DNA of 64,000 nt from Pseudonocardia broussonetiae (lineage in GTDB: Bacteria; Actinomycetota; Actinomycetes; Mycobacteriales; Pseudonocardiaceae), in the NCBI RefSeq assembly GCF_013155125.1, contig NZ_CP053564.1:7075501-7139500 (forward strand), read 5' to 3'. Positions within the stretch are counted from its first letter, which is position 1; each line of letters begins with the position of its first letter. This document shows, one piece after another, positions 1 through 64,000 of this stretch. Under the pieces are notes generated by a model that was not told the origin of the DNA, searched no databases, and saw only the letters and a list, made by a program, of their open reading frames with translations. The translations under genes were made by a program, and so were the position numbers.

Positions 1-955
<955 letters not shown>

Positions 956-971
956 CTAAGGGGGGAAGGCG

Positions 972-1010
972 CCGGGCCCGCCGCTCCTCGACGAGGTGCG
1001 GCGGGCCCGG
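972..1010 (-). terminator. Strong hairpin between the two PII genes
   Basis: Perfect 13-bp arms (CCGGGCCCGCCGC at 972-984 and its complement at 998-1010) enclose a 13-nt loop in the 103-bp gap between the PII genes. Read on the minus strand it is followed by a C-rich run, not a U-tract. It could be a weak terminator, an mRNA-stabilising or processing hairpin, or the boundary that uncouples glnB-glnD from amtB-glnK. Confidence 0.6.
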
Positions 1011-1025
1011 GACGAGCGGTCGAGC

Positions 1026-1367
<342 letters not shown>

Positions 1368-2762
1368 TCAGACCTCCTGACCGGCGGTGGCCGGCTCGTG
1401 GTCGCGCGCCGACTGGGTCGACGCCCCCGCGGCCGGGCGCAGGTTGCCGCCGCCCCGCAGGGTCGAGAAGTCGTAGCCCGACTCCGCGTGCTCGGTCTCG
1501 TCGATGCCCGTGGCCTCGTCCTCGTCGGAGATGCGCAGGCCGATCGTGAACTTCAGCGCGAAGGCGATGATCGCCGTGCCGATGCCGGAGTAGGCGAGCA
1601 CCGCGAGCGCCCCGACGGCCTGGCGCCAGAGCTGGTCGACGCCGCCGCCGTAGAGCAGGCCGTCGACGCCGGCCGCGGAGTCGGCGGTGGCGAAGAAGCC
1701 GATGAGCAGCGTGCCGGCGAGACCGCCGACGAGGTGGACGCCGACGACGTCGAGCGAGTCGTCGAAGCCGAAGCGGAACTTCAGGCCGACGGCCAGGGCG
1801 CACAGGACGCTGGCGATGGCACCGACCGCGATGGCGCCCAGCGGCGACACCGAGGAGCAGGCCGGGGTGATCGCGACGAGGCCCGCGACGACGCCGGAGG
1901 CGGCACCGAGGCTCGTGGGGTGACCGTCGCGGAAGCGCTCGACGAGCAGCCAGGCGATCATGGCCGCCGCGGTGGCGACGATGGTGTTGAGGAAGGCGAA
2001 CGCCGAGATGGCGCCCGAGCCGACCGCGGAGCCGGCGTTGAAGCCGAACCAGCCGAACCACAGGATGCCGGCGCCGAGCATGACCAGCGTGAGGTTGTGC
2101 GGGCGCATGGGCTCGCGCGGCCAGCCGCGGCGCTTGCCGATGACGATCGCGAGGACCAGCGCGGCGATACCGGCGTTGATGTGGACGGCCGTGCCGCCCG
2201 CGAAGTCGATCGCGGCGAGGTCGTTGGCGATCCAGCCGCCCGCACCCGCGGTGACGTCGTCGAAGGCGAAGACCCAGTGCGCGACGGGGAAGTAGATGAC
2301 CGACACCCAGATGCCGGCGAAGACCAGCCAGGAGCCGAACTTCATGCGGTCGGCGACCGCACCCGAGATCAGGGCGACGGTGATGATCGCGAACGTGGCC
2401 TGGAAGCCGACGAACACCAGGGTCGGGATCGTGCCGACCAGCGGGACGGCCACCTCGGCGCCGGTCTCGGCGTCGGCGAGGTAGGTGCCCGCGGTGAGGC
2501 CCTGCAGGCCGGCGAACTGCGCCGGGTCACCGACGATGCCCGCGTCGCCGACGCTCGTGCCGAACGTCATCGAGTAGCCGTAGAGCACCCACAGGACGCC
2601 GACCAGGCCGACCGAGGCGAAGCTCATCATCATCATGTTCAGCACGCTCTTGCTGCGCACCATGCCGCCGTAGAACAGCGCGAGTCCCGGTGTCATGAGC
2701 AACACCAGGGCCGTCGCCGTCATCATCCAGGCGGTATCGCCGGTATCGGGCACTCCAGGCAC
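1368..2762 (-). CDS. amtB: Ammonium transporter AmtB
   Basis: A 464-residue Amt/MEP/Rh channel with about 11 membrane helices. The N-terminus [20 protein letters not shown] is diagnostic. The pore histidines are visible in PVAHWVF (first twin His) and VHLVGGLAG (second twin His). A hydrophilic C-terminal tail follows, the usual PII interaction region. It is first in the cluster with glnK, glnB and glnD. A GlnR-type box 82-119 bp upstream of the start predicts induction under nitrogen limitation. Confidence 0.97.
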
Positions 2763-2843
2763 GTCGACTCCTTCCCGTCTGCGCCGCGCTCCGTCCGGAG
2801 TGGACGGGTTCCGCGGCTGGTGCGGGAACTATCGGATCGGCGT

Positions 2844-2881
2844 GTTTCCGTCGTCCTCCACCGGTGTTTCGGCGACGTGAA
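2844..2881 (-). promoter_or_regulatory. GlnR box upstream of amtB
   Basis: On the minus strand the sequence reads TTCAC-n6-GAAAC-n6-GGAGG-n6-GAAAC. The actinobacterial GlnR consensus is gTnAc-n6-GaAAc-n6-gTnAC-n6-GaAAc. Both GAAAC b-sites are exact and spaced 22 bp apart, the first a-site matches 4 of 5 positions, and the second a-site is poor. It lies 82-119 bp before the amtB ATG. Match and position are seen in the sequence; GlnR binding is inferred from the known consensus. Confidence 0.72.
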
Positions 2882-2916
2882 CGAGGCCCCCTCGCGAGTT
2901 ACATCCGCATGACGCG

Positions 2917-4500
2917 TCAGCTCAGCAGGGCGTCGACGTAGGCGGCGGGCTCGAACGGCGCCAGGTCGTCGGGGCCCTCGCCGAGCCCGACGAGCTTCAC
3001 CGGAACCCCGAGCTCCCGCTGGACGCGGAAGACGATGCCGCCCTTGGCGGTGCCGTCGAGCTTGGTCAGGACGATGCCGGTGACCTTGACGACGTCGCCG
3101 AACACCCGCGCCTGCGTCAGCCCGTTCTGGCCCGTGGTGGCGTCGAGGACGAGGAGCACCTCGTCGACCTCGGCCTGGCGCGACACGACCCGCTTCACCT
3201 TGTCGAGCTCGTCCATCAGGCCGGTCTTGGTGTGCAGCCGGCCCGCGGTGTCGAGCAGCACCACGTCGGCGCCCTCGCCGGCGCCGCGCTTGACGGCGTC
3301 GAACGCGACGCTCGCCGGGTCGGCCCCCTCGGCGCCGCGCACGACGGTCGCCCCGGCCCGCTCGCCCCAGGTGACGAGCTGCTCGGCGGCGGCGGCGCGG
3401 AACGTGTCGGCCGCGCCGAGCACCACCCGGTGCCCGCCCGCGACGAGCACCCGTGCCAGCTTGCCGGTGGTCGTGGTCTTGCCGGTGCCGTTGACGCCGA
3501 CGACGAGCAGCACCGCGGGCCGCCCGTCGTGGGGCAGCGCGCGGACGGAGCGGTCGAGCTCGGGGCGCAGGGCCTCGGTGAGGACGTCCTTGAGCAGCTG
3601 GCGGGCCTGCTCGGCGGTGCGGACGCCGCGGGCCGCCAGCTCGGTGCGGAGCCGGTCGATCAGCTCGGCGGTGGTCTCGGGGCCGAGGTCGGCCTGCAGG
3701 AGGGTGGCCTCGACGTCCTCCCACGACTCCTCGTCCAGCTCCCCCGCGCCGAGCAGGCCCAGCAGTCCCTGGCCGAAGCCGGAGCGGGAGCGGGCGAGGC
3801 GGCCGCGGAGGCGCTCGAGCCGGCCGCCGGGTGGGGCGATCTCCTCGGTGGGGGTCGGGGCCGGGGTGGTGGGGGCCGGGGTCGTGTCGGTCGGGGGTGT
3901 GGTCGGTGTCGTGGTCGGGGGTGTCGCGGTTGGTGTCGCCGTCGGGGGCGTCGCCGTCGGTGTCGCCGTCGGGGGCGTCGCCGTCGGGGCGCTCGGCGCG
4001 GTCGGGGCCGAGCCGTTGGTGGACGGGACCGGGGTCGCCGTCGGGGGCCGCTCGGTCGTCCGGGGCGGTTCGGTCGTGGGGGCCGAGGGGGCCGTCGGAG
4101 CCGTCGGAGCCGACGGGGCCGTCGGGGCCGACGACGTCCCCAGCGGCGGCATGGGGGTGGCCGTCGTCGGCTCGGCGTCGACGGGGCGCTCCGCCTCGGG
4201 GCGGGTGGTGGTGTCGAGCCCGGGGGTGACGTCGGCCGGGGGCGCGGTGGCGGCCGGCGGCTCGACCGGCGGCGCGGACGGGGTGGCAGCACCGGTGCCG
4301 GGGGCGAACGAGAACCCGCCGCCGGCCTGGTAGGTGCCACCGCGCGGCTTGGGCTTGGCGGCCTCGTCGGCGCGCTCCAGCTCCTCGGCCTGGCGCAGGC
4401 TGATGCGGCGGCGGTTGCGGAGCACCAGCCCCACGACGAGGGCGATGAGCACGACCGCAGCCACGACCGCGACGACGATCCACAGGGTCTCCGGGGTCAC
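2917..4500 (-). CDS. ftsY: Signal recognition particle receptor FtsY
   Basis: The SRP receptor GTPase that docks Ffh-ribosome complexes at the membrane. The 527 residues comprise an N-terminal membrane helix (about 5-28), an unusually long Pro/Thr/Ala-rich low-complexity linker (about 60-215, with repeated TATPP-type units), then the NG domain. The G-motifs are clear: [10 protein letters not shown] at about 335, [10 protein letters not shown] (insertion box), DTAGR near 417 and [10 protein letters not shown] near 489. The start next to a hydrophobic segment ([20 protein letters not shown]) supports a membrane-anchored form as in other actinobacteria. It lies downstream of smc with a 467-bp repeat-bearing gap. 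Confidence 0.96.
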
Positions 4501-4555
4501 CCGACCAGCCTGTCATGCCCCGGCCGAGCCCACCGGCCCCGGCACCCCACCCACC

Positions 4556-4696
4556 GTGATCGTCGGAAGTGCACCACCACGGCCCCCGTCACGGCCCTGC
4601 CGTCGCACTCCCGACGATCATCGGCCGGTGATCGCCGGAACCGCACCACCACGGTCCCCCCGACGACCCCCACGTGACACTCCCGGCGATCACCGG
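4556..4696. repeat. Dispersed hairpin repeat, family B (copy 1)
   Basis: Two consecutive imperfect hairpins are built on the motif TGATCGTCGG...CCGACGATCA, with a GTGCACCACCACGG-type interior. The same architecture (TGATCGYCGGA at each end, GTGACAC/GTCGCAC at the inner arms) recurs within the two ~236-bp direct repeats at 33066-33303 and 33655-33890. Arm similarity is visible by eye; the exact consensus would need alignment. Confidence 0.65.
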
Positions 4697-4777
4697 CACG
4701 ACCCGCCCCCGCCCGCCCGCCGCCACGCGTCCCCGCCCGCCGCTCACTCACCCCGCCCGCCGCTCACCCACCCGCCC

Positions 4778-4834
4778 GTTGCAGGAAGGCCACCTTCACG
4801 CCACGAACCGTCCACAAGGTGGCCTTGCTGCAAC
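4778..4834. repeat. 57-bp palindromic repeat, family A (copy 1)
   Basis: A stem-loop of 24 + 9 + 24 nt. The outer 19 nt, GTTGCAGGAAGGCCACCTT, pair with 4816-4834 with one mismatch. Same length and outer sequence as copies at 6787-6843 (inside smc) and 31688-31744. This copy is intergenic, upstream of ftsY and downstream of smc. The inner stem has diverged more than in the other two copies. Confidence 0.85.
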
Positions 4835-4967
4835 TCGGGCCGCGCCACCCCGGACCGCGCCACCCCGCGCCGTCCCCGCCCGAACACCACCCCAGCCCGG
4901 CCCAACCCCCAGAAACAGGTCGTGAGCGCCAACCGTGCCCCCAGCCACGGTTTCCGCTCACGGGCTC

Positions 4968-7900
4968 TCAGCTCGCCGGCCTCAACCGCTGGCTGATCAC
5001 CGTCGTGATCCCGTCCCCCCGCATCGCCACGCCGTACAGCGCGTCGGCGACCTCCATCGTCGGCTTCTGGTGCGTGATCACGATGAGCTGGCTGGTGGCG
5101 CGCAGCTCCTCCATCAGGCTGATCAGGCGCCGGAGGTTGACGTCGTCGAGGGCGGCCTCGATCTCGTCGAGGATGTAGAACGGCGAGGGGCGGGCGCGGA
5201 AGATCGCGACCAGCAGGGCCATGGCCGTCAGCGACCGCTCCCCGCCCGACAGCAGCGACAGCCGCTTGACCTTCTTGCCCGGCGGGCGGGCCTCGACCTC
5301 GACCCCGGTGGTCAGCATGTCCTCGGGGTCGGTGAGCACGAGCCGGCCCTCGCCGCCGGGGAACAGGGTCTCGAAGACCACCGTGAACTCGCGCGCCACG
5401 TCCTCGTACGCCTGCGCGAACACCTCGAGGATCTTGTCGTCGACCTCGCGGACGACGGTGAGCAGGTCGCGGCGGGTGTTCTTGAGGTCCTCGAGCTGCG
5501 TCGACAGGAACCGGTAGCGCTCCTCCAGCGCCGCGAACTCCTCCAGCGCGAGCGGGTTGACCCGGCCCAGCAGCGCCAGGTCCTTCTCCGCGCGGGCCGC
5601 CCGGCGCTCCTGCGTGGCGCGGTCGTAGGGCATGGCGGGCGGGGCGGTGACGTCCTCGCCCCGCTCGCGCGCCGCCTCGTACTCCGCGACCTCGGCGAGC
5701 GAGGCGGGCACCGGGGCGTCCGGCCCGTACTCGGCGACGAGGTCCTCGACGCCCAGGCCGTGGTCGGCCAGCACCTTCTCCGTGACCTGCTCGAGGCGCA
5801 GCCGCGACTGCGCGCGCAGCACCTCGTCGCGGTGCACGGCGTCGGTCAGCTTCTCCATCAGCGCGGTGAGGCGCTGCGCGGTGAGCCGGACCTCGCCGAG
5901 CTCGCGCTCGCGCGCGTCGCGGGCGGCGGCGGCCGCGTCGCGCTCGGCCGCGGCGACGGCCAGGGACTGCGCGATCCGCGCGCACGCCACCTCCCCCGCC
6001 TCGACGACGAGCGCGGCCACCGCGGCCCCGCGCTCCCGCGCCTCCCGGGCGGCCGCGGCGCGCTCGCGGGCCATCCGCTCCGACGACGCCTGCCGCCGCA
6101 GCGACTCCGCCCGCCCCGAGATCGCCCGCGCCCGCTCCTCGGCGGTGCGCAGCGCGAGGCGGGCGTCGACCTCCGACGAGCGGGCCGTCTCGACGGCGTC
6201 GGCGGCGGCGTCGCGCACCTCGGTGTCGGGCTCGTCGTCGACCGGCTCGTCCTCGGCGACGGCGAGCTGCTGCTCGGCGGCCTCCAGGGCGAGGAGGGCG
6301 TCGGAGCGCCGGGACTCGACGGCGTCGCGCCGCTCGCGCAGCCGCTGCGCCTCGGCCGCGGCCGAGCGGACGGCCTGCTCCATCCGTCCGAGCTGCGCCG
6401 ACGCCGCCGACCGACGCTGCTCCGCCGCGTTCTGCGCCCGCCGGGCCGCCTCGACCTCGGCCTGGCGCGCCGACTCCTCGGCCCGCGCGCCCTCCAGCGC
6501 CGGGCGCAGGCGGGTCAGCTCCTCCTCGACGCCGTCGCGGGCCTGCGCGGCCTCGGTGACGGCGGCCTGGACGTCGAGCGCGCTGGTCGCCGTGCCCGAT
6601 CCCCCGGACGCGCGGGCGGCGCCGAGCACGTCGCCCTCGGCGGTGACGGCGGTGAGCGCGGGGTCGGCGGCGACCACGGCCGCGGCGTCGTCGAGGGAGT
6701 CGACGGCGACGACCCCGGAGAGCAGCCGGCGGACGGCGGAGGCGACGGGGCCGTCGGGCGCGACCCCCTCGGCCACCCAGCGCGCCGTTGCAGGAAAGCC
6801 ACTTTCCTGCAACGAGGTTGCGTGAACGTGGCTTTCCTGCAACTCGGCGGACCCCACCACCAGCACCGCCCGCCCCGCATCCCGGGCCCGCAGCAGCCGC
6901 AGCGCCCCCACCGCCGCCCCCGCGTCCGCCACCGCCACCGCGTCGGCCAGCTCCCCCAGCACCGCCGCGACGGCCGTCCGCGCCCACGGCTCCACCGTCA
7001 GCAGCCCGGGGACCGCGCCCAGCACCCCGTCCTCCCCCAACAGCGACGCCGAGCCGTCCTTGCGCGCCAGCCCCACCGACAGCGCGTCGACCCGCGCCCG
7101 CCAGTGCGCCCGCTGCTTCTCCGCCTCCCGCTCCTGCGCCACCAGGTCGGCCACCCGCGCGCGGGCCGCGTCGAGCCCTTCGACGGCGGCGACCCGGCGC
7201 TCCTCCAGCTCGGCGGGCACGTCCCCGGAGTCGACGGCGTCGCCCGCCTCCTCCAGCTCCGAGCGCGCCGACGCCGTGCGGTCCTCGGCCTCGGCCAGCG
7301 CGTCGGACAGGCGCTCGATCTCGTCGGCCGTGGCCGCTGCGGTGCTGCGCATCGCCTCCGCGCGCCCGGCGAGGGTGGCCAGCCCGGCGCGGCGGTCGGC
7401 CAGCGCGCGGACCGCGGCCCGGTGCGCGCGCTCCGCGGCGGCGAGGGTGCGCTCGTGCTCGGCGCGGGTCTCCAGGATCTCGGCGAGCGCGGCCCGGGCC
7501 TCGGTGACGGCCCCGACCAGCTCGTCCTCCTGCTCGGCGACGGCCTCGGCCTCGGCCTCGAGCTGGTCGGGGTCGCGCCCGGGGGTGCGCTCCTCGGCCG
7601 AGCCCGCGAGGTGGCGGCCGCGCTCCTGGGCGAGGCGGACGGTGCCCGCGAGGCGCTCGGCCAGCGCGGAGAGGCGGTACCAGGTGTCCTGCGCGGCGGC
7701 CAGGAGCGGCGCGTCGGCGGCCAGCGCCGTCTCCAGCCGCTCCTGCTCCACGCGCGCCACGGACAGCTGCTCCTCGACCTCCGCGCGCCGCGCCCGCGCC
7801 GCGGACTCGTCGGCCTCCTCGCGGGCGAGGGAGTCGCGCAGGGTCACGAGGTCGTCGGCGGCCAGGCGCAGCCGGGAGTCGCGCAGGTCGGCCTGCACGC

Positions 7901-8549
7901 TCTGCGCGCGGCGCGCGATCTCGGCCTGGCGCCCGAGCGGCTTGAGCTGGCGGCGCAGCTCGGCGGTGAGGTCGGTCAGGCGCGTGAGGTTGGCCTGCAT
8001 CGCGTCGAGCTTGCGGAGGGCCTTCTCCTTGCGCTTGCGGTGCTTGAGGACGCCCGCGGCCTCCTCGATGTAGGCGCGGCGGTCCTCGGGCTTGCTCTGC
8101 AGCACCGAGTCGAGCTGCCCCTGCCCGACGATGACGTGCATCTCCCGGCCGATGCCGGAGTCGCTCAGCAGCTCCTGGATGTCGAGCAGCCGGCACGAGG
8201 AGCCGTTGATCTCGTACTCGCCCGCGCCGTCGCGGAACATCCGGCGCGTGATCGACACCTCGGAGTACTCGATCGGCAGCGCCCCGTCGGAGTTGTCGAT
8301 CGTCAGCGTCACCTCGGCGCGGCCCAGCGGCGCCCGCCCGGACGTGCCGGCGAAGATGACGTCCTCCATCTTGCCGCCGCGCAGCGCCTTCGCGCCCTGC
8401 TCGCCCAACACCCAGCTGATCGCGTCGACGACGTTGGACTTGCCCGAGCCGTTCGGCCCCACGACGCAGGTGATGCCGGGTTCGAGGCGCAGCGTCGTCG
8501 CCGAGGCGAAGGACTTGAAGCCCTTCAGCGTCAGGCTCTTGAGGTGCAC
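4968..8549 (-). CDS. smc: Chromosome segregation/condensation protein SMC
   Basis: A 1193-residue SMC ATPase that organises replicated origins with ScpA/ScpB. Walker A is at 31-38 (GPNGSGKSN) and the C-terminal signature is LSGGERSLTAMALL. Two very long coiled coils, rich in Ala, Glu and Arg, flank a hinge around residues 500-660. Residues about 570-588 of the hinge (LQESHVHATSLQESGFPAT) are encoded by a 57-bp palindromic repeat, an in-frame insertion. The GTG start has an AGGAGAG ribosome site, and a TACTCT -10-like hexamer lies at 8577-8582 on the minus strand. The neighbours acyP and ftsY match the mycobacterial order. Confidence 0.97.
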   Translation of the reverse strand: MHLKSLTLKGFKSFASATTLRLEPGITCVVGPNGSGKSNVVDAISWVLGEQGAKALRGGKMEDVIFAGTSGRAPLGRAEVTLTIDNSDGALPIEYSEVSITRRMFRDGAGEYEINGSSCRLLDIQELLSDSGIGREMHVIVGQGQLDSVLQSKPEDRRAYIEEAAGVLKHRKRKEKALRKLDAMQANLTRLTDLTAELRRQLKPLGRQAEIARRAQSVQADLRDSRLRLAADDLVTLRDSLAREEADESAARARRAEVEEQLSVARVEQERLETALAADAPLLAAAQDTWYRLSALAERLAGTVRLAQERGRHLAGSAEERTPGRDPDQLEAEAEAVAEQEDELVGAVTEARAALAEILETRAEHERTLAAAERAHRAAVRALADRRAGLATLAGRAEAMRSTAAATADEIERLSDALAEAEDRTASARSELEEAGDAVDSGDVPAELEERRVAAVEGLDAARARVADLVAQEREAEKQRAHWRARVDALSVGLARKDGSASLLGEDGVLGAVPGLLTVEPWARTAVAAVLGELADAVAVADAGAAVGALRLLRARDAGRAVLVVGSAELQESHVHATSLQESGFPATARWVAEGVAPDGPVASAVRRLLSGVVAVDSLDDAAAVVAADPALTAVTAEGDVLGAARASGGSGTATSALDVQAAVTEAAQARDGVEEELTRLRPALEGARAEESARQAEVEAARRAQNAAEQRRSAASAQLGRMEQAVRSAAAEAQRLRERRDAVESRRSDALLALEAAEQQLAVAEDEPVDDEPDTEVRDAAADAVETARSSEVDARLALRTAEERARAISGRAESLRRQASSERMARERAAAAREARERGAAVAALVVEAGEVACARIAQSLAVAAAERDAAAAARDARERELGEVRLTAQRLTALMEKLTDAVHRDEVLRAQSRLRLEQVTEKVLADHGLGVEDLVAEYGPDAPVPASLAEVAEYEAARERGEDVTAPPAMPYDRATQERRAARAEKDLALLGRVNPLALEEFAALEERYRFLSTQLEDLKNTRRDLLTVVREVDDKILEVFAQAYEDVAREFTVVFETLFPGGEGRLVLTDPEDMLTTGVEVEARPPGKKVKRLSLLSGGERSLTAMALLVAIFRARPSPFYILDEIEAALDDVNLRRLISLMEELRATSQLIVITHQKPTMEVADALYGVAMRGDGITTVISQRLRPAS
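6787..6843. repeat. 57-bp palindromic repeat, family A (copy 2), in frame within smc
   Basis: Same 24 + 9 + 24 stem-loop as copies 1 and 3, with outer arm GTTGCAGGAAAGCCAC. Its first 27 bp are also a perfect inverted repeat (12-3-12). It is exactly 57 bp, 19 codons, so it does not disturb the smc frame, and it adds LQESHVHATSLQESGFPAT to the hinge. The interior resembles copy 3, so these two look more recently related than copy 1. Confidence 0.9.
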
Positions 8550-8600
8550 GGCTCTCCTGCGTCGGGCGGGCCCCGCAGAGTAGCGATCGGCGCAGCCCCG

Positions 8601-9869
8601 CTAGGCGCGCGCCCCTGCGCGCGCACCCACGACGACCACGCCCAGCAGCGCGACGGCGACCGCCGCGACCCCGAATCCCAGCGCCCCGAACCCCGCGACG
8701 GCGACCACGACCCCGGCCAGCACGCCCCCGGCCGCGCCGGCGACGTTCATCGTGACGTCCGACAGCCCCTGGACCTGCGCCCGGTCGGCGAGCGGCACCG
8801 CGTCGGTGAGCAGCGCCGACCCGGCGACCAGCGCCGCCGACCAGCCCAGCCCGAGCGCGACGAGCCCGACGGCCAGCATCGCGGGGTCGGTGGGTGCCGC
8901 CGGGGCGGCCACCAGCCCCGCCGTGACGAGCAGGACCGCGCCGACGACGAGCACCGGGCGCCGGCCCCACCGGTCGGCGAGCACGCCGAACACCGGGCTG
9001 AGCACGTACATCCCCGCGACGTGCAGGCTGATCACCAGCCCGACCACCGACACGGTCGCCCCGCCGTGGTGCATGTGCACCGGCGTCAGCGACATCAGCC
9101 CGACCATCAGCAGGTGCGAGACGGCGATCGCCCCGATGGCGAGCAGCGCCGCGGGGTGCTCGCGCGCCGCGCTCCAGGCGCTGCGGGCGGGGGCGGCCGG
9201 GACCGTGGCGGTGACCGCCGCCTCGCGCTCGCGGGCGAGCACCAGCGGGTCGGGTCGCAGCCCGGCCGCGACGACGGCCGCGGCGGCGGCGAAGGCGACC
9301 GCGGCGAGCAGGAACGGCCCGCTCTGCGCGACGAGCCCGAGCGCCCGGGCCAGCCCCTGCATCGGGCCCGCCAGGTTGGGCCCGGCGACCGCGCCGACCG
9401 TGACCGCCCACACCACGAGCGCCAGCGACCGGGCGCGGGACCCGGGGTCGGCGAGGTCGGTGGCGGCGAACCGCGCCGCCAGCCCGGCGGCCGACGCCGC
9501 CCCGAACGGCACCAGCGCGACGAGCAGCAGCGGCCAGCTCCCGATCGACAGGGCCCCCACGGCTCCGGCGGCGCCCGCCGCACCCGCCCCGTAGCCCAGC
9601 ACCAGCGCGGGCCGGCGCCCCGACCGCGTGGCGAGCCGCGCGACGGGCAGCGCCGCCAGCGCCGTGCCGACGACCATCGCGGTGAGCGCCGCACCGCCCA
9701 CGACGTCGGACCCGGACAGCTCGGCTGCGCTCAGGCTCGCGAGCGCGATGCCCGTGGACACTCCGACCCCGCCGAGCACCTGCGCCACGACCAGCACCCC
9801 GACGACCCGTCGTTGCAGGTCCGAGGTCCGCCCCGGCGTCGTCGTCGGCGCCGCAACATCGTCAGTCAC
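8601..9869 (-). CDS. MFS transporter
   Basis: A 422-residue major facilitator superfamily permease with about 12 hydrophobic segments, a central cytoplasmic loop (about 195-215) and the loop 8-9 motif GVLADRWGRRPVL plus RLATRSGRRPAL after helix 2. The GTG at 9869 was chosen because upstream sequence in the same frame is low-complexity and hydrophilic (Ser/Arg/Gly). The substrate is not predictable; the closest-looking class is drug or metabolite efflux. It sits between smc and acyP, a position that has no such gene in mycobacteria, so it is probably a lineage-specific insertion. Confidence 0.87.
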   Translation of the reverse strand: MTDDVAAPTTTPGRTSDLQRRVVGVLVVAQVLGGVGVSTGIALASLSAAELSGSDVVGGAALTAMVVGTALAALPVARLATRSGRRPALVLGYGAGAAGAAGAVGALSIGSWPLLLVALVPFGAASAAGLAARFAATDLADPGSRARSLALVVWAVTVGAVAGPNLAGPMQGLARALGLVAQSGPFLLAAVAFAAAAAVVAAGLRPDPLVLAREREAAVTATVPAAPARSAWSAAREHPAALLAIGAIAVSHLLMVGLMSLTPVHMHHGGATVSVVGLVISLHVAGMYVLSPVFGVLADRWGRRPVLVVGAVLLVTAGLVAAPAAPTDPAMLAVGLVALGLGWSAALVAGSALLTDAVPLADRAQVQGLSDVTMNVAGAAGGVLAGVVVAVAGFGALGFGVAAVAVALLGVVVVGARAGARA

Positions 9870-9912
9870 CGGGCCATCGTCACCGGTGCGGGGCCGCGGC
9901 GCCAGGGGCCGA

Positions 9913-10203
9913 TCAGGCCTCGACGAACCCGTCGAACCCGCCCCGCGCGTCGCCCCACTGCTCGACGACCTCGTCGACGCGCCCCGGCGCCCGGTCGCCC
10001 CGCAGGAGCACGAGCAGCCGTTCGCAGGAGCGCCGCTCACCCTCCGCGATCACGGCGACACGCCCGTCGCGCAGGTTCCGGGCCTCGCCCACGAGCTGCA
10101 GCTCCCGCGCCCGGCAGCGGGTCCACCACCGGAACCCGACCCCTTGGACGTGGCCGTGGACCCAGGCGGTGAGCCGGACGGAGGAACGCGTGGTGGTACT
10201 CAC
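9913..10203 (-). CDS. acyP: Acylphosphatase
   Basis: A 96-residue acylphosphatase hydrolysing carboxyl-phosphate bonds. The catalytic arginine is in [11 protein letters not shown] and the catalytic asparagine in [10 protein letters not shown]. Family length is about 90-95. The gene commonly precedes smc in actinobacteria, though here an MFS gene intervenes. It is divergent from the CAP-domain gene at 10225, leaving only 21 bp between the two starts. Confidence 0.93.
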
Positions 10204-10224
10204 AAGGCTGCTACGTTACCCGGC

Positions 10225-10929
10225 GTGATCAGCATCGGGCGCCGCGCGGCGCCCCTGCTCGCCGGGCTCGCCGCGGGCGCGGTCGTCGTCGGGACGGTCG
10301 CCGTCGTCGCCCCGCCCGCCGCGCTCCCCGACGCCGTGAACACGGCGCTGGGCAGTCCGCTGGCCGCCACCGCCCCGCCGGAGACCCCGGCGCCGACGCC
10401 GGCACCCGCGCGCCGGGCCGTCGTCCCGTTCCCGGTCGTCCCGACCACCGTCCCGACGACCACGGCCGCGCCCACCACCACCCCGGCCCCGACGACCACC
10501 GCGGAGCCGGCGCCCGAGCCGGCCCCGGAGCCCGAGCCCGCCGCGCCCCGCCGCAGCTCCGGGGGCGCGGCCGCGCAGGTCGTCGACCTGACCAACGCCG
10601 AGCGCGCCGACGCCGGCTGCGGCCCGCTCGCCACCGACGCCCGGCTCGGGGCCGCCGCGCAGGGCCACGCCGAGGACATGTCCGCGCAGGGCTACTTCGA
10701 CCACGTCAGCCGCGACGGCCGCCGCTTCGACGACCGGATCGGCGCCGAAGGCTACCCCTCCCCGGGCGGGGAGAACATCGCCCGCGGGCAGGAGACCGCG
10801 GCCGAGGTCGTGGAGGGCTGGATGAACTCGCCGGGCCACCGCCGCAACATCCTCGACTGCGACTTCGCCGCCATCGGCGTCGGCTTCGACGACGACGGGA
10901 ACTACTGGGTGCAGAACTTCGGGTTCTGA
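10225..10929 (+). CDS. Secreted CAP/SCP-domain protein
   Basis: 234 residues: an N-terminal signal or membrane segment (about 8-32), a Pro/Thr-rich linker (about 50-110), and a C-terminal CAP (SCP/PR-1-like) domain. The domain shows LTNAERADAGCGPL, the HAEDMSAQGYFDH helix, GENIARGQ and NSPGHRRNIL, which carry the family's conserved His/Glu residues. The GTG at 10225 puts the hydrophobic segment at the N-terminus. Proposed to act outside the membrane. Bacterial CAP proteins are poorly characterised, so substrate and role are unknown. Confidence 0.88.
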   Translation: MISIGRRAAPLLAGLAAGAVVVGTVAVVAPPAALPDAVNTALGSPLAATAPPETPAPTPAPARRAVVPFPVVPTTVPTTTAAPTTTPAPTTTAEPAPEPAPEPEPAAPRRSSGGAAAQVVDLTNAERADAGCGPLATDARLGAAAQGHAEDMSAQGYFDHVSRDGRRFDDRIGAEGYPSPGGENIARGQETAAEVVEGWMNSPGHRRNILDCDFAAIGVGFDDDGNYWVQNFGF

Positions 10930-10942
10930 GACCCGGATCCCC

Positions 10943-10978
10943 GGGCGACCGGCGGAGCCCCCGCACCGCCGGCCGCCC
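10943..10978. terminator. Hairpin between convergent genes
   Basis: Arms GGGCGACCGGCGG and CCGCCGGCCGCCC (13 nt, one mismatch) enclose a 10-nt loop in the 59-bp gap between the convergent CAP and HAAS-type genes. There is no U-tract. Position suggests a bidirectional terminator. Confidence 0.6.
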
Positions 10979-10988
10979 GTCGCGGACG

Positions 10989-12146
10989 TCACCCGGTGGG
11001 TGGCGCCTGGACGGTGGGCGCCGGCGGTGCCGTGGTGGGCGCCGGCGTGAGGGCCGTGGGGACGGGCGGCACGGGCGTGAGGGCCGGCAGGGGCACCGGG
11101 GTCGCGGACGGCACCGCCACCACCAGCGGGCCGGGCGGCACGGGCACGCAGGTGCCGGTGCGGTCGTCGTAGCGCGGGGTGCCCCGCGGGTAGGGCTGCA
11201 CCGGGGCGGGCCCGGCGCGGTACCCGGACGTGCACTCCCCGTTGTCGCCGACGTCGAGCGGGCGGCCGTCCTGGTCGAACAGGTACACGCCGGTCAGCGG
11301 GGTGCCCGCCGCGTCGACGGGCCGGATGTCCTCGACGGGACGCTCGCCGTCCTGCCACAGGCCGGGCAGGTACGGCGTCGCGGAGGTGCTCTGGACGGAG
11401 GGCGTTGTCGGGGTCAGCACGAGCCCGACGACCACGACCGCCGCGGCCAGGGCGTTGAGCGGGACGACCGACCAGAGCCAGCGGCGGTCGCGGCGGGAGC
11501 GGAACCCGAGCCACACCGAGAACGGCGCGAGCACGAGCCCGGTCAGGACCACCTGCAGCGCGCCGACGGCACCCAGGACCAGGCCGACCAGGGCCCCCGC
11601 GGCGAGCGCCCGCAGCAGCCACCACGCGGGCTGCAGGCTCGCGAGGAAGCCCAGCAGCCGGCCGCCCGAGGAGTCGGGGTCGGGGCGCGAGGCCAGCGCC
11701 GCGCGGACCGCGGGCAGCGCCGCGACCGCGTCGACGCGCGGGCCGGCCCGGAACACCACCGGCGCCGCCGCGAGGCCGAGCAGCACGGCGAGGACCAGGA
11801 CCAGCGCCGCCGCCTCCGGCTCGACCGCCACGAGGCCGGCGAGCAGCACCAGCGCCGTCGACCCGACCAGCGCGACGAGGGCGAACCGCGCGCCGCCCGT
11901 GCCCACCGGGGCGGCGTCGACGGCGACGGGCGCGGCCGGGTAGCCGGCCGCGGTCCGCAGCTCGGCGGCGTAGGCCTGCGGCGGACCCAGCCGCGCGACC
12001 AGGTCGTCGTCCGGGTCGAGCTCGGCCAGGTGCGCGCCGACGTCGTCGAGGATCTCGCCGACCTCGCCGTCGGGCAGGTCGGCGAGCGCGGCCCGCAGGC
12101 CCGCGAGGTACTCCTGCTGCGCTGCCCCGTGCACGTCGGCGGTCAT
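10989..12146 (-). CDS. HAAS-domain membrane protein partnered with PadR
   Basis: 385 residues. The N-terminal ~75 residues (YLAGLRAALADLPDGEVGEI, then a GPPQAYAAEL helix) look like the HAAS/DUF1700 domain that accompanies PadR regulators. Several membrane helices follow (about 85-255). The C-terminal ~125 residues are extracytoplasmic and Pro-rich, with two cysteines (ECTSGY, TGTCVP) that may pair. The start overlaps the padR stop by 4 bp, so the two are co-translated. Likely the effector or sensor half of a PadR module; the function is unknown. Confidence 0.8.
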   Translation of the reverse strand: MTADVHGAAQQEYLAGLRAALADLPDGEVGEILDDVGAHLAELDPDDDLVARLGPPQAYAAELRTAAGYPAAPVAVDAAPVGTGGARFALVALVGSTALVLLAGLVAVEPEAAALVLVLAVLLGLAAAPVVFRAGPRVDAVAALPAVRAALASRPDPDSSGGRLLGFLASLQPAWWLLRALAAGALVGLVLGAVGALQVVLTGLVLAPFSVWLGFRSRRDRRWLWSVVPLNALAAAVVVVGLVLTPTTPSVQSTSATPYLPGLWQDGERPVEDIRPVDAAGTPLTGVYLFDQDGRPLDVGDNGECTSGYRAGPAPVQPYPRGTPRYDDRTGTCVPVPPGPLVVAVPSATPVPLPALTPVPPVPTALTPAPTTAPPAPTVQAPPTG

Positions 12147-12460
12147 CGGTCCACCAGCCCTTCCATGGTCTTCGCGAACGTGTGCCAGGTCGCCGTCGAC
12201 TCGGCCAGCCGCTCGCGACCCAGCGCGTTGAGGCTGTAGTACTTGCGGTGCGGGCCCTCCTCGCTGGGCACGACGTAGGACGTCAGGAGCCCGGCGTTGT
12301 AGAGGCGGCGCAGCGTCCCGTAGACCGAGGCGTCGCCGACGTCCTCCAGCCCGGCGGCGCGCAGGCCCCGCAGGACCTCGTAGCCGTAGCCGTCGGCGCG
12401 GTCGAGCACCGCGAGCACCGCCAGGTCGAGCACCCCTCGGAGCAGCTGCGTCGGATCCAC
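12143..12460 (-). CDS. PadR-family transcriptional regulator
   Basis: 105 residues, a short (subfamily-2 type) PadR winged-helix repressor: LLRGVLDLAVLAVLDRADGY at the N-terminus, ASVYGTLRRLYNAGLL as recognition helix and wing, and RKYYSLNALGRERLAE in the wing/dimer helix. It overlaps the membrane protein gene by 4 bp. A 29-bp inverted repeat begins 7 bp upstream of its start, so autorepression is likely. corA reads divergently from the same region and might be co-regulated. Confidence 0.93.
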   Translation of the reverse strand: MDPTQLLRGVLDLAVLAVLDRADGYGYEVLRGLRAAGLEDVGDASVYGTLRRLYNAGLLTSYVVPSEEGPHRKYYSLNALGRERLAESTATWHTFAKTMEGLVDR

Positions 12461-12466
12461 GCGGCG

Positions 12467-12495
12467 GACAGTACTACGCGGCGCGCAGTACTGTC
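12467..12495. promoter_or_regulatory. Inverted-repeat operator upstream of padR
   Basis: Perfect 9-bp arms GACAGTACT (12467-12475) and AGTACTGTC (12487-12495) are separated by 11 bp. The AT-richer palindrome stands out in very GC-rich sequence and lies immediately upstream of padR and 108 bp upstream of corA. Autoregulation through a dyad next to the gene is typical of PadR proteins; binding is inferred. Confidence 0.68.
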
Positions 12496-12602
12496 AGAGG
12501 CGCACCAGCACCGGCGAGTCGCGGCCGCGGGTGCGCCGCCCGGATACCCTGGCTGCGCCCTCCCGGCAGCGGGAGGCCCGGCCCGCCCGACCAGGAGTCC
12601 GC

Positions 12603-13637
12603 ATGTCCGTCGTCGACAACGCGATCTACGTCGACGGGAAGCGCGCCGTCGTGCCCTCCTCGCTCGACCACACCTTCGAGGAGCTCAAGGCCTGTCCCGC
12701 CGGACCACGGACCTTCGGCTGGATCGGGCTGCTGCGCCCCAGCGAGCAGGAGATCCGGGCCGTCGCCGACGAGTTCGGCCTGCACGCCCTCGCCGTCGAG
12801 GACACCATCACCGCCCACCAGCGCCCCAAGCTCGAGCGCTACGGCGACCTGCTGTTCGTCGTGCTGCGCCCGGCCCGCTACGTCGACTACGACGAGGTCG
12901 TCGACATCGGCGAGGTGCACCTGTTCGTCGGGCACGACTTCGTGATCACGGTGCGGCACGCGGAGGAGCCCGACCTCGGCGAGGTGCGCAAGCGCCTCGA
13001 GGCCGACCCCGCGCTCCTCGACACCGGCCCCTACGCCGTGCTCTACGCCGTGCTGGACAAGGTCGTCGACGACTACGCCCCGGTGCTCGACGGCCTGCAG
13101 GACGACATCGACGAGATCGAGGTGCAGGTCTTCGGCGGCGACCCCGGCGTCTCCCGGCGCATCTACACCCTCACCCGCGAGGTGATCGAGTTCCAGCGCG
13201 CGGTGGAGCCCCTGGAGACGCTGTTCGCCGGGCTGCGCGAGCGGCTCAAGGAGACCGCCTCCGAGAGCGACCTCGAGCTGCGCCGGGCCCTGCGCGACGT
13301 CGCCGACCACGCCACGCGCGTCCTGGAGCGCATCGAGGGCTTCCGCGCGCTGCTCACCAACATCCTCACCGTCAACGCCGCACTGGTCGGCCAGCGGCAG
13401 AACGAGGAGATGGCCCGGATGACGCAGGCGGGCTACGAGCAGAACGAGCAGGTCAAGCGCATCTCGTCGTGGGCGGCCATCCTCTTCGCGCCCACGCTCG
13501 TCGCGTCGATCTACGGCATGAACTTCGACGTCATGCCCGAGCTGCACTGGACGCTGGGTTACCCCTTCGCCCTGATGCTGATGATCCTGCTGGGCCTCGG
13601 GCTCTACACCGTCTTCAAGCGCCGCGGATGGCTGTAG
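12603..13637 (+). CDS. corA: CorA-family divalent cation transporter
   Basis: 344 residues of the CorA Mg2+/Co2+ channel family. A long cytoplasmic alpha/beta-helical domain is followed by two C-terminal membrane helices. The first ends with the selectivity motif Gly-Met-Asn in [12 protein letters not shown], and the second ends in the basic tail FKRRGWL. The ATG at 12603 is preceded by an AGGAG ribosome site. A TACCCT -10-like hexamer is at 12545-12550. The 3' end overlaps convergent mutM by 23 bp. Confidence 0.95.
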
Positions 13638-14514
13638 CGCCGCTCCGGGGCCGGGGCTGGCAGCGCGGGCAGCTGAACGAGCTGCGGTTCATGAACGACT
13701 CGCGGCGGATCGGGGTGCCGCAGCGCCGGCACGGGCGGTCGGCCTGCCCGTAGGCGTCGAGCGAGCGGTCGAAGTAGCCCGAGGCGCCGTTGACGTTCAC
13801 GTACAGCGCGTCGAACGACGTGCCGCCCGCGGCCAGCGCGGCGTCCATCACCTCGGCGGCCGCGGCGAGCACCGTCCGCCCCTGGGCCCGCGTCAGCTTC
13901 TCGGTGGGGCGCTCGCCGTGCAGCCGCGCGCGCCACAGGGCCTCGTCGGCGTAGATGTTGCCGATGCCGGACACGACGGTCTGGTCGAGCAGCGCGCGCT
14001 TGAGGCCGGTGCGCCGGCGGCGGATGCCGGCCACGGCGGCGTCGAGGTCGAACGCGGGGTCCATCGGGTCGCGGGCGATGTGCGCGACGGGCTCGGGCAG
14101 CCGGTCCGGGCCGACGACGGGGTGCAGCGACAGCCCGCCGAACGTCCGCTGGTCGACGAACCGCAGCTCCGGGCCGTCGTCGTCGAACCGCAGGCGGATG
14201 CGCAGGTGCTTCTCGTCGGGGCGGCTCTCGTCGGCGACGAGCATCTGGCCGCTCATGCCGAGGTGGGCGAGCAGCGCGTCGCCGCCCTGCTCCCCCGCAC
14301 CCTCGTCGCCGTCGAGGTCGAGCCACAGGTACTTGCCCCGGCGCCGCGCCGCGGTGACCGTGCGGCCGGCGAGGCGGGCGGCGAAGTCGGGGCCGCCGGC
14401 GACGTGGCGGCGCACCGCGCGCGGGTGGGCGACGTCGACGGAGGCGATGGTGCGCCGGAGGACGTGGTCGGCCAGGCCGCGCCGGACGACCTCGACCTCG
14501 GGGAGCTCGGGCAC
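13615..14514 (-). CDS. mutM: Formamidopyrimidine-DNA glycosylase
   Basis: 299-residue Fpg/MutM that excises 8-oxoguanine and formamidopyrimidines. After the GTG start the mature N-terminus [13 protein letters not shown] supplies the catalytic Pro2 and Glu3. The beta-loop [13 protein letters not shown] and the C-terminal zinc finger ([16 protein letters not shown], then CPRCQ) are intact. It follows rnc with an 18-bp gap, the usual actinobacterial order. The last 23 bp overlap the convergent corA gene. Confidence 0.96.
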
Positions 14515-14532
14515 GGGGGCTGCTCGACCCGC

Positions 14533-15273
14533 TCAGGAGGCGGCGGAGCCGGTGGCGGCCTCGGCCGTCAGCGTGCGCCAGGCCAGCTCGGCGGCCTTCT
14601 GCTCGGCTTCCTTCTTCGTGCGCCCGTCGCCGGAGCCGAGGTCGCGCCCGTTGACGACCGCCGTGGCCGTGAAGACCTTGAGGTGGTCGGGGCCGTCCTC
14701 GGTGATGCGGTACTCGGGCACGCCCAGGTCGGCGGCCGCGGTGAACTCCTGCAGGCTCGTCTTCCAGTCGAGGCCCGCGCCGAGCAGCGGGGCGCCGACG
14801 AGCAGGGAGTCGAACAGCCGGTGCACCGCCGCGCGGGCGGTCTCCAGGCCGTGCTCCAGGTAGATCGCGCCGATCAGGGCCTCGGTGGCGTCGGCGAGGA
14901 TGCTCGACTTGGTGCGTCCACCCGTCATCTCCTCGCCGCGCCCCAGGTACAGGTACGCGCCGAGCCCGTCGGGGCCCATGGTCTCCGCGACGCCCGCGAG
15001 CGCGTGCATGTTGACGACGCTCGCGCGCAGCTTCGCGAGCTGCCCCTCCGGGAGGTCGGGGTGCTCGAGGTAGAGCCGCTCGGTGACGACGATGCTCAGC
15101 ACCGAGTCGCCCAGGAACTCCAGGCGCTCGTTGGTGGGCAGGCCGCCGTTCTCGTAGGCGTAGCTGCGGTGGGTCAGCGCGAGGACCAGCAGCTCCTCGC
15201 CGATCTCGACACCCAGGGCATGCAGCAGGGGCCCGCGGTCCTCTGCGGGCCCCTGCTGGCCGTGTCCTGGCAC
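14533..15273 (-). CDS. rnc: Ribonuclease III
   Basis: 246-residue RNase III for rRNA and mRNA processing. The catalytic signature [12 protein letters not shown] lies near residues 47-58, and the second acidic cluster is at [15 protein letters not shown]-terminal dsRNA-binding domain ([13 protein letters not shown] ... [13 protein letters not shown]) follows. It is 14 bp downstream of rpmF and upstream of mutM, likely one operon with the DUF177 gene. Confidence 0.97.
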
Positions 15274-15286
15274 GAGGATCCGGGGA

Positions 15287-15469
15287 TCAGGCCGGGCTGA
15301 CGACCTGGCGGCCGTCGTACTGCCCGCACGTCGGGCAGGCGACGTGCGGGGGCTTGACGGCCCGGCAGGCGCGGTTCTGGCACGCGGCGAGCGTGGGAGC
15401 AGTGGCCTTCCACTGCGACCGACGCGAGCGCGTGTTCGACCGCGACATCCGGCGCTTCGGAACGGCCAC
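15287..15469 (-). CDS. rpmF: 50S ribosomal protein L32
   Basis: 60-residue L32. The N-terminus [20 protein letters not shown] is diagnostic. A zinc ribbon is present (CQNRAC, then CPTC), so this is the zinc-containing form. It sits between the DUF177 gene and rnc, the widely conserved yceD-rpmF pair. Confidence 0.97.
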
Positions 15470-15528
15470 GATGAATCTCCTAGCAGTACTCGGTTCCCGA
15501 CCGGAGGAGTTCTCGGTCGGCAGGGCTA

Positions 15529-16098
15529 TCAGTCGGCAGGCAGGCGCTCACGCAGAGCGGCCCAGCGAGGGTCCAGTGTCTCATGCCCGTGGTCGGGCGC
15601 GAGGTCGGCCCACTTCTCGCCGCACTCGACGCACAGTCCGGGGCAGTCGGGGCGGCACAGCGGCGACAGCGGCAGGTCCAGGACCAGCGCGTCCCGGACG
15701 ATCTGCTCGACGTCGACCTGGTCGTCGCCGACGCGCGGGAGCTCGTCGGCGTCGGTGGTCTCGTCGGTGACGCTGTCGGGGTAGGCGAACAGCTCGGCCA
15801 GCTCGACGGTGATCTCGTCGGTCAGCGGGTCGAGGCAGCGCGCGCACTCCCCCTCCAGGGAGGCGTGCGCGGTGCCGGAGACGTAGATGCCCTCGGTGAC
15901 CGACTCCAGCCGGACCTCGAGCTCGATCGGGCTGCCCTCGGGCACCCCGATCGTCTCCAGGCCCAGCCGCTCGGGCTCGCCGGGGGCGGGCACGGTGCGG
16001 GTGTAGGACTTCATGGCGCCCGGTCGGCGCCCGAGCTCCCGGGTGCCGAAGACCCAGGGGCTCACGGGGCCGCGGGACGCGGGACGGTGTGCGCTCAC
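15529..16098 (-). CDS. DUF177 (YceD-like) protein
   Basis: 189 residues. The family is linked to 23S rRNA accumulation and 50S assembly and is almost always next to rpmF, as here (59-bp gap). It carries the conserved Cys cluster CARCLDPL and the C-terminal cysteines [14 protein letters not shown]. The GTG at 16098 was preferred over the internal ATG because actinobacterial homologues begin with a segment like [14 protein letters not shown], which this start includes. The alternative start is 16014. Confidence 0.9.
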
Positions 16099-16154
16099 CC
16101 GGTCCAGGGTAGGCGCTCCGCGCCACCGGGTTGCGGCCGCGCGGCCCCGGACCC

Positions 16155-17609
16155 TCAGCCGGAGTCCTCCTCCTCGTCGTCCGCGGTGGCGGTGACCTCC
16201 TCGTCCGGCTCCGTCGCCGTCGTGGTCACCGGCTCCCGGACGGCGGTCGTGGTGGGGACCGGGGTGGGTGCGGGCTTCGTCGTCGGGGCCGGTGGCGGCG
16301 GGGTGACGACGGGCGGCGGGGCGGGCGGGGAGGTCGTGGCCCGCGGCGTCGTGGTCGCCGGCGTCGTCTCCCGAGGTGTCGTGGCCTGCGGTGTCGTGGC
16401 CGGTGGGGCCGTGGCCGGTGGGGCCGGTGTCGTGGTCGGCGGCGGGGCCACGACGGGCTCCTCCGGCTCGGGTGACGTCGACGGCGGCGCCGCCGGGGTG
16501 GGCGAGGGTGACGACGGGGTCGACGGTGCCGACGGGACGGGCGACGACGGGGCCGGGGGCGTGCTCACCGGCGGAGCGGTGCCCGGCGCGGGAAGCGGGA
16601 CGCTCCCCGGTGAGCCGGGCAGCGACGACGGGGGCGACGGCGACGCGGGGGGCGCGGCTCCCGCGTCGGTCGGGGTTCCGGCGACGGCCGGTGGTGCGGC
16701 GACGGCCGCGACCACCACCGGCGCGGCGGCCGCCTGCCGGACCACGGGCAGCACGGCCGGGGCGACCGGGGCGGGCAGCGGCGGCGCGGTGAGCACCCGC
16801 GGCACCTCCCGCGGATCGGCCGTGATCGCCGGAGCCGGGAACGCCGGCTCGACGGTGGGGGCGGGCCCGGTCGGCGGCAGGAACGGGCCGGTGGCCGGTC
16901 CGGAGCCCGCGGCCGGCCGGCTGGCGCCCAGGTAGTCGTCGCCGGGGTAGCGGACCATCGCGATCTGCACCGGCTTCCCGCGCCGCGGCGCGTTCACCAT
17001 CCGGCCGCCGCCGAGGTACATGCCGACGTGGTGCACCCGTGCGAGCGTCCCGTAGAACACCAGGTCGCCGGGCAGCAGCGCCGCGCCGGGCGTCAGGCGG
17101 GGCCCGGCCTGGAACTGGGTGTGCGCGGTGCGCGGCAGCCCGATGCCGGCGTAGGAGTAGGCCGCGGTGGTCAGGCCCGAGCAGTCGAACCCGGGGTCGC
17201 CGTCGGCCGGTCCGTTGCCGCCCCACACGTAGGGCAGGCCGATCTGGGCGAGTGCGAACGCGATGGCCGCGTTCACGGCGCCACCCGGTTCCGCGACGGT
17301 CGCGGGCGACGGCGCGGAGGGCACGGCCGCCGTCCCGACGGGGGCCGCCGCGGCTGCTTCCGCGGGTGGAGCGGCGGCGACGGCGGCGGCCACCACGACC
17401 GGCGGCACGACCGGCTGCGCCGCCGCGGACGCGGACCAGGTCGGGGTGCCGGAGCCGGCCGGCTGGGCGACCGGCGCGGTCGGCTCCGCGTCCGCGGGCA
17501 CCGCGAGCGCGTCGGGCGCAGGCCCCCACCCCGCGGCGACCAGCACCGCTGCCGCCACGGCCGCTACCGGCCATCTGCTCCGTCGTGCCGCGTCCTGGGT
17601 GCGTTCCAC
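16155..17609 (-). CDS. Secreted NlpC/P60 cell-wall peptidase with long Pro/Thr tail
   Basis: 484 residues: signal peptide (about 1-36), Ala-rich spacer, NlpC/P60 domain (about 112-225), then a ~260-residue Pro/Thr/Ala-rich tail. Catalytic Cys is in FDCSGL, His in HHVGMYLGGG, and a polar third residue follows in MVNAP. The domain cleaves peptidoglycan stem peptides, as in RipA-type hydrolases. The tail has no recognisable wall-binding domain and may span the cell wall as a flexible anchor or be low-complexity drift. It lies upstream of the DUF177 gene with a 56-bp gap. Confidence 0.9.
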   Translation of the reverse strand: MERTQDAARRSRWPVAAVAAAVLVAAGWGPAPDALAVPADAEPTAPVAQPAGSGTPTWSASAAAQPVVPPVVVAAAVAAAPPAEAAAAAPVGTAAVPSAPSPATVAEPGGAVNAAIAFALAQIGLPYVWGGNGPADGDPGFDCSGLTTAAYSYAGIGLPRTAHTQFQAGPRLTPGAALLPGDLVFYGTLARVHHVGMYLGGGRMVNAPRRGKPVQIAMVRYPGDDYLGASRPAAGSGPATGPFLPPTGPAPTVEPAFPAPAITADPREVPRVLTAPPLPAPVAPAVLPVVRQAAAAPVVVAAVAAPPAVAGTPTDAGAAPPASPSPPSSLPGSPGSVPLPAPGTAPPVSTPPAPSSPVPSAPSTPSSPSPTPAAPPSTSPEPEEPVVAPPPTTTPAPPATAPPATTPQATTPRETTPATTTPRATTSPPAPPPVVTPPPPAPTTKPAPTPVPTTTAVREPVTTTATEPDEEVTATADDEEEDSG

Positions 17610-17755
17610 GCCAGCCCCTCGTCACCGTTCGCAGGTGTGACCACGGGCGGCACGGGTGGTGGCGCCCGATCCCCGAATGGTCCGAGGGGACTCGCAGGCC
17701 GTGCGGGAGCTGTTACCCCGCTCACCTCACGGGCCCGACGCGGTCACCGTCCGCG

Positions 17756-17816
17756 CCCCGACTCGCGCGCAGTCAGAGCCCGACTCGCGCGCAACGAGAG
17801 CCCGACTCGCGGGGGT
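17756..17816. repeat. Dispersed repeat, family C (copy 1), forming the end of a MinD-like gene
   Basis: Three direct copies of CCCGACTCGCG-type sequence, spaced about 21 bp. On the minus strand the unit reads CGCGAGTCGGGCTCTCGT and then GCGCGCGAGTCGGGCTC, closely matching 21308-21343 on the plus strand. The stop codon of the MinD-like gene (17773) lies inside it. Confidence 0.7.
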
Positions 17817-19047
17817 GGTGCGCCGGGGTCAGGCCGGGGGGTGGGGGGCTGGGTCGGGGGGTGGGGGGCTGGGTCGGGGGGTGGGGGGCTGGGCCGGGGG
17901 GTGGGGGGCTGGGCCGGGGGGTGGGGGGCTGGGTGGGCGGCTGGGTCGGGTGGAGCTGGGGCGGGGCGGGCGGGGGGCGGTCGAAGGCGTCCGCGACCAG
18001 GGCGGCCAGGCCCAGGAACGCGTCGCGGGTCCGCGGCCGCAGCCGGGCCAGCTCGACGCGGCCGCCGGTGGCCAGGTGCGGGTCGTGCGGGATCTCCACC
18101 ACGGCGCGGCAGCGGGCGGCGAAGTGCTCGCGGATGCGGACGGCGTCGACCTCGTCGCTCGTGCGGTCGCACGACAGCACCACGATCGCGGCGCGGGCGA
18201 GGTCGGGGTGGCCGTGGGCGAGGAGCCAGTCGAGCGTCTTGCTCGCCCGGCTCGCCCCGTCGACGGTGGGGGCGCCGACGATGATCACGCTGTCGGCGAG
18301 GGTGAGCGTGCCCTCCATCGCCGAGTGCACGAGCCCGGTGCCCGAGTCGGTGATGACGATGTTGAAGAACCGCGAGAGGGCACCGCTGACCTGCTCGTAC
18401 TCCTCGCGGCTGAACGCGTCGCTGGACGCCGGGTCCTGCTCGGAGGCGAGCACCTGCAGCCGGCCCGCGAGGCTCGTGTAGCGGGTGATGTCGGCCCAGG
18501 AGTGGATGCGGTCGACGTCGCGCAGCAGCTCGCGGACCGTCACCGACGACTCGCCGGTGAGCCGGTCGGCGAGCGTGCCGGCGTCGGGGTTGGCGTCGAG
18601 GACGACGACGCGGTCGCCGCGGTGCTCGGCCAGGGCGAGGCCCAGGCAGGTGGCGACCGTCGTCTTCCCGACGCCGCCCTTGATCGAGGTGACGGCGATG
18701 CGGTGCGTGGCGTGCAGGGGGCGGCGCAGCCGGTGCACGAGCTGGCGGCGCACGCGCTCCAGCTCGCTCGGGCCGGGGTTGACCAGCCCGCCGCTGACCC
18801 GGTGCACCACCTGGCGCCAGCCCTCCCCGGGCACGTCGGCGCGCCGGCGCACGATCATGTCGTCGGTGAGCTCACCGGCCGTGCGCCCCCCGTGCATCCC
18901 GTCGGCGCCGGTCCCGCTCGTGCTGTGCCCGCTCGTGCTGTGCCCGCTCGTGCTGTGCACTGTCTCCCCCGCACCCGATCCGACGTGGAGGCGGTGCCCG
19001 TAGCGCTCCCACCAGCCCGCGGGGTCGGGCTCGACCCGTCGCGCCAT
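17773..19047 (-). CDS. MinD/ParA-like ATPase with repeat-derived tails
   Basis: 424 residues. The deviant Walker A KGGVGKTT, VVLDANPDAGTL and a switch-II-like VITDSGTGLV segment identify the MinD/ParA ATPase superfamily; actinobacterial relatives are often tied to ESX secretion or envelope processes. The N-terminus has three HSTSG repeats encoded by a 15-bp tandem repeat (18918-18960). The C-terminus (from about 345) is a Pro-rich tail encoded by five 20-bp tandem repeats (17841-17940), then ends within family C repeat DNA. It is adjacent to the SepIVA-like gene (42-bp gap). The exact function is unknown. Confidence 0.85.
   Translation of the reverse strand: MARRVEPDPAGWWERYGHRLHVGSGAGETVHSTSGHSTSGHSTSGTGADGMHGGRTAGELTDDMIVRRRADVPGEGWRQVVHRVSGGLVNPGPSELERVRRQLVHRLRRPLHATHRIAVTSIKGGVGKTTVATCLGLALAEHRGDRVVVLDANPDAGTLADRLTGESSVTVRELLRDVDRIHSWADITRYTSLAGRLQVLASEQDPASSDAFSREEYEQVSGALSRFFNIVITDSGTGLVHSAMEGTLTLADSVIIVGAPTVDGASRASKTLDWLLAHGHPDLARAAIVVLSCDRTSDEVDAVRIREHFAARCRAVVEIPHDPHLATGGRVELARLRPRTRDAFLGLAALVADAFDRPPPAPPQLHPTQPPTQPPTPRPSPPPPGPAPHPPTQPPTPRPSPPPPGLTPAHHPRESGSRCARVGL
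17841..17940. repeat. Five 20-bp tandem repeats coding a Pro-rich tail
   Basis: Five head-to-tail copies of GTGGGGGGCTGGGTCGGGGG with T/C changes. Because 20 is not divisible by three, the reading frame rotates through all three frames of the unit, giving a peptide with 20-residue period (PTQPPTPRPSPPPPG units). All three frames lack stops, so copy number can change the frame at the C-terminus. Confidence 0.92.
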
Positions 19048-19089
19048 GGCACGGACAGTAGCGTGATCGACGCGCTCCGTGGCCGATCG

Positions 19090-19836
19090 TCAGTCGATCA
19101 GGTCCATCCCCGTGCCGGAGCGGCCGTAGCCGGGGGCCGCCGGGGCCGGCCCGCCGCCGTGGCCGCGCCAGAGCTGGCTGCGGCCCTGGCCGACGGTGCG
19201 CAGCGCCTTGCCCAGCGTGTCCTCGAACTCCGCGAGCTTGGCGTCGACGTAGCCGTCGCACTCCCGGCGCAGCCGGTCGGACTCGGCCTGCGCCGCGTCG
19301 ACGACCCGCGCGCCCTCGGCGTGCGCCGTGCGCACCACCTCGGTCTGCGACACCAGCCGCGCCTGCTCGGCGAGCCCGTCGGTGACGTACCGGTCGTAGG
19401 TGGCGCGCCCGGCGGCGTCGAGGCGCTCGGCCTCGGCGCGGGCGCGGTCGGTCAGCTCGGTGTACTGGCGGCGGCCCTCCCCCACGGCGCGCTCGGCCTC
19501 GTGCCGGGCCTGCGCGAGCGTCTGCTCGGCCTCGGCGCGGGCCTCCTCGACCAGCCGCGTCGCCTCCGCCTGCGCGTCGGCGAGCATCTGCTCGGCGTCG
19601 GCCTGCGCGCCGGAGCGGGCCTGCTCGGCCTCGCGCTCGGCGTCGCCGATGATGTCGTCGCGGCGGTCGAGCACGTCCTGGGCGTCGTCGAGCTCGCCGG
19701 GGAGCGCCTCCCGGACGTCGTCCAGCAGCTCGAGGACGTCCCCGCGGGGGACCACGCAGTTCGAGGTCATCGGGACGCCCCGAGCCTCCTCGACGACGGT
19801 GACCAGCGCGTCGAGCGATTCGAAGACCCGGTACAC
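19090..19836 (-). CDS. DivIVA-like coiled-coil protein (SepIVA-type)
   Basis: 248 residues, mostly a highly charged Ala/Glu/Arg coiled coil (about 45-215), following an N-terminal DivIVA-like segment MYRVFESLDALVTVVEEARG. It ends with a Gly/Pro-rich tail, MDLID. The gene neighbourhood (DUF177, rnc, mutM) and the N-terminus match the mycobacterial SepIVA (Rv2927c) family, which works in septation and polar growth. Orthology is inferred from synteny and composition. Confidence 0.85.
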   Translation of the reverse strand: MYRVFESLDALVTVVEEARGVPMTSNCVVPRGDVLELLDDVREALPGELDDAQDVLDRRDDIIGDAEREAEQARSGAQADAEQMLADAQAEATRLVEEARAEAEQTLAQARHEAERAVGEGRRQYTELTDRARAEAERLDAAGRATYDRYVTDGLAEQARLVSQTEVVRTAHAEGARVVDAAQAESDRLRRECDGYVDAKLAEFEDTLGKALRTVGQGRSQLWRGHGGGPAPAAPGYGRSGTGMDLID

Positions 19837-19912
19837 GCGGGCATCCTCTCATCGGGGCGCGCGTGGACCGATTATTCGGCCCGCACCCGCGTGTCAAGTT
19901 CCGTTCGGGTGA

Positions 19913-20395
19913 TCAGGCCCGCTCCGCGATGCGCTCCATCAGCCGAGCGTGTACCGCCTCCGGGAGCAGGTGGGCGACGTCTCCCCCGAACGTCGCCACC
20001 TCCTTGACCAGTGAGCTGGCGATGAAGCTGAACTCCGGCGCGGTGGGCATGAACAGCGTCTCGACGCCGGTCAGGCCGTGGTTCATCTGCGCCATCTGCA
20101 GCTCGTAGTCGAAGTCGGACACCGCCCGGATGCCCTTGACGATCGCGCGCACGTCGTGCTCGCGGCAGTAGTCGACGAGCAGCCCGTGGAAGGAGTCGAC
20201 GCGGACGTTCGGGTACTGCGCCGTCTGCTCGGTGAGCATGTCGATCCGCTCCTCGAGCGTGAACATGCCCTTCTTCGACTTGTTTACGAGCACCGCGACC
20301 ACCAGCTCGTCGAACAGCGGGGCGGTGCGCCCGATGATGTCGAGGTGGCCGTGCGTGACGGGATCGAACGAACCGGGGCAGACCGCGCGCCTCAT
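19913..20395 (-). CDS. coaD: Phosphopantetheine adenylyltransferase
   Basis: 160-residue PPAT, the penultimate step of coenzyme A synthesis (4'-phosphopantetheine + ATP to dephospho-CoA). The nucleotidyl-transfer motif is CPGSFDPVTHGHLDII at the N-terminus (T/HxGH), and FIASSLVKEVA is the second signature. Length is standard. In mycobacteria it is next to rsmD; here two plus-strand genes intervene. Confidence 0.97.
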   Translation of the reverse strand: MRRAVCPGSFDPVTHGHLDIIGRTAPLFDELVVAVLVNKSKKGMFTLEERIDMLTEQTAQYPNVRVDSFHGLLVDYCREHDVRAIVKGIRAVSDFDYELQMAQMNHGLTGVETLFMPTAPEFSFIASSLVKEVATFGGDVAHLLPEAVHARLMERIAERA

Positions 20396-20451
20396 GGGCG
20401 GTGACCCTACCCGTCGCGCACGCGGCCGCCGTCCGGAGTAGAACTCGACCC

Positions 20452-21207
20452 GTGCCCGTACTCGATCACGTCGTGCCGACCACCGACGGCGACTGCCCCG
20501 TGACCCTGCACCTGCCCGACGAGGGCCCCGGCCCGTGGCCCGCGGTGATCCTCTACCCGGACGCGGGCGGCACCCGCGCGACGATGCGGGCGATGGCCGA
20601 CCGCCTCGCCACCCTGGGCGACGGCTACGGCGTGCTGCTGCCCGACGTCTACTACCGGACGCCCGGCTGGGTCCCCTTCGACCTCGCCACCGTGTTCTCC
20701 GAGCCCGACGAGCGCGCCCGGCTGATGGGGATGGTCAAGGGCGTGACCGCGGCGATGTACCGCAGCGACCTCGACGCCTACCTCGACTTCCTCTCCACCG
20801 CCACCGAGGTCTCCGGCGACGCCGTCGGCACCACGGGCTACTGCATGGGCGGGCGCGCGTCGATGGTCGTCGCCTCGCACCGGCCGGACCGGATCGCCGC
20901 CACGGCGTCGTTCCACGGCGGCGGCCTCGCCTCCGCCGACGACCCGGACAGCCCGCACCTGCGCGCCGCCGACATCCGGTCGGCCGTCTACGTCGCCGGG
21001 GCCACCGACGACGGCTCCTTCGACGAGGCCGCGCGCGACCTGCTGGAGGCCGCGCTGACCGGGGCGGGCGTGACCCACACCATCGAGACCTACCCCGCCG
21101 CCCACGGCTTCGCGGTGCCCGACAACCCCACCTACGACGAGGCGGCGGCCGCGCGGCACTGGGCGGCGCTGGAGTCCCTCTACGCGGAGGCGCTGCCCCG
21201 CCCGTGA
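20452..21207 (+). CDS. Dienelactone hydrolase family protein
   Basis: 251-residue alpha/beta hydrolase of the DLH family. The nucleophile is a cysteine in GYCMGGRASM, the acid lies near AGATDDGSFDE and the histidine is in YPAAHGFAVPD, completing the Cys-Asp-His triad. The GTG at 20452 was chosen; an upstream in-frame GTG at 20401 overlaps coaD's 5' flank and gives an atypical basic leader. A TAGAAC(T) hexamer at 20439 could serve as a -10, making the mRNA nearly leaderless. The natural substrate is not predictable. Confidence 0.9.
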   Translation: MPVLDHVVPTTDGDCPVTLHLPDEGPGPWPAVILYPDAGGTRATMRAMADRLATLGDGYGVLLPDVYYRTPGWVPFDLATVFSEPDERARLMGMVKGVTAAMYRSDLDAYLDFLSTATEVSGDAVGTTGYCMGGRASMVVASHRPDRIAATASFHGGGLASADDPDSPHLRAADIRSAVYVAGATDDGSFDEAARDLLEAALTGAGVTHTIETYPAAHGFAVPDNPTYDEAAAARHWAALESLYAEALPRP

Positions 21208-21223
21208 GCACCGGCCGCAGCGG

Positions 21224-21344
21224 CACCCCGACTCGGTCGCCACGACACCCCGACTCGCGGGAACACCCCGACTCGCGGGAACACCCCGACTCGCGGAGGC
21301 ACTTCCCGCGAGTCGGGGTCTCGTGGCGCGCGTGTCGGGGTCGG
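21224..21344. repeat. Dispersed repeat, family C (copy 2), with 24-bp inverted arms
   Basis: CACCCCGACTCGCGG recurs as direct repeats. The 24-nt arms at 21238-21261 and 21305-21328 are complementary with one mismatch (CGCCACGACACCCCGACTCG...). The right part closely matches the minus-strand sequence at 17756-17816. It fills the gap before the TauE gene, and two in-frame GTG codons (21323, 21332) lie in it. Confidence 0.75.
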
Positions 21345-21355
21345 ACGGGGCCGGC

Positions 21356-22099
21356 GTGACGGGTCTGCTCCTGGTCCTCGCCGGGGTGGCGGCCGGGCTG
21401 TCCGGGTCGATCGCGGGGCTCGCGTCCCTGTTCTCCTACCCGGCGCTGCTGGCCGTGGGCCTGCCGGCGACCACGGCGAACGTCACCAACACCGTTGCGC
21501 TGGCGTTCTCGACGGTCGGGCAGGTGGCCGGGTCGCGCCCCGAGCTGTCGGGCCAGTGGCCGGTCCTGCGCCGGCTGGCCCCGCTGACGCTGCTCGGCGG
21601 GGCGACCGGGGCCGGCCTGCTGCTCGTGACGCCGTCGGAGGCGTTCGAGCGGATCGTGCCGTTCCTCGTCGGCGGGGCGGCGCTGGTGCTGCTGTTCCAG
21701 CCGCGGATCCGGGCCGTCGCCGCGCGCCGGGGCTCCCCCGACGCCGGTCCCGCGGTGCTCGGCGGGATCTTCGCCGTGGCCGTCTACGGCGGCTACTTCG
21801 GCGCGGCGGCCGGGGTGCTGATGCTGGCGCTGGTGCTGATCGGGCTGCCGGTGGGCCTGGCGCGGGGCAACGCCCTCAAGGCCGTGCTGCTCGGGCTGGC
21901 CAACGCCGTCGCGGCCGTCGGGTTCGCGGTGCTGGGCACCGTCGAGTGGTGGGCGGTGCCACCGCTCGCGATCGGGGTGGCGATCGGCGGCTGGTGCGGG
22001 CCCTGGGTGGTGCGCCGGCTGCCGGCCGGGCCGCTGCGCGTCGGGATCGCCCTGGCCGGGCTGGGCCTCGCGGTGTGGCTGGCCGTGCAGGCCTACTGA
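21356..22099 (+). CDS. TauE/SafE-family permease
   Basis: About 247 residues with 7-8 membrane helices and the family's internal duplication, visible in GSIAGLASLFSYPALLAVGL and GGYFGAAAGVLMLALVLIG (the conserved G-G-G/P-AxL patterns). The family exports or imports small anions such as sulphite or sulphonates; the substrate here is unknown. I placed the start at the GTG 21356, because upstream in-frame GTGs (21323, 21332) fall within repeat DNA. The 3' end overlaps rsmD by 7 bp. Confidence 0.85.
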   Translation: MTGLLLVLAGVAAGLSGSIAGLASLFSYPALLAVGLPATTANVTNTVALAFSTVGQVAGSRPELSGQWPVLRRLAPLTLLGGATGAGLLLVTPSEAFERIVPFLVGGAALVLLFQPRIRAVAARRGSPDAGPAVLGGIFAVAVYGGYFGAAAGVLMLALVLIGLPVGLARGNALKAVLLGLANAVAAVGFAVLGTVEWWAVPPLAIGVAIGGWCGPWVVRRLPAGPLRVGIALAGLGLAVWLAVQAY

Positions 22100-22659
22100 C
22101 ACGCCCCGGTGAACAGCACCGTCTCCCCGTAGCGCCGCTGCCGGACCGCGACCAGCGGCGACGGCCACGCGAACGACCCGCCGTCACGCCCCCGCCCGGC
22201 CCGCCGCTCAACGACCACCACCGCGTCCGGGGCGAGCCAGCCGTGCGCGGCCGCGTCGGCGAGCCAGCCGGCGACCTCGGCGTCGGGGACGTCGTAGGGC
22301 GGGTCGACGAGCACCAGGTCGTAGGGGCGCGGGGCGTCCGAGCCCAGCACGGTGCCCGCCGGGGCCGCGCGCACCTCGGCGCCGGGCAGGCCCAGGTCGG
22401 CGACGTTGCGCCGCAGCACCGCGGCCGCGCGCCGGTCGGACTCCACCAGCAGCGCGTGCGCCGCGCCCCGCGACAGCGCCTCGAGCCCCAGCGCCCCCGA
22501 CCCCGCGCACAGGTCGAGCACGGCGGCGCCGTCGAGCCCGGGGTCGTGGGTCAGCGAGCTGAACAGGGCCTCGCGCACCCGGTCGGACGTGGGCCGGGTG
22601 CCCGACGGGGGCACGGCCAGGCGCCGCCCGCCGGCGACCCCGGCGACGATCCTCGTCAT
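22093..22659 (-). CDS. rsmD: 16S rRNA (guanine966-N2)-methyltransferase
   Basis: 188 residues. The N-terminus MTRIVAGVAGGRRLAVPP and TRPTSDRVREALFSSL are the RsmD signatures. The SAM-binding motif is LDLCAGSGALGLEALSRG and the catalytic motif is DPPY in LVLVDPPYD. The ATG at 22659 was selected over a longer frame that would start within the palindrome at 22675-22714. Downstream of pyc in the same orientation. Confidence 0.95.
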   Translation of the reverse strand: MTRIVAGVAGGRRLAVPPSGTRPTSDRVREALFSSLTHDPGLDGAAVLDLCAGSGALGLEALSRGAAHALLVESDRRAAAVLRRNVADLGLPGAEVRAAPAGTVLGSDAPRPYDLVLVDPPYDVPDAEVAGWLADAAAHGWLAPDAVVVVERRAGRGRDGGSFAWPSPLVAVRQRRYGETVLFTGACQ

Positions 22660-22674
22660 GCGGCTTCGCCGCCC

Positions 22675-22714
22675 GTGAGCGGCGATCGTGGCCAGGGCCA
22701 CGATCGCCGCTCAC
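22675..22714. repeat. Perfect 19-bp inverted repeat between pyc and rsmD
   Basis: GTGAGCGGCGATCGTGGCC (22675-22693) and its exact complement (22696-22714) with a 2-nt spacer. It lies in the 61-bp gap after pyc and before the rsmD start. There is no U-tract. Could be a terminator-like hairpin or another dispersed palindrome; no second copy is seen in the window. Confidence 0.85.
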
Positions 22715-22720
22715 GAGGGG

Positions 22721-25700
22721 TCACTCCAGCTCCAGCAGGAGGTCGCCGCCCTCCACCTGCTGGACCCGGCCGATCGCGAGCCGGCCCACCCGGCCGCCCT
22801 GCTGCGCGGTGATCGAGGCCTCCATCTTCATAGCTTCGATGGTGGCGACGGTCTGGCCGGACTCGACCGCGTCGCCCTCCTCGACCTGCAGCGTGACGAC
22901 GCCGGCGAACGGCGCGGCCACGTGGTGCGGGTTGCCCCGGTCGGCCCGCTCGGCCGCCTTGACGTCGGTCGAGACCGACTCGTCACGCACCTGCATCGGG
23001 CGCATCTGCCCGTTGAGGGTGGCCAGGACGTTGCGGTAGCCGCGCTCGTCGGCCTCGGAGATCGCCTCCAGCTCGATGAGCAGAGTGACGCCCTGCTCGA
23101 GCTCGACGGTGTGCTCGGTCTCGGGCTCCAGGCCGTAGAGGAAGTCCTTGGTCGAGAGCACCGACGTGTCGCCGTAGGCCTCCTGGTGGGCCTCGTACTC
23201 CTTCGTCGGAGCCGGGAAGAGCAGGCGGTTGAGCGTGGCGCGGCGGTCCTCGCGCAGCCCGCGGCGGTCGTCGATCGTCAGCTCGACGGCGTTCTTCTCC
23301 GGCGAGCGCCCCTCCAGCGCGCGGGTGCGGAACGGCTCGGGCCAGCCGCCGGGCGGGTCGCCCAGCTCGCCGCGCAGGAACCCGATCACCGAGTCGGGGA
23401 CGTCGAACTTGCCGGGCTCGGCCTCGAAGTCGGCCGCCTCCACCCCGGCGCCGACGAGGTGCAGGGCGAGGTCGCCGACGACCTTCGACGACGGCGTGAC
23501 CTTCACCAGCCGCCCCAGCATCCGGTCGGCGGCGGCGTAGAGGTCCTCGATCAGCTCGAACCGGTCGCCCAGCCCCAGCGCGATCGCCTGCTGGCGCAGG
23601 TTGGACAGCTGCCCGCCGGGGATCTCGTGGTGGTAGACGCGCCCGGTCGGCGACGCCAGCCCCGACTCGAACGGCGCGTAGACCTTGCGCACGGCCTCCC
23701 AGTACGGCTCCAGGTCGCCGACCGCGGTGAGCGAGAGCCCGGTGGCGCGCTCGGTGTGGTCGGTGGCCGCCACCAGCGCCGACAGCGACGGCTGGCTGGT
23801 CGTACCGGCCATGCTCGCCACCGCCGCGTCGACGGCGTCGACCCCGGCGTCGATCGCCGCGACCAGCGTGGCCAGCTGGCCGCCCGCCGTGTCGTGGGTG
23901 TGCAGGTGCACCGGCAGGTCGAAGCGCTCGCGCAGGGCCGTGACCAGTGCCTTCGCCGCGGGCGGGCGCAGCAGGCCGGCCATGTCCTTGATCGCGAGGA
24001 CGTGCGCGCCCGCGTCGACGATCTGCTCGGCCAGGCGCAGGTAGTAGTCGAGGGTGTAGAGCCGCTCGGACGGGTCGGACAGGTCGCCGGTGTAGCAGAG
24101 CGCGACCTCCGCGACGGACGTGCCGGTGGCCCGCACGGCGTCGATGGCCGGGCGCATCTGCTGGACGTCGTTGAGGGCGTCGAAGATCCGGAAGACGTCC
24201 ATCCCCGACGCCGCCGCCTCCTCGACGAACGCGTCGGTCACCTCCGTCGGGTACGGCGTGTAGCCGACGGTGTTGCGCCCGCGCAGCAGCATCTGCGTGC
24301 AGATGTTCGGGACGGTCTCGCTCAGCGCGGCGAGGCGGTCCCACGGGTCCTCGTTGAGGAACCGCAGCGCCACGTCGTACGTCGCGCCGCCCCAGCACTC
24401 CAGGCTCAGCAGCTGCGGGGCGGTGCGCGCCACGTACGGGGCGACGGCGAGCAGGTCGCGGCTGCGGACGCGGGTGGCCAGCAGCGACTGGTGGGCGTCG
24501 CGGAACGTCGTGTCGGTGACGGCCACGGCCGTCTGCTCGCGCAGCCGCCGCGCGAACCCCTCGGGCCCGAGCTCGCGCAGCAGCTGGCGCGAGCCGTCCG
24601 GGGCGGGCGCGGCGAGGTCGCAGACCGGCAGCTTGTCGACGGGCTCGACGACCTGCGGGCGCTCCCCGTTGGGCCGGTTCACCGTGACATCGGCGAGGTA
24701 GGTCAGGATCCGCGTGCCGCGGTCGGCGGGCTGGCGCGCGCGCAGCAGCTGCGGGCGCTCCTCGATGAAGCTCGTGGTGACCCGGCCCTGCTGGAAGTCG
24801 GGGTCGGCGAGCACCGCGGCGATGAACGGCAGGTTCGTCGACACGCCGCGGATGCGGAACTCCGCGATCGCCCGGCGCGCGCGCCGCACCGCGTTGGGGA
24901 AGTCGTGGCCGTTGCACGTGAGCTTGACCAGCATCGAGTCGAAGTGCGCGCTGACCTCGGCGCCGGTGTGGGTCGTGCCGCCGTCGAGGCGGACGCCGGG
25001 CCCGCCCGGGGAGCGGTAGTTGCTGATCGTCCCGGTGTCGGGGCGGAAGCCGTTGGACGGGTCCTCGGTGGTCACGCGGCACTGCAGCGCGGCGCCTGTG
25101 CACGTCACCTGGTCCTGGGTGAGCCGCAGCTCGGGCAGCGTCTTGCCGGACGCGATGCGCAGCTGCGCGATGACCAGGTCACGGTCGGTGACCTGCTCGG
25201 TCACGGTGTGCTCGACCTGGATGCGCGGGTTCATCTCGATGAAGACGTGCTCGCCGCGCTCGTCGAGCAGGAACTCCACGGTGCCCGCGTTGACGTAGCC
25301 GATGTGCCGGGCGAACTTCACGGCGTCGTCGCAGATCCGCTCCCGGATCGCCGGGTCGAGGTTGGGCGCGGGCGCGATCTCGATGACCTTCTGGTGGCGC
25401 CGCTGCACCGAGCAGTCGCGCTCGTAGAGGTGCACGACGTTGCCTTCGGCGTCGGCCAGGATCTGCACCTCGATGTGACGGGGGTTCACGACCGCCTGCT
25501 CGACGAACACCGTGGCGTCGCCGAAGGCCGACTCGGCCTCGCGCATCGCGGCCTCGATGGCCTCGCGGAGGTCGCCCGGCTCCTGCACGCGCCGCATGCC
25601 GCGCCCGCCGCCGCCCGCCACCGCCTTGACGAAGATCGGGAAGCCGATCTCGTCGGCCGCGGCCACCAGGGCGTCGACGTCGGTGCCCGGCTCCGACGAG

Positions 25701-26098
25701 CTCAGCACGTTGACGCCGGCCTCGCGGGCCGCGGCGATCGCACGCGACTTGTTGCCCGTCAGGTGCAGCACCGAGGACGGCGGCCCGACGAACGTGATCC
25801 CGGCGTCGGCGCAGGCCTGCGCGAGGTCGGGGTTCTCCGACATGAACCCGTAGCCGGGGTAGATCGCGTCGGCGCCCGCCCGGCGCGCGGCCTTGATCAC
25901 CTCGTCGACCGAGAGGTAGGCGCGCACCGGGTGCCCGGGCTCGCCGATCTGGTAGGACTCGTCGGCCTTGGCCCGGTGCAGGGAGTTGCGGTCCTCGTAC
26001 GGGAAGACCGCGACGGTCGACACCCCGAGCTCGTAGGCGGCCCGGAACGCCCGGATCGCGATCTCTCCCCGGTTGGCGACCAGAACCTTGCGGAACAC
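22721..26098 (-). CDS. pyc: Pyruvate carboxylase
   Basis: 1125-residue biotin enzyme forming oxaloacetate from pyruvate and bicarbonate. The biotin carboxylase domain is at about 1-450 (FRKVLVANRGEIAIRAFRAA start; GGGGRGMR ATP-grasp loop). The carboxyltransferase domain is at about 535-800 (TFRDAHQSLLATRVRS; metal site HLHTHDT). The C-terminal biotinyl domain has AMKM with Lys1091. Length matches mycobacterial Pca. The GTG at 26098 has a GAGAGGGG ribosome site and places the conserved N-terminus directly after the start. Confidence 0.97.
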   Translation of the reverse strand: MFRKVLVANRGEIAIRAFRAAYELGVSTVAVFPYEDRNSLHRAKADESYQIGEPGHPVRAYLSVDEVIKAARRAGADAIYPGYGFMSENPDLAQACADAGITFVGPPSSVLHLTGNKSRAIAAAREAGVNVLSSSEPGTDVDALVAAADEIGFPIFVKAVAGGGGRGMRRVQEPGDLREAIEAAMREAESAFGDATVFVEQAVVNPRHIEVQILADAEGNVVHLYERDCSVQRRHQKVIEIAPAPNLDPAIRERICDDAVKFARHIGYVNAGTVEFLLDERGEHVFIEMNPRIQVEHTVTEQVTDRDLVIAQLRIASGKTLPELRLTQDQVTCTGAALQCRVTTEDPSNGFRPDTGTISNYRSPGGPGVRLDGGTTHTGAEVSAHFDSMLVKLTCNGHDFPNAVRRARRAIAEFRIRGVSTNLPFIAAVLADPDFQQGRVTTSFIEERPQLLRARQPADRGTRILTYLADVTVNRPNGERPQVVEPVDKLPVCDLAAPAPDGSRQLLRELGPEGFARRLREQTAVAVTDTTFRDAHQSLLATRVRSRDLLAVAPYVARTAPQLLSLECWGGATYDVALRFLNEDPWDRLAALSETVPNICTQMLLRGRNTVGYTPYPTEVTDAFVEEAAASGMDVFRIFDALNDVQQMRPAIDAVRATGTSVAEVALCYTGDLSDPSERLYTLDYYLRLAEQIVDAGAHVLAIKDMAGLLRPPAAKALVTALRERFDLPVHLHTHDTAGGQLATLVAAIDAGVDAVDAAVASMAGTTSQPSLSALVAATDHTERATGLSLTAVGDLEPYWEAVRKVYAPFESGLASPTGRVYHHEIPGGQLSNLRQQAIALGLGDRFELIEDLYAAADRMLGRLVKVTPSSKVVGDLALHLVGAGVEAADFEAEPGKFDVPDSVIGFLRGELGDPPGGWPEPFRTRALEGRSPEKNAVELTIDDRRGLREDRRATLNRLLFPAPTKEYEAHQEAYGDTSVLSTKDFLYGLEPETEHTVELEQGVTLLIELEAISEADERGYRNVLATLNGQMRPMQVRDESVSTDVKAAERADRGNPHHVAAPFAGVVTLQVEEGDAVESGQTVATIEAMKMEASITAQQGGRVGRLAIGRVQQVEGGDLLLELE

Positions 26099-26197
26099 GG
26101 GCGACCCCTCTCGTTCTTGATCCGGCGCGCGAACCGTACCCGGGCGCACCCGATCGGACCCGTGCGAATCTCACGTTGGTTCGGGTACCAAGGAGTC

Positions 26198-27031
26198 GTG
26201 GGACACAGCCGGCACACCACCGTCCACGACGCCCGCGCGTTCGCCGACGGTCGTCGGCAGCGCCGGGCCGCCGAGATCCGTCGCGCCCGCAGGGGCCGGC
26301 CACGGCCCGTGCCGCGCCGGGTCCTGCCCTGGCTGCTGCTCCTGCCCCTGTTCGTCTCCGGGGTGCTGGCGCTGGTCTCCTTCGTGCTCGCCACGGCGGT
26401 CGCCCTCGGGCTGACGGTCGCGGCCGCCACACCGTTCCTGGTCGCCGGCGGCGTCGCCTTCCACGTGGTGCGGCGCCGGATCCGCGCCCGCTCGGCCGGC
26501 ACGGCGCCGCTGCCCGGGCGCCCGGCGGCGCCGAAGCGGCCCGACGTCGTGTGGCGCTTGTCGCTCGACCGGTTCCACGCACTGGCCGCCGCCTACGCCG
26601 CCCACGAGTGCGACCCGATGAACGTGCTGCGCCTGCCGGCGCTCTCCGACGTCACGGTGCCCAGCACCGGGCGGTTCGTCGACGCGTTCGCCCACGCGCA
26701 GGCCCTGGAGTCCGACGCCTACCCCGGTGACGCCCACGCCGCGCAGTTCGTCGCCGCCGTCGACGCCGCCGAGCGCGCCTGGCGCGCGGCCCGCGAGGCC
26801 GCGGAGCGGATCCGGCTCGCGGGGCTCTCGCCCGCCGAGCGGTCCACGGTCGAGCGGGTGATCAAGCTGCTCACCACCGCCCGCGACTCCGACCACGAGC
26901 CGGAGCGCCTCAGCGCCTACGCCCGGGCCCGCAGCGAGCTCGACAAGCTCGACGCCGCGGGCACCGTCCACCTCCCCCGCACCGCCCGCGCGGCGCTCGA
27001 CGCGGCCGCCCGGGGCGCCCTGCCCGCCTGA
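26198..27031 (+). CDS. Membrane protein of unknown function
   Basis: 277 residues, not recognised. A basic N-terminus (RRQRRAAEIRRARRGRPRP) precedes two adjacent membrane helices at about 48-95, followed by a ~180-residue soluble, largely helical C-terminal domain with several Glu/Arg/Ala stretches. An AAGGAG ribosome site 2 bp before the GTG supports the start. It is divergent from pyc (99-bp shared promoter gap). Confidence 0.75.
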   Translation: MGHSRHTTVHDARAFADGRRQRRAAEIRRARRGRPRPVPRRVLPWLLLLPLFVSGVLALVSFVLATAVALGLTVAAATPFLVAGGVAFHVVRRRIRARSAGTAPLPGRPAAPKRPDVVWRLSLDRFHALAAAYAAHECDPMNVLRLPALSDVTVPSTGRFVDAFAHAQALESDAYPGDAHAAQFVAAVDAAERAWRAAREAAERIRLAGLSPAERSTVERVIKLLTTARDSDHEPERLSAYARARSELDKLDAAGTVHLPRTARAALDAAARGALPA

Positions 27032-27153
27032 TCCGCCCGGTCCGACCCCGAACCACGGGGTTGAACCCCCCGAATACCGGTCACCCTGCGAGGGAGTGCC
27101 CGTCGCACGCCCGCACGTCGCACCCCGTACGCCCGCTGGACCGGAGGACCGCC

Positions 27154-27507
27154 ATGCCCCTGTCGCCGCACGAGCAGAGGGCGCTCGCCGCCATCGAGGA
27201 CGCCCTGAACGCGCAGGACCCCTCGCTCGCCGCCCGCTTCCAGGGCGCCCGCGTCCGCCCCCGCCGCACCGGCCCGTCCTGGACGCGGTGGCTCCCCGTC
27301 TCCGTCGTCGACCTCGCGCTGCTGGTGCTCGGCCTCGCGGTCCTCGCGATCGTGCACACCGTCGTGCCGCAGGCGCACCCGCTGCTCACTGCCGGCCTGA
27401 CGCTGGGCCTCGCGGGGGGCTGGGTGGTGCTGGTGGCGCGCCGCACCCGGCGGCCCGAGCCGGCCGCCCCGACGCCCACGGGCGGATCGGCGAACCTGCG
27501 GATCTGA
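27154..27507 (+). CDS. DUF3040 small membrane protein
   Basis: 117 residues. The N-terminal LSPHEQRALAAIEDAL is the DUF3040 signature of actinobacterial membrane proteins. Two membrane helices follow (about 48-92), then a short Pro/Thr tail. The ATG at 27154 has a GGAGG site 6 bp upstream. It converges on recG with a 9-bp gap. The function is unknown. Confidence 0.88.
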   Translation: MPLSPHEQRALAAIEDALNAQDPSLAARFQGARVRPRRTGPSWTRWLPVSVVDLALLVLGLAVLAIVHTVVPQAHPLLTAGLTLGLAGGWVVLVARRTRRPEPAAPTPTGGSANLRI

Positions 27508-27516
27508 GGCGGGCCC

Positions 27517-29694
27517 TCACACCTTGTCGAGGTACTCCGCGCGGTCGTCGGTGACGACCTCGCCGACCAGCGCGGCGAGGCCCGGGCTGGTCGCCAGCCC
27601 CGGGTCGTGCGCCACGAGGTCGGCCGCGTAGACCTGCGCCTTCGCGATGACGTCCTCGTGCTTGAGCAGCGACAGCAGGCGCAGCCCGGACCGGCGGCCG
27701 GACTGCAGCGCCCCCAGGACGTCGCCCTCCCGGCGCAGCTCGAGGTCGAGGCGGGCCAGCTCGAACCCGTCGGTGGTGCCCTCGACGGCGGCGAGGCGCT
27801 CGCGGGCGGCGGTGGCCTCGGGCATCTCCGTGACGAGCAGGCACACCCCGGGCGCCGCGCCCCGGCCGACGCGGCCGCGCAGCTGGTGCAGCTGGGACAG
27901 GCCGAAGCGCTCGGCGTCGAGGATGACGATGGCGGTGGCGTTGGGGACGTCGACGCCGACCTCGATGACCGTCGTCGCCAGCAGGACGTCGATCTCGCCG
28001 CGCTCGAAGGACCGCATCACGGCGTCCTTCTCGTCGGCGGGGAGCTTGCCGTGCAGGATGCCCAGGCGCAGGCCCGCGAGCGCGCCCTCCTGCAGGCGGG
28101 GGGCGATGTCGAGCACGGCCAGCGGCGGGCGGCGGCCCTCCTCGTCGGGGCCGGGGGGCTCGACGTCGGAGTCGGTGTCCTTCTCGGCGTCGCCCACGCG
28201 CGGGAACACGACGTAGGCCTGGTGGCCCTTGCCCACCTCGTCGTGGAGGCGCCGCCAGACGCTCGCGAACCACTGCGGCTTCTCCGCCAGCGGCACGACC
28301 GACGTGGCGATCGGCGACCGGCCGCGGGGCAGCTCGCGCAGCGAGGACACCGTGAGGTCGCCGTAGACCGTCATCGCGACCGTCCGCGGGATCGGCGTGG
28401 CCGTCATGACGAGCATGTGCGGCGCCTTCTCCCCGCGCCCGCGCAGGGCGTCGCGCTGCTCGACGCCGAAGCGGTGCTGCTCGTCGACGACGACGAGCCC
28501 GAGGTCGGCGAACCCGACGCGGTCCTGGATCAGCGCGTGCGTGCCGACGACGATCCCGGCCTGCCCGGACTGCGCGTCGAGCAGCGCCTGGCGCTTGGCC
28601 TTCGCCCCCAGCGACCCCGTGAGCAGCGTGACGCTCGTGGCCCGCTCGGCCCCGCCCAGCTCCCCCGCCTGCGCGAGCGGGCCGAGCATCGCCCGCAGCG
28701 ACCGCGCGTGCTGCGCGGCCAGCACCTCGGTGGGCGCGAGCATGGCCGCCTGCTGCCCGTTGTCGACGACCTGGAGCATCGCCCGCAGCGCGATGATCGT
28801 CTTGCCCGCGCCGACGTCGCCCTGGACGAGGCGGTTCATCGGGTGGGCGTGCGCCAGGTCGGCCGCGACCTGCGCCCCGACCTCCTGCTGCCCGGCCGTG
28901 AGCGTGAACGGCAGCCGGGCGTCGAACGCGTCGAGCAGCCCGCCCGCCACCGGCGGGCACTCCGGCGCGGGCCGGGCGGCGGTGGCCTGGCGGCGGAGTG
29001 CGAGGGCGAGCTGGACGCCGAGCGCCTCGTCCCACACGAGGCGGTGCCGGGCGGCGTGGATGTCGGCGTCGGTCTCGGGCACGTGCATGCGGCGCAGCGC
29101 GCGGCCCAGCTCGGGCAGCGACTCGCGCTCGCGGATCTTCGGAGGCAGCGGGTCGGTGACCTCGACCCGCCCGCCCGCGTCGAGCAGGTCGAGCACGATC
29201 CGCACGCACTTCGCGATGACCTGCGACTGGATCTTGCCGGTGGCCGGGTAGACCGAGAGGAACGGGCGCACCTCGTCGGTCTCGTCGATCGGCTCGAACT
29301 GGGGGTGGGTGAGCTGCAGCTTGCCGCCCCACACCCCGACCTTGCCGGAGAACACCGCCCGCACGCCGGGGTGGATCAGGTGCTGGACCTTGTGGCCGTT
29401 GAAGAACGTGCAGTCGAGCTGCGCGCCCTTCTCGTCGCGGATGACGACGGCGAGCAGCTTGCCGCGCCGCGCGCGCATGTCGCGCAGCGTGGACGAGGCC
29501 ACCTGCGCGACGAGCGTGGCGTGCTCGCCGATCTCCAGGCCCGCGATGTCGGTGAGCTTGCCGCGGTCGACGTAGCGGCGCGGGTAGTGCCGCACCAGCT
29601 CGCCGACGGTGCGGATCTCCAGCTGCGCCGCCAGCAGGTCGGCGGACTTGCGCCCGAGCAGCGGCTCCAGCGCCGCGTCGAGGTCGACGTTCAC
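27517..29694 (-). CDS. recG: ATP-dependent DNA helicase RecG
   Basis: 725-residue branched-DNA translocase that remodels stalled forks. The N-terminal wedge/OB domain includes VRHYPRRYVDRGKLTDIAGL. The helicase core has Walker A GDVGAGKT, the DEQH box (VVDEQHRFGVEQRDAL), motif III TATPIPRT and QLRGRVGRG. The GTG at 29694 overlaps the upstream kinase-like gene stop by 4 bp. The DAK-recG order is conserved in actinobacteria. Confidence 0.96.
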   Translation of the reverse strand: MNVDLDAALEPLLGRKSADLLAAQLEIRTVGELVRHYPRRYVDRGKLTDIAGLEIGEHATLVAQVASSTLRDMRARRGKLLAVVIRDEKGAQLDCTFFNGHKVQHLIHPGVRAVFSGKVGVWGGKLQLTHPQFEPIDETDEVRPFLSVYPATGKIQSQVIAKCVRIVLDLLDAGGRVEVTDPLPPKIRERESLPELGRALRRMHVPETDADIHAARHRLVWDEALGVQLALALRRQATAARPAPECPPVAGGLLDAFDARLPFTLTAGQQEVGAQVAADLAHAHPMNRLVQGDVGAGKTIIALRAMLQVVDNGQQAAMLAPTEVLAAQHARSLRAMLGPLAQAGELGGAERATSVTLLTGSLGAKAKRQALLDAQSGQAGIVVGTHALIQDRVGFADLGLVVVDEQHRFGVEQRDALRGRGEKAPHMLVMTATPIPRTVAMTVYGDLTVSSLRELPRGRSPIATSVVPLAEKPQWFASVWRRLHDEVGKGHQAYVVFPRVGDAEKDTDSDVEPPGPDEEGRRPPLAVLDIAPRLQEGALAGLRLGILHGKLPADEKDAVMRSFERGEIDVLLATTVIEVGVDVPNATAIVILDAERFGLSQLHQLRGRVGRGAAPGVCLLVTEMPEATAARERLAAVEGTTDGFELARLDLELRREGDVLGALQSGRRSGLRLLSLLKHEDVIAKAQVYAADLVAHDPGLATSPGLAALVGEVVTDDRAEYLDKV

Positions 29695-31289
29695 TCCACC
29701 CCCAGCACGATCGGGTAGTCGGTCTGCCCGCCCCGGTGGACCACGACGTCGACCTCGGGGTGGGTGCGCCGCAGGTCGGCGGCCAGGCCCTCGCCCAGCG
29801 CGTCGTCGGCGCCCTCCCCGAGCAGCGCCGTGACGATCTCGCCCCCCGCGGTGAGCATGCGGTGAGCCAACCACAGGGCACCGACAGCCAGGTCCGGCGC
29901 GATCAGCACCACCTCGCCGTCGGACAGGCCGAGCACCTCCCCCGGCTCGCAGCGCCCCACCCACGTCATCGCCTCGGTCTCGGCGACGACGAGCGCGGCC
30001 GTGCGGGTGAGCGCCGCCGCCTCGGCCATCGCGACGACGTCGTCGGCCGGGCGCCGCTCCGGGTCGTGCACGGCGAGCGCGGAGAGACCCTGCAGCACCG
30101 ACGCCGTGGGCAGGACCAGCACCTCTTGGCCGTCGAGCCGGGCCGCGGACGCCGCGCGCTCGGCCGCGGGGAGCAGGTCGTTGTCGGCGGGCAGCAGCAC
30201 GACGTGCCGGGCGCCGGTGGCCACCAGCGCCTCGTGGACCGCCCGGTGGTCGACGGCCTCCTCGCGGGGCAGGACGTCGGCGCCGGCCGAGCGGGCGAGC
30301 TCGCCGAGCTCCGCGCCCGCGGCGACGAGGAGCACGGCGCGGGCGCGGTCGAAGCGGTCGGGCGCCGCGGCGATCTGGTCGGCGAAGCGGACGACGGTGA
30401 TGCGGTGCGGGCGCCCCGCGACGACGCCGGCCTCGACCGCCGCGCCCACGTCGGTGCAGTGCACGTGGATGTTCCAGGTGCCGCTGCCGTCGCCGACGAC
30501 GGCGACGGAGTCGCCCAGCTCGTCGAGCTCGGCGCGCAGGACGGCGACGGCCTCGTCGGAGGCCTCCAGCAGGTACATGACCTCGTAGTCGAACACCGGG
30601 GAGCCCGACTCGCGGGCGGCGACGAGCGCGTTGCGGCCCCTGGCCGGGCCGCGCCCGGGCGAGGGCTCCGGGAACGCCGACCCGGCGCGCCCGCTGACCA
30701 GCGCGGCCAGGGCGTCGAGGACGAGGTACAGGCCGAGCCCGCCGGCGTCGACGACCCCGGCGCGGGCCAGCTCCGGCAGCTGCCCGGTGGTCTCGCACAG
30801 CGCGTCGCGGGCGGCGTCGGCGGCCGCGACGGCCACCGCGTCGAGCCGGTCGGACCCCACCGCCACCGACGCCACGGCCGCCGCCGACAGCACCGAGAGC
30901 ACCGTGCCCTCCCGCGGTCGCGTGACCGCGGCGGTGGCGAGCCGGTGCGCGCGGCCCAGTCCGTCGGCGAGGACCTTCCCTCCCGCGGACGGCCCCGCCT
31001 TGGCCGCGACGGCGTCGGCGACCCCGCGCAGCACCTGCGACAGGATCACCCCGGAGTTGCCGCGCGCACCGATCAGCGCGCCCCGCGCCAGCGCCGCGGC
31101 GACCTGCCCGTCGCCGCGGCCGACGGCGTCGAGCGCGGCCCGCATGGTCAGCAGGAGGTTCGTGCCGGTGTCGCCGTCGGGCACCGGGAAGACGTTGATG
31201 CGGTCGATCTCGGCGCGGTGGCGCTCCAGCGACCCGATCGCGGCCTTCGCCCAGCCGGTGAGCACGGCGGCGTCGAGGATCGGGGGCAC
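29691..31289 (-). CDS. DAK2-domain protein (FakA-like kinase)
   Basis: 532 residues. The N-terminal DhaL/DAK2 domain (about 1-205) has [15 protein letters not shown], which holds the metal/nucleotide aspartates, and [13 protein letters not shown]. The middle and C-terminal portions resemble the FakA (YloV) architecture, in which FakA phosphorylates fatty acids delivered by a FakB/DegV partner. No FakB is in the window, so the fatty-acid role is inferred. It overlaps recG by 4 bp (GTGA). Confidence 0.88.
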
Positions 31290-31399
31290 GTCCCGAGCGT
31301 AGTGACCCGGGGGGTGTGCACCCGCCGCGGACGCCGCAGGTACTCTTGGGCTTCACGTCCGGGGAATCCCGGCGTTCCCCCAGATTCGAGGAGTTCGAC

Positions 31400-31594
31400 G
31401 TGGCTGCCGTCTGCGACGTCTGTAGCAAGGGTCCGGGCTTCGGCATGTCCGTCTCGCACTCGCACCGCCGCACCAACCGCCGCTGGAACCCGAACATCCA
31501 GACCGTTCGGGCCCGCCTCACCGCCGGTGGCAACCGCACCCGCCTCAACGTGTGCACCTCGTGCCTCAAGGCGGGCAAGGTCGCGCGCGCCTGA
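31400..31594 (+). CDS. rpmB: 50S ribosomal protein L28
   Basis: 64-residue L28. It contains [20 protein letters not shown] and two CxxC pairs (CDVC, CTSC), the zinc-containing form. A GAGGAG ribosome site precedes the GTG. A TACTCT -10-like hexamer lies at 31341-31346, and a terminator-like hairpin follows at 31632. Divergent from the DAK gene, as in mycobacteria. Confidence 0.96.
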
Positions 31595-31631
31595 CGCGGC
31601 TCTGCTGTACGACCGAGAGCTGAACGACCGA

Positions 31632-31660
31632 CGGCGCTCCGCTGAGGCGGGGCGCCGTTT
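31632..31660 (+). terminator. Terminator-like hairpin after rpmB
   Basis: CGGCGCTCCGC pairs imperfectly with GCGGGGCGCCG and is followed by a short T-run (GTTTCGTCG), about 38 bp after the rpmB stop. One of the few hairpins in the window with a partial U-tract. Confidence 0.6.
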
Positions 31661-31687
31661 CGTCGTGCCCGTCGTCGCTCTCCGGGA

Positions 31688-31744
31688 GTTGCAGGAAAGC
31701 CACGTTCATGCAACCAGGTGGCGTGAACGTGGCTTTCCTGCAAC
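31688..31744. repeat. 57-bp palindromic repeat, family A (copy 3)
   Basis: 24-nt arms (GTTGCAGGAAAGCCACGTTC + ATGC against the complement, one mismatch) around the loop AACCAGGTG. It is nearly identical in the outer arms to the copy inside smc. It lies in the convergent gap between rpmB and ung, 17 bp before the ung stop. Confidence 0.88.
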
Positions 31745-31760
31745 TCGGACCAGTCGCGGG

Positions 31761-32438
31761 CTAGGGCAGCTTCCAGTCGACGGGGTCGCCGCCGATCTCC
31801 TCCAGCAGGTCGTTGACCCGGCTGAACGGCTTCGACCCGAAGAACCCCCGGTCGGCCGACATCGGCGACGGGTGCGCCGACTCCACCAGCGGCACGTCGA
31901 CCAGCAGCGGCGCGAGGTTGCGGGCGTCGCGACCCCACAGGATCGCCACCAGCGGCTCGCCGTCGCGGTCGACCAGCGCGCGGATCGCCTGCTCGGTGAC
32001 CTTCTCCCAGCCCTTGTCCCGGTGGCTGCCCGGGTTGCCCGGCTCGACCGTCAGCACCCGGTTCAGCAGCAGCACCCCCTGCGCGGCCCAGGGCGTCAGG
32101 TCGCCGGTCGACGGCGTCGGGTGGCCGAGGTCGTCGCTGTACTCACGGAAGATGTTGGCCAGCGAGCGCGGCACCGGCCGCGTCTCCGGCGCCACCGAGA
32201 ACGACAGCCCGATCGCGTGCCCGGGCGTCGGGTAGGGGTCCTGGCCGACGATCAGGACGCGCACCTCGTCGAAGGGCTGCGTGAACGCGCGCAGCACGTT
32301 CGCCCCGGCCGGCAGGTAGCGGCGGCCGGCGGCGATCTCGGCGCGCAGGAACTCCCCCATGTCGGCGATCACCGGGGCGACGGGCTCCAGCGCCCGCGCC
32401 CACCCGGCCTCGACGACCTCGCTCAGCGGCTTCGCCAC
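31761..32438 (-). CDS. ung: Uracil-DNA glycosylase
   Basis: 225-residue family-1 UDG. The catalytic water-activating Asp is in [16 protein letters not shown], the uracil pocket in [10 protein letters not shown], and the DNA intercalation loop in [18 protein letters not shown]. The GTG start is 1 nt after the upstream stop (TGAGGTG), so it is translationally coupled to the gamma-carbonic-anhydrase-like gene. Confidence 0.96.
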
Positions 32439-32439
32439 C

Positions 32440-32964
32440 TCAGCCCTCCAGCCGGCGCAGCTCGGCGCGGAACCGCTTGCCGCGCTGGACGTAGGACGTG
32501 ACCGCGTACTCGGTGACGTCCGCCGGCACCTCGTAGCCCTCGCGCACGCGCGCCGGTATGCCCAGCGCCATGGTGCGCGGCGGGATCTCCGCGTTCGGTG
32601 AGACCACCGCGCCCGCGGCGACAACCGCCCCCGCCCCGACCGTCGACCCGTTGAGCACCACCGACCCCGACGAGATCAGCGCCCGGTCGCCGATGGTGGC
32701 CGCCTCGATGTGCACGTTGTGCCCGACGGTCACCTCGTCGCCGATGATCGTCGGCCGGTCGACGGTGGTGTGGATGATCGTGCCGTCCTGGATGCTCGTG
32801 CGGGCGCCGACGACGATGTGGCCGTCGTCGCCGCGGAGCACCGCGGTGGGCCACACCGACGACTCCGCCCCGATCGTGACGTCCCCGATCACCACCGCGT
32901 CGGGGTGGACGTAGGCGTCGGGGTGGATGCGGGGCTCGACGTCGCCGAGGGCGTAGAGGGGCAC
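32440..32964 (-). CDS. Gamma-carbonic-anhydrase-like left-handed beta-helix protein
   Basis: 174 residues with hexapeptide repeats ([28 protein letters not shown]) folding into a left-handed beta helix. Three histidines in the zinc-site pattern are visible (TIIHTT, GHNVHIE). Members include gamma-carbonic anhydrases and the PaaY/CaiE acyltransferase-like family. Activity cannot be assigned. Co-transcribed with ung. Confidence 0.88.
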
Positions 32965-33065
32965 CCCGACACCCTAGGACCCGTGCCCCGAGCCGGCCGT
33001 GCGGCGGGGGTCGGGGGTCGGGGGCGGCGGCTTCCCGTAGACCAATGCGATGGGTGGGCGCCATC

Positions 33066-33303
33066 TGGGTGGGGGCCGGCTCGCACACCGGTTCCGCCGC
33101 CGCCACACCGGTCGCAGCAGGTGTGCGGCACACATGACCGATGTGCGGCGGGCTGCCCCGCTGCCGGACGGGAAGGAGTGCGACGTCACGGTCGTCGCCG
33201 CGACCCTGACGTCACAGTTCCGACGATCATCGTCGGGTGATCGCCGAGAAGGCGACACCAGCGTCGTCCCGGCGACCGCCTTGTCACACTCTCGACGATC
33301 ACG
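33066..33303. repeat. Long direct repeat carrying family B hairpins (copy 2)
   Basis: It begins GGCCGGCTCGCACACCGGTT and ends CGACGATCACGG. It aligns over its full length with 33655-33890, with scattered substitutions and short indels. Its second half holds the TGATCGTCGG-type hairpins also found at 4556-4696. Confidence 0.8.
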
Positions 33304-33380
33304 GGCGGGGCCGGTGGGGCGGGGCGTTCGGCAGCGGGCTTGCGGGGGGCGGGCGGGGGCAGGCGAGCGGGCGGAGCAGG

Positions 33381-33510
33381 GCGGCGGAGCAGAGCGGCGG
33401 AGCAGAGCGGCGGAGCAGAGCGGCGGAGCAGAGCGGCGGAGCAGAGCGGCGGAGCAGAGCGGCGGAGCAGAGCGGCGGAGCAGAGCGGCGGAGCAGGGCG
33501 GCGGAGCAGG
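33381..33510. repeat. 13-bp minisatellite, ten copies
   Basis: Ten full tandem copies of GCGGCGGAGCAGA. The first eight are identical and the last two end in G; partial units flank both sides. The unit is not a multiple of three and the region is non-coding, so copy number should be free to vary. Confidence 0.95.
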
Positions 33511-33654
33511 GTGGCGTGCGTTCCGGGGGGGGCGGGGCGGGCCAGCGTGCGTGCGGGTGCAGGCGTGCGGAGGGCGGGGAACTGGGGGCGGGAGCTGGGG
33601 GCTTGGGACGGGAGCTGGGGCGTGGGCGGGAGTGCCGCGGGCGGCAGGCGGTAG

Positions 33655-33890
33655 TTGGGTGCGGCCGGCTCGCACACCGGTTCCCCCCCGCCACACCGGT
33701 TGCAGCAGGTGTGCGGCCCCCAGAACCGATGTGCAGTGGCTCCCCGCTGCAGGAAGGGCAGGAGTGTGACCTCACGGTCGTCGCGACGACCGTGACGTCA
33801 CGGTTCCGACGATCACCGCCGCATGATCGCCGAGAATGCGACACCAGCGCCGTCCCCGCGACCGCCACGTCACACTCCCGACGATCACGG
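33655..33890. repeat. Long direct repeat carrying family B hairpins (copy 3)
   Basis: Second member of the direct-repeat pair, in the same orientation as 33066-33303. It includes the stretch GACCGTGACGTCACGGTTCC (with a perfect GTGACGTCAC core) and inverted TGATCG/CGATCA arms. Between the two copies lie the minisatellite and about 140 bp of G-rich sequence. Confidence 0.8.
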
Positions 33891-34210
33891 CGCGGGCGGG
33901 CGCGCCGGCGGTCCGGTGCGGGGCGTGCGGGCGCGCCGGCGGCCCGGTGCGGGGCAGGCGGGCTCGCGGTCGGGTCGAGGCGGGGGGCACACGGACTGGC
34001 GATCGGGCAGGGACGGGCACGCGAGCTCACGGTCTGGCCGGGACCGGGGCACGCAGGCTGGCGGTCGGGCCGAGCCGAGCCGGGCCCGGGCGGGGGGGCA
34101 CGCAGGCTGGCAGCCGCGCCGGCCCGCCGGCAACCCCGCGGCCGCCCGCAGACCCCGCGCAGGTCCGGCAGACGGACGCCGCCCCGGCCCCCCACGCACA
34201 GAACCCCGCC

Positions 34211-34567
34211 CTACTCCCCCTCCCGCTCCGGCCCCTCCTGCGGCATCCGCCCGGCGAGCTCGTCGACGACGAGGATCGAGGGCCGGACCGACCCGCTGCG
34301 GTAGGCCGAGCGGCCGATGAGCTGGGAGATGACCGGGGCGGTGATCACCTGGAACACCCCGACCAACACGAGGGTGACGGCGCTGTCGAGCGGCACCCGC
34401 AGCGCGGCGCCGGCCAGGATCAGCAGGAGGCCGAGGGTCTGGGGCTTGGTGGCCGCCTGCAGCCGCGAGAGCAGGCTGGGCAGGCGGACGAGGCCGAGCG
34501 CCCCGAGCAGGCACTGGGCCGCGCCGGTCAGCAGCAGCACGTTCGAGACGACCTCCACGGCGCTCAC
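34211..34567 (-). CDS. mnhG: Mrp antiporter subunit G
   Basis: 118 residues with three membrane helices. LLLTGAAQCLLGALGLVRLP and RLQAATKPQTLGLLLILAG are the MnhG/PhaG signatures. Last gene of the seven-gene operon. The GTG start overlaps the mnhF stop by 4 bp. A short charged C-terminus follows, then the repeat island. Confidence 0.94.
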   Translation of the reverse strand: MSAVEVVSNVLLLTGAAQCLLGALGLVRLPSLLSRLQAATKPQTLGLLLILAGAALRVPLDSAVTLVLVGVFQVITAPVISQLIGRSAYRSGSVRPSILVVDELAGRMPQEGPEREGE

Positions 34568-34830
34568 CGGTGCCGCTCCCGGCGCTCGGCGAGGCGGGCG
34601 GCGGTGGCCGAGCCGACGAACGCCAGCAGCGCGAACGCCACCAGCAGCGGGATGTTGGAGCCGTCGGCGTAGAAGGCGACGTACACCGCGGTGGCCGCGA
34701 CGATCAGGACGACGAACACGTCGAGCGCGGCGATGCGGTCGAGGGTGTCGGGCCCGCGGAACAGGCGCCAGAGCGTGAGCACGCCGGCGACGCACAGCAT
34801 CGCGAGCACGATCGCGTAGACGACGGTCAT
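34564..34830 (-). CDS. mnhF: Mrp antiporter subunit F
   Basis: 88 residues with three membrane helices, carrying the family signature RLFRGPDTLDRIAALD. It overlaps mnhE (ATGA) and mnhG (GTGA) by 4 bp each. MnhF is required for Mrp complex assembly and has been linked to bile-salt/cation efflux in other bacteria. Confidence 0.95.
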   Translation of the reverse strand: MTVVYAIVLAMLCVAGVLTLWRLFRGPDTLDRIAALDVFVVLIVAATAVYVAFYADGSNIPLLVAFALLAFVGSATAARLAERRERHR

Positions 34831-35351
34831 CCGGACGCCTCCAGCTCGCGGGCCGCGGCCCGCTCCGAGGGCGAGCCCAGCGCGTCGAGCACCCGCCGCT
34901 GGACCTCCAGCGCCCCCTTGCGCGCCTGCTCGACGTCGGCGGTGTCGCGGGTGCCGATGACGTAGATGAACCAGCGCGACGCCTGCAGGTCGATCTGCAG
35001 CACCAGCGTGCCGGGCGAGAGCGAGTACGCCCCGGCGATCATCGCGACGACGCGGTCGGACGTGCTGAGCAGCGGCAGGTCGAGGATCGCGCCGCGTGAG
35101 CGCGGGCCGTGCAGCAGCGTCTCGCGGCTCACCACGAACGACGACACGACGAGGTCGCGCGCCAGGAACGCCACCAGCCCGAGGAACGGCAGCGGGCGGA
35201 ACGGCAGCCGCGCGTCGACGTCGCCGGGCCGCCAGACCACGGTGACGACCCACCCGACCAGCACCCCGCCGACGACGGTCAGCAGCGTGAACGACCCCCA
35301 CAGCAGCACCCACACCACGGTCAGCCAGGCGATGCTCAGCGCGCGCGTCAC
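34827..35351 (-). CDS. mnhE: Mrp antiporter subunit E
   Basis: 174 residues. Two N-terminal hydrophobic segments precede a soluble domain with ANSITLTPGT-like sequence AGAYSLSPGTLVLQIDL and LVVSSFVVSRETL. GTG start; 4-bp overlaps on both sides. Subunit of the Na+(Li+)/H+ antiporter. Confidence 0.94.
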   Translation of the reverse strand: MTRALSIAWLTVVWVLLWGSFTLLTVVGGVLVGWVVTVVWRPGDVDARLPFRPLPFLGLVAFLARDLVVSSFVVSRETLLHGPRSRGAILDLPLLSTSDRVVAMIAGAYSLSPGTLVLQIDLQASRWFIYVIGTRDTADVEQARKGALEVQRRVLDALGSPSERAAARELEASG

Positions 35352-36898
35352 CGGGGCTCCCCCGCCCGCGGCGCGCCGAGCACGGCCACCAGGTACGGCT
35401 CGCGGTCGAGCAGGTCGGTCCCGGCGCGGCCGGTGACGGCGGTGAGCGGCCCCGCGAAGACGGCGATGGCCAGGCTGACGGCGACGAGCCCGGCCGTGGC
35501 CGCGAACATCGGCACCGGCGTGCGGGCGGTGCCGACGAGCACCTCGTCGTCGGGGTCCACGTCGGGCAGCGCGGCGCGCGGCTCGCCCCAGAACACGCGC
35601 ACCCACACGCGCGCGAGCGCGTAGAGCGTGAGCAGGCTGGCGACGATCACGACCCCCGCGACGACCGCGGGCCACAGCCCGGCCGCGGCCCCGGCCTGCA
35701 GCAGCGCGAGCTTGGCGACGAACCCGGCCGTCGGCGGCACGCCCGCGAGCGTCAGCGCGGGGATCGCGTAGAGCACGGCGAGCCACGGCGACGTGCGCAG
35801 CAGCCCGCCCATCTCGTCGAGCTGCACGGTGCCGGTGCGGCGCGTGATGAGGCCGGAGACCAGGAACAGCGTGGCCAGCACCGTGATGTGGTGCGCCGCG
35901 TACAGCGCCGCACCCGCGACGCCCGCCGCGTCGAACACCGCGAGCCCGAACAGCATGAACCCGATGTGGCTGACCAGCAGGAACGACAGCAGGCGGTTGA
36001 TGTCGTTCTGCGCCAGCGCGCCCAGCGCGCCCAGCAGCATGGTGGCGGTGGCCAGCACCAGCAGCAGCGTCCAGGGCTCCTCGCGCGGGAACAGCAGCGT
36101 CTGCGTGCGCAGCATCGCGTAGAAGCCGACCTTGGTGAGCAGCCCCGCGAACAGCGCCGCCACCGGGCCGGGCGCGTTGGGGTAGCTGTCGGGGAGCCAG
36201 AAGTGCAGCGGCACCATCGCGGCCTTGATCCCGAACACCAGCAGCAGCATCAGCCCGAGCACGGTGACCGGGCCCGGCGGCAGCAGCGCCACCCGGTTCG
36301 CGAGGTCGGCCAGGTTGACGGTGCCGGTGGCGGCGTAGACGAACGCGATCGCGGTGAGGAACAGCAGCGAGGACAGCAGGCTGACCGTCACGTACGTCAT
36401 CCCGGCGCGGATCTTCCGCGCGCTGGTGCGCCGCGTGATGAGCACGTAGGACGCCGTCAGCATGATCTCGAACGCGACGAACAGCGTGAACAGGTCGCCG
36501 GTGAGGTAGGCCAGGGAGACCCCGGCCGAGAGCATCAGGTACATCGGGTGGAACGTGGTGCTGGCCGTGCCGCGGCCGTAGTCGGCGATGCGCTGGTCGA
36601 TCGCATATACCAGCACCGCCAGCGTGACGAGCGTGGAGACCAGCAGCAGGAGCGCGGAGAGCCGGTCGGCCACCAGCGCGATGCCGACGGGCGCGGCCCA
36701 CCCGCCCAGCGCCGCGACGACCGGCCCGCCCGCGTCGGCGACGACGAGCAGCACGGCCGCGATCACCGACACCGCCGCCAGCACGACGATGCCGACGACC
36801 CGCTGCAGGTTCGGCGAGCGCGACCCGATCACGGTGACGGCCGCGCCGAGCAGCGGCAGCAGGACCGGCAGCGCGAGCAGCCAGGCGAAGGAGGTCAC
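35348..36898 (-). CDS. mnhD: Mrp antiporter subunit D
   Basis: 516 residues, a proton-translocating subunit homologous to NuoN/NuoM of complex I, with about 14 helices. The core helix containing IKAAMVPLHFWLPDSYPNAP supplies the conserved Lys and His residues. The N-terminus LLALPVLLPLLGAAVTVIG is typical. The GTG/ATG start overlaps mnhC by 4 bp. Confidence 0.95.
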   Translation of the reverse strand: MTSFAWLLALPVLLPLLGAAVTVIGSRSPNLQRVVGIVVLAAVSVIAAVLLVVADAGGPVVAALGGWAAPVGIALVADRLSALLLLVSTLVTLAVLVYAIDQRIADYGRGTASTTFHPMYLMLSAGVSLAYLTGDLFTLFVAFEIMLTASYVLITRRTSARKIRAGMTYVTVSLLSSLLFLTAIAFVYAATGTVNLADLANRVALLPPGPVTVLGLMLLLVFGIKAAMVPLHFWLPDSYPNAPGPVAALFAGLLTKVGFYAMLRTQTLLFPREEPWTLLLVLATATMLLGALGALAQNDINRLLSFLLVSHIGFMLFGLAVFDAAGVAGAALYAAHHITVLATLFLVSGLITRRTGTVQLDEMGGLLRTSPWLAVLYAIPALTLAGVPPTAGFVAKLALLQAGAAAGLWPAVVAGVVIVASLLTLYALARVWVRVFWGEPRAALPDVDPDDEVLVGTARTPVPMFAATAGLVAVSLAIAVFAGPLTAVTGRAGTDLLDREPYLVAVLGAPRAGEPR

Positions 36899-37353
36899 CG
36901 GGCGGCCGCCTCGACCTCGTCGTCGGCCTCGTCGTCCTCGACCTCGCGCGCGACCTGCTCGTGGTCGTGGTCCTCGTCCAGCGACGCCGACGGCATCGTC
37001 TGCGTGGCGATGCGGCGGTCCTCGAGGTCGTCCTGCACCTCGTCGTGCCCGACCAGCACGAACGACCGGTACCCCAGCGCGAGCAGGAACGTGGTGAGCG
37101 CGAACGTGATGACGACGGCGGTGAGCGCGAGCGCCTGCGGCAGCGGGTCGGTGATCAGCTCGGGCGGCACGGTGCCGACGATCGGCGCCCGCCCGGGCGG
37201 GCCGCCCGCGATCTGCAGCAGCAGGTTGGTGCCGTGCCCGAGCACGACGACGCCGAGCAGCACGCGCATCAGCGAGCGCTGCAGCAGCAGGTAGAAGCCG
37301 GTGGAGAACAGCACGGCGACCGTGAGCGCCATGACGACGTTGATCGTGGTCAT
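36895..37353 (-). CDS. mnhC: Mrp antiporter subunit C
   Basis: 152 residues, a NuoK-like subunit with three helices (GFYLLLQRSLMRVLLGVVVL, then LPQALALTAVVITFALTTFL). The C-terminal ~45 residues are an unusually acidic tail (DEDHDHEQ, EVEDDEADDEVE). The ATG overlaps mnhB by 4 bp. Confidence 0.95.
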   Translation of the reverse strand: MTTINVVMALTVAVLFSTGFYLLLQRSLMRVLLGVVVLGHGTNLLLQIAGGPPGRAPIVGTVPPELITDPLPQALALTAVVITFALTTFLLALGYRSFVLVGHDEVQDDLEDRRIATQTMPSASLDEDHDHEQVAREVEDDEADDEVEAAAR

Positions 37354-37883
37354 CCGACGACCTCCCCGGCGTCGTGCATGTCGCGGTCGATGCCCGAGCC
37401 CAGCGAGCGCAGCAGGTCGAGCACGACCCCGACGATCAGGACGTAGACGCCGACGTCGAGCAGCAGGCTGGTCTGCGTGGAGACGACCCCGATCAGCGGC
37501 AGCTCGACCTGCAGCTTCGCGCTGGTGAGCACCTGGACGCCGAGCACCAGCGGCACGAGCGCGGTGCACACGGAGATCGCCAGGCCGGTGCCGATGATCG
37601 CCGGCGGGCGGACCGCGAACACCGCGCCGAGCCCGACGCTGCCGCCCGCGGTGTAGCGCAGGACGAACGCCAGCCCCGCGACGAGGCCGCCGGAGAAGCC
37701 GCCGCCGGGCGAGTAGTGCCCGACCAGCAGCAGGTAGAGCGAGAACACGAGCATCGTCGGGAACAGCGTGCGGGTCGCGACCTCCAGCAGCAGCGTGCGG
37801 TCGTGGCCCTCCCGCACGGTGCCGGGCAGCATCCAGCCGTGCGTGGGGCGGTCCCACTCGTCGAAGGGGCGGTCGTCGTTCAC
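37350..37883 (-). CDS. mnhB: Mrp antiporter subunit B
   Basis: 177 residues with four membrane helices. The conserved stretch is LLLVGHYSPGGGFSGGLVAG. A hydrophilic N-terminal ~35 residues (DRPFDEWDRPTHGW) precedes the first helix. The GTG start overlaps the mnhA stop by 4 bp. Confidence 0.94.
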   Translation of the reverse strand: MNDDRPFDEWDRPTHGWMLPGTVREGHDRTLLLEVATRTLFPTMLVFSLYLLLVGHYSPGGGFSGGLVAGLAFVLRYTAGGSVGLGAVFAVRPPAIIGTGLAISVCTALVPLVLGVQVLTSAKLQVELPLIGVVSTQTSLLLDVGVYVLIVGVVLDLLRSLGSGIDRDMHDAGEVVG

Positions 37884-40231
37884 CCGAGCACATCCTCCTC
37901 GTGACGGGGCGAGCCCTGGCCGCTGCTGTGCCTGCGGTCGTACCGGGTGGCCAGCACGAGGCTCGCCACCCCCGCCGCGGCCACGAACAGCACGCCGATC
38001 TCGCCGATGGTGTCGAGCGCGCGGAAGTCGACCAGGATCGCCGCGATGACGTTGTCGGCGCCCGCGCCGTCGGGGGCGAGCGCGAGGAAGTCGTCGCTGG
38101 CCGAGGCCGGGCCGACGCGCGCCCCGGACAGCACGACCGCCACCCCGGCGACGACGACGCCCCCGACGGTGGCCAGCGCGGCCTTCGCCCACTGCGACCG
38201 GCGCCGCGTCGGCTTGCCGGTGAAGTGCGCCGGCAGGCGGCGCAGCACGAACACGAACGCCACCAGCGACAGCGTCTCGACGAGGAACTGCGCGAGCGCG
38301 AGGTCCGGCGCCCCCTCGACGACGAACAGCCCGCCCACGCCGTAGCCGATGACGCCGACCAGCAGCACCGCGGTGAACCGCCGCCGCGACCGCACGACGG
38401 CCAGCGCCGCGACCATCACCGCGACGGCCAGCGGCACCTGCGCGACCTGGTGGTAGAGCGGCTGCGCGGGCCAGGTGCCCATGAGCAGCGTGACCGGGCC
38501 GATCAGCGCGACGACGACGGCGAGGATCGTGGCGAGGTAGGCGGGCAGCGAGCCCACCTGCGAGCGACCGGTGACGACGACGGCGACGCGCTCCAGCCCC
38601 GCGACGGTGTTCTCGTAGCCGGCCTGGGCGTCGAACGGGGTGCGCCGCGAGAGCCGCTTGACCTGCCTGCGCAGCCGGTGCACTCCGAGACCGCCGCCGA
38701 TCGCGACCGCCGAGAACAGCAGCGGCAGGCCCAGGCCGTGCCACAGCGCGAGGTGGTACTCCGCGGCCTCCGCGTCGGCCGGGACGTACTGCGCGGCGTA
38801 GGTGCCCGCCAGCGCGTCGGCGACCGGGAAGGCGAGGCCCGTCGCGAGCCCGCCCAGCGCGCACAGCCAGACCGGGACGGTGAGCAGGCGGCCCGGCGGG
38901 TGCACCGGCGTGGCGTCGCGGCCGCGCTTGCGCCCGAAGGCGCCCCAGACGAACCGCGCGCTGTACGCCGCCGTGAGCACCGAGCCGAGCAGCAGGCCCA
39001 GCGCGATGGTCCAGCCCCGCACGCCGCCCTCGTGCAGGAAGGCCTCGAACGCGGCCTCCTTGCCGAGGAACCCGAGCATCGGCGGCAGCCCCGCCATCGA
39101 CGCCGCGGCGAGGACGGCCGCGGCCGCGAGGCCGGGCAGGGCGTGCCGCAGGCCGGAGAGCTGCCGCAGGTCGCGGGTGCCGGTGGCGTGATCGATCGCC
39201 CCGACGGCCATGAACAGCGGGGCCTTGAACAGCCCGTGCGCGAGCAGCATCGCGACGCCCGCGAGCGCGGAGATCCGCCCGCCGGCGCCGAACAGCACCA
39301 TGAGGAACCCGAGCTGGCTGACGGTGCCGAACGCGAGCACCCGCTTGAGGTCGGTCTCGGCCAGCGCGCGCCAGCCGCCGACCAGCATCGTGCCGATCCC
39401 GGCGACGGCGATCGGCACCCACCAGACCGCGAGGTCGGAGAAGCCCGGCGCGAGCCGCCCGACCAGGTAGACGCCGGCCTTGACCATCGACGCGGCGTGC
39501 AGGTAGGCGCTGACGGGCGTCGGCGCGACCATCGCGGCCGGCAGCCAGGGGTGGAAGGGCAGCTGCGCCGACTTCGTGAACGCCCCGACCAGGATCAGCA
39601 GCAGCGCGGCCGACACCATCCCGCCGCCGCCGATCTCGCCCGCCCGCCCCATGGCCACGATCTCCGAGATCCGGTACGTGCCCGCGGCCTCGCCCAGCAG
39701 CACGAACCCGAGCAGCATCGACAGCCCGCCGAACACCGTGACCAGCAGCGCCTGCAGGGCGGCGCGGCGGCCCTCCCGCTTGTCGCCGCGCTGGCCGACG
39801 AGCAGGTAGGAGGTGATGGAGGTGAGCTCCCAGAACACGTAGAGCGTGAGCAGGTCGTCGGCCAGCACCAGCCCGAGCATCACGCCGGCGAAGGTCAGCA
39901 GCAGCGCCGCGGAGCGGGTGGCCTCCTCCGAGGTCGGGCCGAAGTAGCCCGCGCTGTAGACCAGGATCAGCGCGCCCAGCCCGGAGACCAGCACGATCAT
40001 GGCCAGCGACAGGGCGTCGAGCCGGAACGCGAGCTCCAGGCCGAGCGTCGGGGCCCACGCGACCGACTCCGAGACGCCCGGCCCGAGCGCGGCCCCGGCG
40101 TGCGCCAGCGCCCACACGAGCGTGACGGCGGGCAGCACGGCGGCCACCAGGAACGCGGGCCGGTGCCCCCGGGCCGAGAGGAGCGGGAGCACCAGCGCGA
40201 CCACCAGGTGGGCGACGACCAGTGCGAGCAC
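37880..40231 (-). CDS. mnhA: Mrp antiporter subunit A
   Basis: 783 residues, the NuoL-like large subunit. The proton channel core includes KSAQLPFHPWLPAAMVAPTP and LFKAPLFMAVGAIDHATG. A C-terminal extension (about 600-783) corresponds to the MbhE/DUF4040-type domain characteristic of MrpA. First gene of the operon; a GGAGAGG site precedes the GTG. The 160-bp upstream region is the only place for the operon promoter, which I could not define. Confidence 0.96.
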   Translation of the reverse strand: MLALVVAHLVVALVLPLLSARGHRPAFLVAAVLPAVTLVWALAHAGAALGPGVSESVAWAPTLGLELAFRLDALSLAMIVLVSGLGALILVYSAGYFGPTSEEATRSAALLLTFAGVMLGLVLADDLLTLYVFWELTSITSYLLVGQRGDKREGRRAALQALLVTVFGGLSMLLGFVLLGEAAGTYRISEIVAMGRAGEIGGGGMVSAALLLILVGAFTKSAQLPFHPWLPAAMVAPTPVSAYLHAASMVKAGVYLVGRLAPGFSDLAVWWVPIAVAGIGTMLVGGWRALAETDLKRVLAFGTVSQLGFLMVLFGAGGRISALAGVAMLLAHGLFKAPLFMAVGAIDHATGTRDLRQLSGLRHALPGLAAAAVLAAASMAGLPPMLGFLGKEAAFEAFLHEGGVRGWTIALGLLLGSVLTAAYSARFVWGAFGRKRGRDATPVHPPGRLLTVPVWLCALGGLATGLAFPVADALAGTYAAQYVPADAEAAEYHLALWHGLGLPLLFSAVAIGGGLGVHRLRRQVKRLSRRTPFDAQAGYENTVAGLERVAVVVTGRSQVGSLPAYLATILAVVVALIGPVTLLMGTWPAQPLYHQVAQVPLAVAVMVAALAVVRSRRRFTAVLLVGVIGYGVGGLFVVEGAPDLALAQFLVETLSLVAFVFVLRRLPAHFTGKPTRRRSQWAKAALATVGGVVVAGVAVVLSGARVGPASASDDFLALAPDGAGADNVIAAILVDFRALDTIGEIGVLFVAAAGVASLVLATRYDRRHSSGQGSPRHEEDVLG

Positions 40232-40391
40232 GCCTCTCCTCCGGGTCGGGCACGGTGCAACGGCCGGCCTGGGGATGCCGGCGGGTGATCGCGACGTGTG
40301 CCGCCCACCCTACCGGGCGGGACCGGACGTTCCGGGCGTCGAAGCGGGCCGTGAGCCGACTCACCCGCAGAACTGGAACGATTCAGACGCC

Positions 40392-40520
40392 ATGTGCGCT
40401 GTACCGACCGTGACTGAGAACAACACCACCACCAGCCGGATCCGCCGACTCCTGCAGCGCTTCGACTCCTGGACCCTGACCGTGCTCAACCCGCGCCTGC
40501 CGGCCGACACCCGTCGCTGA
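40392..40520 (+). CDS. Possible small protein, 42 residues
   Basis: A short frame reading MCAVPTVTENNTTTSRIRRL, then LQRFDSWTLTVLNPRLP. It is less G+C-rich than its surroundings, Thr/Arg/Leu-rich and without a membrane helix. An alternative GTG start is at 40410. It fills the gap between the divergent Mrp operon and the convergent symporter cluster. No family is recognised and no strong ribosome site is visible. Confidence 0.35.
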   Translation: MCAVPTVTENNTTTSRIRRLLQRFDSWTLTVLNPRLPADTRR

Positions 40521-40547
40521 CGGGACGCCGACCGGCAGCGCGGCCGG

Positions 40548-40814
40548 TCACTCCGGCGGGGCCTCGGTCAGCGTCGGGCGCAGCCGCTGCCACGTCAGGA
40601 ACACCGCCGCCACCACCAGCATCCCGACGCCGGTCCACAGGTTGAGGTTGATGCCACCGGCCTTCTGCAGGTCGGCCTCGCTGCCGCCGAACAGGCCGAG
40701 CAGCGTGAGGAGCACGCCGTAGACCGCGAACAGCACCGCGATCACCGTGCGCAGGTCGAAGAGCGCACTGGCCGCACTGGGTGCGGTCGTCTCGTTCGGG
40801 TTCTCGTTCGTCAT
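40548..40814 (-). CDS. Small two-helix membrane protein paired with the symporter
   Basis: 88 residues with two membrane helices (FDLRTVIAVLFAVYGVLLTL and GINLNLWTGVGMLVVAAVFL) separated by LFGGSEADLQKA. It starts 14 bp after the sodium:solute symporter stop and is presumably its accessory subunit, by analogy with other two-component SSS transporters. The ATG at 40814 has a GAGGG site. Confidence 0.8.
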   Translation of the reverse strand: MTNENPNETTAPSAASALFDLRTVIAVLFAVYGVLLTLLGLFGGSEADLQKAGGINLNLWTGVGMLVVAAVFLTWQRLRPTLTEAPPE

Positions 40815-40828
40815 CGGGTTCCCCTCCC

Positions 40829-42511
40829 TCAGGGCACGAGCAGGTAGAGGGCTGCGGTCATCACGAGCACGATGCCGCCGAGCAGGGCCGGCGAGCGGTA
40901 CCACCCGGCGTCCTCCCCGGTCGTGGTGTGGCTGCGGTCCGCCTTGGGCGTCAGCTGCCACACCAGCCCGACCAGCTCGGCATCGGGCTTCGGGGTGGTC
41001 ACCATGGTGACGGCAGCGCCCACCGCGATGCCGACGACGAACGCGGCGCTGGCCCCCACGAAGCTGCCCGCCTGCGACGACAGCGCCAGCACGCCCGTGC
41101 GGACGAGCACGTCGACGGCGATCGCGGCGAGCGTGCCCGACACCAGGCCCGTCCAGCCCGCCGTGCCGGTCATCCGCTTCCAGAACAGGCCGAGGATGAA
41201 GATCGCGAAGAGCGGGGCGTTGAAGAAGCTGAACAGCGCCTGGATGTAGTCCATCAGGTTCTCGTAGCTGCCGGCGAGGAACGCCGTGCCGATGGCCAGG
41301 ATGCAGCCGATCACCGTGACGGCCCGGCCGACCTGCAGGTAGTAGTGGTCGTCGCGGCCGGGCCGCAGCCAGTCCTGCCAGATGTCGTAGGTGAAGACCG
41401 TGTTGAGCGAGCTGATGTTGGCCGCCATGCCCGCCATGAACGCCGCGAGCAGACCGGCCAGGGCGACGCCGAGCACGCCGTTCGGAAGCACCTCGCCCAT
41501 CAGCAGCGACAGCGTGTTGTTGTACGTGACGCCCTCGGCCCCCGACCCCGCCTTGAGCTCGGTGATCTGCGGGACGAGCACCGCGGCGATGATGCCCGGC
41601 ACCACGATGACGGCCGGGATGAGCGCCTTCGGGAACGCCGCGATGATCGGCGTGCGCCGCGCCGCCGACATCGACTTCGCCGAGAGGCAGCGCTGCACCT
41701 CGGCGAAGTTCGTCGTCCAGTAGCCGAACGACAGCACGAAGCCGAGGCCGAACACGATGCCGATCACCGACAGGACCGGGCTCTGGATCTCGGTGAGCTC
41801 CGTGCCGGGCCACGCCGAGAGCTGCTCGGAGCCGCCCGGGCCGGCCGTGACGCGCTCGACGAGCCCGTTCCAGCCCCCGACGCGGGCGAGCCCGGCGATC
41901 GTCAGCGGGATGAGCAGCGCCAGGATGACGAAGAACTGCAGGACCTCGTTGTAGATCGCCGCCGACAGCCCGCCGAGGAAGGTGTAGCTGAGCACCACGA
42001 GCGCGGCCACCGGGATCGCGACGGCCAGCGACCACCCCAGCAGCGCCTCGAGCACCAGGCCCAGCGCGAACAGGTTGACGCCCGCGATCAGCACCTGCGC
42101 CAGCGCGAACGTCACGGCGTTGACCCGCTGCGTCGTGGTGTTGAAGCGCATCCGCAGGAACTCCGGGACGCTGCGCGCCTTGCTGCCGTAGTAGAAGGGC
42201 ATCATCACGATGCCCAGGAAGACCATCGCCGGGACGGCGCCGATCCAGTAGTAGTGCACGGTCGCCATGCCGTACTGGGCCCCGTTGGCCGTGAACCCGA
42301 TCAGCTCGATCGCGCCCAGGTTGGCCGCGATGAACGCGAGGCCGGTGACCCACGCCGGCAGCGACCGGCCGGACAGCAGGAAGTCGAGGCTGGAGTTGAC
42401 CGACCGCCGTGCGGCGACCCCGATCCCCAGCGCGAGCAGGAAGTAGAACGCCACGAACACGTAGTCGACGAACGTGGTGTCCAGCCGCAGGTCGGCCTGC
42501 GCAGAGATCAT
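40829..42511 (-). CDS. Sodium:solute symporter (SSS/SLC5 family)
   Basis: 560 residues with about 14 membrane helices. The conserved ANLGAIELIGFTANGAQYGM and YNEVLQFFVILALLIPL segments, and the SGRSLPAWVTGLAFIAANLG helix, place it near SGLT-type sugar cotransporters. The Na+ site residues cannot be assigned confidently by eye, and the substrate is unknown (sugar or organic acid). It forms a likely operon with the downstream 88-residue membrane protein. Confidence 0.92.
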   Translation of the reverse strand: MISAQADLRLDTTFVDYVFVAFYFLLALGIGVAARRSVNSSLDFLLSGRSLPAWVTGLAFIAANLGAIELIGFTANGAQYGMATVHYYWIGAVPAMVFLGIVMMPFYYGSKARSVPEFLRMRFNTTTQRVNAVTFALAQVLIAGVNLFALGLVLEALLGWSLAVAIPVAALVVLSYTFLGGLSAAIYNEVLQFFVILALLIPLTIAGLARVGGWNGLVERVTAGPGGSEQLSAWPGTELTEIQSPVLSVIGIVFGLGFVLSFGYWTTNFAEVQRCLSAKSMSAARRTPIIAAFPKALIPAVIVVPGIIAAVLVPQITELKAGSGAEGVTYNNTLSLLMGEVLPNGVLGVALAGLLAAFMAGMAANISSLNTVFTYDIWQDWLRPGRDDHYYLQVGRAVTVIGCILAIGTAFLAGSYENLMDYIQALFSFFNAPLFAIFILGLFWKRMTGTAGWTGLVSGTLAAIAVDVLVRTGVLALSSQAGSFVGASAAFVVGIAVGAAVTMVTTPKPDAELVGLVWQLTPKADRSHTTTGEDAGWYRSPALLGGIVLVMTAALYLLVP

Positions 42512-42636
42512 GAGTTCCCCCGGGGCGTCGGTGCCGTGCGGGGATGATCGCCCGACAACCGTCCGCGCGCCAGATCTGGCACCCGATCGTCGCCCGGACC
42601 CGGACGCACCGGCGAGCCGGTCGCCGCCGCGGCGGG

Positions 42637-43128
42637 CTACCCGACGCGGGCGTGCAGGGGCTTGGCGAAGCAGCGGCTGTCGGGCTCGTGGCGGTAGATG
42701 CCGAAGCCGGGCATCGGCTCGTAGCCCTCGCTCGCGTAGAGCGCGAGGGCCTCGGGCTGCTTCGTGCCGGTCTCCAGCACCGTGCGGACGCGCCCGGCCG
42801 CGGCGGCGGTGCGCTCCAGCTCGGCCAGCACCGCGCGGGCGTACCCGCGGCCGCGGTGGGCCGGCGACACGTACATCCGCTTGATCTCGGCGTCGCCGTC
42901 GCGCAGCTCCGGGTCGGCGCCGGAGTCCTGGGCCCGCCAGCCCCCGCTCGCGACGGCGACGCCGTCGAGGTAGCCGACGAGGAAGAAGCCGCGGGGGGCG
43001 GCGAACTCGGCGGGGTCGACGGGCGTGGTGTCCTCGTCGCCGTAGCGCTCGCGGTAGAAGGCCTGGACCTCCGCGATCAGGCGCAGGGAGTCGGGGTGGT
43101 CGAAGGGCGTGGGGCGCATCTGGAGCAC
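42637..43128 (-). CDS. GNAT-family acetyltransferase
   Basis: 163 residues. The acetyl-CoA-binding motif A is IKRMYVSPAHRGRGYARAVLA, cited here in part as VSPAHRGRGYARAVL, and the C-terminal motif B is ETGTKQPEALALYASEGYEP. The ATG at 43119 is an alternative start to the GTG at 43128. It follows glcB with a 16-bp gap. The substrate is unknown. Confidence 0.9.
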   Translation of the reverse strand: MLQMRPTPFDHPDSLRLIAEVQAFYRERYGDEDTTPVDPAEFAAPRGFFLVGYLDGVAVASGGWRAQDSGADPELRDGDAEIKRMYVSPAHRGRGYARAVLAELERTAAAAGRVRTVLETGTKQPEALALYASEGYEPMPGFGIYRHEPDSRCFAKPLHARVG

Positions 43129-43144
43129 CCCACGACCCTAGGAC

Positions 43145-45232
43145 TCAGGCCCCGGCCTTCGCCTTCTGCCGCCACGAGGTCAGCGCGCGCTCGGTGTAGC
43201 CGTTGGGCTCGGAGCGCCCGGAGAAGACCAGGTCGAGCGCGGCCCGGAACGACGGGCTGCCGTCGAGGTCGGCCGCCATCGGCGCGTAGCCGGGCTCGCC
43301 CTCGTTCTGCTCGTCGACGAGCGCGGCCATGCGGGCGAACGTCTCGCGGACGGTGGCCTCGTCGACGATCCCGTGGTGGAGCCAGTTGGCGATGAGCTGG
43401 CTGGAGATGCGCAGCGTGGCGCGGTCCTCCATCAGCCCGACGCCCTCCAGGTCGGGCACGGTCGAGCAGCCGATGCCCAGCCCGACCCAGCGGACGACGT
43501 AGCCCAGGATCGACTGGGCGTTGGTCTCCAGCTCGTGCGTCCGCTCCTCGTCCGAGAGGTCCTTCTCCAGGACGGGGACCTCGAGCAGCAGCGCCCGGTC
43601 GGTCGTCCGCCCGGCCAGCTCCTGCTGGCGCGCGCGCACGTCGGTGCGCAGGTAGTGCAGCGCGTGCAGGGTGGCGGCGGTCGGCGACGGCACCCAGGCG
43701 CAGGTCGCCCCGGCCTCCGGCTGCGCGCCCTTCTGCTCCAGCATCGCGGCCATCGCGGCGGGCTTGGCCCACATGCCCTTGCCGACCTGCGCCTGCCCCG
43801 CGAAGCCCGCGGCCAGCGCCACGTCGACGTTGCGGTCCTCGTAGCCGGTGAGCCACGGCGTCGACCTCATGTCGTCCTTGCGCACGACCGGGCCGGCCTC
43901 GAAGTCGGTGTGGATCTCGTCGCCGGTGCGGTCGAGGAAGCCGGTGTTGACGAAGATGACGCGGTCCCGGGCGGCCTCGATGCACGCGCCGAGGTTGAGC
44001 GAGGTGCGCTTCTCCTCGTCCATGATCCCGATCTTGACCGTCCGCGGGTCCAGCCCCAGCGCCTCCTCGACGGCGGCGAACAGCTCGACGGTGAGCGCCA
44101 CCTCCTCGGGCCCGTGCTGCTTGGGCTTGACGATGTAGACGCTGCCCGCGCGCGAGTTGGAGAAGCGGCCGAGCCCGCGCAGGTCGTGCAGCGCGGCGGT
44201 GACCGACACCAGCGCGTCGAGGACGCCCTCGGCGACCTCCGCGCCGTCGGCGAGCACGGCGTTGGTCGTCATGTGGTGGCCGCAGTTGCGCACCAGCATC
44301 AGCGAGCGGCCGGGCAGCACGAGCTCCGAGCCGTCGGGCGCGGCGTAGGTGCGGTCGCCGTGGACGCGGCGCTCGACGGTCCTCCCGCCCTTGTCGAAGC
44401 TCGCGACCAGCTCGCCGGTCATCAGCCCGAGCCAGGTGCGGTAGGCCAGCGTCTTGTCCTCGCCGTCGACGGTGGCGACCGAGTCCTCCAGGTCGACGAT
44501 CGTGGTGACCGCCGACTCCAGCACGACGTCGGCGACCCCGGCGTGGTGCTGGCGCCCGACCTGGTGCTCCGGGTCGATCCGCAGCTCGACGTGCAGGCCG
44601 TTGCGGCGCAGCAGGACCGCGCCCTCGCCCGACCCGGCGAACTGGGCGGGGTCGGCGAGCGCGGGCGACAGCGCGCCGTCGGCGACGACGTACTCCGTGA
44701 CGTCGGCGTGGCTGCCCGAGGCCAGCGGGAACAGCTCGTCGAGCAGCTCGTCGGCGGCGGCGATGACCTGCGCGCCGCGCTGCTCGTCGTAGCCCTTCGC
44801 GAGCTCGTGGTCCAGCGGCAGCGCGTCGGTGCCGTACAGCGCGTCGTAGAGCGAGCCCCAGCGCGCGTTGGCGGCGTTGAGCGCGTAGCGCGGCACGGTG
44901 GCGGGCACGACGAGCTGCGGACCGGGGACGTCGGCGATCTCGGCGTCGACGCCGCTCACCTGCACCGAGGGCGTCGCCTCGGGCAGCAGGTAGCCGATCC
45001 CGGTGAGAAACTCCGCGTACGCGGCGGCGTCGCCCGCCCCGTGCTCGCGGTGCCAGTCGTCCACCTGCGCCTGGAGCTCGTCGCGCCGGGCGAGCAGCGT
45101 CGCGATCCGGGGCGCGAAGCGCTCCTGGAGCTCGGCGAGGACGCTCCAGAAGCGGTCCGGGGAGAGGTCGAGCCCGGGCAGGAGCTCCTCGGCGACGAAC
45201 GAGCGCAGGGTCGGGTCGATCCGCAGGTCCAT
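43145..45232 (-). CDS. glcB: Malate synthase G
   Basis: 695-residue monomeric malate synthase condensing glyoxylate and acetyl-CoA to malate. TVKIGIMDEEKRTSLNL is the conserved active-site strand, and GLGRFSNSRAGSVYIVKPKQ and GHHMTTNAVLADG are further family signatures. The ATG at 45232 gives a typical N-terminus (LRIDPTLRSFVAEELLPGLD). A near-leaderless promoter with a perfect 15-bp palindrome lies directly upstream. It should drain glyoxylate from the GlcDEF oxidase encoded at 50.8-54.8 kb. Confidence 0.96.
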   Translation of the reverse strand: MDLRIDPTLRSFVAEELLPGLDLSPDRFWSVLAELQERFAPRIATLLARRDELQAQVDDWHREHGAGDAAAYAEFLTGIGYLLPEATPSVQVSGVDAEIADVPGPQLVVPATVPRYALNAANARWGSLYDALYGTDALPLDHELAKGYDEQRGAQVIAAADELLDELFPLASGSHADVTEYVVADGALSPALADPAQFAGSGEGAVLLRRNGLHVELRIDPEHQVGRQHHAGVADVVLESAVTTIVDLEDSVATVDGEDKTLAYRTWLGLMTGELVASFDKGGRTVERRVHGDRTYAAPDGSELVLPGRSLMLVRNCGHHMTTNAVLADGAEVAEGVLDALVSVTAALHDLRGLGRFSNSRAGSVYIVKPKQHGPEEVALTVELFAAVEEALGLDPRTVKIGIMDEEKRTSLNLGACIEAARDRVIFVNTGFLDRTGDEIHTDFEAGPVVRKDDMRSTPWLTGYEDRNVDVALAAGFAGQAQVGKGMWAKPAAMAAMLEQKGAQPEAGATCAWVPSPTAATLHALHYLRTDVRARQQELAGRTTDRALLLEVPVLEKDLSDEERTHELETNAQSILGYVVRWVGLGIGCSTVPDLEGVGLMEDRATLRISSQLIANWLHHGIVDEATVRETFARMAALVDEQNEGEPGYAPMAADLDGSPSFRAALDLVFSGRSEPNGYTERALTSWRQKAKAGA

Positions 45233-45244
45233 GGGCGCTTTTCT

Positions 45245-45276
45245 ACCATACGGATCAAGTTTTCCGCATTGCGGAA
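45245..45276 (-). promoter_or_regulatory. glcB promoter with palindromic operator
   Basis: On the minus strand a TATGGT -10 hexamer (45250-45245) lies 12 bp before the ATG, so the leader would be only a few bases. The perfect palindrome TTCCGCATTGCGGAA (45262-45276) occupies the -35 side. Its form resembles operators of IclR-family repressors that control glyoxylate and allantoin genes; the cognate regulator is not in the window. Palindrome and hexamer are seen, control is inferred. Confidence 0.65.
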
Positions 45277-45864
45277 TCAGGCGACGACGCCGGCGAGGTC
45301 CAGCAGCCGCCGCAGGTCGGTCAGGGCGCGCGCCCGGGTCGGCCCGAGGCTGCCCACGGCCATGCCCAGGTCCCGCGCGATCTCGACGTAGGGCCGCCGG
45401 TCGTCGGTGAACAGCGCCGTCACCAGCGCGCGGCGCCGGGCCGGCAGCGCGTCGAGCGCGGTGCGCAGGGCCGCGCACGTGTCGGCGTCGACGACGACGT
45501 CCTCGGGCCCGGGACGCGGGTCCGCCGCGGCGGCGAGCGGCTCGTCGGCCGGGATGGTGCGCGAGCCGTGGCGCAGCAGCCGGATGCACTCGCGGCTCAC
45601 GACGGTGGCCAGCCAGCCGCCGAGGTGCTCGGGGGTGTGGATGCGGTGCAGGTTCTCCGCCAGCCGCAGCCACGTCGCCTGGGCGACGTCGAGCGCGTCG
45701 GCCTCCTGCAGCCGGAAGCCGTGGGTGCGCGAGCGCAGCAGCGGCGTGTAGCGGCGCACGAGCTCGTCCCAGGCGCCGGGGGCGCCCTCGGCGGCGGCGC
45801 GCAGCAGGTCGGTGGTGTCCGGGCCGGTCTGCTCGGTGGTCTGCTCGATCGTGGTCGTCTGCAT
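45277..45864 (-). CDS. ECF-type RNA polymerase sigma factor
   Basis: 195 residues. Region 2 is visible as WDELVRRYTPLLRSR ... DALDVAQATWLRLAENLHRI, with the EHLGGWLATVVSREC segment. Region 4 is LDALPARRRALVTALF, then PYVEIARDLGMAVGSLGPTR, a helix-turn-helix. No anti-sigma gene is adjacent. It is divergent from the response-regulator gene (130-bp gap) and ends directly at the glcB operator. The target regulon is unknown. Confidence 0.9.
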   Translation of the reverse strand: MQTTTIEQTTEQTGPDTTDLLRAAAEGAPGAWDELVRRYTPLLRSRTHGFRLQEADALDVAQATWLRLAENLHRIHTPEHLGGWLATVVSRECIRLLRHGSRTIPADEPLAAAADPRPGPEDVVVDADTCAALRTALDALPARRRALVTALFTDDRRPYVEIARDLGMAVGSLGPTRARALTDLRRLLDLAGVVA

Positions 45865-45980
45865 CACGGGGGCCCTTCCGGCGGTCCTGCTGGGGTCACC
45901 CGTGACGCTCGGCTCCGGGCGGTCCCGCGGGGAGGCCGTGGGTCCCGCCTCGATCGGGACGTCCGCCCGGCGCCGCGGGC

Positions 45981-45986
45981 TAGGCT
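45981..45986 (+). promoter_or_regulatory. -10 element for a leaderless response-regulator mRNA
   Basis: TAGGCT ends 8 bp before the ATG at 45995, and there is no ribosome site between. The spacing fits transcription starting at the ATG, common in actinobacteria. No good -35 is visible. Confidence 0.5.
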
Positions 45987-45994
45987 CCCGCGCC

Positions 45995-46636
45995 ATGGAG
46001 CCGGTCACGGTGCTCGTGGTCGACGACCACCCGCTGGTGCGCCGCGGGCTGAGCACGCTGCTCGGGCTCGAGGACTGGGTGGGCCGGGTCGTCGAGGCCG
46101 GGTCCGTGCGGGAGGGCGCGCTGGCCGGCGCGGCCGAGGGCGTCGACGTCGCCGTGGTCGACCTGGGCCTGCCCGACGGCAGCGGCGTCGACCTGGTCAC
46201 CCGCCTGCGCCGCGCCCCCGGCTGCCCCGTGCTGGTGCTGACCATGACCCGCGACGAGCAGGCCGTGCGCGCCTGCCTGGCCGCGGGCGCCACCGGCTAC
46301 GTGCTCAAGGACAGCCCGCCCGACGTGGTCGTGCGCGCCGCCCGCACCGTGCTCGACGGCGGCCTGGTGCTCGGCCCGGAGGTCGCCCCGGCCGCACTCG
46401 GGACGCACCGGCCCGCCGCGCTGCCCGCCCCGCTCGACCGCCTCTCCCCCGGCGACCTCCGCCTGCTCACGCTGCTCGCGCAGGGCCGCACGAACGGCCA
46501 GCTCGCGCGCGAGCTCGGCGTCGCGGAGAAGACGGTGCGCAACCGCGTCGCGATCCTGCTCGGGGTGCTCGGCGTCGCCGACCGCGTGCAGGCCGCCCTG
46601 CTGGCCCGCGACCGCGGCCTGCTCGGACCGGCCTAG
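45995..46636 (+). CDS. NarL/LuxR-family response regulator
   Basis: 213 residues. The receiver domain has the acidic pair in VLVVDDHPLVRRG, phosphoacceptor Asp56 in VVDLGLPDGSG, Thr in LVLTMTRDE and Lys in GYVLKDSPP. The C-terminal LuxR helix-turn-helix is LSPGDLRLLTLLAQGRTNGQ, continuing to LGVAEKTVRNRV. The histidine kinase at 47273 is the likely partner, with one small gene between. Probably leaderless. Confidence 0.93.
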   Translation: MEPVTVLVVDDHPLVRRGLSTLLGLEDWVGRVVEAGSVREGALAGAAEGVDVAVVDLGLPDGSGVDLVTRLRRAPGCPVLVLTMTRDEQAVRACLAAGATGYVLKDSPPDVVVRAARTVLDGGLVLGPEVAPAALGTHRPAALPAPLDRLSPGDLRLLTLLAQGRTNGQLARELGVAEKTVRNRVAILLGVLGVADRVQAALLARDRGLLGPA

Positions 46637-46643
46637 GCGGGTG

Positions 46644-46695
46644 CTGAAGAACTCCGGCCGTCGCGAGCGTCGCGCAGTAGGCCCGAGTTGTTCAG
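46644..46695. repeat. Imperfect inverted repeat after the response regulator
   Basis: CTGAAGAACTC (46644-46654) and GAGTTGTTCAG (46685-46695), one mismatch, with further GGCC pairing inside. It lies 8-59 bp after the response-regulator stop, so it may act as a terminator or be a single-copy palindromic element. Confidence 0.55.
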
Positions 46696-46787
46696 CGCGC
46701 TCCCAGCACTAGGCCGAACGGGGCGAACCTGCCGTCCCCGGCCGGGTGACCTGTCACCCTGGGTCGGATCCGACGGCGGGAGGCACG

Positions 46788-47267
46788 ATGATGACGGCGA
46801 TCCGCGAGCCGGTGCTGGCGATCACCCCGGGCAGCGATCGCATGCACCTCGGCCCGGCCGCGACGGTGCTCTCGCACGTCACGGCCGAGCAGCCGCCCGC
46901 AGGCGGTTCGGCGCCCGCCACCGACTGGGAGTTCCACGACGCCGACGGGCGGGCGCTCGCCGTCACCGCGGGCGGCCTGGCCGCGGCCGACGCCGGCCTC
47001 GCCGCGCCGGCGCGGGCCGCCCGCCAGGTGCTGGTGTCGCGGATCGACCTCGTGCTCGCCCACGCCCAGCTGCGCCTCGACGCGCACGTCGCGGAGCGGA
47101 TCGCGGGCGGCGACCCGCCCACCGACGACGAGCGCGTGCGGATGCTGCGGGTCGGGGGCGAGCTGGCCGACGTGCTCGGCGTGCTCGTGATGCTCGAACC
47201 GGGCCTCGACCCGACACCGGGCGACCCCACCCCCGGCAGCTGGTGGCACTACTTCTGGGCGCACTGA
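46788..47267 (+). CDS. Hypothetical protein between response regulator and kinase
   Basis: 159 residues, not recognised. Central helical, Ala-rich region (AADAGLAAPARAARQVLVSR) and a distinctive aromatic C-terminus (SWWHYFWAH). No signal peptide or membrane helix. A GGGAGG ribosome site supports the ATG at 46788 (46791 is also possible). It stops 5 bp before the histidine kinase start, so it is co-transcribed and may be an accessory sensor or substrate of the two-component system. Confidence 0.72.
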   Translation: MMTAIREPVLAITPGSDRMHLGPAATVLSHVTAEQPPAGGSAPATDWEFHDADGRALAVTAGGLAAADAGLAAPARAARQVLVSRIDLVLAHAQLRLDAHVAERIAGGDPPTDDERVRMLRVGGELADVLGVLVMLEPGLDPTPGDPTPGSWWHYFWAH

Positions 47268-47272
47268 GACCG

Positions 47273-49258
47273 GTGGCGGCCACCCCGGTGCTCCCGACGG
47301 CCCCGGCCGCGGGCGGGACCGGACGCGTCCTCGCGCTCCCGGTGCCGGTCCTGCTGCTGGGCGCGGCCGCGCTGGCGGCGGTCGCCGCGGCCGGGCCGCT
47401 CGTCGCCGCGCCGGTGCCCTCGGCCGGTCCCGCGATGACCGTCGCGCTGGCGGCGTCGTTCCTCCCGCTGGCCGTCCTCGTGCTGCGCCGCGTGCCGCGG
47501 CACCCGATCGGGCGCCTGATGCTGCTGGTCGGGGGCCTGGCGGGGCTCGCAGCCGCCGCCGTCGCCTGGTCGGGGTTCCTGCCCGCGGCGTGGCTGAGCC
47601 AGTGGCTGTGGCTGCCGGCGTGGGCGCTGATCCCGGTGGTCCTGCTGCTCGTGCCGGACGGGCGGCTGCCCTCGCGCCGGTGGCGGCCGCTGCTGGCCGG
47701 CCTCGTCGCCGCCGGGACCGTGCTGGTGCTCGCCGCCGCCGCGGCGGCGGCGGTCGAACCCCGCTCGCTGTTCAGCGGGGAGGAGATCGCCGGGCCCGCG
47801 CGCTCCCTGCTGCTGGTCGCGCGCGGCGCCGCCCTGGTCACCGGCGCGGCCGTGCTCGGTGTGCTGGCGTCGCTGGGCGTGCGCTGGCGGCGCGCCGACC
47901 GGGACGAGCGCGGCCAGCTCGCCTGCCTCGCGCCCGCCGGGGTCCTGCTGCTCGCCGGCGTCGGGCTGGACGCGGCGCAGGTGCCGTTCGCCTGGGTCCC
48001 GGCCGTGGTGGCGTTCCCCCTCGGGCTCACCGTCGCCGTCCTGCGCTACCGGTTCCACGACCTCGACCTGCACATCCACCGCGGCACCGTGTGGGCGGTG
48101 CTGACGGGGTTCGTCGTGGCCGTCTACGTCGGCGTCGCCACGCTCGTCGGCGCGACGGTGGCCGAGCCGGGCTCGCCGACCGGGTCGGTCGTCGCCGCGG
48201 CCACCGTCGCCGCGCTCCTGCAGCCGGCGCACTGGGTGGCCCAGCGGGGCGTCCGGCGCCTGCTCTACGGCCGCCGCGACGAGCCGTACGCCGTGCTCAC
48301 CGAGCTGGGCCGCAGCCTGGAGGGGGTCCGCGACCCGCTGGCCGCGCTGCCCCGGATCGCCGAGTCCGTGGTCACGACCCTGCGCGTGCCCTACGCCGCC
48401 GTCCGGGTGGTCGACGACGACGGCAGCTCCGGCACGGCCGCCGAGCACGGCCGCTGGGCGGGCGAGCCGGCGGCGTTCCCGATGGTCGCGCACGGCGCCG
48501 TGGTCGGCGAGCTCCTGGTGGCGCCGCGGACCGCGGGCGCCCGGTTCACCGCCGCGGAGGCGCGGCTGCTGCGCGACCTCGCGGGGCAGGCCGCGCAGGC
48601 CGCGCACGCCTGCCGCAGCGCACTCGCCCTGCAGCGCGCCCGCGACCGGCTCGTGCTCGCCCGCGAGGAGGAGCGCCGCCGGCTGCGCCGCGACCTGCAC
48701 GACGGCGTCGCGTCGGCGCTGGTCGGGACGCGGCTGCTCGCCGAGGCGGCCCGCCGGACCGTCGCCGTCGACGGCCCCGCGCCCGGCCTGCTCGACGCGC
48801 TGGCCGCCGACCTCGACGGCTGCACCGCCGAGGTGCGCGAGCTGATCGACGGCCTGCGCCCCGCCGCGCTCGACGCCGGGCTGGGGCCGGCGCTGGACGG
48901 GCTCGTCGCGCGGTTCGGCGGGGAGGGCCCGGAGATCGCGCTCGACGTCGGCGCCGACCTCGACGACCTGCCCGCCGCCGTCGAGGTGGCGGCCTACCGG
49001 ATCGTCGCCGAGGCGCTGACCAACGTCGTCAAGCACGCGGGGGCGGCGCACGCCCGGATCGTCGTCGGGCGCGACGACAGGCACCTCGCCGTGACGGTCA
49101 CCGACGACGGCCGCGGTCTCGGCGGCTCCCCCTCCCCCGACGGCGTGGGCCTCACCTCGGTGCACGACCGGGCCGGGGAGCTGGGCGGGCGCGCCGAGGT
49201 CACCTCCTCCGAGGGCGGCGGCACGACCGTCGCCGTCCTGCTCCCGCTCAGGAGCTGA
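47273..49258 (+). CDS. Membrane sensor histidine kinase (NarL-type)
   Basis: 661 residues. About eight or nine N-terminal membrane helices (1-300), then a GAF-like domain (about 330-450). The HisKA_3 dimerisation helix has phosphoacceptor His476 in RRLRRDLHDGVASALVG. The HATPase domain has the N box EALTNVVKHAG and G1 TDDGRGLGG. The likely partner is the response regulator at 45995. The last 11 bp overlap the convergent protease gene. Confidence 0.92.
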   Translation: MAATPVLPTAPAAGGTGRVLALPVPVLLLGAAALAAVAAAGPLVAAPVPSAGPAMTVALAASFLPLAVLVLRRVPRHPIGRLMLLVGGLAGLAAAAVAWSGFLPAAWLSQWLWLPAWALIPVVLLLVPDGRLPSRRWRPLLAGLVAAGTVLVLAAAAAAAVEPRSLFSGEEIAGPARSLLLVARGAALVTGAAVLGVLASLGVRWRRADRDERGQLACLAPAGVLLLAGVGLDAAQVPFAWVPAVVAFPLGLTVAVLRYRFHDLDLHIHRGTVWAVLTGFVVAVYVGVATLVGATVAEPGSPTGSVVAAATVAALLQPAHWVAQRGVRRLLYGRRDEPYAVLTELGRSLEGVRDPLAALPRIAESVVTTLRVPYAAVRVVDDDGSSGTAAEHGRWAGEPAAFPMVAHGAVVGELLVAPRTAGARFTAAEARLLRDLAGQAAQAAHACRSALALQRARDRLVLAREEERRRLRRDLHDGVASALVGTRLLAEAARRTVAVDGPAPGLLDALAADLDGCTAEVRELIDGLRPAALDAGLGPALDGLVARFGGEGPEIALDVGADLDDLPAAVEVAAYRIVAEALTNVVKHAGAAHARIVVGRDDRHLAVTVTDDGRGLGGSPSPDGVGLTSVHDRAGELGGRAEVTSSEGGGTTVAVLLPLRS

Positions 49259-50684
49259 GCACCGGCAGCATCCCGGCGATCAGCGCCAGGTCGGGCATCC
49301 GCCCGATCCGGAACGACGACGCCACCGGCACCTGCGGCGTCCCTCCCGGGTGGGCGAGCAGCGCCCGCACGTCCAGCGGACCCAGCGGCGGGCCGCCCGC
49401 CGCGCGCTGCATCCCCTGCACGACCGCGGCCACCCCGGCGACGATCGCGGCGGCGGCGCTGGTGCCGCCGAAGGCGCCGTAGCCGACGGCCAGTGGCGCG
49501 ACCACCGACCCGCCCCAGCAGTAGCAGTCGACGCGCACGCCGTAGTTGGACAGCGCACCGGCGTTCCAGCGGTGCCCCTCGACCGGCCCGGCGGGGTCGG
49601 TGACCACCTCCCCGTGCGCGGCCCCGACCAGGATCGCCCCCGAGTCGAGGTCGCGGTCGTCGCGCGAGAGGCGCCGGCCCGTCGGCCCGGTCCACGCCGA
49701 CAGGTCCTCCGCGCCGTTGCCCGCCGCCTCGACGACCACGATCCCCTTCGCCGAGGCCAGCCGGACCGCGGCGTAGACGGCGTCGTCGGTCTCGACGCAG
49801 AGGTAGCCGTCGCCGGGGCGGTCGACCTCGAGCAGCAGGACGTCGCCGGGCGAGAGGTGCTCGCGGGCCACCAGCACGGCGTTGACGACGTCGCCGTCGG
49901 TCTGCCCGTCGAAGTGCGAGCAGACGGCGACCTCGGCGAGCGCTCCGGCCAGCCCGCTGCCCCCGCGGCCGTTGACGCGCCCCGCGACCAGCCCGAGCAC
50001 GCTGGTGCCGTGGCTGCCCTCGGCCGGGTCGAGGGTGAACCGGTTGACGCCGACGAGCGGCGGGCCGACCATGCCGTCGATGTCGGGGTGGGCGAGCTCC
50101 CAGCCCTGCTCGACGTCGACGACCCGCACCCCCTCCCCCCGCCCGCCCGGCTGCTCCCAGGCGTGGAAGGCGTCGACGCCGCGGGGGCGCGGGGCGAGCC
50201 AGCCCTGCCCGGTGGACGCGGTGAGCGGCGCGACCGCGGCCGTGCGCGGGTCGCCGACGACGGTCTCGGCGTAGGCCTGCGCGACGCCGCGGGACGCCGG
50301 CTCGCGGCCCTCCTCCAGCCCCTGCAGCTCGCGCGCCACCTCCTGGGGCCCCTTCCCCGAGCCCTCGGCCTCCACCACCCAGTAGCGGGCCAGGCTCTGC
50401 AGCGGCGGGAACGGGCTGTCGCGGGCCTCCTCCTCGGCGCGCAGCAGGTCGGCGAGCGCGACGCCGGTGACCAGGCGGTGGGTGCGCACGCCGTTGGCCC
50501 GCAGGTAGCCGACGAGCGGCCCGAGCAGGTCGCCGTTGCGCTCGCCGTGCTCGACCAGGTCGCCCGTGTCGTCCAGGGGCACGCGGTCGGCGAGCACGAC
50601 CACGACCCGTCCGGTGTAGCGGCGCTCGGGCAGCGGCCTGCGCTCGGGCACGGCATCGGGTTCGAGCGGGGGCTCGGCGTCCAT
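49248..50684 (-). CDS. Subtilisin-like serine peptidase without a signal peptide
   Basis: 478 residues. The S8 triad is visible: Asp in VRVVDVEQGWEL, His in GSHGTSVLGLVAGRV and Ser in GGTSAAAAIVAGVAA; the oxyanion Asn is in VEAAGNGAED. The ~165-residue N-terminal region is not recognised. No signal peptide, Sec helix or C-terminal anchor is seen from the ATG at 50684, which suggests a cytoplasmic or non-classically exported enzyme. Convergent with the kinase, overlapping by 11 bp. Confidence 0.88.
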   Translation of the reverse strand: MDAEPPLEPDAVPERRPLPERRYTGRVVVVLADRVPLDDTGDLVEHGERNGDLLGPLVGYLRANGVRTHRLVTGVALADLLRAEEEARDSPFPPLQSLARYWVVEAEGSGKGPQEVARELQGLEEGREPASRGVAQAYAETVVGDPRTAAVAPLTASTGQGWLAPRPRGVDAFHAWEQPGGRGEGVRVVDVEQGWELAHPDIDGMVGPPLVGVNRFTLDPAEGSHGTSVLGLVAGRVNGRGGSGLAGALAEVAVCSHFDGQTDGDVVNAVLVAREHLSPGDVLLLEVDRPGDGYLCVETDDAVYAAVRLASAKGIVVVEAAGNGAEDLSAWTGPTGRRLSRDDRDLDSGAILVGAAHGEVVTDPAGPVEGHRWNAGALSNYGVRVDCYCWGGSVVAPLAVGYGAFGGTSAAAAIVAGVAAVVQGMQRAAGGPPLGPLDVRALLAHPGGTPQVPVASSFRIGRMPDLALIAGMLPVLSS

Positions 50685-50812
50685 CGGCCGACCGTAGGAC
50701 CCCGCGGCGGGTGGGGACACCGCCGTCAGGACGCGCGCGACGGACCGCTGCCGTCGTAGCCTCGCGGGGTGGCACCGAGCCCGGTGGCACCTTCGACGGC
50801 GAGGGGACGACG

Positions 50813-52267
50813 ATGGCCCTGGACACCGCGGTACGGGCCGCCTTCGAGCGCGTGCTCGACCCGAGGGACGTGCTGTCGGACCCCGTGAAGTGCCGCGCCT
50901 ACGAGTGCGACGGCCTCACCGGCTACCGCGTGCGGCCCGATCTCGTGCTGCTCCCCCGCGACGCCGCGCAGGTGGCGGCGGCCGTGCGGGTCTGCCACGA
51001 GCACGGCGTGCCCTTCGTCGCGCGCGGCGCGGGCACCGGCCTGTCCGGCGGGGCGCTGCCCGTCGCCGACGGGGTGGTGATCAGCGTGGCGCGGCTGAAG
51101 TCGGTGCTGGAGGTCGACCCGGTGAACCGGCGGGCGGTCGTGCAGCCCGGCGTCACGAACCTGGAGATCACGGCCGCGGCCGCGCCGCACGGGCTGTACT
51201 ACGCGCCCGACCCGTCGAGCCAGCAGGTCTGCACGATCGGCGGCAACGTCGCGGAGAACTCCGGCGGCGCGCACTGCCTCAAGTACGGCTTCACCACCAA
51301 CCACGTCCTGAGCTGCGAGGTCGTGCTCGCCGACGGCTCGGTCGTCACGCTGGGCACCGACACGGGCGAGCAGGCCGGGCCCGACCTGCGCGGGGTGTTC
51401 CTCGGCTCGGAGGGCACGCTCGGCATCACGACGGCGGTCACGGTGCGGCTGCTGCGCGCGCCGGAGTCGGTGCGGACGCTGCTCGCCGACTTCCCCTCGA
51501 TCGCGGCGGCCGGGGACGTCGTCTCCGACATCGTGGCGGCGGGGATCGTGCCCGCGGCCGTCGAGATGATGGACACGCTCGCCATCGAGGCGGCCGAGGA
51601 GGCCGTGCACGCGGGCTACACCGTCGGGGTCCCCGCGGCGCTCGTCGTCGAGCTCGACGGGCCGGTCGAGGAGTGCGACGCCCAGTTCGAGCTGGTGAAG
51701 GCGATCTGCGAGGAGCACGGCTGCACGCGGCTGCACATCGCCGGGTCGCCGGAGGAGCGGGCCAAGATCTGGAAGGGGCGCAAGGCCGCGTTCGCCGCGG
51801 TCGGGCGCATCTCGCCGGACTACTTCGTGCAGGACGGCGTCGTGCCGCGCACCCGGCTCGCCGAGGTGCTCGACCGGATCGCCGGGATGGGCGAGGAGGC
51901 GGGCCTGCGCGTGGCCAACGTCTTCCACGCGGGCGACGGCAACCTGCACCCGCTGGTGCTCTACAGCGCGGCCGCCGGCGAGACCGAGCGCGCCGAGGAG
52001 CTGTCGGGCGCGATCGCCGAGCTGTGCGTCGAGATGGGCGGGTCGCTCTCGGGCGAGCACGGCATCGGCACCGACAAGGCGTGCTCGATGCCGAAGATGT
52101 TCGGCGAGGAGGACCTCGCGACGATGCACCGCGTGCGCGCCGCGTTCGACCCCGACGGCATCTGCAACCCCGGCAAGGTCCTCCCGACGCCGCGGCTGTG
52201 CGGGGAGCGGCCGGGCAAGTACAAGCCCCACCCCCTCGAGGAATCGGGAGCGATCGAACGCCTGTGA
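50813..52267 (+). CDS. glcD: Glycolate oxidase FAD subunit GlcD
   Basis: 484-residue FAD-dependent subunit oxidising glycolate (or D-lactate). The PCMH-type FAD domain has PFVARGAGTGLSGGALP and GGNVAENSGGAHCLKYG. The C-terminal domain has NVFHAGDGNLHP and GEHGIGTDKACSM. A GAGGGG ribosome site precedes the ATG, and a TAGCCT -10-like hexamer is at 50757-50762. The stop overlaps the glcE start by 4 bp, making a glcDEF operon. Confidence 0.95.
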   Translation: MALDTAVRAAFERVLDPRDVLSDPVKCRAYECDGLTGYRVRPDLVLLPRDAAQVAAAVRVCHEHGVPFVARGAGTGLSGGALPVADGVVISVARLKSVLEVDPVNRRAVVQPGVTNLEITAAAAPHGLYYAPDPSSQQVCTIGGNVAENSGGAHCLKYGFTTNHVLSCEVVLADGSVVTLGTDTGEQAGPDLRGVFLGSEGTLGITTAVTVRLLRAPESVRTLLADFPSIAAAGDVVSDIVAAGIVPAAVEMMDTLAIEAAEEAVHAGYTVGVPAALVVELDGPVEECDAQFELVKAICEEHGCTRLHIAGSPEERAKIWKGRKAAFAAVGRISPDYFVQDGVVPRTRLAEVLDRIAGMGEEAGLRVANVFHAGDGNLHPLVLYSAAAGETERAEELSGAIAELCVEMGGSLSGEHGIGTDKACSMPKMFGEEDLATMHRVRAAFDPDGICNPGKVLPTPRLCGERPGKYKPHPLEESGAIERL

Positions 52268-53448
52268 ACAGCCCGCTGACGCACCCCGCACCCACCACCA
52301 CGCTGCGGCCCACCGACCTCGCCGGCGTCCGCGACGCCGTGCGCGACACCCCTGGCCGGATCGCCGTCGCCGGTGCCGGCTCGGCCGCGGGCTGGGCCGG
52401 CGCGCTCGAGCCCGTCGACGCCGTCCTCGACGTGTCCGGCCTGTCCGGCGTGATCACCCACAACCCCGGCGACATGACGGTGTCCGCGCACGCCGGCACG
52501 CCGCTGCGCGCGCTGGTCGAGGAGCTGTCCGAGCACGGCCAGCACGTCTGCATCGACGCCGCCCGGATCGCCGACGGCGCCACGCTCGGCGGGCTCGTCG
52601 CCACCGGTGACGCCGGCCCGGCGGCGCTGGTGCACGGGACGCTGCGCGACCTCGTCATCGGCGTCACCGTCGTGCTCGCCGACGCCACCGTGGCCCGCAG
52701 CGGCGGGCACGTCATCAAGAACGTCGCCGGGTACGACCTGGCCAAGCTGCTGCACGGCTCGCACGGCACGCTCGGGGTGATCGCCGAGGTCGTGCTGCGG
52801 CTGCACCCGGTGCCGCAGCGCACCGCGACGCTCGTCGTCGACGCCCCGCTGGCGCGCGCCGCGGAGATCGCCGCCCGCGTGCTGGAGGGCCCGTTCGAGC
52901 CGGCCGCGCTGGAGTGGGTCAGCGACGGCAGCGGGCGGCTGCTCGTGCGCGTCGAGGGCACCGACGAGGCGCTCCCGGCGCGGGTGTCGCGGCTGCGGGA
53001 GGTGCTGGGCGGGGCCTCGGCCACCGACATCGTCTCGGGCGAACGGCACTCTCACCCGACCACGTCGGGCGAGAGTGCCGTTCGCTCCGAGGATCCCTGG
53101 CTGCGCCACGCCGAGCTCACCCGCGGCACCCCGGACGCCGCCGTGCTGCGGATCGGGGCGAAGCCGTCGGTGCTGCCCGGGCTGGTGTCCGAGCTCGCGC
53201 CCGCCGCCGCGACGGTCGGGCTGGGCACCGGCGTCGCCACGCTCTCGCTGGCGCCCGACGCCGTGGCCGACGCGCACCGCCGCGTGCACGCCGTCGGGGG
53301 CACGTCCCAGCTGCGCGCCCGCCCGCCGGGCGCCGACGCCCCCGCCTGGGGCCCGCCGCCGTCGGCCCTGCCGGTGCTGCAGGCCCTCAAGCACGCGCTC
53401 GACCCGGACGGCCGCTTCGGTCCGGGCCGCTTCTCCCCCTGGATGTGA
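52264..53448 (+). CDS. glcE: Glycolate oxidase subunit GlcE, with palindrome insertion
   Basis: 394-residue second FAD-domain subunit. The signature GGHVIKNVAGYDLAKLLHGS is intact, followed by HGTLGVIAEVVLRLHPVPQ. Residues about 259-275 (GERHSHPTTSGESAVRS) are encoded by a 47-bp palindrome and look like an in-frame insertion in a variable loop. GTG start within the GTGA overlap with glcD; glcF starts 4 bp after the stop. Confidence 0.93.
   Translation: MNSPLTHPAPTTTLRPTDLAGVRDAVRDTPGRIAVAGAGSAAGWAGALEPVDAVLDVSGLSGVITHNPGDMTVSAHAGTPLRALVEELSEHGQHVCIDAARIADGATLGGLVATGDAGPAALVHGTLRDLVIGVTVVLADATVARSGGHVIKNVAGYDLAKLLHGSHGTLGVIAEVVLRLHPVPQRTATLVVDAPLARAAEIAARVLEGPFEPAALEWVSDGSGRLLVRVEGTDEALPARVSRLREVLGGASATDIVSGERHSHPTTSGESAVRSEDPWLRHAELTRGTPDAAVLRIGAKPSVLPGLVSELAPAAATVGLGTGVATLSLAPDAVADAHRRVHAVGGTSQLRARPPGADAPAWGPPPSALPVLQALKHALDPDGRFGPGRFSPWM
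53039..53085. repeat. 47-bp palindrome inside glcE
   Basis: 22-nt arms (GCGAACGGCACTCTC + ACCCGAC, 53039-53060, and its complement 53064-53085) with one mismatch and the centre CAC. It lies in frame in glcE. It is unrelated in sequence to the 57-bp family. Confidence 0.9.
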
Positions 53449-53452
53449 GTAG

Positions 53453-54790
53453 ATGACGACCCCCGCCGGCTCCGCCGACACCAACCTGCCGCAGACCGGG
53501 CCCAGCGCCTTCGACGGCCACCGCCCGCCCGACCGCGACCTGCTCGACGACTGCGTGCACTGCGGCTTCTGCCTGCCGACCTGCCCGACCTACCAGCTGT
53601 GGGGCGAGGAGATGGACTCCCCGCGCGGGCGCATCTACCTCATGGACCTCGCCGAGAAGGGCGAGATCTCCCTGGAGGGCACGTTCCGCGAGCACATCGA
53701 CGCGTGCCTGGGCTGCATGGCGTGCGTGACGGCGTGCCCGTCGGGCGTGCAGTACGACCGGCTGCTGGAGTCGGTGCGCCCGCAGATCGAGCGCAACGTC
53801 GAGCGCGACCGCGGCGACGCCCTGTTCCGCGACGCGATCTTCGCCCTGTTCCCCTACACGCGGCGGCTGCGCGCGGCCGCGCTGCCCGGGGCGCTCTACC
53901 AGCAGCTGCGCAAGATCCCGGGCGTCGCGAAGCTGGCGTCGGCGCTGCCGGGACGGCTCGCGGCCATGGAGTCGCTGCTGCCGCCGGTGTCGGTGCGCGA
54001 GGCGTTCGCGCGGCTGCCCGTCTTCACCCCCGCCGTCGGGACGCGGCGCGGGCGGGTCGCGCTGCTGTCGGGCTGCGTGCAGGACGTGTTCTTCCACCGG
54101 GTCAACGAGGCGACGGTGCGGGTGCTCGCCGCCGAGGGCTACGACGTGCTGGTGCCCCGCGACCAGCAGTGCTGCGGCGCGCTGGAGCTGCACGCCGGGC
54201 GGGAGGAGTCGGCGCTGGGCCGGGCGCGGCGCACGATCGCGCGGTTCGAGACCCTCGACGTCGACAGCGTGATCACCAACGTCGCCGGCTGCGGGTCGTC
54301 GATGAAGGAGTACGGCCACCTGCTCTCCGACGACGAGGCCTGGGCCGAGCGGGCCACGGCCTTCAGCGCCCGGGTCCGCGACGTCCACGAGGTGCTGGCC
54401 GCGCTCGAACCGGTCGCCGTGCGCCACCCCGTCCGCGGCCGCGTCGCCTACCACGACGCCTGCCACCTGGGGCACGCGCAGAAGGTGCGGGCCCAGCCGC
54501 GCGCGGTGATCCGCACGATCCCCGAGGTCGAGCTCGTCGACCTCCCCGAGGCCGAGCTGTGCTGCGGCAGCGCCGGGATCTACAACATGGTGATGCCCGA
54601 CGCGGCGGCCGAGCTGGGCGAGCGCAAGGCCGCGAACGTGCGGTCGGTGTCGCCGGACGTGATCGTCACGGCCAACCCGGGCTGCCTGCTGCAGATCGGC
54701 AAGTACATGGCCGACGACGGGGTGCCGATCCTGCACCCGGTCCAGCTGCTGGACGCCTCGATCCGCGGGGTGCCGGTGCCGCGGACCTGA
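53453..54790 (+). CDS. glcF: Glycolate oxidase iron-sulfur subunit GlcF
   Basis: 445 residues. Two [4Fe-4S] motifs (CVHCGFCLPTCP and CLGCMACVTACP) near the N-terminus and two CCG domains (QQCCGALELHAG, LCCGSAGIYN). It passes electrons from GlcD/GlcE to the membrane quinone pool. ATG 4 bp after glcE. A hairpin follows at 54811-54852. Confidence 0.96.
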   Translation: MTTPAGSADTNLPQTGPSAFDGHRPPDRDLLDDCVHCGFCLPTCPTYQLWGEEMDSPRGRIYLMDLAEKGEISLEGTFREHIDACLGCMACVTACPSGVQYDRLLESVRPQIERNVERDRGDALFRDAIFALFPYTRRLRAAALPGALYQQLRKIPGVAKLASALPGRLAAMESLLPPVSVREAFARLPVFTPAVGTRRGRVALLSGCVQDVFFHRVNEATVRVLAAEGYDVLVPRDQQCCGALELHAGREESALGRARRTIARFETLDVDSVITNVAGCGSSMKEYGHLLSDDEAWAERATAFSARVRDVHEVLAALEPVAVRHPVRGRVAYHDACHLGHAQKVRAQPRAVIRTIPEVELVDLPEAELCCGSAGIYNMVMPDAAAELGERKAANVRSVSPDVIVTANPGCLLQIGKYMADDGVPILHPVQLLDASIRGVPVPRT

Positions 54791-54810
54791 CCGGCCGACT
54801 CGCCGGGCTC

Positions 54811-54852
54811 GATCGGCGAACTCACCGGAGACCTGGCGCGAGTTCGCCGATC
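54811..54852. terminator. Hairpin after glcF
   Basis: Perfect 13-bp arms GATCGGCGAACTC and GAGTTCGCCGATC with a 16-nt loop, 20 bp after the glcF stop and in the convergent gap before the DUF3105 gene. Related GGCGAGTTCGCCGG-like words flank it, so it may also be a palindromic repeat cluster. Confidence 0.6.
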
Positions 54853-54906
54853 CCCACCGGCGAGTGTGCCGGATCCGCCCGGCGAGTTCGCCGGGGCGGC
54901 CCGCCG

Positions 54907-55587
54907 CTACTGCGCGACGACCGCGTCCCCGTCGACCTCCGACGCCCCCGGGGTGGGGGCGAAGGGGGGCGGGGCGTCGCGGTCGAAGTAGCCCTGGCCG
55001 ATCTCGTCGCACGAGGCACCGGGCTCGGGGTGGGTGTAGCGGTTCTGGCGCAGCGCGGCGACGAACTGGTCGATGCGCGGGTCGTCGGCGTCGTCGAGGG
55101 CGAGCTGGTGGCCCCACGACTGCAGCGACACCGGCGACCCCTGCCCGGGGTAGGGCGAGAGCAGCATGTACGGCTGTCCCTCGACGCGGGCGATGAGCGC
55201 GTCGAGCGCGGCGCCGTCGACCTCGTCGGGGTCGTAGGTGATCCACACGGCGCCGTGCTCCAGGGAGTGGACGGCGTTCTCGCTGCGCAGCGGACGCGGG
55301 TAGACCACGCCGCTGCACGCGGCCCACGCCTGGTCGTGCGCGCCGCCGATCGGCGGCGTGGACGTGTACGCCACGCGCTGGTCGGGGCCGACGTGCTGCG
55401 GGTTCTCGAACACCTCCCCCACGACGCCGTCGATCTGCGTCGACGGGTCCCGGACCTCGGCGGTCGGGGTGAACGCGGCGAGGTCGACCTGCGCCGCCTG
55501 CCCCGGCAGCACGCCGCACCCGGAAAGCAGCAGGGCCGCGGTGGCGAGCGGGGCCGCGAGCGACAGGGCGTGAGTGGTCCGGCGCAC
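54907..55587 (-). CDS. DUF3105 lipoprotein
   Basis: 226 residues. Lipoprotein signal with lipobox LLLSGCG. The DUF3105 core is AVHSLEHGAVWITYDPDEVD, with HSLEHG as the family's likely metal-binding motif, and the CSGVVYPRPLRSEN segment. An additional GASCDEIGQGY segment follows. Exported, membrane-anchored. The family function is unknown; several members neighbour respiratory or copper genes. Confidence 0.88.
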   Translation of the reverse strand: MRRTTHALSLAAPLATAALLLSGCGVLPGQAAQVDLAAFTPTAEVRDPSTQIDGVVGEVFENPQHVGPDQRVAYTSTPPIGGAHDQAWAACSGVVYPRPLRSENAVHSLEHGAVWITYDPDEVDGAALDALIARVEGQPYMLLSPYPGQGSPVSLQSWGHQLALDDADDPRIDQFVAALRQNRYTHPEPGASCDEIGQGYFDRDAPPPFAPTPGASEVDGDAVVAQ

Positions 55588-55713
55588 GGCGTGACGCTAC
55601 GACATCCGGCCGATCGCCCTCACCCGGGTGCCGAGCGTGACCGCGTTACGCCGATCGAAGCAACCCGCGCCCGACCGCAGGCGGCCGGCGCCCCGGCCGG
55701 GCAAGGTCTTCCC

Positions 55714-57051
55714 ATGGACGCGCTGCGCACGGGAGCCACTGCGGTCGCCGAGACGCTCGCCGCGCACGGCGTCGACACCGCCTTCGGCGCCCCCGGCCAC
55801 CCGCTCCACCGCCCGCTCGTCGACGCCGGGGTGGCCGTGGTCGCCCTCCCCGACGACGACGCCGCCCGACGGGCCGCCGCGGCCTACGCGCGCGTCGGCG
55901 GGCGACCCGGCGTGCTGCTGTCCGCGAGGCCGGACCGGCTGGGCGGCACCGGGACGCTGCTCGTCCTCACCGCGCGCGGCGACGGCCCGGCCCGCGGCGC
56001 CGACGACACCGCCGCCGCGGTCGCCGATGCGCTCACGGCGATGCGCCGGGGGCGGCTGCGGACCGTGTCGGTCGACGTGGCACCGGACGTCCTCGACGGC
56101 GCGTGGGACGGCCGCCCGCCCGCCGCCGCCGACGCGAGCCCGCCCGTCGCCGACCCCGACGCCGTCGCGCGGGCCGCCGACCTGCTGCGCGCCGCGGAGA
56201 AGCCGCTGGTCGTCGTCGGGGCCGGGGCGGTCGGCGCCGGCGGCGAGCTGACCGAGCTGGTGCAGGCCCTCGGCGCGCCCGTCGTCACCACGACGAGCGG
56301 CAAGGGCGTCGTCGACGACGGGCACCCGCTGTCGGCGGGCGCCTCGGTCCGCCTGCCCGCGGTGGCCGGCGCGGCCGCCGACAGCGACGTCGTCCTCGTG
56401 GTGGGTAGCGGGTTCGCCTGCCCCGACGGCGTGCCGGTGATCGGGATCGACGTCGACGCGGACCGCCTGCCGCCCGGCGGGGTCGGCCTCCTCGGCGACG
56501 CGGCCGCCACCGTCGCCGCCCTGCGCGCGGCCCTGCCCCGGTGGGCATCGGGGATCGGCGTCGTCCGCGCGGCGGCGCTGCGCGCGGAGTGCCGCGAGCA
56601 GGCCCGCGCCGACGGCCGCGCGTTCGAGCTCGTCAACGACGTCCTGCGCGAGGCCCTGCCCGCCCACGGGGTGCTCGTCGGCGGCGCCACCCCGGTCTCG
56701 CGGCTGGGCTCGGTGCACTTCTTCCCGGTCCCGGCCCCGCGCCTGTTCTGCGACGGCGGGCTGCCCGCGGCCGTCGGGGCGTCGATGGTGCGGCCCGCGC
56801 GCCCGGTGGTCGCGCTGCTCGGCACGGGCGCGCTGGCCTGCGCCTCCGCGGAGCTCGCGGCCGCCGTCGAGCTGGGGCTCGCGCTGCCCGTCGTCGTGGT
56901 GCGCGACGGCAGCGACGACGGCCGCACCGACGGCCGGACGCCCCACGACGTCCGCGCGCTCGAGGTGCGCGCCGACGAGCCCGACGACCTCCCCGACCTG
57001 CTCCTCGACGCGTGGGAGGCAGACCGGCCCACGGTGATCCGGCTGGGCTGA
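55714..57051 (+). CDS. Degenerate thiamine-diphosphate enzyme-like protein
   Basis: 445 residues resembling acetolactate synthase/benzoylformate decarboxylase, but shorter than the usual ~550. The N-terminal PYR-type domain (VAETLAAHGVDTAFGAPGHP), the central domain (AAEKPLVVVGAGAVGAGGEL) and the C-terminal PP domain (REALPAHGVLVGGATPVSRL) are present in order. The catalytic Glu of the PYR domain is replaced (VVALPDDDAARRAAAAYA). The metal/ThDP motif GDGx..N reads GTGALACASAELAAAVELGL, lacking both Asp and Asn. Probably a non-catalytic relative; role unknown. It lies 48 bp upstream of lldP. Confidence 0.82.
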   Translation: MDALRTGATAVAETLAAHGVDTAFGAPGHPLHRPLVDAGVAVVALPDDDAARRAAAAYARVGGRPGVLLSARPDRLGGTGTLLVLTARGDGPARGADDTAAAVADALTAMRRGRLRTVSVDVAPDVLDGAWDGRPPAAADASPPVADPDAVARAADLLRAAEKPLVVVGAGAVGAGGELTELVQALGAPVVTTTSGKGVVDDGHPLSAGASVRLPAVAGAAADSDVVLVVGSGFACPDGVPVIGIDVDADRLPPGGVGLLGDAAATVAALRAALPRWASGIGVVRAAALRAECREQARADGRAFELVNDVLREALPAHGVLVGGATPVSRLGSVHFFPVPAPRLFCDGGLPAAVGASMVRPARPVVALLGTGALACASAELAAAVELGLALPVVVVRDGSDDGRTDGRTPHDVRALEVRADEPDDLPDLLLDAWEADRPTVIRLG

Positions 57052-57099
57052 CGCCTCTCGTCCTGCCGGATCGCGTGAGCTGACGCACACTCGGAACCC

Positions 57100-58773
57100 A
57101 TGTGGTCCAGGGCAGTGTCGTCCGAACCGGTGCAGATCCTCCAGACATCGCTGGCGCAGTACCAGCAGGACCCCGAGGCGGTGGGCGGGCTCGGGCTGTC
57201 CGCGCTCGTCTCGGTGGTGCCGCTCGCCGTGGTGCTCGTCCTGCTGGGCGTGCTGCGGGTGCGGGCGCAGTGGGCGGCGCTGGCCGGGCTCGCCGCGGCG
57301 CTCCTGGTCGCCGTCGTCGGGTTCGGGATGCCGTTCGGGATGTCGCTGTCGGCGGCCGCGCACGGTGCCGTGTTCGGGCTCTTCCCGATCCTGTGGATCG
57401 TGGTGAACGCCCTGTGGGTGTTCAACATGACCGTCGCCACCGGCCACTTCGACGTCCTGCGCCGCAGCTTCGGGACGCTGTCGATCGACACGCGGACGCA
57501 GGCCATCCTCGTCGCGTTCTGCTTCGGCGGGCTGCTGGAGGCCCTCGCCGGCTTCGGGGCGCCCGTCGCGATCACCTCGGTGATGCTGGTGGCGCTGGGC
57601 TTCGCGCCCCTCAAGGCCGCCGTCGTCGCGCTGGTCGCCAACACCGCCCCGGTCGCGTTCGGCGCGATGGGCGTCCCGGTCATCACCCTGGCCCAGGTCA
57701 CCGGGCTGCCGCTGGACGTCGTCTCGTCGACGGTCGGCCGCCAGACCCCGCTGCTCGCGCTGTTCGTCCCGCTCGTGCTGGTGTTCATCGTCGACGGGCG
57801 CCGCGGCCTGCGCGAGGCGTGGGTGCCGGCGGTCGGATGCGGCGTGGTGTTCGCGCTCGGGCAGTTCCTGACGTCGAACTTCCTCTCCGTGGAGCTCACC
57901 GACATCGTCGCCTCGCTGCTGGGCGCGGTCGCGGTCTTCGCGCTCGCCCGCGTCCAGCCGAACGCGGTGTGGGCGGCGCGCCAGCCCGCCGTCGCCTCCC
58001 CGGGCGGCCCGGGCACCGCCCAGGCCCCCGACTCGCGGACCGAGATCCGCAAGGCCTACGCGCCCTACGCGATCATCATCGTCGTCTTCGCGCTGGCCCA
58101 GCTGCCCGGCATCAAGCAGGCCCTGGCGTCGGTCAAGATCGCCTTCCCGTGGCCGGGCCTCGACGTCCTCACCCCCGACGGCGCCCGCGACAAGGTCAAC
58201 GACTTCTCGTTCTCGGTCCTGTCGACGGCCGGCACGCTGATGGTGCTCGCCGGCGTCATCGTGGCGGTCGTGCTCGGCGTCGGGCTCCGCCGGACGCTCA
58301 CCACCTGGGCCACGACCGTCGCCGAGCTCAAGTGGGCGATCCTCACCGTCGCCTCGGTGCTCGCGCTGGCCTACGTCATGAACGCCTCGGGCCAGACCAC
58401 CTCGATCGGCCTGTTCGTCGCCGGGGCGGGCGCGGCGCTCGCGTTCCTGTCGCCGGTGCTGGGCTGGTTCGCGGTGGCCGTGACCGGCTCCGACACCTCG
58501 GCCAACGCGCTGTTCGGCTCCCTGCAGGTCACCGCGGCCCAGGGCGCCGGGCTGCCGCCGGAGCTCCTGGCCAGCGCCAACTCCTCGGGCGGCGTGCTGG
58601 GCAAGATGCTGAGCCCGCAGAACCTGACGATCGCCGCGGCGGCCGTCCGGCTCGAGGGCCAGGAAGGCACGCTGCTGCGCAAGGTCATCGGCTGGAGCCT
58701 GGGCATGCTCGTGATCCTGTCCACGCTCATCGCGCTGCAGGCCACGCCGGTGCTCAGCTGGATGCTGCCCTGA
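57100..58773 (+). CDS. lldP: L-lactate permease (LctP family)
   Basis: 557 residues with about 13 membrane helices. Family signatures include GGLLEALAGFGAPVAITSVM, VALVANTAPVAFGAMGVPVI and GSDTSANALFGSLQ. LldP imports lactate and, in E. coli, also glycolate with protons. The start is ATG 57100. The neighbouring glcDEF genes make glycolate or lactate the probable substrate. Confidence 0.95.
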   Translation: MWSRAVSSEPVQILQTSLAQYQQDPEAVGGLGLSALVSVVPLAVVLVLLGVLRVRAQWAALAGLAAALLVAVVGFGMPFGMSLSAAAHGAVFGLFPILWIVVNALWVFNMTVATGHFDVLRRSFGTLSIDTRTQAILVAFCFGGLLEALAGFGAPVAITSVMLVALGFAPLKAAVVALVANTAPVAFGAMGVPVITLAQVTGLPLDVVSSTVGRQTPLLALFVPLVLVFIVDGRRGLREAWVPAVGCGVVFALGQFLTSNFLSVELTDIVASLLGAVAVFALARVQPNAVWAARQPAVASPGGPGTAQAPDSRTEIRKAYAPYAIIIVVFALAQLPGIKQALASVKIAFPWPGLDVLTPDGARDKVNDFSFSVLSTAGTLMVLAGVIVAVVLGVGLRRTLTTWATTVAELKWAILTVASVLALAYVMNASGQTTSIGLFVAGAGAALAFLSPVLGWFAVAVTGSDTSANALFGSLQVTAAQGAGLPPELLASANSSGGVLGKMLSPQNLTIAAAAVRLEGQEGTLLRKVIGWSLGMLVILSTLIALQATPVLSWMLP

Positions 58774-58798
58774 CCGCTGCTCCGCGGCGGGCCGGCGG

Positions 58799-59775
58799 TC
58801 ACCGGGAGAAGTGCTCCCAGCCGCCCGGCCCGCCCTCGTAGGGCCGCCCGTCCACCAGCACGGCGGGCTCCCCCGCCGACACCGAGCCGATCACCGTCCA
58901 GCCCTCCGGGGCGCCGGAGGGGAAGGTGGCGACGAGGGCGTGGTCCTCCCCGCCGGTCAGGATCCAGTGCACCGGGTCGACGCCCAGCGCCTTTCCGACG
59001 TCGGCGAGCCGGCCGGCCACCGTGAACGCCGACGACCGCACGTCGACGACGACCCCGGACGCCGCCGCGACGTGCCCGAGGTCGGCGAGCAGCCCGTCGG
59101 ACACGTCGATCATCGCGGTGGCCCCGGCCCGGGCGGCCTGCGGACCGGCCGCGTAGGGCGGCTCGGGCACCCGGTGCGCCCCGACGACCGCCACCGGCGA
59201 CCGGAACCCCCGCGCCAGCACCGCCCACCCGGCCGCCGCCCAGCCCAGGCGCCCGGCCACCGCGACGACGTCGCCCGGGCGCGCGCCGCCCCGCGTCACC
59301 GGCGGCCGGCCCTCCAGCGACCCCAGCGCGGTGACCGACAGCACGAGCTGCGACGACGCCGCCACGTCCCCGCCCACCACCCCCCCGCCCCCGCGGAGGC
59401 GGCCTCGGCCCACAGCCCGTCGGTGATGCCCTGCAGGACCGGCACGTCGGTGTCGGCCGGGCAGGCCAGCCCGACCAGCAGCGCCGTCGACACCGCCCCC
59501 ATCGCCGCGACGTCCGCCAGGTTCGCCGCCGCCGCCTTGCGCCCGATCTGCTCGGGCGAGGACCAGTCGAACCGGAAGTGCACGCCCTCGACCAGCACGT
59601 CGGTGCACGCCACGACCCGCCCGTCCGGTGCTGCGACGACCGCGGCGTCGTCGCCGGGCCCCAGCAGCGTCGACGCCGGCTGCGCCCGCCCGGCCGTCAC
59701 GCTGGAGATCAGGCCGAACTCGCCGAGCGAGGCGAGGGTGATCTTCTTCTCCGCAGGGGTCGACGGTGTGGGCAA
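58799..59775 (-). pseudogene. thiL: Thiamine-monophosphate kinase, frame broken in a G-run
   Basis: The frame from the TTG at 59775 (with GGAGGG ribosome site) encodes the ThiL N-terminus (GPGDDAAVV, VLVEGVHFRFDW, RKAAAANLADVAAMGA) through DGLWAEAASAGAG. It then shifts at seven C's at 59380-59386 (minus-strand G7). The expected continuation VVGGDVAASSQLVLSVTALG is in another frame and runs to a normal C-terminus (IDVSDGLLADLGH, ILTGGEDHALVATFP). Five or eight G's would restore a single ~325-codon gene. Either a real frameshift or a homopolymer sequencing error. Confidence 0.85.
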
Positions 59776-59869
59776 GGGGGTTCCCTCCGGTACGTTCGGC
59801 GTCCGACCTCCCCACGGGCGGTCCGGGCGTGATCAGCCAGAACGAACAACGCAGTGGAAGGGGCACGAC

Positions 59870-60109
59870 GTGGTGCAGGCGTACATCTTGGTCCAGACCG
59901 AGGTCGGGAAGGCCGCGGCCGTGGCCTCCGCGATCGCCGGGATCACCGGGGTGATCTCGGCGGAGGACGTCACCGGGCCCTACGACGTCATCGTGCGCGC
60001 GGAGGCCGACGATGTCGACCTCCTCGGGCAGCTCGTCGTCGCGCAGGTGCAGGGCGTCAACGGGATCACCCGCACGCTGACCTGCCCGGTGGTCCACCTC
60101 CCCTCCTGA
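59870..60109 (+). CDS. Stand-alone Lrp/AsnC ligand-binding domain protein
   Basis: 79 residues: QAYILVQTEVGKAAAVASAI then GVISAEDVTGPYDVIVRAEA, an alpha-beta RAM domain without a DNA-binding helix-turn-helix. Such proteins assemble as effector-binding octamers or modulate full-length Lrp proteins. The GGAAGG site fits the GTG at 59870. Followed 13 bp later by the DUF3515 gene, divergent from thiL, as in mycobacteria. Confidence 0.9.
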   Translation: MVQAYILVQTEVGKAAAVASAIAGITGVISAEDVTGPYDVIVRAEADDVDLLGQLVVAQVQGVNGITRTLTCPVVHLPS

Positions 60110-60122
60110 GGGGGTCACCGAC

Positions 60123-60683
60123 GTGCCCGCCCCCACCCGACGCCCGCCGCTGCCGGTCCTCATCGCGATCGCGCTGCCGCTGCTGCTCGCCGTGGTGGTG
60201 GCGGGCATCGGGCTCACCGCCCGGTTCTCCGAGCCCGCCGCGCCCGGCCCGGACACCTCGCCGCTGGCCACTCCCCCCGTCGAGGCGCCCGCCGCCTCCG
60301 GCCCGGAGTGCACCGCGCTGCTCGCCCGCCTCGACGGCGACCTCCCCGCGGGCGACGCCACCCTCCCCGTCCGCCCGCTGGCCGATCCCGCGCCCGCCGG
60401 CGTCCGCGCCTGGGCCGCCGTCCCCCGCCCGGTCGTGCTGCGCTGCGGGCTCCCCCGCCCGCAGGAGCTCACACCCACGTCCGCGCTGCTGGAGATCGAC
60501 GGCGTGCAGTGGCTGGAGCTCGACGACGGCGTGCCCGAGCCCGTCGTCGTCACCTACGTCGCCGTCGACCGGCCCGTCTACGTCGTCCTGACCACGCCGG
60601 TCGACGCCGGGAGCGGCCCGCTGCAGGCCGTCTCCGGCGTGGTGCGCGACACACTGCCCGCCACCCCCGTGGCGGTCAGGTAA
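60123..60683 (+). CDS. DUF3515 membrane-anchored protein
   Basis: 186 residues. One N-terminal membrane helix (PVLIAIALPLLLAVVVAGIG) and an extracytoplasmic domain with two cysteines (GPECTALL, LRCGLPRPQEL), a likely disulfide. Matches the actinobacterial DUF3515 family next to thiL and ddl (Rv2980-like). Function unknown. Confidence 0.87.
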   Translation: MPAPTRRPPLPVLIAIALPLLLAVVVAGIGLTARFSEPAAPGPDTSPLATPPVEAPAASGPECTALLARLDGDLPAGDATLPVRPLADPAPAGVRAWAAVPRPVVLRCGLPRPQELTPTSALLEIDGVQWLELDDGVPEPVVVTYVAVDRPVYVVLTTPVDAGSGPLQAVSGVVRDTLPATPVAVR

Positions 60684-60703
60684 GGGCGTTCTACCCTCGG
60701 TGC

Positions 60704-61366
60704 ATGGTGACGATGTCCCGGGCCACCGAGGACTACCTCAAGGCGATCTACAACCTCGCCCATCTCGGGGGACCCGTCACCACCAGCACCCTGGCCACCG
60801 AGCTGGGGGTGTCCTCGCCGTCGGTGTCGGCGATGCTCAAGCGGCTCGAGGACGGCGCGCTGCTCGACCGGCCCGACCACCGCACCGTCGCCCTCACCCC
60901 CGAGGGCGAGCGCGCCGCGCTGCGGGTCGTGCGCCGCCACCGGCTGCTGGAGACCTTCCTCGCCCGCGTTCTCGACGTGCCCTGGGACGAGGTGCACGAG
61001 GAGGCCGAGCTCCTGGAGCACGCGCTGTCCGACCGGCTCGAGGAGCGCATCGACGCCGCGCTCGGCCACCCCACGCACGACCCCCACGGCGACCCGATCC
61101 CGCCCCGCGACGGCCCGCACGTCGAGGTCCGGGGCACCCCGCTCGACGACGTGCCGGCCGGCGCGCGCTTCTGCGTCGACCGCGTGTCCGACCGCGACAG
61201 CGCCGCCCTGCGCTACCTCGGCGACCTGGGCGTCGTGCCGGGCGCGGAGCTGTCGGTGGAGGAGCAGGCCCCGTTCGGCGGGCCGCGCTGGGTGCGCGTG
61301 GGCGACGACCGGCACGCGCTGGGCGCCGCCCTGACCGGGCTCGTGCACGGGCACGTGGTCGTCTAG
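60704..61366 (+). CDS. DtxR-family metal-dependent repressor (MntR-type residues)
   Basis: 220 residues: winged helix ([20 protein letters not shown]), dimerisation domain and a C-terminal SH3/FeoA-like domain ([20 protein letters not shown]). At the DtxR metal site Met10 is replaced by Asp ([12 protein letters not shown]) and Cys102 by Glu ([14 protein letters not shown]), as in Mn2+-sensing MntR. I infer manganese rather than iron specificity. A TACCCT hexamer ends 6 bp before the ATG, suggesting a leaderless mRNA. The 3' end overlaps ddl by 4 bp. Confidence 0.9.
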
Positions 61367-62454
61367 CGGAGGCCCGTCCCGCGCGCGAGGGCCGTGTCGA
61401 TCAGGGTCGTGAGCAGCGTCGGGTAGTCGAGGCCGGTCACGGCCCAGACCCGCGGGAACATCGAGATCGGCGTGAAGCCGGGCATCGTGTTGACCTCGTT
61501 CACGGTGAGCTCGCCGTCGGCGCCCACGAAGAAGTCGACGCGGGCGAGGCCCTGGCCGTCGAGCGCGCGGAACGCGGCCACGGCCATCTCGCGGACGCGG
61601 TCGGACACCTCGTCGTCGAGCTTGGCGGGGATGTCGAACTCGCAGACGTCGTCGAGGTACTTGGCGTCGAAGTCGTACCACTCGACGTCACCGACGAGGC
61701 GGATCTCGGCCGCCACGCTCGCGCGGACCGAGCCGTCGGGGAACTCCAGCACCCCGACCTCGATCTCCCGCCCGACGACCGCGGCCTCGACCAGCACCTT
61801 CGGGTCGTGCTCGCGGGCGGTGGCGATCGCGGCGTCGAGGTCGGCCCAGTCGGTGACGCGGGTGATCCCGACCGACGATCCGGCCCGGGCGGGCTTGACG
61901 AACGCCGGCAGCCCGACGCGCTCGCGCTCGTCGGCCGTGAGCGTCGGGACGTGCGGACGGAGCACGACGACGGTGCCGACCGGCAGCCCCTCGGCGGCGA
62001 GCAGCTTCTTGGTGAACTCCTTGTCCATGCCCGCGGCGCTGGCCAGCACGCCCGCGCCGACGTAGGGCACGCCCGCCATCTCCAGCAGCCCCTGGATCGT
62101 GCCGTCCTCGCCGTAGGGGCCGTGCAGCACCGGGAACACGACGTCGACGCCGGAGAACACCTCACCGGCGCGGTCGGCGTCGAGGACGACGATGCCGCCG
62201 CGGGTGGGGTCGCCGGGCAGGGCGAGGGCGGTGCGGGAGCCGTCGACCGAGGGGAGCTCGCGGCCGGAGATCGCCAGCTCGCGGGGGTCGTCGCTGCCCA
62301 GGACCCAGGCCCCGGCCGGGGTGATCCCGACCGGGACGATCTCGAACCGCTCGCGGTCGACGTGGCCCAGCACGCTGCCCGCCGACACGCAGGAGATCGC
62401 GTGCTCGCTGCTGCGCCCGCCGAAGACCACGGCCACCCTGGTGCGTCCCGTCAT
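61363..62454 (-). CDS. ddl: D-alanine--D-alanine ligase
   Basis: 363-residue ATP-grasp ligase for peptidoglycan precursors. N-terminus [40 protein letters not shown] and the metal site [20 protein letters not shown], with [11 protein letters not shown] as ATP-grasp loop. ATG overlaps the MarR stop by 4 bp. In mycobacteria ddlA also sits near thiL and DUF3515. Confidence 0.97.
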
Positions 62455-62906
62455 GGCGCGAGACTAGGCCCCGGGCCCGGCGGGACGACCAGGGACCGCA
62501 GCGCGGCCCGCAGTGCGGCGCGCTGCTCGTCGGTGAGGTCGGCGAGGAGTTCGTCGTCCAGCCGCTGCGCGGAGGCGCGGACCCGGTCGAGCAGCTCGTG
62601 GCCGCGGTCGGTCACCTCCAGGCGCGCCCGGTGCCCCTGGCCGGGCAGCGCGCGCCGCACGGCGCCGAGCTCCTCCAGCCCGCGGACGGTGGCGTGCATG
62701 CTCTGCGCCGTGACGCCGGCGCGCCGGGCCAGGTCGCTGTAGGACAGCTCGGGCCGGTGCACGAGGTGCCCGAGCGCGCCCAGGTGCCGCAGCGTGAGCC
62801 CCAGCCCGGCCAGCTCCGACTCCACCCGCCGCCCCAGGATCCGCCCCGCGCCGACGAGCATCAGCACCGACGACGACGCCATCAGCGGCACCCGCTCGGA
62901 CTCCAT
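62451..62906 (-). CDS. MarR-family transcriptional regulator
   Basis: 151 residues. Winged helix: [20 protein letters not shown], then [20 protein letters not shown] for the wing. ATG at 62906. Translationally coupled to ddl (ATGA). The 60-bp divergent gap shared with the membrane gene at 62967 could hold its operator, but I see no clear dyad. Confidence 0.92.
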
Positions 62907-62966
62907 CGCACGATCCTCCCCCGGGCCGCGCTTCCGCGCGCCATCAGCCTGGCTTAAAGTCGGCCT

Positions 62967-63401
62967 GTGACCGCTTTCCTGCTCTCCGTCCACGTGATCG
63001 CCGCGATCGTGCTCATCGGCCCCGTCACCGTCGCCACCAGCCTGTTCCCCCGCTACGCGCGGGAGGGGAACACCGCCGTCGTCGACGCGCTGCACCGGAT
63101 CAGCCGGGTGTACGCCGTGCTGGGCGTGTCGGTGCCCGCGTTCGGGCTGGCCACCGGCGCGGCGATGGGGGTACTCGGCGACGCCTGGCTGATCGTGTCG
63201 ATCCTGCTGACGGCGGGCGCCGCGGCGCTGCTCGCGCTCGTCGTGCTCCCCGGCCAGAGCCGCGCCGTCGCCGCGCTGCACGCGGACGGCACGACGGCGG
63301 CGTCCCCGCGCCTGGCGACGGCGTCCGGCGTCTTCGCGCTCACGTGGGCCGTCGTCGTGGTGCTGATGATCGTGCGCCCCGGCTCCACGACGGGCGTCTG
63401 A
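62967..63401 (+). CDS. Small integral membrane protein (DUF2269-like)
   Basis: 144 residues with four membrane helices (FLLSVHVIAAIVLIGPVTVA at the N-terminus, where the His could bind metal or heme). Resembles DUF2269-type proteins. Divergent from marR, so a plausible MarR target. The next gene starts 1 bp after its stop. Confidence 0.78.
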   Translation: MTAFLLSVHVIAAIVLIGPVTVATSLFPRYAREGNTAVVDALHRISRVYAVLGVSVPAFGLATGAAMGVLGDAWLIVSILLTAGAAALLALVVLPGQSRAVAALHADGTTAASPRLATASGVFALTWAVVVVLMIVRPGSTTGV

Positions 63402-63402
63402 G

Positions 63403-63696
63403 GTGCGCCTGCTGGCCGTCGCGGCCGTCGTGGAGGCGGTGTCGCTGGTCGTGCTGCTGGCGAACCGGCTGACCGTCCACCTCGACCCGGTCACCTCGGT
63501 CACCGGGCCGGTGCACGGCACGGCCTACCTCGTGGTGATCGGCGCGGTGCTGCTCGTGCCCGGAGCCTCCCGCACCGCCCGGCTGCTCGCGCTCGTCCCG
63601 GGCGTCGGCGGGGCGCTGGCGCTGCGCCGTCTGCGCGGCGACGCCGCTACGGCCGGAAGCGCGACTCCAGGTCGTGGATCTCGGGCAGGCCGATGA
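63403..63696 (+). CDS. Small membrane protein (DUF3817-like)
   Basis: 97 residues with three predicted helices. The VAAVVEAVSLVVLLANRL and TGPVHGTAYLVVIGAVLL segments resemble DUF3817. GTG start 1 bp after the upstream stop, so coupled. The last 50 bp run antisense into the convergent PEP-mutase-family gene, making the C-terminal end less certain. Confidence 0.75.
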   Translation: MRLLAVAAVVEAVSLVVLLANRLTVHLDPVTSVTGPVHGTAYLVVIGAVLLVPGASRTARLLALVPGVGGALALRRLRGDAATAGSATPGRGSRAGR

Positions 63697-64000
63697 GGTC
63701 GGTGAAGCCCTCGAACGTCGGCAGGTCCGGCAGGGTCGACGCCGGCGTGCCCTCGGCGCGCAGCGTCTCCAGGAACGACCGGATGCCGGCCGTGGCCGCG
63801 AGCAGCGTGCCGATCGGGTAGAGCACGAGCGAGAAGCCCAGCTCGCCGATGCGGTCGAGCGTGATCGGCGGCGTCCGCCCGCCCTCGGCCCAGTTGAACA
63901 CCAGCGGGGCGACGCCCTTCAGCTCGTCGGCCACGCGGGCGATGTCGTCCTCGCTGGTCGGGGCCTCGACGAACAGCACGTCGGCGCCCGCCTCGGCGTA
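63647..64000 (-). CDS. PEP mutase/isocitrate lyase superfamily protein, C-terminal part
   Basis: The visible C-terminal 117 residues, open to the right edge. AEAGADVLFVEAPTSEDDIA is the superfamily's barrel strand with the conserved Glu. LVFNWAEGGRTPPITLDRIG and LGFSLVLYPIGTLLAATAGI follow, typical of 2-methylisocitrate lyase/oxaloacetate decarboxylase-like members. The catalytic KKCGH-type loop would lie outside the window, so the exact reaction cannot be given. Confidence 0.88.
   Translation of the reverse strand, partial: YAEAGADVLFVEAPTSEDDIARVADELKGVAPLVFNWAEGGRTPPITLDRIGELGFSLVLYPIGTLLAATAGIRSFLETLRAEGTPASTLPDLPTFEGFTDLIGLPEIHDLESRFRP

Follow-up and report, generated by a model that had tools for sequence, protein, structure and literature searches.

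Why a palindrome that recurs in the genome should lie in frame within the hinge of Smc, and whether the peptide or the nucleic acid is preserved there, are the questions raised by the 64,000-nt stretch of DNA analysed here (the window). Three 57-bp palindromes beginning at 4778, 6787 and 31688, which had been listed in the initial annotation, were confirmed by both position and folding. As single-stranded DNA they folded with z scores of -6.9, -8.5 and -11.6, respectively, and for each of the three copies 0 of 200 shuffles folded as well as the palindrome. The architecture given in that annotation (24-nt arms around a 9-nt centre) is corrected here to arms of 27 nt and a centre of 3 nt. A 15-base arm motif, with up to 3 mismatches allowed, was matched 10 times in the window, whereas 100 shuffles gave 1.19 matches on average and never more than 5.

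The palindrome in the Smc hinge

The copy at 6787, in which 24 of 27 pairs are Watson-Crick, was found to lie in frame in the hinge, as had been claimed. It starts at the third base of a codon and adds a peptide of 19 residues, which begins at residue 570 of Smc; the GA tag of the oriented element (described below) corresponds to TC at 6844-6845. The close relative G023 has a counterpart of 56 bp for the second copy in Table 1, and no copy was found at the G023 site corresponding to the third. Genes in the window were called by a codon-usage finder trained on 9660 codons from long open reading frames of the window; because the gene models come from this purpose-made finder, start-codon positions and short genes should be regarded as uncertain. 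A scan of the window against Rfam gave no match at the gathering threshold. A further intergenic palindrome, CGTGAGCGGCGATCG...CGATCGCCGCTCACG, is located at 22669-22720, with similar sequences in G023.

Table 1. Features of the window, and in-frame copies of the element at other loci of the same genome
Feature	Position in window	Strand	Remarks
smc gene	4968..8549	-	ORF of 1193 aa; matches SMC_N and SMC_hinge
Smc hinge piece (residues 480-680)	6510..7112	-	search query and structure model; insert at piece residues 91-109
Palindromic element in smc (hinge loop)	6787..6843	-	57 bp, in frame, codes LQESHVHATSLQESGFPAT
Second copy	4778..4834	.	gap between smc and the downstream predicted gene 2917-4500 (minus)
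Third copy	31688..31744	.	convergent predicted genes on both sides; 16 bp from one stop codon
Second-family palindrome GCGAACGGC...GCCGTTCGC	53039..53085	.	47 bp
In-frame copy, L041			PF03746, LamB/YcsF
In-frame copy, L042			2-oxoacid dehydrogenase acyltransferase
In-frame copy, L045			ABC ATPase
In-frame copy, L064			biotin carrier domain protein
In-frame copy, L066			class I/II aminotransferase
In-frame copy, L067			FAD-binding protein, presumably NadB
In-frame copy, L073			GntR plus aminotransferase, which we take to be of MocR type

Among 24 aligned relatives from named actinobacteria, the hinge loop varies in length at the place of the insert. Matches to the hinge piece were obtained in 57 of the 62 genus genomes, and the comparison is based on 30 hinge loci from these genomes, all of which were examined. 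The palindrome is present in 17 of the 30, with 19 to 25 of its 27 pairs, and in 12 of the 13 hinges without the motif the best 57-base palindrome has 16 to 18 pairs, which corresponds to background. In the remaining hinge, that of G060, the same loop is occupied in frame by another palindrome, which reads NERPFRPLGVDERAVRSA. This palindrome (L218) belongs to the second family of Table 1, which is about 47 bp long and dispersed in the genus, with copies in the window, at L229, L282 and L308 (G023), and at L353 (a further G060 copy).

Two checks suggested in the initial annotation had different outcomes. Alignment did not reveal a clean insertion between perfectly alignable flanks in either smc or nadB, and a length-variable loop or linker was found instead. 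The modelling of the hinge agreed with an insert placed in a loop. The hinge piece was predicted by AlphaFold (mean pLDDT of 85.8) with a fold that matches known structures of SMC hinges, 5h69 being the best (E 1.7e-10), and the insert is predicted as a low-confidence loop (residues 91-100, pLDDT 57) followed by a short helix (residues 101-104). In G052, halves of the Smc hinge match are located at contig ends (C30 and C76) flanking the insert, as if the assembly had broken at the palindrome.

A dispersed family and its genomic positions

A genome-wide search for the arm, also proposed initially, revealed a large family in the own genome (G000). With at most 2 mismatches allowed, a 16-base arm gave 81 forward and 74 reverse matches (155), compared with 4 and 10 (14) for the reversed control pattern. 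From 57 fetched loci, 76 rows were tabulated, of which 7, representing chance hits and a related direct repeat of 30 bp, were dropped, leaving at least 69 palindromic elements. The 30-bp units of this direct repeat, GTGGCAGTAAAGCCACTCCACTGTCAC, share the core of the 57-bp element and were observed at L044 (1596-1652 and 1765-1821) and in L037 near 3145. Two main subtypes of the element could be distinguished, AAAGCCACG/CGTGGCTTT and AAGGCCACC/GGTGGCCTT, and the arm types switch together.

An alignment of 64 of the 69 elements was made over 57 columns, five being omitted because their ends differ. In these copies, 86.9% of cells are paired and the covariation score is 0.210, compared with 0.117 in shuffles, 0 of 500 of which reached it. 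There is no excess of pairs changed on both sides (11 vs 11.1 in shuffles), and further pair types are fewer than in shuffles (27 vs 31), as expected because the family has few subtypes. Two short hairpins in place of one long hairpin were rejected as an alternative fold, with 69.4% of cells paired and covariation no better than in shuffles.

With regard to gene context, tandem gaps contain 33 copies and convergent gaps 20, with 1 additional overlapping copy in each of these two classes, divergent gaps contain 5, 8 copies are inside predicted genes and 1 is undecided. Window gaps with a length of 57 bp or more number 15 between tandem genes, 8 between divergent genes and 3 between convergent genes. 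A distance of at most 30 bp from a stop codon was found for 37 of the 55 copies in tandem or convergent gaps (18 of the 21 convergent ones), and 19 of 34 tandem copies lie within 30 bp behind the upstream stop, compared with 11.3 expected (P = 0.0012); the median 3' distance is 24 bp. On contig C1, the region 3.77-5.32 Mb contains 3 of the 69 tabulated copies vs about 15 expected, a region that was picked post hoc (largest gap, P = 0.033).

The left flanks of the elements are C-rich and the right flanks G-rich. GA is present on the left only in 20 elements, TC on the right only in 26, both in 4 and neither in 19 (Fisher P = 0.0019), giving a one-end tag with the consensus C(C/G)GA, which is not a GTAG or CGTC tetranucleotide. 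Based on these flanks and on the GA at one end, the repeat unit is therefore likely asymmetric, with a length of about 60 bp. A replication-strand bias of the tag was also considered and dropped, as the chromosomal pattern tracked gene orientation.

According to our codon-usage gene models, 8 predicted genes have an in-frame copy, including smc. Six of the 8 copies share one phase, in which they encode LQESHVxATxLxESGFPAT or a near form, and the other 2 use the next phase. The copies fall in linkers, tails or loops, and all 7 copies in genes other than smc are outside the best Pfam domain stretches. The PF03746 gene is 72 bp longer than its G023 counterpart, in frame. The copy in the biotin-carrier gene is present in both G000 and G023 and was found in 0 of 7 other loci scanned, among which only G060 aligned across the linker. 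Orthologues without the element exist for nadB (23 of 30) and for smc (12 of 30 hinge loci without an above-background palindrome). The open frames and the positions outside domains suggest that the host gene products may stay functional.

Nucleic acid and peptide in the coding copies

When the smc copies of the 17 genomes are aligned, 86.5% of cells are paired, and changes on both sides were found in 15 of 27 pairs. Double changes affect 58 cells vs 26.1 in shuffles, and none of 500 shuffles reached this number; the score for covariation is 0.298, compared with 0.111 in shuffles and at most 0.098 in slid controls. The slid controls and the codon test carry more weight here, because related sequences may outperform shuffles without any structure.

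In the codon test, pairwise identity in the outer stem of the smc copies is 0.67, 0.98 and 0.945 at codon positions 1, 2 and 3, and the corresponding values are 0.84, 0.89 and 0.61 in the upstream flank and 0.81, 0.83 and 0.65 in the downstream flank (93 aligned codons each), so that the ranking in the stem, with third above first positions, is opposite to that of the flanking codons. GC3 is 0.48 in the smc element vs 0.96 in both flanks, and 4 of 18 third positions in the element are invariant A/T vs 0 of 186 in the flanks. A similar pattern was observed for the 7 carriers in nadB, with 0.67, 0.92 and 0.94 in the outer stem, 0.93, 0.95 and 0.75 in one flank and 0.93, 0.94 and 0.71 in the other, and a GC3 of 0.43 in the element vs 0.98-0.99 in the flanks. 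Because third positions are more conserved than first positions in smc, and this is repeated in nadB, nucleic acid rather than peptide is conserved, and the hairpin, not the peptide, seems to be preserved in the coding copies. The peptide itself might have been the selected item, as a functional segment of the hinge, which would be in line with its recurrence in 17 species; however, the greater variation at first than at third codon positions of the outer stem in both genes, as well as the presence of the same peptide in unrelated proteins, make this explanation highly improbable.

Spread and upkeep of the element, and comparable known systems

Across most of the compared window region, G023 is approximately 92-95% identical to G000. 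Among the 69 own sites, 52 could be compared with G023, in which the element is present at 36 and absent at 16; the proportion of 36/52 overstates sharing because some G023 stretches had been picked around G023 copies. Identity in 31 intergenic copies common to both genomes is 96.4% in the outer stem (a value inflated because the stem served to recognise the copies), 79.7% in the inner part and 71.6% in the 40-bp flanks. The subtype differs between the two genomes at the same site in L038, L069 and L077, and at L075 and L080 G023 retains remnants that suggest loss of the element. The initial idea of a mobile or amplifying element that had colonised an essential gene is thus retained in part: presence does differ between relatives, but the smc copy, found in 17 of 30 hinge loci, is not a private insertion.

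The refuting condition named in the initial annotation, the same hinge residues in genomes that lack the repeat elsewhere, was not observed: all 17 genomes with a hinge palindrome carry additional copies, with 47 to at least 90 model rows each (both strands counted). In these 17 genomes, the smc copy scores 0.772 against the top-scoring copy of its own genome vs 0.712 against those of the others (0 of 20000 permutations), a comparison that uses one top-scoring copy per genome and to which relatedness contributes. The own-genome copy is closer to the smc copy than the nearest relative's smc copy is in 11 of 17 genomes and less close in 6; in G022, G034 and G035 the values are 0.91-0.93 for the own-genome copy vs 0.60-0.79 for the nearest relative's smc copy.

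The best explanation, to which we assign a probability of about 0.5, is that these elements are a family of REP/RPE kind native to Pseudonocardia and its relatives, with hairpin-borne spread and overwriting of resident copies. Copies would spread as hairpins, in the form of an asymmetric unit tagged at one end, by means of a non-Y1 recombinase or a replication-coupled template switch, and would persist where hairpins are harmless, i.e., downstream of stop codons and within linkers of proteins. Copies already in place, including coding ones, would be repeatedly overwritten or corrected to the current hairpin sequence of the genome, and it is proposed that under such recurrent overwriting the encoded peptide would follow the DNA. 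Overwriting is supported by the different subtypes at L038, L069 and L077 and by the smc copies of G022, G034 and G035 that match their own genome. On the other hand, the searches for a mobiliser and for target-site duplications were both negative, some differences, those at L075 and L080, resemble losses, overwriting alone would also homogenise the inner part, which varies, and the own-genome copy loses to the nearest relative's in 6 of 17 cases. The best-supported view is that overwriting, selection or a combination of the two makes the copies change in concert as hairpins. More tentatively, smc, an essential gene, and metabolic genes may carry a clade-wide hairpin that is selected or rewritten as nucleic acid and dictates the protein, with a putative host or mobile reader, and the Smc loop may be a place where palindromes of more than one family land repeatedly.

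Selection by the host could account for much of the same evidence if purifying selection kept each copy for a factor that binds the RNA or extruded DNA hairpin, with the core CAGnAAnGCCACnTT. Column variability of the 64 own copies agrees with that of the 17 smc orthologues (Spearman 0.81), the outer stem of the shared intergenic copies is more conserved than their 40-bp flanks, and the stem is retained by paired changes. However, that stem identity is biased upward, presence differs at 16 of the 52 sites compared between two close relatives, no binding factor is known, and 20 of 62 genus genomes have no match to the element model, which implies that the site is not generally needed; we consider this explanation rather unlikely. 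Paired changes could also arise without selection, by quasipalindrome correction alone, in which one arm is rewritten from the other through template switching, a mechanism described for bacteria (PMC6649704). The invariant core columns, the invariant A/T third positions and the sequence shared between copies would then be unexplained, and the unequal change of core and inner columns argues against it as the sole cause, so its chance appears slim.

The position of many copies, 10-30 bp after stop codons and between convergent genes, together with a long and stable stem, would also suit ordinary transcription terminators that share sequence by chance, with the in-gene copies being accidental. 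Such terminators would be expected neither as in-frame copies in 8 or more predicted genes nor with an smc copy kept in 17 species, and they do not require the common sequence core. Moreover, a T run beyond the stem, the criterion for an intrinsic terminator, was not found (means of 0.9 and 0.8 T per 8 nt past either end), and the orientation of the tag is independent of transcription (13 vs 8, P = 0.38, not significant); this explanation is improbable. Placement at gene ends and the one-end tag are also REP-like and could point to mobilisation by RAYT, a Y1 transposase. However, PF01797 (Y1 transposase) has 0 matches in the own genome and is present in 5 of 62 genus genomes (57 are without it), including G007, which has zero element matches, and the tag C(C/G)GA is neither GTAG nor CGTC; the RAYT explanation is thus largely refuted and barely tenable. 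No transposase family was found in 10 of 11 predicted genes between clustered copies. Target-site duplications, for which a check had been suggested, were not detected, as flanking direct repeats of 3-8 bp are not above shuffled flanks (n = 69), and the copies did not qualify as classical MITEs on this count. At L051, GTGA is present at both ends of an 86-bp difference, and a deletion would leave the same.

The resemblance to RPEs, the protein-coding palindromes of Rickettsia, noted in the initial annotation, holds in several respects: the elements are repeated and palindromic, their length is a multiple of three, and they add a near-same peptide to linkers or loops of unrelated genes. RPEs are described as palindromes of about 150 bp inserted in frame in unrelated genes, with a near-same added peptide that is reported to be tolerated (PMC10969869), and as losing repeat identity over time (PMC6649704). 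By description, the two share repeated in-frame palindromes and a recurrent peptide, whereas the elements described here are 57 bp long, belong to another phylum and have kept the stem with paired changes over 17 species. GTAG/CGTC REPs are described as having a tag at one end and stems of 5-13 bp, being located within about 20 bp of 3' ends between convergent or tandem genes, with some of them inside coding sequences, among others those of DNA repair genes, and the CGTC type as lacking a dedicated transposase (PMC3733652); Actinobacteria are missing from the list of phyla and the text of that report. The one-end tag, the 3'-end placement and the copies in genes are shared with these REPs, and the absence of a dedicated transposase (PF01797, own genome) with the CGTC type, but the stem of 27 bp, the tag C(C/G)GA and the phylum differ. 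Palindromes inside protein genes whose arms evolve together have been reported from nematomorph mitochondria, where they are organellar, perfect repeats of up to 284 bp (PMC6649704). Co-evolution of both arms within protein genes is common to both, whereas the present elements form a dispersed repeat family at gene ends.

No report of such an element in Actinobacteria was found in the literature listings and abstracts searched. While RPE/REP-like palindromes are a known kind, what appears to be new is the conservation of the smc and nadB copies at the nucleic-acid level. If this is true, protein-coding palindromes would reach beyond Rickettsia and relatives, and the stronger conservation of third than of first codon positions could serve as a genomic signature for non-protein elements hidden in genes. 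The many copies, species and site comparisons would then allow the spread and persistence of such elements to be studied, with a tractable test system in a non-pathogenic actinomycete.

The distribution of the element was also investigated on a wider scale. The element model matches 42 of 62 genus genomes and, in a sample of 150 family genomes that includes the own genus, 68 genomes and 26 of 46 genera. The genus was taken to be Pseudonocardia because its Smc loci are the closest among the named ones. Four named Pseudonocardia Smc loci of up to 24 kb each (L119-L122) gave 0 matches, which speaks against genus-wide presence and agrees with the 20 match-free genomes of the genus. Among 80 named Smc loci, clear matches were obtained only in L128 (Prauserella endophytica), which contains three elements. 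Other genera have their own element variants (L320-L327). Related palindromes of 55-59 bp with the core AAGGCCACCTT/AAGGTGGCCTT were observed in other genera of the family, at 690, 18327 and 22835 of L128 and in L325 and L326.
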